Positions 1 to 64,000 of a stretch of DNA of 64,000 nucleotides are shown one piece after another. Position numbers and translations under genes: made by a program. Position 1 is the stretch's first letter; the number at the start of each line of letters is the position of its first letter. The notes under the pieces were generated by a model. That model had not been told where the DNA came from. It saw only the letters and a list, made by a program, of their open reading frames with translations, and did not search any database. The DNA lies in contig JARUPZ010000004.1 in the NCBI GenBank assembly GCA_031213475.1, positions 1,158,501 to 1,222,500 on the forward strand. Reading direction: 5' to 3'. The stretch is from Nereocystis luetkeana. Its lineage: Eukaryota; Sar; Phaeophyceae; Laminariales; Laminariaceae.

Positions 1-1046
1 AGGGGACCTGGACCTGCCACAAAGAAGAGGTATTCCAGTAGCTCAGATGAGAAAAAGTAGATGCACAGATGTGCCCGTGTGGCATAGCAATAGAGAGTAG
101 AATCACATAGTAGGAGAATGTGTAATGTGCAAGGAGGAACGGGATGTATTAGAAGATATGAGGGAAATAGACGAATGTGACATGGAGAAGTTTGGTACAC
201 TAGATAGCAGCGATAAAAGGATCGCTATCCTAGGAGATACATGGTGGCCACATGCACAGGAAGGGGATATGACTCGCAAAACGTTTCTATGTAATATACT
301 GAAGTGTTGAAACAACGTATTTGAGCGCCCAACTGTTGGAGGTGGATCTGTAAGGCGTAGGAACGGTGCCCCGTCACGAAAGGGATGCGTGGTCAATGGC
401 CAGATGACTAGGGCAGGCAACAAATGAGTACGCCCCCACCCCACCCCACCCCCCGGACCCCCACCCCCGCCTCCTCATCCCCCCACCCACCACCCCTCCC
501 TTGCCCCTACCCTGTCCTACCCCCCGCCCCCCCCCCGCCAAAGAGCAAAGCAAGAGTCGGCTACTAATACAACTAGGGCGGAAGAAGTCAGGAGTCTCCG
601 CGAGCGCGCGCATCAGCGCCAGCAGCAGCAGCAACGCGCGGGAGGAGGAGGAAGAGGGCGTGGCGACGGCGTCGGCAATGACAGCGATGATTTCCATCAG
701 GCGGTGTCTGATGAGGAATCCAGGGAGAAAGACTCTAATCTTCGGCGCTTCCTGAGAGGCTGGGCGCGACGCCTCAGGTATACGCCTTGCCTCCCGATCC
801 GTTGCTGCGCGCATCACATGTGAATACCTTGTGAAATACTACTATGTCCCGAAATTTAAGCACTGATTGGTTTAACAAGTGGTGTGAAACCGGTGCTTAT
901 ATAATGGGACAGAGTGGTACCAGGTATCACACTGTTTGCAACAGTGCCTTATGAAATATATCACAAATATGACACTGACTGTCTGTTCATAAGAGTACCG
1001 TATGTGCGTCACTCTGTTAATGCCAGTACCGTACGAAATATCACAC

Positions 1047-1154
1047 TATTACGGGGGTCCATATTAAATAGGGCTTGCGGTACACACAAAAACCTCTATG
1101 TTTTCCTATTTTTACTAACAATATTTGGTCCTATTTACTATGGTCCCCCGTAAT
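1047..1154. mobile_element. MITE family B, copy 1
   Basis: This is a hairpin element with terminal inverted repeats beginning TATTACGGGGG and ending CCCCCGTAAT. The arms continue as 'accatagtaaatagg' and its complement. It shares centre and arms with the copies near 16.2, 29.1, 33.5, 37.6 and 44.4 kb. Confidence 0.7.
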
Positions 1155-1431
1155 GTTAATAACAGTACCGTATGAAGTATCGCACTATTAATAACAGTAC
1201 AGGACAGCACTTCTTTTTCACGACTGCAATACGTATCCCACACTAATTTCAAGTACGTCCCCAAAGATGTTTTTTCGATCATCACGCGGTCAAGACCCAA
1301 GAAAACCATCATTTTGTACTTAGGGCCAATGTATACGTACGATTCGGCCTTCCTACCGGTAGAGGTTACCACTATGCCCCTCTATACAAGGACCGTTCGA
1401 ATACAATATTAATATACAAACGGTCCCTTAA

Positions 1432-2140
1432 GTTCGGGATAGAGTTGTCCCCATAGTTCGGGATAGAGTGGTCCTTATAGTTCGGGACAGAGTGGTCCTT
1501 GTAGTTCGGGACAGAGTGGTCCTTATAGTTCGGGACAGAGTTGTCCCCATAGTTCGGGACAGAGTGGTCCTTATGGTTCGGGGCAGAGTGGTCCTTATAG
1601 TTCGGGACAGAGTGGTCGTTATAGTTCGGGACAGAGTGGTCCTTACAGTTCGGGACAGTAGTCCTTATGGTTCGGGGCAGAGTGGTCCTTATGGTTCGGG
1701 TCCTTATGGTTCGGGACAGAGTGGTCCTTGTATTTCGGTCCTTGTATTTCGGGACAGAGGGGTCCTTATAAATCGGGACAGAGTGGTCCATATCGTTCAG
1801 AAAAGAGTGACCCTTATAGTTCGGGATGGAATGGTCCTTGTATTTCGGAACAGAGTGGTCCTTACAGCTCGGGACAACCACTCTGTCCCTCAATATAAGG
1901 TCCGCTCGGATACAATGTTAATGTACAAGAAGTCTTTGTATTTTCGGACAGAGCGGTCCTTCTAGTTCGGGACAGAGTGGTCTTTATCATTCATAACAGA
2001 CTGGTCCTTATACTTCGGGACAGAGAGTGATCGTTATAGTTCGGGACAGAGTGGTCCTTATAGTTCGGGACAGAGAGAGTGATCGTTATAGTTCGGGACA
2101 GAGTGGTCCTTATAGTTCGGGACAGAGTAGTACCACTTTG
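1432..2140. repeat. 24-bp minisatellite
   Basis: The unit is about 24 bp (agttcgggacagagtggtcc plus a short spacer), repeated many times with point changes and small indels. Because 24 is divisible by 3, long frames appear on both strands (VRDRVVLI-like on +, NYKDHSVP-like on -). These have no recognisable start context or domain and I treat them as by-products. A non-unit segment ('tcggatacaa...' followed by 'cggtcctt' words) recurs near 1384, 1905 and 2160. Confidence 0.85.
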
Positions 2141-2420
2141 TCCCTCAATATAAGGTACGCTCGGATACAACATAAATATACAAACGGCATTTATATTGCG
2201 GGACAGAGCGGTCCTTGTATTTAGCCCAGCTTCGACAAAACGATGGACAGCCCACACTAATAATTATATTAATGCGTGTAGCTGCTGGCTTCACCCTCGT
2301 TCTTACTGCAGAAATTTCCCCGACGGTCGGGATGAAGTCAAGAGGCCTGTTTCGATGTTTGGACGCATGCTGCATACGGTAGTGGTGCACCCGCTATTAT
2401 CAGAGCCCCCTCACTCGACC

Positions 2421-2517
2421 TTAACCCTTTTAGAACTGCAGTCCCGTTTTGGGGACAGACCACTCAAAATCCAAGTAGTTTGACCCCCAAACGGGACTGC
2501 AGTCCTACGAGGGTTAA
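2421..2517. mobile_element. MITE family A, copy 1 (TTAA-flanked)
   Basis: A near-palindrome of about 97 bp runs from TTAACCCTTTTAGAACTGCA to its complement ending GGGTTAA. The inner arms read GTCCCGTTTTGGGGACA. TTAA is present on both sides. No coding capacity. Confidence 0.8.
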
Positions 2518-3246
2518 GGAGCTTTGCGTATGTCCCACCCCAAAAACAATGATCCCAAGAAAATATGGTACACCTAATTCGGTGGGCAGTACCATAGCCT
2601 CGGTCTGTACGAAGTGAAAAATATTGTATGAACGCACGATGCTATTGTGTGTTTGGTATGTTAGTTCCTTTTTTGTTGTTGAGAAGGTGCATCAGGCCTA
2701 GTGACGGTTTCGCCAAAAACAGTTATTATGCCTCTATCGCAGCGAACGATTTTCAACCATTCTGTCCAGAAGCAGGGCCAAGGTCTGGTCAGCCTGACAT
2801 CAGAGGGGGTGATATCAAATCAAATCGTAACTCTTGCTTGCGGTTAATCCTTGTTTCCGTTGCATCCCCTCCCGATCCGTACGGGCCACGTGTTTCCGAT
2901 TTTGGCATTTGCTGATTTATCGTTTCCTGTTTTCGGTAGCCGACTTTCGGTTTCAGATTTTCCGTTTCTGATTTGCGGTTTCTGATCCGTTTTCCAGTTC
3001 CGTTTGTTGCTTCTGGCTATGCTTTTCCCATGAGAGTAACCGGTTTGCGCATTCCGAATTGCGATGTCCGATTTTCGGAAGTCCGATTTTCCTGTTCTCA
3101 CCAGCAACAACCCGACCGATCGGTGTGTTTGTTTTCCGACGGCGCCCGATCGAAAACGATTCGGTTCGATTGCGGTCTGTTCTGTCCTGTTCTGCTCTGT
3201 TCGGTCAAGGTGCACGGAGAAAGCGAAGACTCGTTTCGCTCCGTCC

Positions 3247-4535
3247 ATGTCGACTCGCGGAAAGCGCAAAGCGAACGGGCAGGTTCAGTGGGTCCGCTGC
3301 CAGAACTGCGGGAAGTGGCGGGCGCTTCTGAGGTGCATGGATGCCTCCATCTTCCTGGGGCACGGACAGGTGCGCTGCGTGCTGTGTGCGGCTGCGAGCT
3401 ACGGCAGGTGTACGAGCAGGGTACCCGATTTAAGAGCGTCCATACTATCAACATTAAGAAGATAAAACTGACTCAGGCTAGATTTCTTGTTTTGAGAATT
3501 GGCGCGTTCTACACTAAATTTTGTATAACGACTCCCGAATGTCTTGTTTTCCTGTATATATGAGCCTGTCTGTGTCATTGACCGTTTTCCCAGTAGGGGT
3601 GCTGTCATGTACCCGATTTGAGAGCGTCCCTAATATCACTATTAATATGAGTAACTTGAAGCAGGTAAGAACGGGAAGTTCGGCTTCACGGAAACTTAAA
3701 GAACCAGGTTTCTTCGCCCGACCGTTCACGCTTTACGAGCGTTTGCTCTCTTAGAACAGAAACATATCCCGAATTGAGAGACGCAATCCCTCTTATCCCG
3801 GGATAGCATCAAATCGCTCTTAAAGGGGGATACAAGCGCTTCGCAGATAAGAGCGGTCACTCTGACCTGTTCTAAGGGGCTCTTAAAGCGGGTGTCCCAC
3901 TGCTGTTGTACCTTTTGATTAAAAAATGTATGACTGACGACCCCCCCCTTCCCCTCCGCTCTTCCCCTTCTCCGTTCCTTCTTGCCGCGTCCCGCCCCGC
4001 CTGTGCGTCCGCCGCGGTGGTTGATCCCGTCGTCCGCGTGTGCGTCTCATTTTGCGACAAATGATGGCGTCTTTGGCGAACCGACGACAACGGCGACATC
4101 GACAATATCAACCACCACGACAAACCACAATAACAACAATGCCAACAGCAATTCTACTGCCTCATGAACACCTGGCACGAGTCGCTGGCGAGCTGCTCCG
4201 CCCCGCAGGAGAACCAGTACAACATCGCCACTTTTTTCCCGCCATCGCCGCCTCCGCCGAAGCAGAAGCCGCCAGCGGGGTCGGGAGCCGCGGCCGCGAC
4301 GGCTCAAGAGGACGGCGGATGCAAGGAGGCCGATGGTAGGGCGGGGGCGGATACGAACGGAACCCCCCCTGCAGCGTACGAAGAGGAGAAGGACGATGAT
4401 ATGGACGATGACGGATACCTGTACCCTTTTGGTGACCACGACGGAGCCGCGGACGTCGACCGTGGGGAGGAATCGGCTGGGCCGAACTACGGGCAAGAGT
4501 TGGGTCAGCGGTACCAGCAGCGTGGGTATTACTGA
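3247..4535 (+). CDS. CW-type zinc-finger protein, 2 exons
   Basis: Exons are 3247-3369 and 4149-4535, joined in phase 0 (donor GTGCGC after CAG, acceptor AACAG), giving 169 aa. The CW zinc finger is split by the 779-bp intron. Exon 1 supplies W15, C18, C21 and W24 (WVRCQNCGKWR). Exon 2 supplies the second half (FYCLMN...SC..PQE) with C45 and C57, so all four expected zinc-binding cysteines are present. The usual aromatic before the third cysteine is Phe/Tyr here, not Trp. CW domains in characterised proteins read methylated histone H3 lysine 4, so a nuclear chromatin role is inferred. The rest is a Pro-rich then acidic, probably disordered tail ending in GYY. The ATG at 3247 precedes a basic stretch; an in-frame ATG at 3064 is possible, but that segment looks like repetitive upstream DNA. 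The stop codon lies in the first unit of a minisatellite. Confidence 0.75.
3370..4148 (+). other. intron of the CW gene
   Basis: This 779-bp GT-AG intron holds two diverged direct copies of one segment. They begin near 3421 and 3609 with the words 'acccgattt(a/g)agagcgtcc', roughly 188 bp apart. No gene is seen inside it. Confidence 0.6.
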
Positions 4536-4935
4536 CTCGCGGCACGGGTACTACTCCCTCTACTAAGTACTGGGGGTACTACTGTGTCAAGACACGAGTA
4601 CTACTCACCCTACCGAGTCGCGGCGTCGGTACTGTCGAGTCGCGGCGCGGGCGACGTCGGTTGCATTGAATCGCGACGCGCGAATGAGTAGTGACGCGGG
4701 ACTGTTTCGTCACGAAGCGGGTATAACTAGAGTCGAGGCGCGGATGTCGTTGAGTCGCGACTCGGGTAGCACTGAGTCGCGACGCGTGCATTGTTGAGTC
4801 GCGACGCTAGTATTCTGATTCGCGACTCGGATGTGACTGAACCGCGACGGGGGTACTTACTGATTCGCAACGCGGGCACTGCTGAGTCGTGAGGGTACTA
4901 CTGAGAGTCGCGACGGGGGTACTGCTGAGACGCGC
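4515..4935 (+). repeat. minisatellite starting at the CW stop codon
   Basis: A degenerate tandem array has units of about 21-25 bp with the core 'gagtcgcgacgcgggtact'. Its first recognisable unit spans the last codons and stop of the CW gene (cgtgggtattactgactcgc). Similar units run on to about 4935 with drifting spacing. It would lie in the 3' UTR. Confidence 0.75.
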
Positions 4936-6699
4936 GAGACGTGATGTTTTGGGGATATCATATCCTGGCTGCTGCTGGCAACGAGAGTGTTGGACTACTA
5001 TTCGGGATTGCGCGAGCCGCTGGTGTAGGAGGCAGATAGCGCGACTGCTACTGGTTCGTTCCATTGAGTGGTGCCACCTGGTGTACTGGGGAAAGGGGCT
5101 GGGGCAGGAGGTGACGCGTCTGACAGGAAAGAGCCCTTGCGAAGTTTGAGCAGAGCCGAGCAGAACAGACAGAGCGTGTCCGGTCTGGCGGGACCCACAG
5201 GAGGAGCCCCAACGAGATTTGAGCAGAGCGAAGCGCGGTGGCGAAGAGCAGAGCAAATCAGAGCGGAGTGGGCGGGGCACGTGGGGTTCATGCTGGGAGA
5301 GGAGATCGTTTTTTTTTCCCCTCCTTTTATGGGAAAGTGGGACACCTGCGACGAGTGTTTTCGGTAACTCTGTTGGTTTGTCCCTGCGCATCGCGTATTG
5401 CTGCTATTCTGGTGTTGCTGACCAGGACATCCCGCGAAACACTGTGATGGCATGCTTCTAGTGTTAATGATGTAGGGTGGATTGGAAAGCGTGGAGTGGC
5501 CAAGTAAATGTGTGGAAGTGGGAGGGGGTGGGAGCGACGTCTAGCGTTGCTGACATTTGCCCTTTTTATTGTTATTGTCTGTTTGCAATAGATTGATGGA
5601 ACTGGGGGCGAAGCTGTGGGGGGGAGGAGGGGAGTCTTGCGTGATTGACTTTTTTTACGGCTTTCTATTGTTTGTTTTGCCTCTCTGTCTTATCTGTTTG
5701 GTTGCGGGAGTGCTTGTTGTCCTCGAGCGCGCCGCGCTCTCTTCTTTTTTCTGCTATTCGGAGATAGAGCGCTGCTACATTTTTTCGAAAAGGCGTTTAT
5801 TTGAGCGAAGGCCAGCGACGTTTAACGTGAAGCTTGTTCGAGGTTTTGTCCAGCTGTGTAGACGACGTTTCGTCTTGCGCGAAACTGATACGGGCACATG
5901 GCATGAAACGTGCAAACGAATGGTTGACACGAGTCAAGACAGAATGGCTGATAGAGACGAACGAAATCGTTGATATGAGCAGGACAAAGTTGGTACAGAC
6001 GGGGTGGTTGACAAATAAAAATGGTTGATGCACACGGGCCATTGGTTAGCACAACAGATGGTTGGTACCGACACACGGTTGATAGCATGGATATCACAAG
6101 ACACAGGGTTAATACGGATACCTAGCGGGGTTTGTGGTGTGGCTTCTCTTGCTCCATTCCTCTTTTCCCCGCCTTGTACGGTATTACACCAAGAAATTGT
6201 CTTCTAGGTGCAGTGTTGCACCAAGATGTTGTCTTTTATGTGGGTTATTACACCAAGATGTTGCGTTGCAGGCTTTTTGTCTATTGCGGGGGGGGGTTAA
6301 ACAATTAGGGCAGCAGGAGGGGTTTGGGCGAGGTTTTGGAGAGTGTTAAGGCTGCCTCGTGCGGCAGCTTGGAATGGGGGAGGGTTCCGGAGGTGTCACG
6401 CCTTCTATAAGGGCCTCCCGAGCATTTTTTTTGTAAGTGATGACTGGCGTCGTGAAACGATTTGATAATTTTTTCTTTTTCGGAGAAAAACGTCTCCGAA
6501 GAAAGTGTTGCTGTGCGTATTGGTACATTTGTAGTATCACATCTATTAATATCTACCCTGCCGAAGGACGATAAAACAGACGGCGTTCTGTAATTGCTTG
6601 GGATGGTGCCTCGTCTGTGTCGCACATATTGCGGTGTGTTGTACTATCATTTATAGGACAGCTTTGTTTATTGCTTGCTTGCTCTTTGGAGACAGACGG

Positions 6700-7045
6700 T
6701 AGTCGGCTGCTACTGCTGCTGCTGCTGCTGCTGATGCTGCTGCTATTCGATTGCCTTTCTCCGTGTTTGCATGCGGGGTGGGTGGGTGGGTGGGGGAGTC
6801 GTCGAGGTTTCATTTTTTTTTGCCGGTATCGTGGGGGCGTCTACTCGTACTGCCACTACTGCTGCTACTGCTAGCGCTGAGCCAACGACAAGCGTGAAGT
6901 ATTGTGAGTTGCGTGTATCTGTGTACAATAATGGTGGTGGTTGTGAAGCTACTGCTGCTACTGCTGCCGCCGCCAGTGTTGCTGTTGCTGTTGCTGTTGC
7001 TCTTCTTGCTGCCGCTGCTGCTTTGGTTGCGGTTGCTACTAGTTT
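6700..7045. repeat. CTG/GCT triplet-rich tract
   Basis: Interrupted runs of CTG, GCT and TGC triplets read as poly-Leu, poly-Ala/Val or poly-Ser in different frames. There is no domain and no splice context. Confidence 0.6.
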
Positions 7046-8410
7046 GGTAGGAAGCTCGATGCCCTGTTTCTTTTGGCAGCAGCTGCGAACAATAGACGGC
7101 CAACATCCCTGGAGAAGGGAGAGGGCAGTTCAATTTCTCGGTAACCCGGTAAGCCTGGACAGCAAAATACGCATCAAATTTATATCATAAGAACCTGTCT
7201 GGGTTCTGTATGTTGCTCTGTGCTGGTGCCAGATACATGGTAAAAATCGTGCAATACGAGGGACACAAATGAAAATGATCGTAAACATATGGCGGCTGCA
7301 GCATTGATCCCACGAAACATCCCGGGCTGCTGAGATAGGAGGTACACCCGGCCTGCAAGGACATCACCGACGCGCACGCCGCATGATGCTTATTACTACG
7401 CGCTCCCACTATTAACCCTCCTGCCCCTCCAGAGGGGGGGGGTGTACTCGATAGGCGAGATGTACTCGATCTCATGCATGGCCGTAGTCGTATGACCATG
7501 GACCCTTGCATCCCAACAATGCCGGGACGGAGCATGTCGGGTTTTCACCGACCAGGCAGACATTGCTTGCACCAAGCGCGAAGCGCCGTGAGGTGTCTGG
7601 CGAGTCGCATGAAGGGTGAGCTGCATCCTACTAAGAACCACTTTTGAGGCGGACTTGCATATGGACGACAGCTTCAATGAGTTGATTTAATTTCCGGTGT
7701 AGGCATTTCCAGAGACAGCAATGGGAGTACTATGTAACTGCCTCTTGGGTGCCTTACCTTGAACACTACGTGATACGATCATTCACAATTGTGCGAAGTA
7801 AAGGTTCTTTACCTCGCACAAATGATCTAACTCGACAACCGGCTGTGGGCGACCGCCAAAAAAAAAAAAAAAAAAAAAAACGGTACCCTGGTTGTCTAGC
7901 TCACGTAGTGAGCGGCATGTTTTACCGTGTCGTTGCCAACCGACGCCAACCCATCCTATATAAAATAGGGGGGGGGGCGGAATGGCAACACAACTGACGA
8001 TTACGGCGACGGCCACTGCGTGATAAGGGGATGCTATTCTTGAACATGGTGTCCGAGTTACAATGCAAGGAGAGTCGCACGGCACAGGCGCAACATCATC
8101 AGATCCTACCCGTACATACTGCTGGGCGCTGACGCTGCTAATAAGAAATTGATATCACCAAGGCCATCAACCGTTGTGGTCGGTCGCTATGTATCATGTA
8201 TTATGTGTCGGGGTCGCAGAGAGGTTTGTTTTTTATTTTTTAGCAGTAAAAAATTCCAATCATTTTTTTTCCACCAAATTGAATCAGAAAACTGCAGGCA
8301 CGAAATGCCTTTCTTTCTCTCTACCTGGCGTAGCTTTGGTTGCTACCGCAGCTGCTGGTCCCCGGGTTTTTATTTTATTTTTTCATCAATCATCACTTTC
8401 ACTTTCCAGC

Positions 8411-8510
8411 TTAACCCTTTTAGGACTGTAGTCTCGTTTTGGGGACAATTGGGGAAAAAAAACTCGGAGTTTAAGTGGATTGTCCCCAAAACGGGACTGG
8501 AGTTCTAAAA
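8411..8510. mobile_element. MITE family A, copy 2 (right end incomplete)
   Basis: The element starts with TTAACCCTTTTAGGACTG and has the two GGGGACA/TGTCCCC arms. Its right arm stops at 'agttctaaaa' without the final GGGTTAA. The loop is altered and A-rich. Confidence 0.75.
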
Positions 8511-10619
8511 GCAGCAGAAGTTTCACCCTCAGCGGTCGTCGGGTTTGAAAAATATCGTATTTTGGGATTGGCTCGACTTCTTGTGCTTGATTGAGTGAGG
8601 CAGGGTGTGCCCTTCACTGAATTCAGTATTCAAAAGGTACTGTAAGTTTTCTTATGTTTCGCGCAAAAGTCGAACAAACGCGTTCATGTCTTGAACTCCC
8701 CAAAGTGTTCTCGCGTTCTACAGTACTGCTGCTGTACCGCTTCTATATCTCGGACGGAACGTCGACTCCTACTTCTTGATCTAGATCATTCAGGGCAGAT
8801 GTATTCCTGATCTGCATGATCTAGCTCGTGTCGCTGGGTGGGAGCCATATCAGCTGCATGGTGCCCCCTGGGTTAAACCTGCACCACACAGATCCTGCGC
8901 AGCACTTCAGAACGGCAGGCCAAGATTTAGATGAGCTATCTGTAGAGTATCTGTCCGACATGTGTCTATCGATAGGCTTCTATAGTGGTAAAAGCTTCTA
9001 CTAATAATGGATCGAGCTGTATGTTGCGCGCATCGCACGTTGCAGCGTACTTCGAAAACCAACGAACGAAGTAAACAAGAATGATGTGTTGTACCCATAT
9101 GCACAAGGAGTTACATGCGCATAATAGCACAACGCACCTCGCAGACGGGATCGTGCAGCATTCCCGTTCTCATGATTGCCAGCACTCCAACGACTCTCGG
9201 CTTGACGTACCACACAATACTGACCCCTACTGTCGCGGCCCGGCCACCTCTCTGCAGGGGTTTTCGCTCTCTGTGTGCCGCCGTGGAGATGGAAGGCACT
9301 CCTCTACGGAGCGACCTACTGCCCCCGACCGCCCATGCTACCGCTCTTACCGCCCTTTTTAACATAGTTCAAAGTGAACCATCACAACAGCAGTCGCCCA
9401 AGCCCGCCTGTATTTACGCCCGTACAGCGCATACAAATATCGCAGCAGTTGATTTTCCCTGCATTAGGTTACAGGGGGTGATGCTTTGCATGTCGGAGTA
9501 CGAGTATAATGCAAGGACCTGGATGCCATGCGCAAAGCAGAAACTGTCACCATCGTATGCTGCACGCCTACACAGACGATAAGACTGTCGCTTGTTGATC
9601 GACCGTCGGTATCGCTATACGAAGTACCAGGTACGTACGTTTATAATAAGCTGAAAAAGTAAAAAAAAAAGTGATGATCACTACTGTTGTAATGAGAAGG
9701 ATGCCCAATGGGTCGAGGCTGAACTCTACAAGACAACATAAGGACTCCACCACCAGGTGGGCAGGCTTTACGATAACCAATACTGGTACATATATAACGG
9801 CTCACTATCTATATACATTGTGCTTGGTTGCCGTTAAACAGTGTCGGGCCTGTCATTGGACACATAAAAACGCGCTTAAACGTGTTGATTGTGAACAACT
9901 GAAATTTTGTATGCGCTGAATGAGCGTAAATACGGGCGGGCCTGACCGACTGTTTTATCACTCTGCATGGAACTGTGAGGACCGTTTTGTATTTCTTATT
10001 TGTACCCCAACGGCCGTTAACCTTAGGCCTTCAGCCCACAGTGGTGCCTAGGAGTGAAAACCCTCGGCAAACCGTTTCATGGCGTTTTTCGATGTCGCTG
10101 CGTTCGGAGTTTTCCGCCAAAGAGGCCAAGAACACCTAGGAAACTACCCTAATAAATGCGAGTCGTGGCGCACGTGACGACGGCGATGATGATGGTGTTC
10201 GCACACCAGCTCTCCTCCCCTAAAATCCTGCCTGTGGTCACAAAACAGGCCGTACCTAGAATGCATCTCGATGGGAGAAACCCAATAAGTACGAAATAGT
10301 GCGCACGGCAGCAGTATCACACCAGTCCGCAAGAGAAACAAAATTGGTGCGGAATTGCTACTCTCGAGCCTTGGAGAAATCATTCACCAGAAGTCGTGCT
10401 ATATTTTTTAAACATCGAGTTCTTCTATCGAATGTGTTCCTGCCGCTCAGATCTGACCAACCGCAGCTGGTTGGCTTGGCACTCCCTGCGTTTGGCTAAC
10501 CATGCAAAGCAGCGCGAATGAAATGAACTGGCGTGCTGTTACCCAGTGTACGCTATACCGTCAAATGGCGGAAGACCCCCCGCCGACGTGTTTCGCGTCG
10601 CACGGACGCGAATAATTTA

Positions 10620-10765
10620 AGGGCTGTTCATTGGTCAGGCCAAGTCTCGCGGGTCATGTCGGGTCGGGTAGGGGTGATCGGACCCGACCCGATCCGACCC
10701 GTGAGATTTCAAAACCTTTCGGACCCGACCCGCGGGCCGGGTCATGACCCGTGAGGAGCCCAGAT
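10620..10765. repeat. GC-rich dispersed repeat, copy 1
   Basis: This segment is full of GGGTCGGGT and ACCCGACCC words in opposed orientation. It closely matches 34570-34750, including the order 'tcgcgggtca', 'cccgacccg', 'acccgtga', 'gaggagccc'. It is a non-coding hairpin-forming repeat. Confidence 0.6.
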
Positions 10766-12435
10766 TAAAAAAAACAGGCCGCGGCTACCGTAGGGTCAGA
10801 CGCAGTGAGAAGCAAGGTGTGATTGGGTTCCTGCGTTAACCCCATCGGGAACGCAAGCTATAGCCACCAATAACAATTATATAACCTTGGTGTCATCAAC
10901 ATCGTACGAGCAGTGTGAGCGCCCAGTAGTAGACGGGTACAACCATGGTGTGCCCATGCCGTACGACTCCTTGCATCGTAAATTTCTTTCACCAACCATT
11001 GTGTCGATCCCGAATCACGTAGGGGCCGTTGCAGCCGTAATCAATCGATTTCTTTTATCTTCCATTTTTTTTTTCCTCAGATGTTCCAGGAGGGTTAAGC
11101 GGAAGCACTTCCCGCGGTGGGCTCCTCGTACCCCCTTTTCGTCCCGCCCAACCTGGGGTCACCGCACCCAGTTTTGCCCCTCTAGGCAAATAATAGCAGT
11201 GAAACCCGCCTCCTCCCCACGTATTATATACCACCGGGCCAGCAACCAATTTATTTCCGTGGCTCACACGCAGCAACGCGAAAATGTGATCGCGCCCCCA
11301 CCCCCTTTACCATCCCATGGGGGTCGGTGACCCCCCTTCCGTACACCTGTCCGATATTGCGGAAATTCTTAAGCACGGGAGGGACTTTCCTCGGCCCGGT
11401 GTGCGCACTTTTTGAGCGTCATCATGTGGATCCGCGCTGCGTCGGTCTCTCGTCGTGCGTCGTGCTCTCCGCAGCAATCGAGCGATTGTTCGGCCATATT
11501 TTTTCTCTGTTTCTTTTTTTTTTTCCGTATAGCCTTCGGCGGATCGGTAAAACTAAAGCTTAAGAAAACGCCCGTTCGATCGGATCGGGCAAACAAACAA
11601 AACAAGCAGGGGAAGGGAGGAAAGACGTTTATTTCATATTCTTCACCCGATCCAGGGTGAGGTGTCACCCGACTATCCCACTTTGACCCATCACCGAGCC
11701 TGATGGTGCCCCCCCCCCCCCCCCGTTTTCCTGGTGAAAACCGCCTTCTACACGAGGGAAAACCCTCAACTCCCCTATTGGAAAACCAAAACACACGCAC
11801 GCGTGATATGCAAACCTGTCCGCCACGGTCCTTTTTCTTGGTGCGAGAGGAGGCAAGGATAGGCGGAGAGGGCGGTGCACAACATAAAAAAAATGAACAC
11901 TGACGGGACGCCATTCAAGAAATTTTAACGGGTGTGTTTTGAGAGAGGGAGTGTTATTACCCTTTCTCCTACCGCAAAATGTATTCCACTCTAATTCGCA
12001 AATGTATTCCACTCTAATTCCAAGTGTTTTCCCCAAAAAAAACGTGGATTCAGCTGTAAAAGGGATAATAGATATTAGCCTTTGGGGAGCCAGTCATGTA
12101 TACCGCTGTAGCGATAAAACATACCGGTACCATACAATAATTCGTCTTCTCATATTCAGGCCGCGCAGCATACGATAAGGCATGCCAAAGACGCGCGCGT
12201 ATCGGTGCAACTCCTTTGCATCGGGGTCCGACATTAAATGCATCACCCCCTCGTACAGCAGACGAACCTACCCACGTAACAGCCCTCGTTTCTGACTGAC
12301 GCTGCAACCGTTATTTTCGTTGTGATTTTAGTTTTTGCCCTCCGACAGCAGTGCATCGTACACGTTCCAACCCGAATATTCTTTAGCACCGCAGTGGTAG
12401 TCTCTCTTCCATCACTCTGAGCCAACAGATTATAT

Positions 12436-12477
<42 letters not shown>

Positions 12478-12630
12478 ACTATCCCGTCTCAAAGGTTCCT
12501 CCTCACACCTCCCTCCCTCCCTCCTGCCCTCCTTCCATCCCTCCCTCCCTCCCTCCCTTGGGTTTTCTACCCGTCACCCCCTTCCCCTGCGCCTGAAGTA
12601 TTATGAAAGGGTTTTAATAGGTGGCTCGGG

Positions 12631-12700
12631 CCTCTCTCCTTCTCTGACCGAACTCGGACTGGGTGAGTATGCTCGCTAGCTCCTAGTTTAGATGGTTGGG
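12631..12700 (-). repeat. decayed duplicate of the ferredoxin exon 3 end
   Basis: On +, 12631-12678 (ctctctcc..ccgaactcgg..tatgctcgct) matches 12701-12750 (ctctctct..ccgaacttgg..tacgctcgtc) at a period of about 70 bp. The matched part of the real exon contains the last codons and the stop. The duplicate lies just beyond the stop, and its stop codon is changed. Confidence 0.6.
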
Positions 12701-12712
12701 GTCTCTCTCTCT

Positions 12713-12823
12713 CTATCCGAACTTGGTCTTGATGTTTACGCTCGTCTTGTTTCGAGGCACGATAGCCTTGCAAATACGGATCTTCCTCCCATCTACGATG
12801 GACTCGCACGTTCCACAGTCCCC
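12713..12823 (-). CDS. ferredoxin-like gene, exon 3 (terminal)
   Basis: This 111-base exon includes the stop. It encodes GDCGTCE, IRICKAIVPRN and the C-terminus NIKTKFG, with cluster cysteines C123, C126 and C138. The acceptor GACGGCAG follows a T-rich tract on the minus strand. It joins exon 2 to give CEKGDCGTCE, an uninterrupted cluster-binding loop. Confidence 0.9.
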   Translation of the reverse strand, partial: GDCGTCESIVDGRKIRICKAIVPRNKTSVNIKTKFG

Positions 12824-13586
12824 CTGCCGTCACGGTAGCACACACGACGGACGAAAAAAAAAAAAAACCCGAGTCAGCACGGAGGAAGGAAGGGAGGGAG
12901 GGAGGGAGCGTGGTGCGAGCCGACAGGACGGAGTTTCGGTATATACAGAAGTAACCCCACGGTAGGGGTTGCACTTTTTGGGCAAAAGGTTTCTGACCGA
13001 TTGAGTTCCCTAAGTGAGGGATCAGCAGTTAGGATGAAAATTGTACTCGTATATTCGGTTCAGGACTAGCGCATACAAGTGCCGGTCGGGTGGCGCGAAC
13101 AAATTTCTTCCAAGTATTGTATCGGGTGAGATATTGAGCTCCTACTGTGAGGGGCTCAGGAACTTCTGGTGCACCCCTACCGTGGGATGGCTCACAGGTA
13201 TCACTCAAGACACTCCTATTTTGGGTCAGGCTCGGTTTCTTACGCGAGGCAAGCGAAGCAAGCAAGCCCGAATAAAAAAGGAGGAAGGGACGGCAAACAA
13301 GCAAGCGAACCAGCGAGCAAGCAAGCTAGCAAGCGAGCGAACACGCAGACGAGCAAGAAAACAAGCAATAGAGCAAGCAAGCAAGCAAACAAGCGAGCAA
13401 GCATGTACGTCAGCAAGAAAGCTAGCAAGAAAGCGAGCAAACAAGCAAGACAAGCAAGAAAGTAAGCAAGCAAGCAAGAAGCAAGCTCGAGCAAAAACGG
13501 AGAAAAGCGCGGCGGCGTGAGTAGACAGCATGTACGTCAGCAAGAAAGCTAGCAAGAAAGCGAGCAAACAAGCAAGACAAGCAAGA

Positions 13587-13618
<32 letters not shown>

Positions 13619-16600
13619 TCGAGCAAAAACGGAGAAAAGCGCGGCGGCGTGAGTAGACAGGACGGAGTTACGATACGGATCAAACACAGCAGAGATGGTC
13701 GCTGTATAGAGTGTCGGTATATATGCGCCAGCCAACAAAAACCGGCACTCTAGCGGCAATCGGGACTATACACTCCGCACACTGCCACACCGGCCAATCC
13801 CATCTCTGCCAAGCGATTCCACAGGCACTGACTACGGCGGGCAGTCGGCACTATAGAGGGGCCACTACTGTATGGTGAAGCCCTTCAAAACTACATGCTT
13901 TAGTCAGGGGACGAACCACTTGGAATCAGAGTTGACTAATTTTGACAGTGGCGAAATGGTAGTAACCGTACAGCAGTGCGCGACACTACGTCAGAAAATC
14001 GCCGCTTAAGAAACTCACCGCTTGAGACGATAACAACATTTCGGGAAAGGCTGCGAGCTCTCATTCTTATGTGACGCAGGGTGTATATCCGACACTCCTG
14101 CCAGTTACGTAAAAACAAAATACGGAGTGGTCCAACCAACGGATCTGCCCTCTGCTGTGTGTTCGTTTGGTTGATCGCTTGCCTGCTTCGGTTGTTACCT
14201 TATTTATTTTTTTCGCGCGTGGTAACTCAATGCAAGGCTTCATCCGTTGGGTGGATCAGATCACTGTACAAGCGCAGATCACATAGAGACCACTTTCACG
14301 GATCTGCATCATCTGCATACGATCCAACGGGGCTGATCCACAAGATCTGAACGATCTATGCCAGCGTGGCAATTTTATCACGCGTGTGCCCGGGTTCGTA
14401 AGCACACTTTACTCTGATCTGGTACGATCTGTGTGATTTGTGCACGTTTCCACGCGGCGACCTGCAGTACACTCATGGTCAATAAGTATGTCCCAACCCA
14501 CTGGTCTGTACGGTCTACAGCTGTAGGCCAGGAAGATCGTGACCCGTCCGAAGAGCAATGCCCTATAGGGCTGACGCCTTATTTCCTGATATCCACGCCC
14601 CCGCGAGGTAAGCTCAATGTCCCAACCGAGTCACGACTGCGGTGATTTTGTTCGCTCCACCCCACCAATGTTTCCATGCGGTATATTATATATATATATA
14701 TATATAATATATATATATATATACCTGGAACATGTAACATGTATATATACACGAAGAAAAGCAAAACAAAAAAAACTGTGAAATCGAAAATATAATCCAA
14801 ACTAATCTTCGCGGGCTCATATACAATTAGTGCGTGGTAATAAGTCCTGAAAACAACACCCCGGAGTGTGCTATTAATAGTAAAACTATCATACTATTAA
14901 TATATATATAACCCGGACCTGGTATGATCGTTGCTCACTCGAGGAGCCCAACCGGTCAACAGAAAAGTTTTGACAAAAAACGTGTAACCCGGACCGCCGT
15001 GGGACGAATCCCGACTATCAACAGAGCAACAGCTGGTCACGCACCCCCCACTGAAAAAAAAACAGATTCGGGAGTCTCCGTGTACGCTAGATATCCCTTC
15101 AGTCAGTCCGTGACGGCAAAGCACTCACTCGCGTGCGTACCGCACAATACTCCACCCTCTTGAGGACTTCAAACACGAAAATCGTCGATACGTACGTTGA
15201 CGGCTATAAATAAAACGAGTACAGCAACAGCCATCGCGTGATTGGGGGGGGGGGGGGGGGGGGACGAGTTACAATGGTTGAAAGCCAAGGAGACGCACGC
15301 CACGGGCGCAACATTATCGTATAAGCGTTCACCGCTTCGAGCTCGCCGATCACACTGCTCGTACTCGTAGACGGTCGGAAACAAAAAAATATATACCATT
15401 ACTGTCGGTCCATGTCTAGGGATCCTGAAGGGACGGAATTTTTCAGGCCGATTGACGCGTTCTACGATAGAGGCAGCACACGTGAGACGTTCTACGATAG
15501 AGGTTCACCCTATTTTTTCTGAGGCTCCTCACATGAGGAGCTCCATACCCCACCCGAAAATTTTCATGGCCCACGCATGCAAATTCGTCATTTTTCGGAA
15601 CAAGATTAGCATTCCGACGATTTGGGGGTAAGAAACCCCGTCATTCAGAAAACACTTCAGCGGAAATGTGCTACCTCAATCATCGAACGCGTCATTTCCT
15701 TAAAGCTGTTTTCTGAATGGCGGGGTTCCTTAACCCCTTTAGCACCGCACTCCTATATGTGGGGACAAAACACTATAAATTTTAAGTAGTTTGTCCCCAA
15801 AACGGGACTGGGGTCCTAAGAGGGTTAACCCGAAATCGTCGAAATGCCAACAAAAACATCGAGAAATAACGTGTTTGTATGCTTGGGCGATGGAATTATT
15901 CGTCAGGGTGCAATTTGGTTTTCGCTGAGGTCAGTTTTCGGGTGAGGTATGGATCTCCTTGAGTGAGGCGCCTCAGAAACATTAGGGTGGACCTCTATCG
16001 TGAAACGCCTCGATTTTTTCGACAAACCGGAACAACAGTGATAACGCAAGAGCGATCGATGCACGCGTCGTCTAAACGTATGCGGAAACGCCTCTCTCAC
16101 ACGTGTTCTTGCTAGAGCCGCCAGTCTCGTTGTGCGCGCCCTCCTCTACCCCTATAGGCCAAACTGCCGTCCCCTTTTGGGGACACTCAAATTCCACTCA
16201 AATTCCAAGTATTACGGGGGACCATAGTTAATGGAACCTATGGTATATACAAAAAACCTATGTATTTGACCATTTTTACTAACAATATTGGGTCCTGTTA
16301 ACTGTGGTCCCCCGTAATAGTTCTTTTGGTCCCCTAGACGATACTACAGTTCAGAAAGGGTGGAGGTATGTGTCTGGAATACCTGGCACCTGGTATACCA
16401 TAAGGATGCGAGCCATGCCCCCCCCCCCCCCCCCTCCCCCCCCCTCCCCCCCCCCGCCCGCTAGACCAATTTTCAAAGCCCGATTGCTCCTCAACCGAGA
16501 GGCTGCCAAAAACCGACCGACTCGTCGACGGAAAGCTCTCCACGAGATTCTTCCGAAGCTACCCTCCTCTGCATTGACACCCTTCCGCTTGCCGAGCAAT

Positions 16601-19600
16601 CGAGCTTTCAAAATCGGCCTGTAGGGGGGGTGCGATAACCCGCACCCTTACGGTAATCGGTTCGACAATTCATCCCAGCGCGGGCGTGTTACCTCTTGCG
16701 TGTTATGCACGACAAAATACCAGAATAGCCCATGCATCACGCGACCCATACTAACGAATTATTGTTTTTGGGACAGCCTCACATTCTCGTGTGGGCCAAC
16801 TTCTTATTCGGTGATGTGCCGCTCTGGAATACGATGTGGTGGGACCATATGTGGACTCATGTGACATCATTGTGTGTTGCATTGTGGTGTGACCCGGCAT
16901 GATGTGGTTGTGACTTGATGTGGACTTCTGTGATACCTGGTATCAGTAACATGCTACCTGGTATGTGGTTGTGATGTGATATGATGTGATGTGACGGGCT
17001 GCGATATTATCTGGTGCGATGTGATATCATGTGTTGTGGTGTGGTGTGATGTTATGAGATAAGTCCTGATACGATCTGATCCGATACGAAACATGCAATT
17101 TTGTGGCGTCATGTGATACGATACACCTGGTATATGAGACTCCAAGCAACGTGTTACGTGGTAATGTGTACTGGTATAACGCACGCTCGCGGCAACCGGC
17201 CTAACATTGGGGCGGCTACCACCCTATCACCCTACCACACGTGTGATAAGTGATAAGTGATAAGTGATACCTGGTAAGTGATGATGGATAAGTGATGAGT
17301 GATGAGTGATAATATCATACACACCCTCGGACGAACTTCAAAAGCTGGTTCACAGCGGGGGGAGTGTAAACGCCTCCATACATACGTCTATGGAAATATC
17401 TAGACGAGACGTTTCACGAGATCCTTCCTTCCTAAGCCACCATTTTCGTTGTATCTCGGAGAAAATTGTCTCAGCCGGTGGGTTATCTTGCCTGTCGTAC
17501 GGTTGTCGTGTTGTTGTGTAGACGCACGTACTTCAGACTTAGAAACGATAAAACGACATCGCACGTACTTCAGACTTAGAAGCGATGAACGACATCGACG
17601 TGGAAGGTATCAAGCACTATTTTTATCACCCCATCCGCAAGAAGCATAATAATAAAATATGATCAGCTTGCGTGTGTGTGCTGTGCGATGTGCGAGATGC
17701 TCACCGCAGCTTTCAACAGCCGCACTTCATTTGTCTTTGTAGGGCGGGGGGATAAGGCCACCGGAGAGGCGCCGCGAGCAACACAGAGAGAATCAGCACA
17801 TTGAGTCCCCAACAACCTCCTATCGAACCGTCCGGCAATGGTGTAGGAACACAGCGGCATGTTGACCGCGCTGCATTTTATACGAGCCCGACCGCAGGAA
17901 CATATTCCAGGAAACGTCCTATCGAACAACTCGTAAAACCTACGTACTGGTCGGTTCACATTCTCGCAGAACGTACGAAATCGATCTCAGCAGGCTGATC
18001 TCAGCTCTCGCGCCAACGGTATACCAGGTGTCGAACGCTCCATAGTTCGATGCGTCGGCACTTCCTTTCAACACGAGGCCCAACAAGCACCACGCGATGC
18101 GAATCGAAGAGGGGAAAAAGTGCTGACCTTTTCTCGAGACAAGGTACGCACCTGGCAGTGGGGAGGGGGGGGAAGAGCCGACGACGCGACCCCGGATTTT
18201 GAGGTACGACTTAACAGGAGCGAGAGGGAAAAAGAAGGGCGGGGATACACAAAATGGGACGGAATGAAATAAATACAAACACGCCAATCAGTAAATAAAT
18301 AGTCGTTCGTTTACCTTCTCGCAGCCGTACTCGACCTTCGCTTTAGCCGCCAGCACGACATCACGAAGGCGCTGCCCCTGCACCGCCTGGATGGTCTTCC
18401 CGTTCACGGTCACCTGTGGCGGCGCCGGAAGGAAACAAAATAAATTGGAGGTTTTAAGAAATTGGGGATTGATAAACTGGGAGCTGAACAGCTGAGAGTT
18501 ATCCCTTTTACAATTATGCACTGCTGTGCAAAAACCTAAATCTGACTCTAACTCCAAGTGTTTCGTCCTCACAACAGAAGTGCAGTCCTCGAGGCCCGAA
18601 GGGGTTTCGCAACTAAGTGGGATTAATCGCCTCGACAATCTGCCATACCTTGGTGTATTAGATAATCTAACAGATCATCTCACAGATCATGATCTGCTAC
18701 AGATCTTTCGAGGAAGATCTGTTCCTGATATTGTAAGATTTAGCTCATGCTGTCGAGTGGGACAATATCACCCGCACGACCTAGCGAGCGTAACCTGGGC
18801 TTGGATCTTTCTGCACTAATAATTTGCAGATCCTCCAAAACCCCTAACAACGGCAAGGAACTACATTATCTACCGTAGATCATGATCTGTGGGATATGTG
18901 TAATCTTTCCGTTAACGGTAACCTGGGGAGACGCCGAACGGAACACAACTACTCAAGAAAACGGAAATTAAGAAACTGAGACTTCACCGGCTGGAAATAT
19001 TTCCGTTCACATTCACCAGGGGGGGGTTCCGGAAGGAATAAGGCACTTGAAAAATTGGTTGTTAAGAAACTGGAACTTGATAAATTGGGACTATATCGGC
19101 TTGACAGTATATTTCCGTTAGCGTTGGCGCCGAAAGAAATACAGATAGTACTTAATGACTTGGGAGTTCAAACAATAGGAGCTGCACCGCCTTCATAGTC
19201 CCCCCGTTGACAGTGACCAAAAGGCGATGTCGAAACAATTTTTCGAGCTGGACAGTTGGAATATAAGAAAACTAGGACTCAATTAAAGTGGAACTGCACC
19301 GTTTGGACGGTCTTCCCGTTGTAATGGTCTTCTGCAGGTGGCGCCAAAAGGAATGCAACATTTTACTCAAGAAATTGGAGTCCAAGAAATTTTGGACTGC
19401 ATCGTCTTCAGAGTGTTTCCGATAGTAGACGGAAAAACCGCTGTGACGCCGAAAGGAATACCCTGGTACGGCACATGACAAAACGGGAAGTTGAGACATT
19501 GGGACTGCGCCGCTTGGATAGTCTTTCCGTTCACGGCAACCTGCGGTGAATCGACAAACGGATTATAAGCAGAAGTTGTGAAGTTGGAGTTCCAGATATT

Positions 19601-22600
19601 AGATGATGACAATCTGGGACGTATTCGAGGAATGCCAATTTGATAAAGTGGGACTGAACCGCCTCGATAGCCCTTCCGTTGACGGTAACCTATGCCGGCG
19701 CCGAACGTAACACATCAGGATACTTGGGAAATTGGGGTATAACAAGTTGGGACTGCATCGCCTGGATAGTCTCATTAACGTTGTTCTGCGGGTGGCACCA
19801 AAAGGAAAACAGCAGGAGTACTGAATAACTTGGGAATGCATCGCTTGTAAACGGTAACCCGCGGTGATGCCGAAAGGGAAACAAAAACGTACTTGAAAAA
19901 ATGGAGTTCGAAAAAACGGGACTGCACTACCTCGATGGTCTTTTCCCGTTAAACGTGACCCGCGGTGACGCTGAAAGGAGTATACCAAGTACCTGGTACG
20001 GTACTAAATCAGAAATCGGGAGGTCAGAATTTTTGGCCAGAATTGTACCCGAAACATATGCTAGGGGGTGCTTCTTGTTGTGCAGTACGGGCCCACAGAT
20101 GTGACACAACCTACCAAGAACGTAAGACGCGCTTTTTCGGTGAACGCTCAGAAAGTCGGAATGAGAAATCGAGCAAAACAGCGAGAGCTACAGTACTGTG
20201 AATCCTGCCGGGTATATAATACGGTTAGCCTAGGGCCAAGGTTGGTGAAATATGGTATCACAATAAGGCAGCAAGGCCTCTTCACACTACACGTAATATT
20301 ACGTGCTGCCTTGTTTGGCGGGCCTGTGCTTGTTGGATTCTCTGTTCTCTTCCTGACCCTGGGGATCAATTCCCGGGGAGATGATACAGTCGCAACTTAC
20401 CCCTTCTCGCCTAAGAAAACAACAAAACGATGGAGCTGTGAGTCGGCACAACGTAAGTCACCAACCAGTTATTAGTCGGACAAGTTATTAATACCTGGTA
20501 GTCGTTTTCCGGAGGTGCCGACTATGCGATTTATTCGGCCCGACTATTCGGTTCATTCGGTATCCAAGGGTACACCCACACCTGTAGGAAGGAATACTGA
20601 ACGCGGGATACAATTCTTGAATCTTGGGCTGTCCCCATCGGCCGTAGAGGGCAAATGTGTCTCGCTTTGCTCGCCCGAGTTAAGCCGGCAGACCGGCCAG
20701 CCATCAGCTGGCTTCGTCAGCCGACTTGCCGGCTAAAGTCAATCAGTAGGCTAACGGCGCCTACCGACTAATTTTAGTCGTGAAACCCTGCCGGCTCTCA
20801 GCTTTAGAAATGGACCAACCTGGGCGATACTTCTTGTGTGTATACGGTATAGTACTGTAGTACCATGTCTCCTCTACTTGTGCAGTTATACCACTGCACA
20901 GATGGTTATACCCTATGAGGGTCTATCAAAGCAAAACATTGCTGAGGCCCAAAATACTTTAGATGGTGTTCTGTCGCCACCTGATTAATTTATACAAAGC
21001 ACATCAAGGGTATGGTGTAAGCTTGATGTTGATGGATAAGGAGGAGATATACTCCGCTGTAGTTACTATTGATAATAGAGCTGCTAAACTCCACATAGTT
21101 AATCCCGCAGAAGGAGGGTGAATGTTCAAGTTACGTACGAGTAGTATTCTCAAGGTTTGATTTGTGCATAGCGTGGGTAGGCGCAATTCGACGCGAAGGA
21201 AAGAAAGTGCTGAACTCTTCTCGTGACAATAATGCCTTCCAAGGGGAGAGGGGGGACGAGAGTCTGTCGTGATGCGTGCCACGATACACGTGGCGTCTTT
21301 AGGCCATTTCTTTTTCTGACTGACGGGGGGGTTCCCTAACTGAGAAACTCACCCAATGTCACTGGGAATTGACTTTTTGTTTGCAAGTACATTTTGAACA
21401 ACACCTACGATACGCCAAGCTTAAGCGTCCGCTTGTTTTCGTCAAAAACAGTTTTTGGGAGAGATATAGAGTTCCCTCAAGTTAGGAGCGTCAGAAAAAG
21501 AAGGTGATGTCATACCTGGTACGTACTTCTACCGTACCACACATACTTTGTGTCACCCCTGATCTGAGTTACGACTATTTTATAATTAAAAAAGGCACGT
21601 CAGCTGAGAGTTCGACCGATCGGTCGATACTCAACTTTGCAAGGTTAGGTGCGTGATAACCGTTCGCGGGTTTCCCATTATCTTCCCCGCGATTGACCTA
21701 CTGGCCGGTGACTCCCCTGGATGCTACCAAGGTCGACGAGACGATAACACGCTAGAGGCTAGATTTCCAGTTGATTTCGGCCAGTACCATCTCGTGCACT
21801 GAAACAGCAGTTCCCACGTGAGGGCCACGGTACACAAGACACTCGAAAGATTGTTTATAGCAGTTCATACGTGAGGGCCGGGGCACACACGTCATTGGAA
21901 ACGACTATTTACAGGAAGGAGAGAAATTATGGACGAATTTATACTATTAATGAATACTAATAAAAGGGGTCGTAGAAAACTAAAAAAACAACGTACCAGG
22001 TACGAATACGCAATATTTGTAGAAATGGCCAAAGTTGGATCCATCGTGTACATCCATGCCAAGGTGTTTTTCATGCGGACCGCCAAGGTTCTGGAGTACA
22101 TAATGCAAATATCAAATACCTGGTACCAAATACTCGCACAACAAGCAGCATCAAGATACAAGCAAGTATAATGCGAGGATATAAAGCGTTTACGAGCCAA
22201 GATTCAAGATTATCCAACCTATAGGTACGAGGTCTTCATGTGCTTCTTCGGTCGACATGGAGCACGTAACTTATGTATGGACTTACGGTCATTAAGTCAC
22301 GATGGCAGTGGCTTGAACCCTCGACACTCGACACTCAGCACATAACAAAGTGAGATGACGCTCACAATGACGACGTGTGTTTTCGTTTGTTCTCGAGTTT
22401 TACGAGCTGCGACGAGTACGTACGTACTTTGGAGTTTACCAGTATACTGGTACTGGTACCAGGTACGAAGGTACTACGCGTCGTTTCGACGTATATATAC
22501 TGCCCACGTACTGATTACCACTGCTGTGGGTACAGCCACACTAATGTACCTGGCTGTGCCCGGAAATGTCTGGACCGGCTTGGTCTTCATATTAATATCC

Positions 22601-23528
22601 AAACGGTCCTTACATAAGAAAACGAGAACAATAAGAACGTCAGGCCGAGGTTTTCAGGGAAACGAGAAACCTCAATGCGGTTATATTGAAGTTATTAAAT
22701 AGTGTACTGCTATTACTAAGAACACAAGAAATCCAGGCTGGGTCAGCATTCCTGCTTTATGTGGCGTTGTCTTGCACTGCTGTATCATACCAGGTACGTA
22801 TATACTTGGCACATCTACTGTGTTGTTGTACCAGGTGGTGTAGGCGAGTAGGCGTGGACAAGGTGACGCTAGCACGTCCCTTCATTCAGCAAGAAGGGAG
22901 TGCTGCTGTGCTCTCTGTGTGACGGCCGCACCTGTGCAAATCAGATTACATCAGGTACAATGGCAACCGCACCGTGAATTCATTGCACCTCCGCAAATAA
23001 ATCAACGTCGCCTCCTCTCTTCTCTACAGCCGCTGGTCTCGCCATGTTCACGTTGCAAGGACTGTTGTTGCTACTGCTGCAGCTGCTGCCGTACTGACAC
23101 AGGCAGTACTCGTATGACGTCGCCGAAGCTGCTGACTGTACAACTTTACTTCTATTTTTAATACTGCAGCAGTTGTTGTATCATGTTTATCGAGTAGTCT
23201 TCAGCTCGTCAGTCAGAGTTCATGTTGAATAAGAAAACAAGACAGGCGTGCCTTACACACTACGCACCATGCACTTCTTCGCCTCGTTCTTGAGGCCAGG
23301 ATTCTTGTTCGGGGCCATCTCCTCATTAGCGAACGCTTTCCCCAAGGCATCTCCCCATCCCATTCTCAAGGCGCCCGCCGTTGCCCTGTTCATGGGAGCT
23401 CTCACAGCTGATGGCGTGATTGCTCCATCGTACGAAGCCTTCGCCAAGGACGCGGGGCAAGGCAAGAACGCGCGTACGCAAGAGACGCAAAGTACTAGAG
23501 CAACTAGTATACGTGTGAAGTTCATCAT
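12713..23528 (-). CDS. plastid-targeted [2Fe-2S] ferredoxin-like protein, 3 exons
   Basis: The exons on the minus strand are 23528-23268, 18413-18315 and 12823-12713, all in phase 0, giving 156 aa. Residues 1-20 form a signal peptide with a hydrophobic core and end in VRA|FLP. This is the A|F junction expected of stramenopile bipartite plastid targeting, and a transit-peptide-like Ser/Ala/Lys region follows. The mature part begins near MGWGDALGKAFANEE. Exon 2 encodes the ferredoxin beta-grasp start (VTVNGKTIQAVQ) up to YGCEK; exon 3 opens GDCGTCE. The predicted cluster ligands are C118, C123, C126 and C138 (C-x4-C-x2-C-x11-C). The last gap is much shorter than the roughly 29 residues of photosynthetic ferredoxins, so this is a ferredoxin-like electron carrier or assembly protein rather than PetF. 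Exon 1 could alternatively end 9 bases further on (also phase 0). Exons 2 and 3 are strongly supported. Confidence 0.85.
13243..13660. repeat. (AAGC)n tract with a 127-bp tandem duplication
   Basis: AAGC/GAGC tetranucleotide DNA is followed by two nearly identical copies of a segment that starts with catgtacgtcagcaag at 13402 and again at 13529. Each ends 'gcggcggcgtgagtagacag'. The long Lys/Ala/Ser and Leu/Ala/Cys frames here are by-products. Confidence 0.8.
15459..16012. mobile_element. inverted-repeat element C, with a MITE A nested inside
   Basis: The left end reads gacgcgttctacgatagagg and the right end is complementary (ctctatcgtgaaacgcctc). The arms also pair internally ('gaggctcctcacatgaggag' against 'gtgaggcgcctcag'). 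The right half matches 55158-55405. A family A MITE occupies 15730-15828, and the 55-kb copy shows the empty site. Confidence 0.65.
15730..15828. mobile_element. MITE family A, copy 3 (TTAA duplication)
   Basis: The element is bounded by TTAA at 15730-15733 and 15825-15828 inside element C. The related copy near 55.22 kb has a single TTAA at the same place (ttcttaacccaaaatcg). This supports insertion with a TTAA target duplication, as in piggyBac-type elements. Confidence 0.8.
16157..16336. mobile_element. MITE B (16210-16319) inserted in a MITE A
   Basis: A left family A arm (actgccgtccccttttgggg) runs to ccaagta. It is followed by a full family B hairpin starting TATTACGGGGG and ending CCCGTAATA, then a short decayed right A arm (gttcttttggtcccc). 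Confidence 0.65.
16800..17310. repeat. TGATG/TGATA-rich low-complexity tract
   Basis: Interrupted repeats of 'gtgatgtgat' and, at 17243-17310, 'gtgataagtgataag'. Several short TACCTGGTA motifs interrupt it. No coding potential. Confidence 0.6.
18085..18240. repeat. dispersed repeat 'ttctcgcgacaa' family
   Basis: A segment with 'gatgcgaatcgaagagg', 'gctgaccttttctcgagaca', a G-run and 'gaccccggatttt'. It also occurs near 21185-21290, 25140-25275 and 39065-39200. Non-coding. Confidence 0.55.
18315..18413 (-). CDS. ferredoxin-like gene, exon 2
   Basis: This 99-base exon encodes 33 residues from VTVNGKTIQAVQ to YGCEK and carries the first cluster cysteine (C118). The acceptor is GCCACAG after a pyrimidine-rich tract, and the donor is GTAAAC. 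Decayed copies of its 5' part are strewn through the preceding intron. Confidence 0.9.
18414..23267 (-). other. ferredoxin-like gene, intron 1
   Basis: This intron is about 4.85 kb. It holds the array of decayed exon 2 edges (about 18890-19980), a GATCT-rich repeat (about 18640-18905), dispersed-repeat pieces (21185-21290, 21300-21510) and many TACCTGGTA motifs from 19.98 to 22.84 kb. No other gene is recognised. Confidence 0.6.
18890..19980 (-). repeat. array of about 11 decayed copies of the ferredoxin exon 2 5' edge
   Basis: The unit is about 83-150 bp, mostly 93-108. It contains a pyrimidine tract with an AG acceptor followed by the first 30-40 bases of exon 2, all antisense to +. On + the recognisable cores ('ttccgtt(a/c)acggt.acc', with 'accgcc.ggatagtc' before it) lie near 18905, 18998, 19105, 19195, 19305, 19405, 19515, 19672, 19765, 19850 and 19940. 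The copy at 19506-19550 still reads VAVNGKTIQAAQ after CCGCAG. None has a complete exon with a donor. Confidence 0.85.
23268..23528 (-). CDS. ferredoxin-like gene, exon 1 (targeting peptide and N-terminus)
   Basis: This exon encodes 87 residues from the first of two adjacent ATG codons. The upstream in-frame extension (to 23627) would bury the signal peptide, so the start at 23528 is preferred. The donor GTGCGT follows the ATG codon at 23270-23268. GTGTAA nine bases later is a weaker phase-0 alternative. Residues 57-80 (GWGDALGKAFANEE..., NKNPGLKNE) resemble the segment after the transit peptide in several algal plastid proteins. Confidence 0.75.
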
Positions 23529-24138
23529 GCCGGATGGTGCTCGTGGAGGTGAAAGCCACGACGATGCGACGATGCAATATCTGATTCGTTTACGGTCTAC
23601 AGCTGCTGTAGCGGGGAGGTCAACCACGACCCCCGGTGTGACACCGCCTTTTCCGATCGGAGATTACCCCGACTATCGGGAAAATAATTTAGAGGGTTTC
23701 CAATATCCCCCAGCGGCAGTACGTAGCCGCAGCGCGAAGTCCTCAAGGCCTATAGGAATTGGGACCCGCCGAGCGCAATGAGAGGGCAGTGGTCGTCACA
23801 GTGACAGAAGGAACTAACCACACACCAGAAAGGCACGGGATACATATAATCAATCACGGGGAGGGCGCTCTGAGGGCAGCAGCCCGGTCAGGGTCACCTG
23901 TGCCCCTGTGGGCGAAGGCTTCTTCCACGCAAATATTTTTTGATTCTCCGTCATATTTTTTTTTCGGAAAAGCAGATAAAATCAGCAGTGTTGTGGGGTT
24001 GTGGGACGGACGGAAAGCGACAACATCGGAACGAGGGTACAGCAGTTAGCTTGCTGGTATCCAGCTAGGGGTCTACGATAACCGCTTCCGAATCCACCCC
24101 CCTAGACTTGCTAGACGTGATCGCATCTCAACGCCGCG
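23529..24138. promoter_or_regulatory. divergent intergenic region (shared promoter)
   Basis: These 610 bp separate the start codon of the ferredoxin-like gene (-) from that of the kinase gene (+). They must include both 5' UTRs and, if the gene starts are right, both core promoters. I see no clear TATA box; there is a T-rich patch near 23935-23965. The placement is inferred from the gene models. Confidence 0.5.
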
Positions 24139-24206
24139 ATGGGTGCCACCGGGAGCAAGACGCCGCGCGCCTCGACGAAGGAGGGACGGCAAGCGGGACT
24201 AAAGTT
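24139..24206 (+). CDS. kinase gene, exon 1 (myristoylation motif)
   Basis: The first 22 residues begin MGATGSK, a fit to the N-myristoylation consensus (Gly2, Ser6, Lys7), and end AGLK. The donor is GTGAGT. The exon ends in phase 2 (TT), and exon 2 begins with the single base C, giving GLKF|DEVELH, a natural lead-in to the first EF-hand helix. The link crosses a 17.7-kb intron, so it is the least certain join in the gene. Confidence 0.65.
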
Positions 24207-27200
24207 GTGAGTTCAGTGCCTGCTGGTGTTTTTGGTGTGCTCGTTCTGGTTTTGGTCGTTTGGTCTACGACTCTACTCCGCACCCCCCCCCCCCCCTTTA
24301 GTAGGGATGTGCCTTACGCGCCTGCTCAGGCTGATGCCCTCGCTTTGCTGGGCATTCTCCCTGCTTGAGCACGCTTCCCCCCCCCCCGATGAGGGATGGA
24401 TGCGTGTGCTGTTGGAGGCGCATGCCCTTCCATAAACGCCAGTCCGTCCCGTGCCGAGGATCATACTGCTGTAACACACGTATCGTACTGAAGCACGGGC
24501 ATAATACACTGTAAATGTGTGCTTGCCCCACGTATTTGACTGCTTGTACACACCAGATACAGAGTGCGAATGCGCACTTTTGCATAAACCCCGAGATATA
24601 CGTCCTCTCTAAAATGTCGAGGCTTGAGTACGGCGCACAAGTGCTGAGTCCTGATTCCTTCGCATCTGATATGGATGGCAAGGGGCTTCGTTCACCATGC
24701 ATGCTGTGCCAGCAGCGGGGTTGTCGAAATCACGAATCACGAACGACGTTGCCAGGTTTCCACAGATGACCTACAAAGCCGGCCTATACCATCCCTATCA
24801 TTGCCTATTAATAGGAGTGATTATTAGTACCTGGTATTCAATAGTACTGCTGTAGTACCGGGTGTACCACTGTACCTTTTGTACTGCTGCTGTAGACTAC
24901 CCACTACCTACATGTCATGTATGGATACAACAGCAGCAGTACAACGTTTCATATTATACTGCTGACATTAATACAATATTACTGCTACGATACTATTAAT
25001 ACGAGTTCTACAGCAGCAAGTACTGTCGCTCCTGCCCGGCTATTATTAATACTGCTGTTGGTACCACTCCTCCTACGAGTACTGCCGGTACTACTTTGTA
25101 CGGGCGTTGACACTATTAATAGTAGCACCTGTACGGCAGTACACAATTCGATGCGAGTCGACGAGGGAAAAAAAGGCTGAAATCTTCTCGCGATAAAAAT
25201 GAAGGCACATACCGTAGCGGGAAGGGGGGATAAGAGCCTGCTATGTGACCCCGGATCTGAATTACGAGTTGGAAGGAGAGAGAGAAAAAGATGTGCGAAG
25301 ATAATAAATATGATGAGCAAAAAAAAAAAAAAAAAAAAGTACCGGTACTCTGAATACTTAAGGTACTATACCAACCAGGTACCAGGTACAAGTTAACAGC
25401 TACCACTCGTATACCGGAACATCAGTACCCGTACATACAGTAGAAACTTGTACACGTTCTTACTGATGATAACTTCGTACGTACCTGGTACCTGGTACTC
25501 TGTCTGCTGTACACATTGCTGCTGCTGTGAACGGTACTTGGCATTTGAGCCAGTAATCCTGCCTTTCAAACGTACCTGTACATCATAACACCACTCCCAC
25601 TAAATACTGCTTTACGGGTGCTGCCTGTCGGGGTCTCTTTCGCTCCCGCTGTTTTTTTTTTTTAATTGGAACGTGGGACGCTATAAATATTGATAGTATC
25701 AAATAGTCAACCAGCGTGGAAAAATGTTGTGTTCGTCAGGCGACCATGGGCTGGCGACAAACTGGGAGCGCATCGAAAGAGCTCTCACACAATGCAATTC
25801 TCGATAATGGAAGCTTAGCATGCCAGAGCAGGGACTTGGAACGTCTCAAAACGCGCTACGTTTCGGGTACCAGGTATTTGTTTTCGGGCTCGTGCCGTAC
25901 CCAAGCACACCCCGAACTCCAGTAGTACCTGTACTTGCGTACGCATCTGGTACTAATGGTCACCTTTTTTTCGGCATTTCCCCCCTCGAAGTCGCAGAGG
26001 GGTCAACAACTCTGTTGCGTCTGTTGTGCGTTGTGGTGGGGGATGTATGATGTTCATATTTGCTCTCAGCAGTTACATGGTTATGAACACACGCCAGCTA
26101 TCACGATACGATGGTACCGTCCCTACGTGGTGCTTGTGATTTCATTTCTCACCATCGCATGTGTAAGATGTAATAATATGTACGACCGTAGAATGCAGTC
26201 AAGACCCAGGTCGCACCCGGTGATCGACTCTTACACTAGAGCGCTCATTTATGTATCATATATTCATACCAGGTATCATCAGTACTTTCAATCTGTAAGT
26301 ACAGCCCACTAAGGAAACCAGCTCCAATAACCAGAACACTAGAACGCCAAGTTGAGATTTTTACGGGGTAATCTTACATCCGCAGTCATCTTTAGAGTAG
26401 ACCGCACCCAAAACCTTATTTCACCACCCTGTACCAGCTTTCCTGTTGTACGGTACGGCAGTCTATTTATGCCGTCTATTAATAGTTGCTGTGGTCATTC
26501 ATATATACCAGGTACCTGGTATGCGATTGTTAATTGTACATCAACACTAAACTATCAATTCTTTATTTTTGTTCGTATATACCTGGTACAAACGAGTGTG
26601 CAGGTGCTACTCGCTCCTCTTCCAATATCATACTCGCACGCGCATACCAGGTCTGTACGTCTGTCCGTGCGTCTTATATACTCGCGCGGGAGTTTTACTC
26701 AATATTTCGCAGCAGCGACAAGCAGTACTTCCGTATTTTCATTTTTGTTGCTGCGAATCCAAGCTGGATTTTGCTGTTCTGTCAGCTTTGACCCACCCGC
26801 CCAAGATTGCAAGATTTCGGCTATTGAGTTTGACACCGCCGGAAACGTGACACATGGATCGCACAGCTGAACTACAGCAGTACGAAACTTTTTTCTGTCG
26901 ACTTATTATGATAATTACGGATAGCCCCGATATAAGCCTGATTGATGTGCCACCACAACTATTACTATTAATAGTGTACTTCGTATGGCAGTGTCACAAT
27001 CCGCAATGATTCGCATATCGGCGTGCCGAATTTTGAATTCCAGATTCAACATTGCCCATTTTTTTCTTTTTCTTCGATTCGATTGGTTTTTCTTCGTTTC
27101 TTTCGATTTTCCCTTCCTTCAACGCATGCTAGAATGTTCATGTCGTGCCTGTCGTATCCAGTACAATGACATTGCATTGTCTACTTGTCTACTTATTATT

Positions 27201-30200
27201 ACTCCAAACAATGACGTAGTGCTGCAGTTTCTCTGTGTTGCAGTTTTGTGACCACAGAACTTGCCATTATATTATGTACCAGGTATCTCTCGAGTATTGT
27301 CGACGGATAGAATGAGTAGCTTGATAATGTGGAGAACAAGAGACACACGGATGAAATGACATGATATGATACATACGATGCTCGCAAGGAAGAACTGGGT
27401 ACTATTAATACTAAATTCTATACCTGGTGTATACTCCTATTCGACTTATCTAGTTTTTGCCCGTCAACGCCTCTCTAGCCGTAATACTGTACGTCTATTA
27501 TCATAATACGTACCTGGTATTAATACTCGTAGTGTTTTTCTATTTTAGAGTGTTATACTAATATTATCATTCTGGGGAGATCCTCGACGGGGCATGAGTG
27601 CCGACTGTCGATTTATTTGAATTTGATACCTGGTACGAGTACCCTTGGTACCTGATACATGTTATATCTATAAAGACCTACCAGGTATGCCAATGGAAAC
27701 GCGAAGTTCAAAAGTTTTTTTTCAAATACATTGCTTTCAAAGAACAACCGAAAATTTCCTCGTACCGCCGCTGATGGGAAAAAAAGGGAAAATGTTTGAT
27801 TTTTCATCTGTTTTTTCCCAACGGCTGCAGGCGGCGGGCGCAATTTGTTTTTTCTGGTTGCAAATTGTCAACACGGTGATAGAAACCAGCTCTTGCGACG
27901 ACCGACGCTCGATCTCGACATAGACTCAGCCCACGGCCAACCCGCTAGATATCTGGCAAGGCCAACGAATATAGATGATGGCCTCGAAGATATCAGGTGG
28001 ATCCATGGTCGAGGGGGCGAGAGCTTGCCGGCCGCGTGCTATGGTATCCTCCCAAACCTGAACTAAAGCCTATTTTTTGCCATTCGAGCCGCCACATGAC
28101 ACCGGCCATGGTGTGAAGACGGTGACTCTAGGGTGGGTCGGAACCCCTAACGAGCGCACTCTGTTCAGAATTCATGACGCAATTGTTGGTTTTGTTGATC
28201 CATGTCTGTCGAGGACTCGGAATCTCGCCGCTTCGTACCAAAGATCGGTCTGGGTTTTTCTCAAGCCGATGTTGGCCCAACATCGGCCCCAGATTCCCAA
28301 CATCGGCCCCAGATTTGCTTTTTTCGGGCTTTTCCAAAAGTTAGGAACTTTTTTTTTTTTTTTTACGTGGCCCATGGGAAGCGTGTTCTATTTTTTTTTG
28401 GAGGGTATCTTCTATTATTCAAACTTTTTATTGATACTTCCCATTGGCATACCTGGTAGGTCTTTAACTCGTACCTGGTACTCGTTTTTTCAAAATAAAA
28501 AACAGCAGCAGGATCAATTGAGCAGTATTGGTCAGCCGGGTGAACTGTTCGTTCCGAATTAGCGCTGGCGGCAGCTGGATGAAAAATGGGAAATGAAAGA
28601 TGGAAAAGTGCTGCTGCTGTGTGTTTCCTTTTTCCTTTTCCTCCTGCTTTTGTCCAACCATTGTTTATTATATTTGTAATCTGAGTTTTACGGTCGCACC
28701 AAGTCGCGAATACGTGCGGATTCGATAGACTAGAAAAACTTTTCAACTTTACCGTTGGTTAAATTTAAAATATACCACTGAGATTCACAGCCAAAACCTC
28801 GCACGAAAGCACGACAGCACAAAAGCACGAAGACGGAAGATCATTCGTGTATTTCGTCGTGGGTGTTTTGAACTTTTGAACTTTTGAACCAGGTCTTCCG
28901 TACCTTATCATGCCTGGTATGAAACAAGTCTCTCGTTTTAAAATATTATAACATTAGCTTTATTAACAAACTACCGTGACCTGGTATGTTACACGACATT
29001 TACTCCTGACGTTGGGGTCACTACTAAAGCTACTATAATATCATCAATATTATCAATATTACTGTACCTGGTAGCTATTACGGGGGACCATAGTAAATAG
29101 GACCAAAGAGTGTGATTAATACTAAAAATAGCGAAATATATACCTGGTAGGTTTTTGTTTGTACCCTAGATCCTATTTCACATATACCTGGTAGCCTGTA
29201 ATAAACTAGCAAACTTTCTGTGACCTAGTATACGTATATACGACATTTTACGATACTCCCGGTCGTGGGGTCTCACCTACTCAAGCTACCCGACTACCTG
29301 TGCTTTGAAAATACCAGGTATATACTGGTACTTCGCACGCGTGTATATTTTCGCCATCCATTGTAGTATTTTCTCCCGTCATATACTCTTTCCGTCCTGC
29401 TTCTGTCATGAAAGTATTTGTATTATTACAGGTAGCACCTCAGATCCGGGTCACCATACATGCTGTAGTACGTACCAGGTACGAGGCATATACAAGGTTC
29501 CTTTCCCTCAGGGACATGCCTAAGCGAGTGACGCATGACGATTTGAGAACCATGCTCCTAAAGCAGTGCGTCTCAATAATTGTGCAGAACTGCACCTGCA
29601 TTTTTTGGGAGAAAGCATACTCGGGAATAGTGTAGCACTGCTGCTACGAACTGTTAACTGAATCGTCTTCCATGGATTTTGTTGACGACTCTGCTGAATA
29701 ATGTACGCTTTTTTTGTCAGTATGATATAAATGTATTACTGTGCATACCAGGTACGAGGTATCTTTGTTGTGGCGATCACGGCGAAAAATACCCCTGCCG
29801 CACTAATCCGAGGGCTGCCGGCGAAAAAAAGGCTTCAACGCACTCCAGGCATGACGCTCGGCACACATCGCCCGCACACCCACGGAACACAAAAGTACAG
29901 TATTAATAGTAGTGCGATAGTAGTTACAGGAATATAATAGGGTGCACCGAAGCAGGGGCTGGAAATATTGACCAGCCTCGGCTGCCCACGAAAATCACTG
30001 CGGCTGCAGCAGCAGCAGCAGCGAGCCGTACCTGTGGCAGCATGTTGTGTATGTACCTGGTATGAAAGAGCAGAGCCCCCCAGCTCTACAGATCGCATGG
30101 TCCGATAAAAAACAACTATGTAGGAAGCCACAGCAGACCAGTGCGGGCAAACTACCGCACACGCGTGATGTTGCTTCCTGCTCTGCTGGCGGGTGGCAGG

Positions 30201-33200
30201 CGTGTATAGCGTTGTAGCCAGCTGGTTGTTAATCGCACCCTGCACCTCTCATGTGATGTTTGTCGTCTGTGGTGTCTGGGTTACGCACATGATACTTCGC
30301 CCAAGAATAAAGTTGAAAACACAACTTGAAAAACAAAAAATATGATCTCTGCTACAGTAGGATCAAACTCGCGCCTTCAAGTCCAAAATCGGGCATCGTG
30401 ACCGTTTCACCATATTTCGAAAGATCCGTAGTGTTATTTTTAGTGGCGCGCGACACACCGGACGCACATGCGCAGCACAGCAGAAAAGAAAGAAGCGATG
30501 ACGGATGACAGATCGCAGCGTCCGATCAAGCAATCAGTCACAGCAGTACACCCGCACGCGCGTGGTGTTTCTGGCCGCTGCTTGTGCTGTTGGGCGGAGT
30601 TGTAGCGTTGTGTGTATTCTCTGCATTGCTGTATTTGCTGTCTACAGCAGGTGCAGTAGATGTCTGGTTTGTGCTCGCGGCAAACCAACACGAAACATCG
30701 GAAATAGAAGGACCGTTGGCCGGTGGCGTATAAAATTCAGTCCAAACGGTGCTTACATTTCCGTCCACAGCAGTTAGCGTTGGTCTGTGACACGTAGCGG
30801 CGGCAAAGACAGGTATAGATGGCGGATTAAGGACCGCAGGCTCCGATAAACACAACTACAGCAGTAGCCACAGCAACTCAGCGCAGATGGGTGTGTCACA
30901 CACGCACGGTGTTGCCTGCTGGTGCTCGTGGGCGGCAGCGTTGTAACTTTGTGCCTTCTTACTGTTGTCTGTTGTCTACCTGATACCTGATACATGTCTG
31001 GGCTGTGTGCCCATGGGGGCCGAGGGGGAAAAACAGGCAACATTCTACCTGTACGTACGTACAAAATAAGGCCTCTCGTACTTGATACATGTCTGGGCTG
31101 TGTGCCCATGGGGGCCGAGGGGGGAAAACAGGCAACATTCTACCTGTACGTACGTACAAAATAAGGCCTCTCGTACTGAATGAAACCAGGGAAATCGTCT
31201 TGTCCACTCCCGCCGAAAAAAAGTCATTGAGGACTGACTTGCCACGCGCTCCAGAGGGCATGGATCGCCCCCGGACCTCGACCAATGTGTTCGGCCGGGC
31301 TTCCCGTGTCGACTACTTTGCGTTTTGCCAAAAAGTGCTCGTACGCAAAGGTAGTTATGTTCGAGAAAGTACGAACTTTTCTCAAACATAACTACTGCTG
31401 TATACGAAAGATAGTAAACTCTTCTCTCCCCTCCCCACTCGTAGGTTTGAGCCTTGCATTCTTGTTGCGAGAAGGCTTCAGCTCTTTCTTCCGTTGTCGA
31501 CTCGTGTCGAATAACGCCTACCCACTCTACGAAGCCGCTCTCCGCAATTAGTTCCTTGTTGTTTATCCAAAGGAAGATAAAAATATCACCACGTTGGGAT
31601 TCGAATTCGGATAACAATGCTATTAATATTTGTATCAATAGAAGTGATAGCATTTAAGGCCAACTACTATTATAGACTACCGGGGCAACTGGTTCTGCTG
31701 TATATTGTCCATAGCATCCTACTAATGATATAGTACAATACCAGTTCGTGGTATGTCATATTTAGACGGGTATGGTATTGAGGTTGAGTAAGGCTGTAAG
31801 ATGTACGGGTTGTATTCGTCTGTAATATGGCACCAGGTGTAATATATAGGTGACCGTTGGTAAGTTTTGCCCCGTTCTGCCGGCGGGTAGAACACGGCCA
31901 AACCCGAATAAAAACCCGGGCAAACACAGGTACAAACCCGGGTAAGTAGATATTTGGCGCTTCGCTGAAAGGCTACCCGACTACCCGAGTGTAGTACCCA
32001 AAATATCATCTCACGTAATACCACGACGGGTACGGTATCTGGGGGCGGTGATGTGTGTATATTCTCTACATTCAGCCGTTTTCCTACCCGTCGACATCCA
32101 GCGCACCCAGTGTCCGTGCTGACTCTTGGCCGTGGAGAGATACGAGCTCTGCTGTGGTCACAAACGACTAAATATAGGGAAAGCGTACTCGTACCCGTTG
32201 GTAAGTTGTACCCGCCGGGTTGGTTACCCGGGCACCCCGAAGTACAGCAGTGCATACCCTACCAAACACAGCTTTCAGGATTTTCAAGACCTGCTGGTAT
32301 GCTCTATTAATAGTGGGACGATTACATCCTCAACGAAAAATGTCGGTGGACTGTCTGGCATTGACCTGTCAGCCTCTTCAGACTCAACTTACTCGTACTA
32401 CTTTTAGTGTGGGGGAGTTCCTTGCCGATTGTCGGTCAAGGCGCAAGAGTGCCATGTGGTGTGTGGTACGTGGTACTGAAAAACGGTACGCACGTATTAT
32501 AGAAGCCACGTATGGTATCATATCACCAGTATACTGGTATCAGAGGGCATACGGTTAAGCGTAAAAGCGCTCGGGGTATACGCGTAGGCACAGCGCCTCT
32601 TGGGTTTCGCGCGGCAGTGCTGTAGTTTCGCGTGGGGGTGCGCTAAATGTTCGAGAATGACAGAGTATGACGTGATTTGATTAACTTTTCGCGCATGGTC
32701 CTATTTAGTTCCGCACAGCAGTGCGGTAGAAGCACGCACTGCTGTAGATGATATAAATTGGAATGCACTTGCGCAAGGGGCGATGACGCACAGGAGTGCC
32801 CAAGCTTAACCCTTTTTGAACCGCAGTCCCGTTGTGGGGACACACAACTCAAATTTCGAGTAGTTTGTCCCCAAACGGGACTTCGGTTCTAAAGGGGTTA
32901 ACCCTACCCTCTCGTCTGCGTGCGTGTGTATGTGACCGCCGGAATATTCTCGAGGATCTACACCCCCCCCCCCCCCGTTCGCGAATTCGTACACGCAGGA
33001 CACCCGCTTGCTCTGATGTATTTCCATATATATGGCACAGCAGTCAATGCCCCAGAATCGCACGATGGTGTGGCAACGAGGCAAGAACAAACCGAGTTCG
33101 TTCTTTCGCCGCACAGGGGTCCTTGGCTTCGCACAGCGTTGCGCTAAGAAAATATCGATGAAGGCGATCGCACTCCCTTTCCAAATAGAAACCAAAGCGC

Positions 33201-36200
33201 TATGTCGAGGTGGGGACTTGACGGGAAGCAGCCTACCCACTGCCCCGATCACGGCCGCATCAAAGATGGACTCGTCCACGCTGTGGCAGCAGAGGTCTCA
33301 GGAAGATGAAGTATCGTACAGCTCGTCGTGATGGTGGTGCCTCACAAGGCTTCTCGTTCCACGTGAAAACTGTGTCTTCGTTGTGAAAATGTTGCGAGGT
33401 GTACACGAACAGCGCTTTAGGGTACCTGGTAGCGCGCAAGATAAGACACTACACTATTATAGGGGACCATAGTAAATAGGACCAAATATTGTGAGTAAAA
33501 ATAGCGAAATATATAGTTTTTTGTGTGTACCGTAGGTCCTATTTAATATGGACCCCCGTAATAGCACATCCCCTCGGGGCGAATTTCGAGGCTGATTTTC
33601 TCCGTGTAATGGAGAGTTCTACATCGTAACGCTAACACGGAGCGACGCGCCCATAGAAATATCTCGACGAGATTATTCCAACAAGGCCATTGTCGCTGTG
33701 TGTGGCATACTTGCTTCGGAGAAAATCGGCTGGGAGGTTCATCTCGGGGGGGGGATTGTTGCGTGTTGTCTGGTGTACGGTGTTGGCTACTGCCTCCAAA
33801 TATGGTACCGGGTATCATATATGCTCGTACGTATAGGAGACCGAGATTTGTGGGCCCGTCAAGACCTCTTGGTGTTCCTTACCGATATGTTAAAAGAGTT
33901 TTACTCTAGGGATGCGGTATGGCAAAAGGGGCCAACCCGCGGTGTCCTAAGTGCATTCTGTCTTGACGTAGGTGTATGAAGCAGTCTTTTACACGAGCTT
34001 GCTTGTCCCTTTCTGGAGAGTACCGGTATCCGAGAGGATAGCGAGGATATTTTTTTTGTTTGTCGATTTGATTTGTACCAGGCATGGTACTGGTATTGAT
34101 GGTATTCTACTGCCGTTCTACTGCTGTGGTGCTACAGCCGTTGTTGCGCTGCTGCTGCTGCTGCTACTGTTGTTGTAATGCTGCTGCTGTTGAATTTCTG
34201 CTGCATGCACTTGTGCTACTAATTAACTGTTGCTGTACGTATGTACATGTAATATATACAGGCTGCTGTTTCCGTGGGAGCGCATCGTCTTGGGTCGGCC
34301 CGAACGATGCCTCCCAGTTGGCCTTCCATGGAACTGGAACTGTGTCGACAGCAGCCCCCTGAACGAACCACACACCACATCCGTAACGTCAGCAAGGGCG
34401 GCCGCGCCGCTTCGCCGTCACCGCGGGTTTCGTTGGCGTTTAAGCTATAACTTCAGGCGGCCGAAAGGCCAGCCTTAATTAACCTCGACCGATCAGACAG
34501 CAGTAGTCGTATCAATAAGTAGTGACTGCACGATCTCATTTTATATCCCAAAGGTGGTGTGGTGTGTTCACAGCTGTTCACGGGCCGGGTCGAACCTCGC
34601 GGGTCAGGTCCGGGTAAGGGCGACCCGACCCGGCCCCATGAGGGTTTGAAAGCCCCCTGACCCCACTCGACCCGAGCGGACCCGTGATATTTGGAACACT
34701 TCCTGACCCGACCCGCGGGTGGGGTCTTGACCCGCGAAGAGCCCTGGGAATTTGGGCCCCCCTTTTCCTTTTTTGCCCTTTTGGGACGTCAAGAATAAAG
34801 GGGGAAAAGTGATGACGAAAAGCATGCTTACAGCATCAATCACTCGATGGCCATGGCGCTTTTTTTGTGGGGGCGGGTCTGTTCGGGCGAGTCAATGCCT
34901 CTTCTGGCCTTGACGTGTCTATGATTTAGTTGTACGTCTTTTGTTTGCGCAGGGGGCGGCCAGCAAGGGGTCGAATCTCTGTCCTCCTGTACGGGTGTAG
35001 AGCGTACCTATGGTTTACGAGTAGTCCAATCTCATTGTCGACCACGGGGTGGTTGGGGGTGGCACAAGGGCAAATCTGGTGTCCGCAGCAGTACAATGCA
35101 AGGAGTTGTACGATATGACTTGAGCGGCAGCATGGTCCTACTCGCATCGATATACTCTCTTCGGCAACACTATTATTACTCGTAGACGGCGGAAAAGACC
35201 AAACTGTTGTGTACTGTTCGCGCGTTGTCTAAACGTCAAGGATGACCGAGGATTGATGAGCACGATTGATGAGAGCACAGACACTGGATGTGCTGGATGT
35301 CGGTGGATGGGAATAAAATAACGCCTTTCACCTTGAACCCCGTTGGGACCCAGACGTAATGACTGCAACAGCAATGGTTGGTAACTTTGGTGTTAACAAC
35401 CATTTAAGCGTGAGCGCGCAGCGGTACGGGTAGAATCATGGTGTGGCCGTGCCGTACGACTCCTTGCATTGTAAATCGGACACCATTTCTTATCTTCCCC
35501 GACTCTCGCAGTGGCCGTTGCTGCGATGGTCACTAGGTATCGTCAACTTTCCATCCTGATATCCCGCGGGGGTTATTGGCTGCCCTGCCCCTACTTGCCG
35601 CCGCGGCGACTGTTGTCATCAAACCCGGTCGTCTCCTTATCTCTCTCTGCAACAGGAAGTGGAAAACTCCAGGAATTTGCTACCCGGGGGCGTTGTAAAA
35701 AACTACTGCCTCCCTCGCCTGACAGTCCGCATTAGCTTTTTTCGTAGTTATCCGGCTGGCTGAACGATTTTGACTGGTTTTGGCATTCGATATGTTTTTT
35801 GTTTTTGCTTTGGCAGGCAGTATAATAGGTCATACGTTACTGATTGTTTGTTCGATTGATTGCTCAATTTTTTGCTCATTTTTGCTTGTTCGTGGCGCCG
35901 CACCCCCCTGTTCAATGGTTGGAAAAAGGCGCCGCCGACTCTTTGCCCGACAGACGCTCGTTGCCAACAATCAGTACGTTTTTTTTAGCACGGCTATAGT
36001 TGCTTGGTCATTCCGCCTATTTTGGTTATTTTTTTGCTTGCGGAGTATTTTTTTCGTCCGAAGACGGTGAGACGTTGCCGATGGCTCTTTTTCTCGACGA
36101 GTGGTTGAATGCCTATCGTATGGTACCTGGTGCCAAGTTAAGGCACGATTAATACCAGGTACTTGATAACACCAATAATAATATAGGTCAGGATAAATCG

Positions 36201-36350
36201 TAAGCTGCCTACGAGTGTTGTGTTTCTGGTAATTAATAGGCCCGGCGCCACTTCCGATTCGCACAAGGTTCATGCCTTATGTACCTGGTACCTATTTCGT
36301 AATAGTATCAGTTTGCCGTGCCTGCAGATGGCGGGTATAATACTACAGCA

Positions 36351-36385
<35 letters not shown>

Positions 36386-39300
36386 CTGGTGTGACATTAG
36401 AGTACGATATAATTGTCATAGGCTCCTTTGTGTCTCCTTGCCTCCAAAAAATGCGCGACCTGGATAACACTGCTCTGCCTGGTGTGATACTACTGGTATT
36501 GCTCCCAACTTATCTAGAGCCGAATATTTATTCGGAATGTTACACGAAATATTTATTCGGAATATTACACGAAATATCATATATTTGAGCAATACGAACT
36601 GGTATTCAGTAAGATTTGCAGTAGTTACTACCATACTGCTGTACTGTAAATCTGTCGTATCGGTGGAGTGTGCCCCGTGCTCACTGCATGCCTGGCAACT
36701 TGCGGTAGGAAAACACTGCAGTTGGAAAACACGCTAAACCAGAGTCGACACCAGGTACAGTAGTAGTACCTCACTACCCACTACAATTTTAGAGACCCAG
36801 GCATGGCAGTGTACCAAACCCAACTTGACAAGAAAAAAAAATGCCTTCCAAATTTATCCAGAAATCTTTCATACCGCGCGGGGTTGACCTTTTCAGGAGT
36901 GAGTGTCTTGTCGTTTTCTCTTTTTGTCGTGCCCTCCCCCGCCTGCCCCACATTTTTTTTTTTTTTTTTTTCCCGAGAAATCGGAGGGAACGTCGAGAAG
37001 ATAACGTCACGGTTGCAGCGTCGACTGCACGAAGCACAAGTCGAGTTACTGCTGTGTCCAGTTGAGGGAGGCCCGTTTTTTTTCATTTCTGGTTCACGAG
37101 AATGCTTGGACTTGTGCAAGACACGCACGCGGCATTTTGTCGTACGTGCGGGTGCGCGATCACACCTTCAATGGTATACTTTTACTACTGTAGAAAGGGG
37201 CGATAATACCGCGCATCTCGATTCTTTGTTTGCGCGTTCTCTTGGTCCGATTACGGGTAGGTACCAGTTTCCAGTACTTGTTACAGTGGTGGAGGTCAAT
37301 AGTTAAGAGCTACACTGGCACCTGCTATCGGTTCGAGACAAGCACCTGGTATTGATAGCGGCTTTATACATGTCTAGTGGCTTGGCACGGGCGTAAATGC
37401 TAAAAACTGTATACCAGGTATATTAATTAAACCCACTCCCGCCCAAGAGGGGTTCGATCGAAGAGGCCTGACACACTTACTATTGATAACCCCTTTCGTA
37501 CTGCTTCTCCTTTCCACGTGTCCACATAGTGTTAGAGCAACTATGACGGTAACGCGGTGACACAGTGTTCGCTGGAATTGGGGACAAACCCCTCTAATTC
37601 GTAGTATTCCGGGGGACCATAGTCAATACCAGGCCCTATTAATAGTATTGTTAGTGTAAATGGTTGCCTGGTATATATATATAGGTTTATGTATACCATA
37701 GGTCCTACCTGGTACCTGGTATCATTTATGGTCCCCCGTAGTTGTATGCCCCCAAAAGATTACTGCGGTTTGCCCTATTGTAGAAGGGCTAAGCCGTCAC
37801 CCCCCGTACCGATTTTCATTTCACTTCGAAGCATTTAAACAGCAATAGTTCGGGGCCGGATGTATCGCTACTCGCATACGTACATACACGATGTTTTCAC
37901 CTGGTGTAATGAGGGAAGGCCGAGGGAGCAGAGGAGGGACCGAGGCCGTTTTTTGCTTCTATTCATAGGCTGAAAGGGCCTATTTTTTGCGCTAAGGATG
38001 CCTAGTTTAGCGCTAAGGATGCCTTTTTTGCGCTGTACATGCCTATTTTGGCGGTAAGGATGCCTATTTTATCGCTAAAAATGCCTTTTTTGGCGAGGTA
38101 CACGGTTCAATTGTATTATTATTCCTCAAACGTGGAGTCTACACAAGCGGGCGAGCTTGGGCGAATGCTTGAGACTTTAGTTCGTCGCGGACCGTCTCGA
38201 GTTGGCCATGGCCGCCGTGCCTGCCGCTACTTCTGCTGTGGTTTTGGCGGCGGTGATATTTGTGTGTTTTTGATGCGGTGAGATTCCAGTTTTTTGTTTT
38301 TTTTACGAATACACACCGCCTTTGTACTGCGAGTATTGAGTATATATGAGGTACAGCAGTCTTGCCTCGCGCTTCTCCTGTGGATTCCCTTTCGATTTTT
38401 GAGGGACCTTATATAGTACCATACTTCGAAGTATATTGATAGTAATCAGGACGTACGCACCATGGATGCAAATTACCACTCCGCTCCGATGTATAAGAAT
38501 CGTTTGGCCTAAATATCAATATGCAAACGATACGAATCTCCATTTCGGAACAGAGTGGCGTGTGTTTGACCATATTTGGTTCTGATGGCTACTGCTGTTC
38601 CCCAGGAACAAATCTGAAATTTCTACTTGAGCGTCAGCTCTGAGATCCGAGGCTCTCGTCGAAACGCAGCTGCTGTGCAAGATGTGTGTGATGCTCCGAT
38701 CGCGTACTCCAAGATGTACGGGTGATATATATATATTATCTATGTGACCTCATGCAGGATATACTATTTATAGAGTAGTAGAGGTCGGTGGCTCTCCTGG
38801 TTGTTCACATTTTTATGACGCTTTTAGGTGGGCGGGAAAGTTGCCGGTTTATATATAGCTGAGCGCTGGATGCAGTCACATTTCACGTATATATAATACT
38901 GGTACCAGGTATATACCAGATATATCCGTACGTGGCTTGGTAGGTGGTCCGCGTGCCTATCAAGATCAATTTCGTGGGTTCAAGTCTCACCAAGTGCATG
39001 CTCGTAGGGGCTTTTTCTTGCATATGAAAATGATTGGCCGAAAGCGCGAGAGCGTGAGTTAGCCACGTTCGATGAAAATCGACGAGCAGTGGGAATGCTG
39101 AACCCTATGCGCGACAAAAAACAAAGGCATGTACCGGGGGGAAGAAGGGACGACACCTGTGTCCACGGCTTGTCCAGAAGATCGCCGAGGGTAAAACCTC
39201 TTATGAGTTACCTGGTACCTGGTAGGCTGGAAAGTGAAAAGTGATGGTTTATTAATTATATATTCAATCGAAAAAGGCACGACGTAGACTCTTTTTTTGT

Positions 39301-39519
39301 ATGAACTAATCTACACAAGTACACAGCAGTATTATACCGTCTACCGCACAAAAGAGTACTCGCACCTCGGGTGAAGAAGAAAGACTGCATGGAAGTTTAC
39401 CGTTACGCCCATATAGATACGTGAGACAAAAGACGCGGCGACTTTGAGCTTGGTGTCGGATCCGGCACCATGCTACGGGGGTTAGGATATGATGGAGGTT
39501 GTTGTTGTAGATATACCGG

Positions 39520-39599
<80 letters not shown>

Positions 39600-39621
39600 T
39601 TACTACTACTTACTACTGCTG

Positions 39622-39671
<50 letters not shown>

Positions 39672-42600
39672 GCTGTATGTTTTTATTATTTACCGGTTGT
39701 TGGTGTGGTCGTTTTGATCGGTGTGGTTGTTGTTGGGCTATTGGTGGGATGGCCGTTGTTGTTGTTGTCGATGTCCTTGTTGATGCTCTCACATTAGCGT
39801 GTACCTCGACCTGGTATATCTTGACCGTTTTAGAGCTGCAGTCCCGTTTTGGGGATAAACCACTCAAATTCCAAGTAGTTTATCCCCAAAACGGGACTGC
39901 GGTCCCGAAAGGGTCAAAAGCCTGAACGCCTAACCCCGTGCTGAAGCGTGAATATATGATTTACAAGGTTCCCCTCCGGGGCGTTTCCCTCCGGGACGTG
40001 CTTAGGGGAGTGGCGTATGAACGAATTGAAAACGATATATACAGCTTGCCGATACTGCTGTATCATACGCGTATGAAGTATCTGCACACTACCGATTGCA
40101 TTTACGATAGACGTGTACAGCTGATGACCCTTTTTTGCACCTGCTTTTTTTGGGACAAAACGTACATGGAAAATAGTGTGGAACTGCTGTTGCTGTTGAC
40201 CGAATCGCTCTTAAAGACTTTCTTGATGATTCCGCCAAACATTGTATCATGTTTGTCAGTACATTAATGCGAGTCTTTGTGGTGGCGCTCGCATCGAAGA
40301 AGGCCTCTCCTGCACAAAACCGAGGACTGCCGACAAAAAGGTTTGAAAGCACTCCACGCGTGACACGGCACTCACACCCTTCACACACGGGACCCAGCAG
40401 TACAGTAGCGGGATACTATTTACAGCAGTTTTAGGAGGGGCTGGAAATATCTACCACCCTCGGCTGCCCACGAAAATCGCATTGCAGCAGCAGCAGCAGC
40501 AGCAGCGTTGTTCTACCTGTGGCAGCATGCACGTATCACACAACAGCAGAGACCCCCAGGTTTACAGATCGCAGGGTCAGATAAAAAAACAGCTGCACGC
40601 ATTCATAGAAAGCCACAGCAATACAGCGCGGACAAACTACCTCGCCCGCGTGATGTTGCTTCCTGCTCTGCTGGCGGGCGGCAGGCGGGTATAGCGTTAT
40701 AGCCAGCTGGTTGTAGCACGCGCCCTGGACTGCTCAGTTGTGCTGTTTGTTGTCTGCGGTGTCTGGGTTACTTACATATACAAAAAAAAAGTTGGAAAAA
40801 AACAATACATTATAGACATCGATCTCCGCCTTCATGCCCGAAATCGGGCATCCATTTTTATTTAACTAACAATTGTTCATATTGCCTGGTACTATAATGT
40901 CTAGATTTCTTGGGTGTGCCTCGGGCAAGAAACAATAAACGTCGGAAATATAAGGACAATTGAAGTACTCATAGTTACTCCTAACGGTGCTTACATTTCC
41001 TTCCAGAGTTAGCGTGGGCGTGTCACACACAGCAGCAGCAAAGACGAGGTAGATGGTGGGTCACGCAGGCTCCGATAAACACAGCGATCCACAGCAACAC
41101 AGCGCAGGTGGGTTTGTGACACACATGGTGTTGCCTGCTGGTCTTCTTTCGTTGCAGGGTTGTAACGCTATGCTCTCTGCCTCCTGTCTGTTGTCTACCT
41201 GATACGTGGCTGGGTTGTGTGCTCGTGAACAACGCTGACGACATTTTTACCGGTACCTACTTACAATATAAGGCCTCTCGTACTGAAACCAGGAAAATCG
41301 TCTTAGTCCACTTCCGCCGGAAAAAAAAACTTTGAGGGTCTGCCACGCGCTCCAGAGGACACGGATCGCGCCCGGACCTCGACCAATGTGCCCGAACGGG
41401 CTTCCCGTGTCGACTACCGAGCGTTTTGCCAAAAATTGCACTCTACGAAGATACATGTTCGAAAAATAATTTCACGAACAAACCAGGTAACTATTGACAT
41501 GATTCCCCAGCTGTGTTGTTCACGTGATGAATTGGGAGTTCGGTCTGCTTTTTTTGGGTGTCAAGTCTTGAAACGACGTTCAGGCATTGGACGGCACCAA
41601 TCTACCTGATATCATGTACAGTCCGACAGGCTCCAAGAAATGAGTAAACTCGAGCGGCCCGGGTGGGGGGTGCTTAAATTACAGCTGCAGTTTGTGTCTG
41701 TGCCCACCAAGCGACCCAACGCGCGCACCCACCGGCCCAACGACCGACCCACCTAATCACCCATGTGCTGTCGCACCCCAACTCATTCCTAACGCAACAC
41801 AACCCATTCCCAGCTCAACCCAACTTAACCCTACCCTTACCTACCGTACTCTACCTACCCTACCCTACTCTACCGTACTCTACCGTACTCTACCTACTAT
41901 ACCCTACTCCTGTCTTGCCTTAGCGACGAGGTGGAGCTGCACGTGATCAGCCTGACGTACAAGGACCTGGCGGGACTGTCGAAAGTGGACAAGCATGGCG
42001 AGGCCATCGATAAAGCCACCTTCTTGCAAAACTTTCCTGTTCCTGGGCTCGTGGGAGGTGAGAGCTCGAAGGGTCTTACATTCACCTATCAATACGTACC
42101 AGGTAGGACTTTTAGTCGTACACTACAAGTATGAACTGCATGGTGTGTGGAGCGTTGCCCCCTGTAGGATCTCTCTTGTGTGATATTGGTGAGGAGGACA
42201 CACCTAGGTGGGTTAGTGCTCTGCGTCTACACCGAACGGAGTGTCAGACCTTGGGTGTGACCCTGAAGTTTTGGGTAGTGAGGCGGTACAATCTCGGGGA
42301 AGAGGACCTGTTAGGTGCAGCAATAGTCTTTTCACAGCAATGTCATTGTGCGAGTAGCAGCACTACGTTGGTGGTGGTGCTTTCTGGTGTACTTGGAAGC
42401 TTTCGCATCTCAGATAGATGATCGATTTGCTCTTGATGCCGACCTTTTAGGGCAGATCTAGTCCCGATTTTGTACGCGTGATCTGGCTCATGTTGCCGGG
42501 TGGGAGCTGTATGATCTGTATGATCTAGGACATGTTTCCTGGGTTGGATCTGTACCACACTAAGCACATCCTGCACAGCATGTCGTAAGGGCAGTGTAGG

Positions 42601-45600
42601 ATCTACTGTATATGATCTATACTATCTATCTGTAGATCATCTATCTCTCAGCCGTGTGGTGCCTTTTCCCGCCTGACGAGTCCGCTCGCTGTATGTCAGT
42701 GTACTTCGTGTGTGTCTATATGCATGTCTTGCCTGTCTGTAGTGATTGTATTTGCACATCCTCGATATTGTATTCATTATGCCCTACCGCTCAGTTTATG
42801 CTTTACGGCTGTATCTCTTGCAGTGTTCGCGGTCAGACCACCATAGCAAACGAAAATCATAAGAGAAAGAGGGAGAACGAAAAAAATAACGGAAACGAGC
42901 GAAAAATAACGAAAACAAAACAACAAACAACAACGAAATTAATCACAAGCAAAGGCACGGAACTACTCGTAGCAGAAACGGACGAAACAATCGAAAACCA
43001 AAGAGAACAACACACGAAGACGAACGAAGAGAACGTGGCTCCGTGGTCTAACCCCCCCCCTCCGATCTCCTAACGCGCCCCCCATCTCCTTCCTATCCTC
43101 TATCCCCTTCTTAGTCCCTCCCCTGTCCCGTCCCCTATCCCCTATCCCCTTCCTAGCCCCTAACCCCTCCCCTATCCCCTCCCCTAGCCCCTTCTCGCCC
43201 TCTAACCCTTCCGCTATCCCCTTCTCGTCCCCTAACCTCGTTTTTATAATTTTTTGCCTCTCCTGCCCGTGGTTATCCTTGGCAGACCGCTTGTTCCACG
43301 CTCTCGACAGCAACAAGTCGGGCCGAATATCGTTCGACGATTTCGTGGTGGGATTGGCCGTGTGCTGTCGCGGTAGCCTGGAGGAAAAGATGCGTTTCAT
43401 TTTCGGGGTTTACGACATGAACGGGGTAAGAGCACCAGGGGACGCCACCTCTCTATGGGAATGTTGGTGGTGGTGGTGGTGGTTGGAGGCAACTATTTAG
43501 GGGGGTGTTGCTGATGGTAGCGGTGGTGGTGTGGGTGGTGGTGGTTGGTGATGGCGGTGTTGATGGTGTTGATGGTGGTGAGGCTTGTATTGGTTGTTGG
43601 TGCGGATGTTGTTGTGGTTGTGATGTTGTTGTCGATGTTGTCATTGTTGTCGGTGGTGATGGTGGTATTACTGTTGGTGATGTTGGTATTGGTTGTTGGC
43701 GTTGACATTGTTTGTGTTGTTGTGTTCTCCCATCCCACTCAATCCCACCGCCTACCCCACCCTACCGCCGTTCACAGGACGGTTTGATCAGCAGAGACGA
43801 GCTCCTCCTCATGCTTAACCAGGTCCCGCGCACCCTGCTCAACATGGGTGCAGACGGGAACGAGAGAGCGCCCGCCCTCTCCTCCGGGATTGGCTCGTTG
43901 GACTGGAACAGGGCCTCCCTCGACGACAGTGGGAATATTACCGACGGAAACGACCATACCGACGGCAGTGGTGAAGGAGGGGGGGGAGGGGGAGAAGGCG
44001 CCGCCCCCCGAATGCTAACACCTCATTCAAAAGTGTTTAACAGCGTTGGTGGAAGAGACGGCGCGGAATTTGATGGGATTCCTCAACCGGCCGCTTCGCC
44101 GGCGCGGCGGCCAGCGTCTGCCGGACGTATCCACGGGAGTTCAATGGAACGAGGGAGCAGAAGGGAGGGGACGGGGGTGGGGGCGGGGGGTAGGGGGTCG
44201 ATGTTGAATTTCACGAACGAGAGGATTGCCGATCAGGCTTTGAGCGAGTTCGGGGGTGGAGATGTGAGTCCGTATTTTGTCTACATCTGTACCGCAGCAT
44301 CGTTTTTTCTTAGTTTTGCATTGTTATCGTTCGCCTCCACAACTTCACGCCACTCTTGTCTGGAATATTATTACGGGGGACTATAGTTAACAGGACCTAT
44401 GGCATACATAAAAACCTATATGTTTAACCATTTTTACTATCAATATTTGGTCCTGTTAACTATGGCCCCCCGTAATAGCAACGTTTGGAATCTCATTCGA
44501 GTATCAAACGAGTACTATTTTCTTGGCCACACTGGTATACGATATACTTGGGCTGTGAGTCCGCTGTGTTTGCCGATATTTTCAAACACGGCTTTGCAGG
44601 CGATATCCGATATGTCGGCGAGTCCGCAGAGTGAGACAATTCTTTGTTTTGCATCCTTGTTTTACGATAAATGTGAGTGAATCCTAACTGACAGTAAGTC
44701 ATGCAAATCGGGACGATATTTTACCGAGTTTTTTTTTGCCGGTACAAAAACATCGTCCCGATTTGCTGATTCCGATTTAAATCGCTCCGATTGATTGGGT
44801 GAAACGGCCTCCGATGTACACCCCTACAATCCAGTCTTACACTGCGCCAGGCTGAAGCTGTTATTTGAGGAATTGTTTGCTCCGCTCTGGCCGGGAATGC
44901 AATCCCCGTCTCGCGTTCATACGTGCATACATACTTGTGAGTATAATATTTTTCATGTATTCATGTCAGAGTTGGCTGGACTGCCCGGCTACTTCTTATT
45001 TATAGTTGAATGGCGCAGTATGTAAGCCGACTATTAGGGCCGTTCCTAACGAACCGGAAAAAAATCACGATTCGTGACTTTTTGGCATGCCAAAATATCA
45101 CGATCCGTGGCATTTCAATTCTAACGAAAAAGGCCGAAAAACGTCATGTTTCGTGATATTTTCAAATTGTGAAAATTCCGACATTTCAAACAACATTTTT
45201 TGCGGGTGGAGCCAACTCTCGCGAGTCGGGCGCGGCCAGGCCAAGCCGGGCCGACCGCGCCTGGCCCGGCCCGTGGTATATTCGAATCACGGGCCGAAGC
45301 CTGACCCAGCCTGCGATATTCCTATTTCACGGACCGTCGGTCAAGCCCGGTTCGCGACGTTCCATCTCGCAGGGCGTCTCTGTCCGGCCTGGCCTGTGAC
45401 ATCCTCAGGTCATTTTCGCGTTTGTCTTCAAGCTGTGGCTCCTCCTCCTCGAAAATTGGAGGCCACAACCTGCTCATTAGCCCGCGCTCAGCGGTGTCTT
45501 TTGGTAGCCGCCTGTTGTCCACAAGCGGCGTACGAAGCAGAGTCTGCCATGCCCCTATACCGACCTTCGGATACTGTTGGTGCGCGTGGGTTTGCGCAGT

Positions 45601-48600
45601 GCCTTGATCAGGCGTGATTGGAGACAAGGCAAATGTCACGAAACGTGATTTTGCTTTTTTAGGGAAAAGCTAAAAAAATTGGCGTCATGAATCGTATTTT
45701 TTTTGTCGTGATTCCAGCACGACAAAAAAATCACGATTCACGATAAAAATCTCACGAATCGTGTTGTTTTTTGTTGGTTAGGAGTGGCCCTTAATATCAT
45801 TAGCTGACTTTTAGTCTTACCAAGAAGACGCACCCTTGCCCTTTCAAGGCACAAAAACGCGCCAGTCAAATCGAAGACGCCGAACTCCGCAAATTTCCGG
45901 ACACTACTATTTTTTCGCGCCTAGCCGACTAATACCTGGCATTTAGTTGGCCACTCCCAGTCAGCCGAGTCACGGCCCTACCTGCTGTTGACACTACGAT
46001 GAAACTTCTGAAAAGGTAGGGCTCAGCGGCTCCTCGCTCTGGACCTCTGCTGCCTACGAGCACCCGAAGAGTAACCCTGCCATGTACTACGTGCGCCATC
46101 CTTTTCCGTATGCTGCTATTACACCTTATTCCTAGACCTTCACGGGCCTTCCAGGGCAAAAACCATTTGTAACCGTAAACCAGACCCCGGGGTCGTGCAG
46201 GCAGGGCCCTTTTTCCCTACCCCCCTGCTGTTGGCGACTTCGTTTTCCATGATCCTCCTTTTACTTGGATTTTTTTTACGTTCGTTACACTGCTGTGAAA
46301 GCACCAAAGCAGTGAAATCGATTTTCCCGTCAGAATGCATCATAAACGTCCTGCCCTCACATCTGTCATGACGTAAACATGCCCCTGTTTTTTTGTTTTT
46401 TTTTTGGCGTTCCGGCCTCTTGTCCAGGGACAACCGCTGACGTTCGACCAGTTTCAGTGCTGGGCGCAGCAAACACCGGCTGTCCAGGCGTTGCTACAAG
46501 GAGCTTTTCCTTCGGAGGCACATTTTTCCCTGGCGACTTCTCCCACGTACGTGATACCTGGTGTATGATGGTTTGCTCACTATGAATAGTGCGTTTTTCC
46601 GTATATGCCAACGGGGTGACAGCAGTGCCGTCCCCTGACTTTTTTTTTGTACTGCCTGTGCTGGATGTCTTTTTTCGAAACTTTCAAAATATCGAACGCC
46701 GCACTTTCGAAGTTTCGAAGTATCGATTTTTCGATAGGGCGTAACGAACGCTTTTAGACATACCTTTCCTCTCGTCCCCGTATTTGTTATTGTTGATAAG
46801 AACGGTTAATAGTATATTAGTATACTATCGGGTTGTCGGATATATCGGATATGGAACTCGTACCGATTTTAACTTTCGGTCTCCCTGTACCTGTAACCTA
46901 TTATATCGAACTCGATTATCAGATTATCATGCGATACCATCTTTAATCTCACCACGTGGCATCGCACCCCATCGTGCCGTATCGCAATGAGTCGTATGGC
47001 ATCGCAGCTTTTTTTCCCCTCGCCCACGAGCCTCGTTCCTGTGACCACCTATCTTTCCTTTAACAATACACTATTTCCCCCGCGCGCGCATGAACATCCC
47101 TCGACATGCTCTCACAGCAACAACAGTCCGACTAACATTTTTACCTTTCACTAACCCGGACAGATCAGATAGATCAGATGGATCACCTACAAATCACAAT
47201 CACTTAGATCCTCTACTTGCCGTCATAGATGTTGTGCAAGACCCGTGCCGTACAGATCATGGAGATCCCACCCGTCGAAGTGCGTACGCAACAGCCTTTG
47301 TCAGACTGACACGTCGAATGTGATCTGTACCTGGTGGATAGTTCAGATGGTGCAAATCTGGGATCTAGTTTCCCTGAAATGTATATAATGAACTGGATGA
47401 TCTATAGATCATTCAGATGATGTGGTTGTCGGGGTTTTACCTATCCCGAAAGAGCTAGATCATGAACTGGAGGATCTCATGTATGCCCGGTGTTTGTACG
47501 TGAACGTTTCTATTTTTTCAGGGCCCGGCGAGTCTCGTGCGAAAGCTTGGCCCCTTACGGGTCCCCGCGACGAGGCCCAACGCCTACCAAAGTATTTGGA
47601 ACTCCCACACCTTCGAGGGAGTCAGAAGCCGCGGCAACAGCCGTAGCGGCGGTGGCCGCATGGTCGGCCTCCGCCTCCGCCACCCGCTCGTCGAATACCG
47701 CCCGGGGCACTCCTATGAGGCAGAGGCATTCCTTTGGAGGGGAGAGCAGGACGGGCGGTGCCGGGGGGGGTGGCGGAGGCGGTGGGGGTGGGGGCGAGGG
47801 GAGGGTTCAGGGTAGCGTTGGGAGGTCTTTTTTTTCAGGAACTGATCCCCCGCCAATGAGCGCGAGGACGCCATCGAGAACCCTCAGCCGCAACACGTCT
47901 TACGACAATCTCTTGCGCTCGCCCTTAGTGGGGCAAGGGGTGGGGTCCGCGTCGGGCACCCTGGTGTCTCGCGGGGGTGGGGGTAGACATACAACGACCA
48001 GCCCTACCCATCGAAAGCCCAGCAGAGGAGGCTCGCTTTCGGATGCTGCCGGGGGCGACACGGTTGCGGGGGGGGCGGGGTGGGCTCCGGCGGTTTCCGG
48101 CAAGCAGGTCTGGAGATGGGGGCAGCAGCCCGGATCGGAGCAGCAGCAGGCGAAGACGCCTCGAGCGGCGTCGGCGGCGGCCGGGGCGCGGGAGTGGGAT
48201 GGGGATGGGGATGACCGGAGGACGTCGGTGGGCTCGGAAGTATTTGCGTCGCACAGCTCGAAGGGCAGCGGGCTCCCGATCGATAGGGAGAGGGAGAGGG
48301 GCGCCTCCGTGTCCCCACCGCAGCCGCCGCAGCAGTCGGCGCCGGCGCCGCCACCGCCGATAACGACCGTCCGAATGAGGAGAAAAAATCCGTCTTCGGG
48401 ACCGTCGCCGTTATTCCACGGAGCGTCTTCACCTCGTTTCGGGTCTTCTGGAGGCGGTGGTGGTGGAGGCCGTGGGTCCCATCGGCGCAGTGGGAGCGGC
48501 GGCAGTCAAAGCGTGGCCAACAGCGAGGAGGGTGCGCCGTCGAGGCCAGGGTCTCGACCTTCATCGATGGCGTTTTCTCTGAGCGTTGGTGGTGTCCCCG

Positions 48601-51600
48601 GCGGTTCTGGTGGTGGTGTTGGCGGCGGTGGTGGTGGTGGTGGTGGTGGTGGTGGGAGTGACTCGGGCGCGCCCCCAAGAACCCCAATGAAGCCCATGGA
48701 GCACAGGAAGAGCTCTCCGGAGTCGGTTGAGGTCGTGACGCGCAAGGCGAGGAAGCTGGCGATGATGGCCGAGGCAGCGGAAACGGCGGCGAGACTACCG
48801 GGCGGCGCCGCGGCCGCGTCTTGTCAAGACCTTCTGGCGCTCGCGAACGCCGCCGCAGCGGGCGCGAAGCCGCCCGCGCCGCACCCGCGCAGGGGAAAGC
48901 TTCTGCGTTACCTTAGCCAGGACGGTGGCGGTGGCGGGGGCGTGGCCCCCTGGGGTACATCCACCCCCGGCCGTGGGCGGTTTTCGAGGATGATTAGCTT
49001 GGACGGTGGTGGAGCCGATGGCGGCGTCTTCGCCAGCTTCGGCGGCGGCGGCAGTGGCGGCGGCGGCCACGGCAGCAGCTTCAGCGGCGGCGCCTCCCGC
49101 GTGCGGGACAGACTGTCGCTCCGACGCTCTAACTCACTCTCCGCGGCCGGACATCATCGCCGGAACGGCAGCCGAAACAGTAGCAGCAGCGTCGAGCTTG
49201 AGGCTATGGCCGCCAGGATGCACCGCCAGCGCCATCAAAGCGGAGCGGTGCCACCCGTACACGACAAGCGCGGTCGTAACGCCGCGATGGGTCAGGGATA
49301 TGGAGGGGTGCGGCCCGGCTTGGGCTTGGATGCGCGTGACGACGTTGCCCCGGCGGTAGTGACGCCGGCCGCGTTAGTAGCGCCGGCCGCAGTAGCACCG
49401 GCTGCACCGACTGCGCCTGCGCCGCCTGCACCGCCAGCGCATCCCGCTGTGCCGGTGTCTCCGGGGATGCGAGCGCCCGTACGCTCGCGCTCGCGCGGTC
49501 CCGAGCGGGAACCGTCGATGGACTACTCTACCGATGCTGGTGAGGCGGCGGCGACGGTACGCGTGGGTATCGAGCATATATTCGCCGCGGTTTCCGCGAA
49601 GGAGATGACCCCCGACCCAATCAAGGCAACCCTCGACCTCACCACCGCCCCCGATCCTATCACGGTCCCCAACCCTATCGTGGTGCCGTCTGTCGAGGCG
49701 AACCTCGGCCCCCCTCTCTCTACGGTGTCCCCTCTCCTGCCTGCGAGCGGTGCGGGGCTTGGTGCGAGCGAGAGCGGGGGTGGTGGCGTGCGTAGGGTCA
49801 GTGGTATCGGGAGTTTTCGATTTTATGGCGGCGAGTTGGAGGCGGCGGAGGCCGAGAGCACGGCCGCTGGGGCGGAGGCGGTCGTGCGGGATTGCTTGTA
49901 TAACAGCCACGGGATGGTGGCCCTCGACGGATACCTGTGGAAGCCCGGGTCAATCCGGCTCGTGCGGCGCTGGATGATGCTCGTGGACAACACACTTTAT
50001 TACTTCGTCCGCCCAGGGTGAGAGGAAGGGTGGTGGTGAAAGCGCACGATCCCGTTTTTTTGTTTTCTTTTGTTTTGACGTTTTTTTTTTTTTTTTTTTG
50101 TCGCGTTTCGTTTTGAAACGTTGGGACGTTGTTGGTGTTTCGCTTTTGTGTTGGAGGGAGTGAGATGTTAAGTTCCGCCACCGTTCGGGTTATGTAGGTT
50201 ACGTTACGTCACTCTCTGGCGGACTATGTAATCACCATTTGGACTCTGATATGGATGTCAAACGTAGCTTACGTTCCTGGCAAGCGTGGTGGGTTGCTGT
50301 CGGAGTTATATCGGGTTGGGTTGTAGGGTTTGGTACATTTAGCCGATATCAACGCAAATACGTCCACACGACGCGAAATACCTCGCTAGGAGTCTTCTGA
50401 CAAGTAGGGGCTAGTCGACCCTACTGTAGAAGCAGGTACCAGGTAGATATCTTGAAACTGTGTACAAGAGAGGCTACGCAGAGCGATCAGTCAGACGCGA
50501 GACTATACACGTACTTGGTATAAAGTGAGGTTTATGCTAGAATGTGCAGAGATCCTTATCACTGGGACCCCTAAAAGCAGAAAACACCATACGACTCGTA
50601 ATCCTACTCGTTCTCGAGAACACAAATAAGCAAAAGTTCATGTTTATTACTTGCTGTCTTCAAAGTAGTTTACAACAAGTCGGATCCCACTCCAATTCCA
50701 ACTACTAACGGTTAGTTCGCCAGAAGGTGCACGTAGTTCGAAAGAGGTTATTTAACCCCCCCCCCCCCTTGCTGAATATTGCAGGGACCGGAAACCCCGG
50801 GGCGTTATATCACTGCCAGGGTGCATAGCAGAGCCGGTGTTGGGAGACGAAGCGTCTGACGTTGGCGAGGAGTCTTCGTCTTCGAAGAAGGAGCCTCGCA
50901 GGGCTAGGGTCCCGAGCGGATACTTCGGCCTGAGGTGAGAGGTTCTTCTTCTGTTGTTTGTGTTCTTTTTTGGACTCCTGTTCGTTGTGTTTTAGTGTAT
51001 TATTTTGCTTGTTTTTCGGGTTCGCGTAATCCCGCTTTTTGCTGGTTTTTCCCGGGTTGTTATTAGTAGTGTGTTTCGCAGTTTGAGACACGGGAATTGT
51101 TGCTCGGTTCAGGTGTTGGGTGTATGTATGGGTGAAGGTGATTGGTGTTTGGTGTTGGTGACTGGTAGTGGTGCAAGTGTTGGTGGGATGTCATGTCGTT
51201 GGTGATGGCGAGTGTGGGTGTTGGTGCTTGGGTGTTGGTGATAGATGCTGGTGGTCGGTGGGTGGTGTTTAATTTTGGCCGGTGGCCATTGTTGCGATGG
51301 TGGTGGTGGTGGTGGTGGTGGTGGTGCTTGGTTTTAGTGCTGGTGAGTCGGTGTTGGTCGTTGATGGTGGTGGTTTTGTTCGGCATCGGGTATCGGGGTC
51401 ACTGTCGCTATCCCTTGTTGGCCCCGGTGTTGTTGATTCGTGACCGTGCCTGCTGCCGATGTCCATCATGGCTGGTGTCGGTTCACCTTGGCGTCCTGCC
51501 TCTGACGGTTGCGTTTTGCCCGTCCGTTGACGCTTGGACAGGCTTTTCCGGCCGAACAACCACGGCAGAGATGCCTCTCCCCGTCTCCTCCTCGCCAAGA

Positions 51601-54600
51601 GCGCACAGGTACGGCCGCTGCCGTCTCGTTTATGGTCAGCACAGCTTCCGCGGTTTTGATACAGTAGCGCTGCACGGAGACACTCTAAATTTCGTTGACA
51701 GATCTATGGATATGCTGCAGTATGACGCCTGGTACGTGAATAGTTGACTGTATTCTATATAGTGCTGGATATCGTATGAAAGTTCTGATACATATCGAGC
51801 TTTCGATATAGGATAATATCGGACGTCTTTTGCCCTCCAACTCCTCTGGCATTCCCGCATGTTTTCCGCTGATACTGAACGAAAAATATCCACGTACGAT
51901 ATGATGTCAAAAACGTATTATATCTTTTTTTTTGTGTTTATCGATATCGTGTCTTGTCGAATCGAACACCGAATCTTTTATCGATTTGGTTTCTCGACTA
52001 CCGATATCGTTTCGAATAGACATCGATATGTTACACACATCAGACAGATGCCAATCCTCAGTAAGTGGCTCATCTACTCTCGGTCGTAGATCCTCTATTA
52101 ATAGATGATCTAGACCCTCTGGATGATATGATCTAGATCCTCACATGCCGTTGTGACATCGTACAGGATCTGCATAGTAGAGATCCAACCCAGGAAACAT
52201 AGGGTATACCATACATATTCTACGGCCCCCTTACGGCAAGATATTTCCTCTCCTGCGCGATTCGGTTCGCTTTGCTGGAGCAGGAACGGGACGAATGGGT
52301 CGCGGAGCTCCGCGTAGCCTCCAGGGTGGTGCCTTTGGAGGACATCTTCGAGCTCAAGGCTCTACTCAGGAAGGGAGCCTTTGCCTCGGTAAGAAGATAG
52401 TTGGTTGGTCGATTGATTGGTTGTTTCGCTTTGCTGTGCTTGCTTGGTTAGTTGCCTTGCTTTTATTGATTGCTTGCTTCCTTGCTTGCTTTGCTCGCTC
52501 GGTTGCTCGTGAAATCTGTAAAGCTACACCTTTTTCCCAGTAGTGGTGGCTATATACCTGAATCGTGACCGTCAATTGCTAAATTTCATCCTGCAAATAA
52601 AACTGTCGACTGCAGATCGCAGAACAGCGAGCATTTTCTTGCTATCCAGAACCACGCCAATCCGCCCTCTAGAAAGCCGGCACCTGCTGCAAAAGCCTTC
52701 CGCGAGAAATTCACAAAACGCCTCCTTGGTGACCCCCCGGGGTCGGCCCTACCGTCTCCGATTTGACTGTTGCTCCTTGTCATAGGTGCACCGGTGCATC
52801 CGGAAGGATACGAAAGAAGAGTATGCGGTCAAGGTCATCGACAAGACTAGCCTGTCTTCTCACGAGAAATTCCTGCTGCGGGGCGAGATAGGTGCGAAAT
52901 GACTTGCGAAAATATGTGTTTTTTTTTATGGGGAGGGGACGGGTGGGGGGCGCTGGGAGGTGGGAGTCCCCGCCGTTCGGGGGTTTCCATTGGGGGGGGG
53001 AGGCGCTTCAAGGGTGGATGGAGTTCTGGCGGTCCGGAGGTTTCCACCCCCCAATGTGGCGTGCCGTATAAGGCATGAACCTTATTGCTGATTCGAACAA
53101 TACCTACGATAGACCGTGGGTAAGCGTACGTATTTTCTGCAAATCAGTTTTTGGGGGAGATTGATAGAGCTTCTCAAGTGAAGAGCCTCGCAAAAGTTAG
53201 GTGCTACCCCCATAAGTAAAATTACGTCTGTAGTTGTTTTGCTGTTAGCCGCCAACCAAAGGGTTTTCATTGGCGCCTTTGGTCTATTTTTTTGGGGGGG
53301 AAGGGGGGGCGGGGTCTAAAAGGGTGGAGTTTTATATATACTTGAAGTAGCGAGTTACGCTTGTTAGACTGGCCCAGGCATTCACAATGGTATCTTTGTG
53401 GGCCTTTGTAGGGGGAGGGGGGGGGGGGGGGGTCGCGTCCGCCTGTTTTCGTCAACCATGTTGCATCCGGCTTGGGTGTGGGTTTTAACGCGCTCTTTGT
53501 GTTTTTTTTTCGCAGGCGCTTTGAAGCTGGTGTCTCACCCCAATGTCGTTCGTCTTGAGGCGGTCCACGAGGATCCGAGGTCTATCTCCATCGTCATGAC
53601 CCTTTGCAGAGGAGGGGACCTTTGGGATAAGGTGACAGCCGGTTGGGTTTTGTCGAGAGCGGGTTGGGTTTTTTTATGGGGGCAGGTTAGGTTTCTACGA
53701 AGGCAGGTTGGATTGTGATGAGAGCTGTTTGGGTTTGACGAGAGCGGGTTGGGTCTATGATAAGGGCTGGTCAGGTTTTTTATCGGACCTGGTTGGGTTT
53801 TGCGGAGAGCGGGTTGGGTTTTGCCGACAGCAGATTGGGTTTTGCCGAGAGCAGATTGGGTTTTGATCCGAGTACATTATGTTTTGATGAGAACAAATTT
53901 GATTGTAATGAGAGCAGGGCGGGTTTTGATCAGAGCAGATTCGGTTTTGCACTTGTCCGTCAGACGTTTAACCGCGGGTTGGATTTTGTGAACACCTGTC
54001 GGAGGCTTGTTTTTCGCCCGTTTAGCTGTTGATACGTACCTGGTACGTTTTTCCGGTCACGTGCGCATTCGTCCATCGGTGAACCTTCTATCCGTTCACC
54101 TATGTGTATGCATGTTTCCCCTTTCACCTGTATCCGTTGAACCTTGCAATATTTCAAGATGTCATGTACGTTGGGCGTTCACGTTTGCCGTCCAACGGCG
54201 TTGTCTCTTGGTGTTGTAAATGTAAACGTTTAGCCGTTATGCGGCGCCGTTTTTGTTTTGTTGTTGTTGCTAACATTAGTTTCGATAAAAATCCTTGATC
54301 TCACATCTGTTTTTTGTTGTTGCGATATATCAGGTATATTGGATATATACGTGTAACAGTTTAGCGGCGGTGCAAACGTGTTTTTTTTATTTATTATTGT
54401 CGCCTGGCCGTTGCATGTTCGGGACTCGTTTTGAAAGGTGCGGGCTCAACCGTCTCGGTGTTTTAACGCTGCTCAAGCCAGGACCGTCATGCGCCCACTG
54501 TGCGAGGCCGTGGCTTACCTCCATACGCTCGGTGAGTGATAGCGATGTGTATATGCTGTAGACATGTAGACAGAGCGATACGTCGACGCCACAGCGTGAC

Positions 54601-57148
54601 ACAGCGATATGTGCCACCGTGCGATACAGCGGCAGTGCCTGGTACCTGGTATGGAACATCCACTTTCGTCTTCGCTGGGCTTGGATTGGGTAGTGTGCTG
54701 TGTTGGGCGTGTGGGTTGTGTTGTGTGTGTGTGTGTGTTTTTTTTTTTTTTTTGTACTGCTGTATCGTGTTGTGTTCTTCGTTTTTTATAGTTATCCAGG
54801 CATCCTGCACCGCGCTATCACGATTGGCTACCCTCAAACCTGGTGCCGTATCGTTCCGTGTTGTGTTGTTTCCAGGCGTCTTGCACCGCAATGTCACTAT
54901 TGGACACCTTGAAACCTGATGCCGTATCGTGTGGTGTCGTCTTTTTGTTGTTGTCCAGGCATCTTGCACCGCGACATCAAGCCAGAGAACATCCTCCTCG
55001 TCGACGGCGGTGACCTAGCAGGGGTCACGCTGTCCGATTTCGGCTTCTCTCACCAAGTCTCGCCCAAGTCGCGCCTGGCTTGCGGAAAGCAGGTCTGTGA
55101 TTGCCCGTTGTTGGTGGCGGTGGTGTTCCCGCTGTTGTTGTCGTATATACTGTAGGAGACGCGTTCTACGATAGAGGTAGCGCATTTCCACTAATAGGTT
55201 TTCTGAATGACGGGGTTTCTTAACCCAAAATCGTCGCATTGCCAATCTTGATTCGAAAAATGACTTTCTTGTGTACTTGGGTCATGGGATTATTCATCGC
55301 GGGATGCAATTTGATTCTTGCCGAAGTCAGTTTTCGGGTGAGGTATGAAGCTCCTCAAGTGAGGAGCCTCAGGAAATTCGGGGAGAACCTTTATCGTAGA
55401 ACGCCTCAGGACCAAATAGTGTTGGAGAAAAGAGGGAAATATATAGTTTTTTTTGTGTGTACCGTAGGTCCTATTTACTATGGTCCCCCGTAATATCAAT
55501 AGTGTGAACACCAAATTAATGCTTCCCCACCAAGACGAGCCTATCATCGCGCTGCCGACCACGTTGGCCTGGTGGTCAAACAGCAGTTGGCAAGCATGTG
55601 CGCTGCTGAAGCCACTGCCTCGTCAGATGGATCATTCCGCAATCAAGCAATGACTTTCATCCCGCTACGGAACACATCGGCCTGATCGAGTAGAGCACAC
55701 TCCCCAACCGAGCAGTGGCAAGCATTGCGCCACTGACCACAGCCAGTGCCTCACAAAATGCTGCCCTACCAATTATTGCCGTGTCTTCTGTTGCCTTGTT
55801 GAACAGCTCATGGGTACGCCGTCCTACATGGCGCCGGAGTCCATCCTGCACGGCATGTACGGCAAGGAGGTCGACTGGTGAGGGAGGCGGCTTGTTCACT
55901 TCGCTCGTGCTCTATTTTTTGCTGCTGGTGTTTTGTGTTTGTTGTGGTGGTAGTTGACGTGGTGCTGGTGTTTCGTGGCGGTAGTGTGTGATGCTGGTGG
56001 TGTTTTATGGCGGTGGTGCCGGTGATGATGGTTGCGGCCGTGTTCATTGTGTTTCGTGGTGGTGTTGATGGCGTTGGTGACGGTGGTAGTGGTGGCGATG
56101 TAGGTGATGGCTTTGGTGGGTGGGTGGGTGGTGGTAGTTGATGTTGCGCTAGGCTTTTATTCGAGAGGCAGCCGGATGCTTATATTTACCGCACCGTCTC
56201 AACCCTCCCCCTGCCATTCGTGCCCCCCGGCTGCCATATTCACCCGTGTGCTTGCTCAGGTTCTCCTGCGGGTGCGTGCTGTACATGATGCTCATGGGCA
56301 GAGCGCCCTTCGCGGGCAACAGCCCGTCCGAAATATTCCGCAACACGTGCCACGGTCGGCTCGGGCTGGGGAGGGGGGGTGCCAGCTTGTGGGATAAGCT
56401 GCCCTCTGCTGCTAGAGAGCTGATCGTCGGGCTTATGCAGCTGGACCACAACCTTCGGTATACAGGAGAGCAGGCTATGAGCCACCGCTGGCTTGCAACT
56501 CCGGAGGAGGAGGAGGAGGAGGAGGGGGGGGAGATGGGTGATATGAGGGAGAGTCGCCCCATGCAGCACCCCCAGCAGCAACATCCGCATCAGGAGTATC
56601 ACCAGCAGCAGGAGCAGCATGAGCACCAGCATCAATATCAGAAGCAGCAAAAGCAGCAACAACACAACCATCAGCAGCACCAACCCCTTCAGGAGCAGCA
56701 GCAAGTCCATCATCATCAGCAGCACCAGCAGCACCACCCCCGACAACCAAAGCAGCACGAGGGAGACATGATGGGGAGGACATCATCGAGACGCCGGGAC
56801 GGAGACCGAGTAGGCGGAGGAGGCGGTGTGGGGGGCGGGGGGGTGGTTCAAAGCCGCAGCCGCAGCGGCAGCAGCCGAGCAGGGCGCAGCCGCAGCAGCA
56901 GCGGGGTCGACAAACATGATACCGTTCGCGGCACAAGCAGTGTCGGCGGCGGCGGCGGCGGCAACAGCAGCAGCAACGGAAAAGCGTCATCGAGAACTCC
57001 CGCGTCTAACACCGCAACAGTTTTGCCGAGCAGCAGCAGCACGAGCTGTGCGAGCAGCTCCAGCAGCGCGGTGGGCGGCGCCGGCGCCGGCGGCGCCGGC
57101 GGCAGCAGGGGGGATGGGCCTCCTAGAAGGGTCGATGCGGGGGCATGA
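24139..57148 (+). CDS. EF-hand / PH / CAMK-type protein kinase (CDPK7-like), 15 exons
   Basis: Exons: 24139-24206, 41924-42057, 43286-43425, 43778-44263, 46428-46546, 47522-50017, 50785-50934, 51542-51608, 52284-52388, 52786-52891, 53516-53631, 54438-54531, 54959-55092, 55807-55877, 56260-57148. All have GT-AG ends, the phases agree throughout, and the total is 5175 bases (1724 aa plus stop). Order: N-myristoylation motif (MGATGSK), four EF-hand motifs (about 24-310, loops 2 and 3 intact), an 800-residue Gly/Ser/Ala/Arg/Pro linker, PH domain (about 1115-1236), kinase domain (about 1242-1507), and a Glu, His/Gln and Gly/Ser tail. Catalytic residues are intact: K1271, HRDIKPEN (D1366), DFG (D1387), APE. 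EF-hands and PH ahead of the kinase is the reverse of plant CDPKs and matches Plasmodium CDPK7. A membrane-associated, calcium- and phosphoinositide-responsive kinase is inferred. Confidence 0.85.
29076..29203. mobile_element. MITE family B, copy with TACCTGGTA insertions
   Basis: It aligns to the copy at 33455-33563 almost throughout. The extra bases include 'cctggta' between 'cgaaatatata' and the T-run, and a second 'tacctggta' near the right end. Confidence 0.7.
29490..31390. repeat. segmental duplication, left copy
   Basis: It matches 39955-41480 in order. Shared landmarks are 'aaggttcc..tccctc.gggac', 'ggggctggaaatat', 'ctcggctgcccacgaaaatc' with a CAG run, 'gcgtgatgttgcttcctgct', 'cacgcgctccagagg' and 'cggacctcgaccaatgtg'. 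Within each copy a roughly 110-bp segment (near 30110-30225, 30510-30615 and 30865-30955) recurs. At 30988-31177 a 95-bp segment is tandemly duplicated almost without change. No recognisable gene. Confidence 0.7.
32806..32901. mobile_element. MITE family A, copy 4
   Basis: A full-length hairpin flanked by TTAA on both sides (cttaaccctttttgaaccgc ... aaaggggttaacc), with arms meeting at 'ccccaaacgggac'. Confidence 0.8.
33455..33563. mobile_element. MITE family B, copy without TACCTGGTA
   Basis: The hairpin starts TATTATAGGGGACC and ends GGACCCCCGTAATAG. The centre 'cgaaatatatagttttttg' has no inserted motif, so it serves as the reference for the 29.1-kb copy. Confidence 0.75.
34570..34750. 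repeat. GC-rich dispersed repeat, copy 2
   Basis: Opposed GGGTC/GACCC words in the same order as 10620-10765. Confidence 0.6.
37573..37791. mobile_element. MITE B (37605-37740) inserted in a MITE A, with TACCTGGTA units
   Basis: Family A arms flank (ggggacaaacc..attcgtag on the left; gttgtatgcccccaaaag..gaagggctaa on the right). Between them is a family B copy enlarged by 'cctacctggtacctggtatc' and other CCAGG/CCTGG words that are absent from the B copies at 1.05, 16.2, 33.5 and 44.4 kb. Confidence 0.65.
37975..38100. repeat. 22-bp minisatellite
   Basis: About five to six units of 'ctattttttgcgctaaggatg' type in direct tandem. Confidence 0.7.
38926..39001 (+). other. tRNA-like segment (possible SINE head or tRNA pseudogene)
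   Basis: The segment has a match to the RNA polymerase III A box (TGGCTTGGTAGG, one mismatch). A near-match to the B box (GGTTCAAGTCT) lies about 45 bases on and sits in a T-arm that can pair (GTGGG/CTCAC). A T-run (ctttttc) follows near 39011. The acceptor and D stems do not pair well, so it is not called a functional tRNA. Confidence 0.3.
39517..39672. repeat. (TAC)n microsatellite
   Basis: A long, nearly pure TAC/CTA triplet run with one 'tgctgc' interruption. Poly-Thr, poly-Tyr and poly-Leu frames here are by-products. Confidence 0.95.
39821..39917. mobile_element. MITE family A, copy 5
   Basis: A full hairpin (ttgaccgttttagagctgca ... cccgaaagggtcaa). Its flanking TTAA has changed to TTGA/TCAA. 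Confidence 0.8.
39955..41480. repeat. segmental duplication, right copy
   Basis: This is the partner of 29490-31390, shorter by several hundred bases. It retains the CAG-run block (40484-40507), two of the internal 110-bp segments (40560-40710, 41065-41170) and the 'acctcgaccaatgtg' end. Confidence 0.7.
41924..44263 (+). CDS. kinase gene, exons 2-4 (EF-hands 1-3)
   Basis: Exons are 41924-42057, 43286-43425 and 43778-44263. EF1 (around VDKHGEAIDKATF) has lost the loop ligands. EF2, residues 75-86 (DSNKSGRISFDD), is complete except Asp instead of Glu at position 12. EF3, residues 111-122 (DMNGDGLISRDE), is canonical, and its loop is cut by the exon 3/4 junction after Gly114. The helices around them (FPVPGLVGDRLF, GLAVCCRGSLEEKMRFIF) are of the calcineurin-B/neuronal calcium sensor type. 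Exon 4 then runs into a Gly-rich insert before ERIADQALSEF, the entering helix of EF4. Confidence 0.9.
43040..43240 (+). repeat. pyrimidine minisatellite before kinase exon 3
   Basis: Imperfect units of 'tatccccttcctagcccc' type fill the last 250 bases of intron 2. They form an expanded polypyrimidine tract ahead of the acceptor at 43285. Confidence 0.65.
43426..43777 (+). other. kinase gene, intron 3
   Basis: This 352-bp intron is made largely of GGT/GTT/GAT triplets on the coding strand. Introns 7 and 14 (about 51110-51400 and 55900-56140) have the same composition. The Val/Gly and Thr/His/Asn frames here are by-products. Confidence 0.6.
44369..44477. mobile_element. MITE family B, copy in kinase intron 4
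   Basis: The ends are TATTACGGGGGAC and CCCCCCGTAATA, and the centre 'accatttttactatcaatat' matches the 16.2-kb copy. Confidence 0.75.
45037..45790. mobile_element. non-autonomous TIR element (Harbinger/Tourist-like)
   Basis: The ends GGGCCGTTCCTAACGAAC and its imperfect complement (gttggttaggagtggccc) are flanked by TTA on both sides (45034-45036, 45791-45793). Subterminal sequence is rich in AATCACGATTCGTGA palindromes. It is 754 bp with no transposase frame. The TTA duplication and GGGCC ends suggest a PIF/Harbinger relation. Confidence 0.6.
46428..46546 (+). CDS. kinase gene, exon 5 (EF-hand 4)
   Basis: Found by matching exon 4's end (GGGD, phase 0) to an exon opening GQPLTFDQFQCWAQQTP, which completes the fourth EF-hand. 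The acceptor is TTGTCCAG and the donor GTACGT (phase 2, required by exon 6). The loop is degenerate: Gly-rich, with Gln at the position normally held by Glu. It probably does not bind calcium. Confidence 0.8.
47522..50017 (+). CDS. kinase gene, exon 6 (low-complexity linker and PH start)
   Basis: This single 2496-base exon codes for about 832 residues. Nearly all is low complexity: runs of Gly (up to about 13), Ser, Ala, Pro, Arg and repeated APA words. There are occasional basic/Ser clusters that could be phosphorylation sites (RSNSLS, SRTLSRNTS). The last 34 residues (VALDGYLWKPGS...LYYFVRPG) begin the PH domain. The acceptor is TTTTTTCAG and the donor GTGAGA (phase 2). The frame extends upstream to 47490, but that part is intron. 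Confidence 0.85.
50785..52388 (+). CDS. kinase gene, exons 7-9 (PH domain end and kinase start)
   Basis: Exons are 50785-50934, 51542-51608 and 52284-52388. They read DRKPRGVISLPGC, an acidic Ser-rich PH loop, GYFGLRLFRPNN, RLLLAKSAQ, then ERDEWVAEL, the PH C-terminal helix with its conserved Trp (W1225). Kinase subdomain I follows at once (FELKALLRKGAFASV). The glycine-rich loop keeps only its central Gly, having Arg where the first Gly is expected. Confidence 0.9.
52786..55092 (+). CDS. kinase gene, exons 10-13 (kinase N-lobe and catalytic loop)
   Basis: Exons are 52786-52891, 53516-53631, 54438-54531 and 54959-55092. They carry AVKVID (K1271), the alpha-C region, SHPNVVRLEAVHED, the hinge and GGDLWDK, RTVMRPLCEAVAYLH, then ILHRDIKPENILL and LSDFGFS. 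Exon 12 opens at 54438 after GAAAG; upstream in frame is a stop, which fixes the acceptor. The pattern is that of CaMK/CDPK-type kinases. Confidence 0.92.
53636..53960 (+). repeat. minisatellite at the start of kinase intron 11
   Basis: Units of about 22 bp (gttgggttttgccgagagca type) begin a few bases after the donor of exon 11. Near 53755 the segment 'atgataagggctggtcagg' resembles the real exon/donor junction 'gggataaggtgacagccgg'. Confidence 0.7.
54796..54958 (+). repeat. two decoy copies of the exon 13 acceptor and catalytic-loop start
   Basis: Just before exon 13, the 'ccag|gcatc.tgcaccgc' junction occurs twice more, with pseudo-exon starts at 54800 and 54876 (periods 76 and 83 bp). 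The decoys read LHRAIT and LHRNVT in place of LHRDIK. Each would meet a stop codon before rejoining the true exon. The shared tail 'gccgtatcg..gtgttgt' shows that the unit includes intron sequence. Confidence 0.9.
55158..55495. mobile_element. element C half-copy followed by a truncated MITE B
   Basis: 55158-55405 matches the right half of the element at 15459-16012, including the end 'tttatcgtagaacgcctc'. From 55409 the right part of a family B MITE follows directly (ggaccaaatag ... cccccgtaat). Confidence 0.65.
55807..57148 (+). CDS. kinase gene, exons 14-15 (kinase C-lobe and tail)
   Basis: Exons are 55807-55877 and 56260-57148. Exon 14 reads GTPSYMAPESILHGMYGKEVDW, with the Trp codon split. 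Exon 15 reads FSCGCVLYMMLMGRAPFAG to SHRWL, completing the kinase fold at about residue 1507. The remaining 217 residues are an acidic run, a His/Gln-rich stretch, then Gly/Ser/Arg-rich sequence ending RRVDAGA. There is no C-terminal calmodulin-like domain. The stop is TGA at 57146. Confidence 0.9.
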
Positions 57149-57600
57149 CAGTTGAGGGCACGAGGAGGAGAAGCAGGAAAAGGAAGAGGAAAGCCGCGCA
57201 GGACAACTAAGGATAGAGGAAGGAAGGGGAGAGCCGAGGCATGTGGTCGCGGGTAGGAGGGGAAAGAAGAGGAGGAGAGCCGGGGCGTGGGAGCTAAGGA
57301 TAGGTGGAAGAGGAGGAGGAGGAGCAGAGGCGCGGCGTCACAGCTGGGGATGGGAGAAGAGGAGGAGGAGCGGGGCCGCAGCGTTACCGCTAAGGATAGG
57401 AGAAGAGGAGGAGGCAGAAGAGGAGCAGAGCCGCGCCGTTTCAACGGGGGAGAGGATAGAATGAAGACGAAGAGAAGCAGAGCCGCGCCATTTCAGCTGA
57501 GGGGAGGAGAAAAAGAAGGAGGAAAAGGAGCAGATCCGCGTCGTTGCAGCTAAGGATAAAAGGAGGAGCGGAAGGAAGAGAAGGTTGAAGCGGGTTGAGT
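57130..57600 (+). repeat. purine-rich minisatellite starting at the kinase stop codon
   Basis: There are about eight imperfect units of roughly 50 bp (agccgcgccgtttcagctga followed by gg/aagaggagg). The first unit (gggggcatgacagttgaggg) contains the stop codon of the kinase gene. Later units carry 'gcgtcacagctggggatggg' at the same place. It lies in the 3' UTR. Confidence 0.75.
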
Positions 57601-58429
57601 GCTGGGAGTGAGACAGACCCGGATGGAATGACTCGCTGGGGGGGAGAGACGGAGTGGAGTGGAGTGGAGTGCAGTCTCTGGCGGACGCTATGGCATTCTG
57701 CCTTCGGCCGTCGCCACTACGTAGAGTAGTAGCCGTTTTCTGATTACAACGGTGTTTTGCGTTCTGCGATCGACGGGCGGGCGCGCTGGCTGTTGCGCAG
57801 CCGCGCTGCGCCGCGGTGGTTCAGTTGAACGAGGCGGGGCACAGAACCATCATGCACATACCGCTGTGAGGTCAATGGTGGGTGCCATGAATGCTCGCCA
57901 TCATAAAATAATACCTGATACACCCGTGGGGTCAGTGGTTGACGTTATACCTCGGCAGCTCCTAATTTGTAAAATGTACAATTGGGTAGGGCGCGGAAGG
58001 CAATTGGAGCTGGTGGGGATCACCAGAGGGTTCTCGGCTGCGGCGCCGAGAGAGCGGGAGACGAGATGCGATTCCGTGATTTTTGTTCTTGGAGGGTTTT
58101 AAGGGAAATTTGTTATTTTTCTTCGTTTTTCCTTTTTTCCAGCGGGCGCGATTCTTTTCCCGACGTTACGCCTGCCGAGCGAGCGAGCGAGCGGTTTTGC
58201 AAAAGTTGCAAGGCGTTCTTCAACTTTTTTTCCACTTTTTTCTACTTTTTTTGTAATTGTTCTTGAATTTATCGCGCGATTTGTTTGGCTGGTTGCTGCG
58301 GGGATAGGGTTGGTTGGTACCCCCCTTCCACCGTTTTAGTGGGTGGCGCGGGTTGCGACGGAAGGGGGCTTGGTGAAGGATAAGGTTGCTTCGGTATGTT
58401 CGCCGAGGTGTAACAGGGGAGAACACGCA

Positions 58430-58640
58430 CGCGCGATGATGTGTGGCAGATCTATCATCTAGATCCTAACACGCCGTCCTGAGGCGCTGTACAGAATCTG
58501 CATAGCGCAGGCCCAACCCAGGAAACACGTCCTAGATCATGCAGCTGGCACGGCCCCCGTGCGGCAATGTGAGCTAGATCATACAGATCATACAGATCGG
58601 GAATCTATCTATGTGCCCTGAAATATATAGATCGTGAAGT
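58430..58640. repeat. GATCT-rich dispersed repeat
   Basis: Dense GATCT/AGATC words with landmarks 'caacccaggaaacac' and 'catacagatcatacagatc'. Relatives in either orientation lie near 8755-8990, 14225-14450, 18640-18905, 42405-42650, 47155-47480 and 52075-52205. Confidence 0.6.
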
Positions 58641-59099
58641 GTGGGAACGATCCGTATGACCTATCCGATGCGTGTAGCCCTTTGCTCGCTGCTGCAAAAA
58701 TTGTCGGACTTGAATTGCATGTTGGTTGCCCCCAAAACTGGGGGTGCAGTTTTTAACGGGTCAACATACCGCCGTGGATCCCACAAGAGCGTGAAAGAGA
58801 TAGCAAAAAAAAAAACGCCTGCGGATGGATGCGTCGAGAGATTCTCATCCAGCCAGCAGCCATCCAGGCCAGCTGCCAGCTTGCGTCAGTCCTGCCTCTC
58901 AAATCTACTCCGGCTGACTTCGTCAAATCGTCCGTCATCTACAGGATTGAATGCATGGGAGTGTTCTTGATCGGTATTTTTCCGTGGGATGTAAGACGGA
59001 CAGCGTTTGTTTGTCTATGCGGGAGGTGCTCTCGGATTTTTATTTTTATTTTGAGGCGCTTCTCCGGAAGGCACGAGCAAAGTCTAACGCAGCATACCG

Positions 59100-59480
59100 G
59101 CTGTGTGCTGTGCGGGGTGTTTGCTGTACTGGCATGGTGTTGGCTGTGCAGGTAGCCCTTTGACTGTGAAGACAGGGATTTGCTTTGCAGCCAGGCATTT
59201 TGTTGTGGGGACGGGTTTTATGCTGTGCAGGCAGTGGATTGCTGTACAAGCAGGTTTTTTCCTGGGCAGGGAGGGGTTTGCTGTGCAGGCAGGTTCTGCT
59301 GTGAAGAAATAGGTTTTTGCTGAGCAGGCAGGCTTTCTGCTGTGAAGGCCAGGGTGTGTTGTGCAAGCAGGCTTATTGTTGTGCAGGTTTCCTGTGCAAG
59401 CAAACTTTCTTCCGTGCAGGCCGGGGTATCCTGTGCAGGCAGGGGTTTACGATACAGGCAGGATAAAAGCTGTACCGGAT
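59100..59480. repeat. 18-20-bp minisatellite
   Basis: Units of 'ttgctgtgcaggcaggttt' type in imperfect tandem. The Gln/Cys-rich frames are by-products. Confidence 0.75.
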
Positions 59481-62400
59481 GGAGGTTGCAGTGCAGAGTT
59501 TGCGACGCGGTGCTCAGTTGGCGTTTTCCCTGGCTAGAGTCTGGCTAAGTTGCGGCTAAGGTACGGCCAGGCTATGGCTAAGTTACGCCTGGGTCGCGGA
59601 AAAGGTACGGCTAGATTGAGGATTTGGCACATGCATGCACAAGGAGCGTCGTCCTCAAGTGCTGGGCATCGGTCGCAGCTGCCGCGCAGAAGATTGTCCT
59701 TGTGCCTTTGCTGGTGCAGATGCTTAAGGTACTGACGCTGATACTGATGATGTTGCTCGTGCTTGTGCTACTGCTGTCAATAATGCTGGTGCTATTGCTC
59801 GTGCTATTATTTAGTGGCAGTGCTCACGCTAGTGCTAATTCCATAGTGCTGGCGCCAAGGCTGATGCTACTGCTGACGCTTGTAGTGCTGAGGCTATTGC
59901 TAATAGGGCTGATGCTGATGCGGTGCACGAAGCTCGGATGGCGATGCTACCGATGGTAGGTAGGTTTTATAGTGGGAAGAGGCTGCATGCACACACAGGC
60001 ACACCGCAGTAGAGGCGGGAAGAGGAGGGGGGGAGGGGGGGGGAAGGCGTTCTTGGAGGATGGCCATTTTGTCGGGGGGTACCCCCTCGCCCCCCCCCCC
60101 CCCCCCCCCCCCGCTCGCGGCCATAGTTTTTGGGTGGTATCTCAAGTCGTTTTCCTCAGTCAGTTTCAGTCGATCTATAGTTTTTTCTCTTTGTCATCAT
60201 ACGCTTGAGCGTTGCGAGGGGGGGGGTGAGACTGTCATGTGTTTTCTTTAAAGAAGGCATGCAGGCGGACACGGGTTTCCGAATGGTGCTGGTTCGGAGG
60301 GTTTCCCTTGTGGCTGAATGGCTTGTGTCTGCGGGGTGTGGTGTTGGCGGTTCTAAACTTACACGGAGTCTTGGTGGTGGTGTGGTGTGCGCTGGGTGGG
60401 TGGGTAGGTGGGTCGGTTGGAATGGCTGCCCTTTTGCGTCCTGATTGGTCAAAGTGGGGCAGGCTTGGGCCGGTTGAAGGGAGGAATGGGCCTGTGTGTT
60501 TCGATTCCGTGGCGAAAATGAGGGCAGTGAGGGGTATGAGTATCGGGTGACTAGCGTGTAGGCTTGTGCTGTGCAAGCGCGTCTTGTGCCGTGCAAGCGT
60601 GTGGGGGGATAGATTTGCAGTTTGGTGTTTCGTAGAACCGCGAAACTCGAGCGAGCGAGCGAGAGTACGATGGAGTGGGCGTCTTTTTTTGTCCATGATA
60701 GCGTAGGAGGTTCAATCCAAATGTCCGTGTTGTTCTATATATGAATATCTTGATTTGATCGGTTGGTTGGTTGATTGCTTGATTTTCGATTGATTGACGT
60801 AATCGGTCACAGCTTTTGATCGATTGATGGAAGCGGTCAAAGTACGATTACGTGTGTGGGCGGTTACGAGCACAGTAGAGAGTATGACACCTCGTATGAG
60901 TACACGCGGTAGCGGTAGTATTGATAGTACAAACTCGTAGTGAATCTTTGAAGGGTGTGTTGAGCAGGGTATATATATATGCGCTAGGAAAGGTACCTGG
61001 GAACCAATCCTGGTTGTGCAGGCCATACCCGAGAAGATTATATACCCGGAAATGTCCAGAGTATCTACCCTCCTTGGCACTTTGCTTTTTTTCATGTTGT
61101 GAACGCCGGCGCAAAAATTTTGGCAGAGCGTTCACTGCGTACCTGGTATGGGATACGGCCAAGTCGCCGTCTCGCGTTCGCGCAAGGTGTCTCCTGCCGG
61201 CGCCTTTCCTGTTGGTCGAATTGTTCTGCAGGGATTTTCTGATTGGTGGAGGATTTATCCGGGTCGCACCGAGAAAGCGATTTCCTGCCCGCATGTTTCC
61301 TGTCATTTTTTTCAAGGGATTTTCCGATTGGTTGAAAATTCGTTCGGGTGCAGCTAGAAAGAAATCCCCTGTGCGTGTTTTTCCTATTGGTCAATATTTT
61401 TGAAAGTAAACTTCTGATTGGTGGAAAATCCGGGTGTAGCGCGAAATAATTTTCTTGCCCGCAGTTTTGCTATTGATCATTTTTTTTTAATAGGAAATTT
61501 TGTTTTTTTTTCTGCTGATTGCTGGAAAACCCGGGTGTAGCTTGTGACTTATGGTTTGCGGATTCCGACTGACTGGACTGGATTGGATGGCAATATACAC
61601 AAAGAAAAGTCTGCATTTGTTGCTCGAGTATGCCAGGTATGAAATAAGCACGCCGCACGCACGGCTCGGCTAGGCTCGCTACCATGCCACGCTCAACTCA
61701 GCATTCTTGCACTTTTGGTCCTACTACGTACGTATTGCTAACATTAATATTAGTATTTTTCTTCCAGACCAGGTACCAGGTATTTATTATCGTCCGTCTG
61801 GTATAATATTGGAGTTTTTGTTGTTTGGTTGTTGAGCAGTATCCGTACCGAGGTGTCGCCGGATTTAAGCATGTGGACGAGGTTATCCAATGAACAGCGC
61901 AAAAGACACACAAGAGTACAGTACGACATCCCCTTTTTCGTAGAAGGCAGCAGCAGCAGCGGTAAAAAAAGTCTGTCTCCACCTATGATATCGTAACATA
62001 ATAAAGTGTGTCTGGCTAGCTAGCTATTACACAAGGTTCCCCAATTTTTCCCCTGTCCTATGTATATGGATCGATTGATTGATTGGTGGCTTGTGTTTTT
62101 TTGTGTCGCGTTCTTGCGAGGTGATTGATTGTATTTTTGTATTTCTTTTGTTACAGCAGTTTTTGTTGGGTTCCTGGTTGTGGTCTGGGTATACCAGTCT
62201 GGGGGGGGGGGCGTTTTTCAAAGCGCGTCCCCTATACTATCGCTATGGTTTATTTTTTTCGATAACGCCAAAGTCTCGGATGATTGAGCAAGGAACTAAG
62301 AGATTGGTATCATACATCAAACGTACAAGGGGGCCTATTGGCCGAGCCACGCTCGGTGTTGCTCGCTTCGCTCAACTAGCATACTACTACTTCTACTACT

Positions 62401-62870
62401 ACTGGCAATGATGCAATCCTGATTGAGGCTGCCAGTGGCAAGCCCTAATTTTTCGAGTTCCAAGTGAGCAGACGTTCTTGTTTTTGGCCGCTTCCGCACT
62501 ACTGACTGCTGTAGTCCGAAAAATCCCAGAAAATCCCAGAAAAAAAATAACATATATATGTCGCTATCCTACTTTAAATGCTCATGGTATCAGGATAGGG
62601 AACAGCACGTCAATGCACATTGTTAGCGCTGCACTACAAGCATCATACGTATATCAATACATCAAATAAATGTACAAAAAAAAACAGCAGTCCCCCGGTG
62701 TCAGCCGGGGTCGCTGAAACTGGAATCCGTTTATTGTCTCTCTATTGTCTTGTGTGCTCTCTGTCGTTAGTTATACCGGGGACATGTATACCGACGTTTC
62801 GGTTACTTTTCGTCGGCTTGCCCTGCCGAAACGTGAAACTGTTGCTTACCACCGTCACCTGGCGTCGGAT

Positions 62871-62967
62871 TCAACCCTTTTAGAACCGCAGTCCCGTTTT
62901 GGGGACAAACCAGTCAAATTAGAAATAATTTGTCCCCAAAACGGGACCGCGGTTCTAAAAGGGTTAA
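62871..62967. mobile_element. MITE family A, copy 6
   Basis: A nearly perfect palindrome (tcaacccttttagaaccgca ... ggttctaaaagggttaa). It is the best preserved copy of the family in the window. Confidence 0.85.
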
Positions 62968-64000
62968 GGCCTTGCTCCCGAAACGGATTTTGTTTTTCGA
63001 AAATGCTGTAATTCGCCAGAAAACGGTATATCGGGGATATATATGTACCGACGCTTTGATTATTTTGTCGTGGACTTCCCCTACCGAAACAACGTGGAAT
63101 CATTACCGTAAACTGGCGCAAAACGCACCGATACGTGTACCGCTTTATGGTATTGTTTACGAAACGGAGGCTTCTGAGTTTTGGTCATGGACAACCCTAC
63201 TGTAGGTAAACCCGCCGACACGTCACTCTTTTTTTACACACGGGCGGCCCCGACGGCTGCAAAGGAGCTAAAAACTTCATGAGGGTTAACAATAAAGGTG
63301 ATGGAAGGTGGTTAACGAGCGGGATGGTTGATCGGTTTGCGTCGCACGGTCGGCAGGATCGAGCATCCCGACAAACTAAATTTCAAGGGGCGCGCCCCCC
63401 AGTCCCTCCCTGCGAGTGAACTAAGCGGGTACGAACACACGAACACACTTTTTTGGGAGTATCTGTCTGGATGACACGTTTTTCGGGGCTGCTAATGATC
63501 AGCCGCTCTAAAAGGAAGTAAGACACATTTTTTTCCATTACATCTATCTTACAGCCGTTTGGCGCAGGAAACGGCGCTCAAAAGCTCCAAAGCGATAAGA
63601 AACGGCGCTCAAAAGCTCCAAAGCGATAAGAAACGGCGGAATAAGAAACGTGTGTCGTCAAGCAGCAGTAGTAACAAGATGGTAAGCTGGGTAGCTGCTG
63701 TGCGTCGCAACAACAGACCGAGTCACCGCCTTGTGAGCGCGCTGATAGCAAACTGCTAGGATGCCGTAGAACCCAGCCAGGAACCCAGCCACCACCACCT
63801 TGTCGGCGCGCTGACGCAACACCGCTCGGGTTTCGTCCAACCTGGCTCGGCTGCTTGGTGTGACCGATGCAGTAAAAATCACTTGTATTGGGTCATTGTT
63901 CTCCCTTTCAAGTACCAAAGGGGTCTGCATGTCAACTTAGCTGAACCATTGCAAGGGGGGTGACCCAAAGACACAATCGACCCCCCCCCCCCCCCCCTCC

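Follow-up and report, generated by a model that had tools for sequence, protein, structure and literature searches.

Why the first intron of a ferredoxin gene should repeat, over and over, the boundary that closes it, and whether the spliceosome makes any use of the copies, are the questions raised by this locus. In the window, which is the whole 64-kb stretch of DNA analysed here, eleven diverged copies of a unit of about 100 nt lie head to tail from 20036 to 18900 on the minus strand, 5' of ferredoxin exon 2 (18413-18315), and the intact start of that exon is the last unit of the array. In our judgement the array is very probably an old 'mirage', formed when one intron-exon boundary multiplied in tandem as a minisatellite does, with the exon-proximal unit under selection and the upstream copies decaying since. 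The features are listed in gene order; U1 to U11, all decayed, and the authentic unit were placed by alignment and profile, the others as indicated.

23268-23528, minus strand: ferredoxin exon 1 (MMNF...KKCM), donor GTGCGT after it (motif positions, orthologue alignment)
18414-23267, minus strand: intron 1, 4854 nt, array at its 3' end (motif positions, orthologue alignment)
19922-20036, minus strand: U1, AG lost (CGG)
19836-19921, minus strand: U2, AG lost, internal deletion
19753-19835, minus strand: U3, CAG kept, first exonic base 19785
19654-19752, minus strand: U4, TAG kept, VTVNGRAIEAVQ
19505-19653, minus strand: U5, about 50 extra nt, CAG kept, VAVNGKTIQAAQ
19397-19504, minus strand: U6, AG lost
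19294-19396, minus strand: U7, CAG kept, frame shifted
19182-19293, minus strand: U8, AG lost, VTVNGGTMKAVQ
19091-19181, minus strand: U9, acceptor deleted
18982-19090, minus strand: U10, AG lost, intronic part with three subrepeats spaced by about 15 nt
18900-18981, minus strand: U11, CAG kept, split by an insert, remainder at 18641-18623
18642-18899, strand unassigned: insert, about 260 nt long, that separates the two halves of U11 (sequence)
18484-18622, minus strand: U12, tentative, strongly degraded (by eye)
18378-18483, minus strand: authentic unit, joining the end of intron 1 (18483-18414) to the opening 36 nt of exon 2
18315-18413, minus strand: exon 2 (VTVNGKTIQAVQGQRLRDVVLAAKAKVEYGCEK), donor GTAAAC after it (orthologue alignment, motif positions)
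12713-12823, minus strand: exon 3 (GDCGTCESIVDGRK...KTKFG, stop) (sequence, motif positions)

Searches of the whole 64 kb on both strands recovered each of U1 to U11 with a profile from which that copy had been left out, at E-values from 1.9e-6 (U6) to 2.3e-16 (U4), and the exon's own unit, treated likewise, was still matched at 5.5e-19; as every profile drew its columns from a single all-unit alignment, the runs are to that extent dependent on the row left out. Across the 13 leave-one-out runs, the best match outside the array had an E-value of 2.6 (64-kb window, both strands). As a lone query the exon unit gave nine matches of at least 5 bits in the array, the best at 31.3 bits, against two of 200 dinucleotide shuffles with one such match each, the best at 8.0 bits. 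A profile of the copies found the exon unit in register, with no matches downstream of it. U12 (18622-18484) resembles the unit by eye, yet gave no profile match; it was left out of the profiles and of the AG, dinucleotide and codon-decay counts below, and included in the consensus-codon tally. The initial annotation, which had proposed some eleven copies centred on the boundary of a ferredoxin exon, was right about the array, that centring, the gene and the exon peptide; the array starts at about 20036 rather than 19980.

The unit consists of the intron's end (about 50-80 nt of intron 1) and 36 coding nt of exon 2, much as first described (an intron tail plus 30-40 coding bases). This exonic length is common to the real exon and the consensus, and single copies have 23-42 nt. 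The units align around the exon boundary in a common register, and the copies share a junction, GTGCAG/TCCCAA or similar, at which the exonic part is joined to TCCCAA or the like; in the real exon GGGCAG comes next.

The consensus of the copies, with the exon excluded, encodes VTVNGKTIQAVQ and differs from today's exon at four sites, all synonymous third positions, two of which are narrow majorities (A 6 vs G 5; T 5, C 3, G 2, A 1). Because the consensus holds the exon's peptide with synonymous differences only, we take the array to descend from the exon, and the exon to have been under selection while the copies decayed. The real unit departs from the copy consensus at 8 of 32 neutral sites, but at 0 of 24 first and second codon positions (Fisher p 0.008). 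Within the copies, decay was alike in both parts, with mismatches in 81 of 375 exonic cells and 44 of 213 cells of the last 20 intron positions, and the exonic length is not divisible by three in six of the eleven. Coding selection on the copies was considered and rejected: their single-difference codons comprise 18 synonymous and 36 nonsynonymous cases, no different from the 27 and 81 given by random changes (p 0.27). Variation is nonetheless low at second codon positions (15/125, against 34/125 at first and 32/125 at third; column permutation 0.0015), a deficit which plain neutral decay does not predict; first positions are as variable as third, which argues against coding selection too. Pairwise identity is flat with distance along the array (0.57-0.63, mean 0.596), neighbouring units being no more identical than distant ones in the one haplotype read. 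The copies look like decaying fossils of the exon's start.

Very probably, tandem duplication of a segment that starts some 50-80 nt inside intron 1 and ends at coding nt 36 of exon 2 began the array, which then grew to a dozen or so units; replication slippage or unequal crossing-over is the presumed mechanism. The exon-proximal unit stayed joined to the rest of exon 2, under purifying selection, and the upstream units became intron, decaying by the substitutions, the indels and the one insertion seen in the sequence.

In an orthologue alignment of 12 of 18 proteins plus the query (P0013, P0015, P0016, P0017, P0018 and P0019 were left out), VTVNG opens exon 2 in six of the seven relatives covering it, and VIVNG in the seventh, Phaeothamnion. 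Array units are carried by P0025 and P0026, ORFs from other contigs that each represent eight contigs, and we infer that both come from another species. P0026 runs from the units into exon 2 out of frame, with 17 of 17 codons compatible, so that another brown alga probably shares a homologous array directly before exon 2; an array shared in this way, on protein-level comparison, probably predates the split between the two. Five exon-2 ORFs of relatives with 31-85 upstream intron codons (P0019, P0020, P0021, P0023, P0024) gave no gene-sense array match at E ≤1; as the U12 stretch, just upstream of the window's own exon unit, would equally go unrecognised, these relatives may have an array all the same. 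The upstream part of P0021 matched weakly elsewhere (0.044) and, at the edge of the array, on the opposite strand (0.15); an RLSR-like resemblance in P0019, noted by eye, was dropped. Searches of viral and prokaryote collections confirmed no related loci.

Could the array be a working splicing device, its upstream acceptors used in alternative or unproductive transcripts that tune ferredoxin levels? Five copies keep AG (U3, U4, U5, U7, U11), and in three of these 12-13 of the 17 positions from -20 to -4 are pyrimidines, against 12 at the real site. U4 and U5 retain AG, the reading frame and most of the peptide; U5, whose exonic part begins at 19540, is the copy already reported to read VAVNGKTIQAAQ after CAG. 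The oddly conserved second codon positions and the homologous array in other contigs may be counted on the same side. However, no selective keeping of AG was seen in the 11 copies: dinucleotides are kept in 6.4 of 11 on average, and 16 of the 55, AG included, as rarely as AG or more rarely. From the five kept acceptors, assuming no further splicing, the first stop falls at codons 32, 53, 58, 20 and 19, in no case beyond codon 58. In no unit does GT directly follow the exonic piece, as read from the unit alignment, so no cassette exon is formed there. With AG kept no better than other dinucleotides, and with early stops, the upstream AGs are probably decoys, and we consider their use as a device improbable. 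Nor, since fewer than half of the copies have AG, does the spliceosome face as many as a dozen related 3' splice sites, the upper figure initially envisaged. The acceptor A is missing from 5 of the 10 copies aligned there (binomial 0.043), which hints that decoys were selected against rather than evolving purely neutrally. Orthologous proteins have the expected exon 1/exon 2 join. On the mirage reading, the exon-proximal acceptor would be the expected splice site and the remaining upstream AGs at most weak decoys, whose use would lead to early stops if nothing further is spliced.

Quite improbable, too, is an array kept for splicing in another manner, its CAG/GT boundaries serving as decoy or stepwise (recursive) splice points which set the pace at which the 4.9-kb intron is removed or adjust ferredoxin output, new units arising as old ones decay. 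GT is kept in 7 of 11 copies against the mean of 6.4, and neither it nor AG is kept better than its neighbours.

The unit is very unlikely to be a mobile or introner-like element, dispersed through the genome and in tandem here by chance. Introner-like elements do carry splice signals, and the eight contigs behind each of P0025 and P0026 could reflect dispersal rather than several assemblies. A dispersed repeat was nevertheless unsupported both in the window, where no copy was found outside the array, and in a small sample of twenty 10-kb stretches (200 kb, or about 0.04% of the 465-Mb genome), where the best E-value was 0.8; neither search gave a convincing score, the units have one kind of junction, and P0026 leads into exon 2 itself. 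A 71-nt exon-unit query against the genome returned only its self-match, and missed the 11 known decayed copies too, which makes it uninformative on decayed copies elsewhere. Local degenerate arrays as such are common in this genome, with 13 clusters in the 200-kb sample.

An intronic minisatellite might instead have come first, the exon start being captured from its last unit through an acceptor shift. In its favour, identity between the exon unit and the copies (0.635) is no lower than that among the copies themselves (0.596). We regard this origin as highly unlikely: the peptide or a close variant stands at the same place in Ectocarpus, Scytosiphon, Ascophyllum, Discosporangium and Choristocarpus, and in more diverged form in Phaeothamnion; the relatives' exon-1 ORFs (P0010-P0012, P0014) stop at the same intron position; and the copy consensus encodes the conserved peptide exactly. 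Degenerate local arrays are generally hard to assemble, but assembly artefact or chance similarity is scarcely credible, given that copies on average 40% diverged are no false expansion of one sequence, that shuffles give nothing comparable and that other contigs hold a homologous array.

Tandem arrays of the Dscam type likewise consist of copies with an acceptor and coding sequence. Mutually exclusive exons comprise a whole exon with acceptor and donor in each copy; here, by contrast, copying took in only the opening 36 of the exon's 99 bases and the units end without a donor, which prevents them from acting in that way.

No described class was known to the initial annotation, but boundary-copy repeats are a rare and already described kind, known from lancelets. 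Lancelet 'mirages' are described as minisatellite-like duplications of intron-exon boundaries in which, as here, many but not all units keep splice signals, and the authors' RT-PCR suggests regular splicing (PMC3087553, PMC3902484). Our array shares with a mirage a unit spanning the boundary, the authentic boundary as end unit, and AG in some copies. The BflGb6 mirage also repeats an intron 3' end and the 5' part of exon 2; it differs in its units of 150-160 bp, 6 and 3 copies in two haplotypes and 81-100% identity (PMC3087553), whereas our array has units of about 100 nt in 11 detected copies that average 59.6% identity, with nothing to indicate current homogenisation. PGBD5 repeats are likewise called imperfect (PMC3902484). 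In human genes, internal tandem repeats at exon-intron boundaries within segmental duplications, also boundary minisatellite expansions, are described as young, number-variable, averaging 30 bp per unit and able to create introns or alternative splicing (PMC2812944); the brown-alga array is old and seemingly silent. The Rogers model, in which introns are gained when AG/GT proto-splice sites are duplicated in tandem (named in PMC3087553), similarly has a splice-signal stretch copied within a gene, whereas no new intron is seen here, the copies being added to an existing intron whose position is common to relatives.

The array is an unusually old case of a mirage-type boundary repeat, of which we found no report for brown algae. 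Boundary-spanning minisatellites, which we found described in lancelets and in related form in human genes, are thereby extended to a brown alga. A dozen apparently neutral copies record the exon's state when the array formed, so that neutral decay can be set against purifying selection within a single intron, and the array is a natural test of how the spliceosome ignores several related upstream acceptors.

Rfam at gathering thresholds gave no match in 12000-24000. The insert that splits U11 has inverted-repeat arms at 18677-18704 and 18868-18895 and, by eye, AGATT on both flanks; it has weak partial matches elsewhere in the window.

The ferredoxin gene lies on the minus strand of the window in three exons:

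23528-23268, minus strand, ferredoxin exon 1
18413-18315, minus strand, ferredoxin exon 2
12823-12713, minus strand, ferredoxin exon 3

Intron 1 measures 4854 nt. The spliced product carries a Pfam Fer2 match (E 3.7e-7) and can be aligned with orthologues across its full length, while the exon-1 ORFs of relatives retrieved by database searches (P0010, P0011, P0012, P0014) share the same break point. Its best named full-length relatives, from Ectocarpus (74% identity), Scytosiphon (73%), Ascophyllum (62%) and Discosporangium (54%), point to a brown alga or a close relative as the source of the window.

In gene sense, the array in intron 1 spans 20036-18378 and divides into units of 83-149 nt, which mostly begin with TCCCAA and end with GTGCAG, or variants of these. 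Much as the initial annotation described it, a unit joins the end of the intron (50-77 nt; 113 in U5 and 70 in the authentic unit, 18483-18378) to the start of the coding sequence, here 36 nt or twelve codons. Shorter repeats about 15 nt apart occur in places within the intronic part. The estimate of about eleven diverged copies upstream of exon 2 was borne out, as each of the 11 decayed units (U1-U11) was detected by a leave-one-out profile, with E-values from 1.9e-6 to 2.3e-16. These profiles, 13 runs in all, comprised the remaining units and the exon unit, with columns taken from a single alignment of all units. The exon unit, itself left out, was detected by the copies' profile at E 5.5e-19. 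A twelfth interval adjoining it (U12, 18622-18484, a tentative unit) went undetected, and the best match outside the array over the 13 runs was E 2.6. As a sole query, the exon unit gave 9 matches of at least 5 bits inside the array, and one match each in 2 of 200 shuffles. U11 is interrupted at 18642-18899 by some 260 nt of inserted sequence carrying inverted-repeat arms; the insert is flanked on both sides by AGATT and has weak partial matches at 8858-8783 and 42551-42451.

Over 12 decayed copies, a tally which takes in U12, the consensus of the exonic part (the commonest base per aligned position) is GTT ACC GTT AAC GGA AAG ACT ATC CAG GCG GTG CAG. This encodes VTVNGKTIQAVQ, a peptide identical to that of the real exon. 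The consensus departs from the real exon at four sites, all of them synonymous third positions. Two of these were decided by slim margins: at codon 5, A in 6 copies and G in 5, and at codon 1, T in 5, C in 3, G in 2 and A in 1. In a comparison of the real unit with the 11-copy consensus, covering the last 20 intron bases and all 36 exonic ones, 8 of 32 neutral sites differ and all 24 first or second codon positions agree (Fisher p 0.008). The array copies thus derive from the exon, and selection has since kept the real exon alone. The converse, an exon start taken from the array, is ruled out by conservation of the peptide beyond Nereocystis luetkeana, with VTVNG in 6 of 7 aligned relatives covering the exon-2 start and VIVNG in Phaeothamnion.

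In the exonic part, 81 of 375 cells mismatch the copies' consensus, compared with 44 of 213 for the final 20 bases of the intron; mismatches are more frequent further upstream (36 of 99 and 111 of 352), where the alignment is less certain. Codons with a single difference comprise 18 synonymous and 36 nonsynonymous cases, against a random expectation of 27 to 81 (p 0.27). Second codon positions are the least variable in U1-U11 (15 of 125, versus 34 of 125 first and 32 of 125 third positions; column permutation 0.0015). This deficit speaks against simple neutrality; coding selection, for its part, does not predict first positions that vary as freely as third ones. Identity between units (0.57-0.63) does not fall with distance along the array, which suggests an old burst of units that have not been homogenised recently.

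The initial annotation envisaged up to a dozen related 3' splice sites, a number reduced by the retention of AG in only 5 of 11 copies (U3, U4, U5, U7, U11). This does not exceed the retention of other dinucleotides (mean 6.4 of 11 over the 55 of the aligned stretch, 16 of which, AG among them, are retained at AG's level or below), and the acceptor AGs thus show no sign of preservation. The acceptor A has been lost from 5 of the 10 copies aligned at that base (binomial 0.043), a weak hint in the opposite direction. At three of the five retained sites 12 or 13 of 17 bases are pyrimidines, as against 12 at the real acceptor, and reading on from each retained AG without further splicing runs into a stop between codons 19 and 58. 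Most likely, the exon-proximal acceptor is used and the upstream AGs are silent or rarely used decoys.

Two ORFs from protein searches, P0025 and P0026 (2 member sequences and 8 contigs apiece, from ENA), are composed of array units with the matching junction VQ|SQF. In tblastn they matched the window's array in several places (best 2.3e-10 and 7.1e-7, respectively), and P0026 matched the exon unit at 5.2e-8; the best match of 7 reversed sequences was 0.33. The last 17 residues of P0026 fit exon 2 one base out of phase, at 17 of 17 codons and jointly feasible. The fit extends beyond the unit end into exon 2 sequence absent from the array, and P0026 ends at the stop of this out-of-phase reading. 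Among 5500 protein windows in two phases, the runner-up scored 12 and came from an array stretch in P0025, the one after it scored 11, and the maximum in 20000 random 18-mers was 12. Since both ORFs match the array and P0026 runs out of phase into exon 2, a homologous array stands immediately ahead of exon 2 in another source. That source is likely another species, given that its sequences are not identical to those of the window, whose own proteins are labelled separately. Within the ORF-encoded stretches upstream in five other relatives, no gene-sense array match was found.

The suggestion that no such class had been described gives way to mirages, minisatellite-like tandem duplications of an intron-exon boundary named from lancelets (PMC3087553, PMC3902484). 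The repeat unit of BflGb6, like that of the ferredoxin array, holds the 3' end of an intron and the 5' part of exon 2; two haplotypes carry 6 and 3 units with 81-100% identity, and the authors' RT-PCR and Adh3 data suggest regular splicing (PMC3087553). A second paper adds PGBD5, citing troponin C and Adh (PMC3902484), and a third reports repeats at exon-intron boundaries of human genes (PMC2812944). Among the matches listed from the open-licence literature, none was a boundary-spanning array in brown algae or other stramenopiles. The ferredoxin array of this brown alga belongs with the mirages and is an old one; its copies are fossils of the exon start, probably without function.

In a genome sample of 20 stretches of 10 kb (1980 test segments), 162 segments contained four or more degenerate local copies and grouped into 13 clusters, of which one was a large satellite; the window itself yielded 22 segments out of 639 with at least three such copies, and 9 of these lie in the ferredoxin array. 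Local tandem arrays are therefore common in the Nereocystis luetkeana genome, and crossing an exon boundary looks to be the uncommon feature of this one. Wide dispersal of the same repeat, which the initial annotation set against its reading, did not emerge, as the unit's profile gave no convincing match in the 200-kb sample (best E 0.8). A 71-nt exon-unit query against the genome returned only itself; it missed the known decayed copies and is thus blind to scattered ones. Other arrays in the window comprise a degenerate one at 59090-59450 (units of about 20 nt, TTTGCTGTGCAGGCAGG, with repeated pyrimidine-plus-CAG motifs), a degenerate purine-rich one at 57269-57556 (46-52-nt units) immediately 3' of the stop of ORF 56246-57148, which has a protein-kinase match, and one of about 29 copies of a 24-nt unit at 1426-2128, with long ORFs on both strands. 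In one sampled stretch (L011, G000:C4:2000001-2010000), almost all 10 kb acts as a single satellite array, with as many as 66 local copies in a segment.
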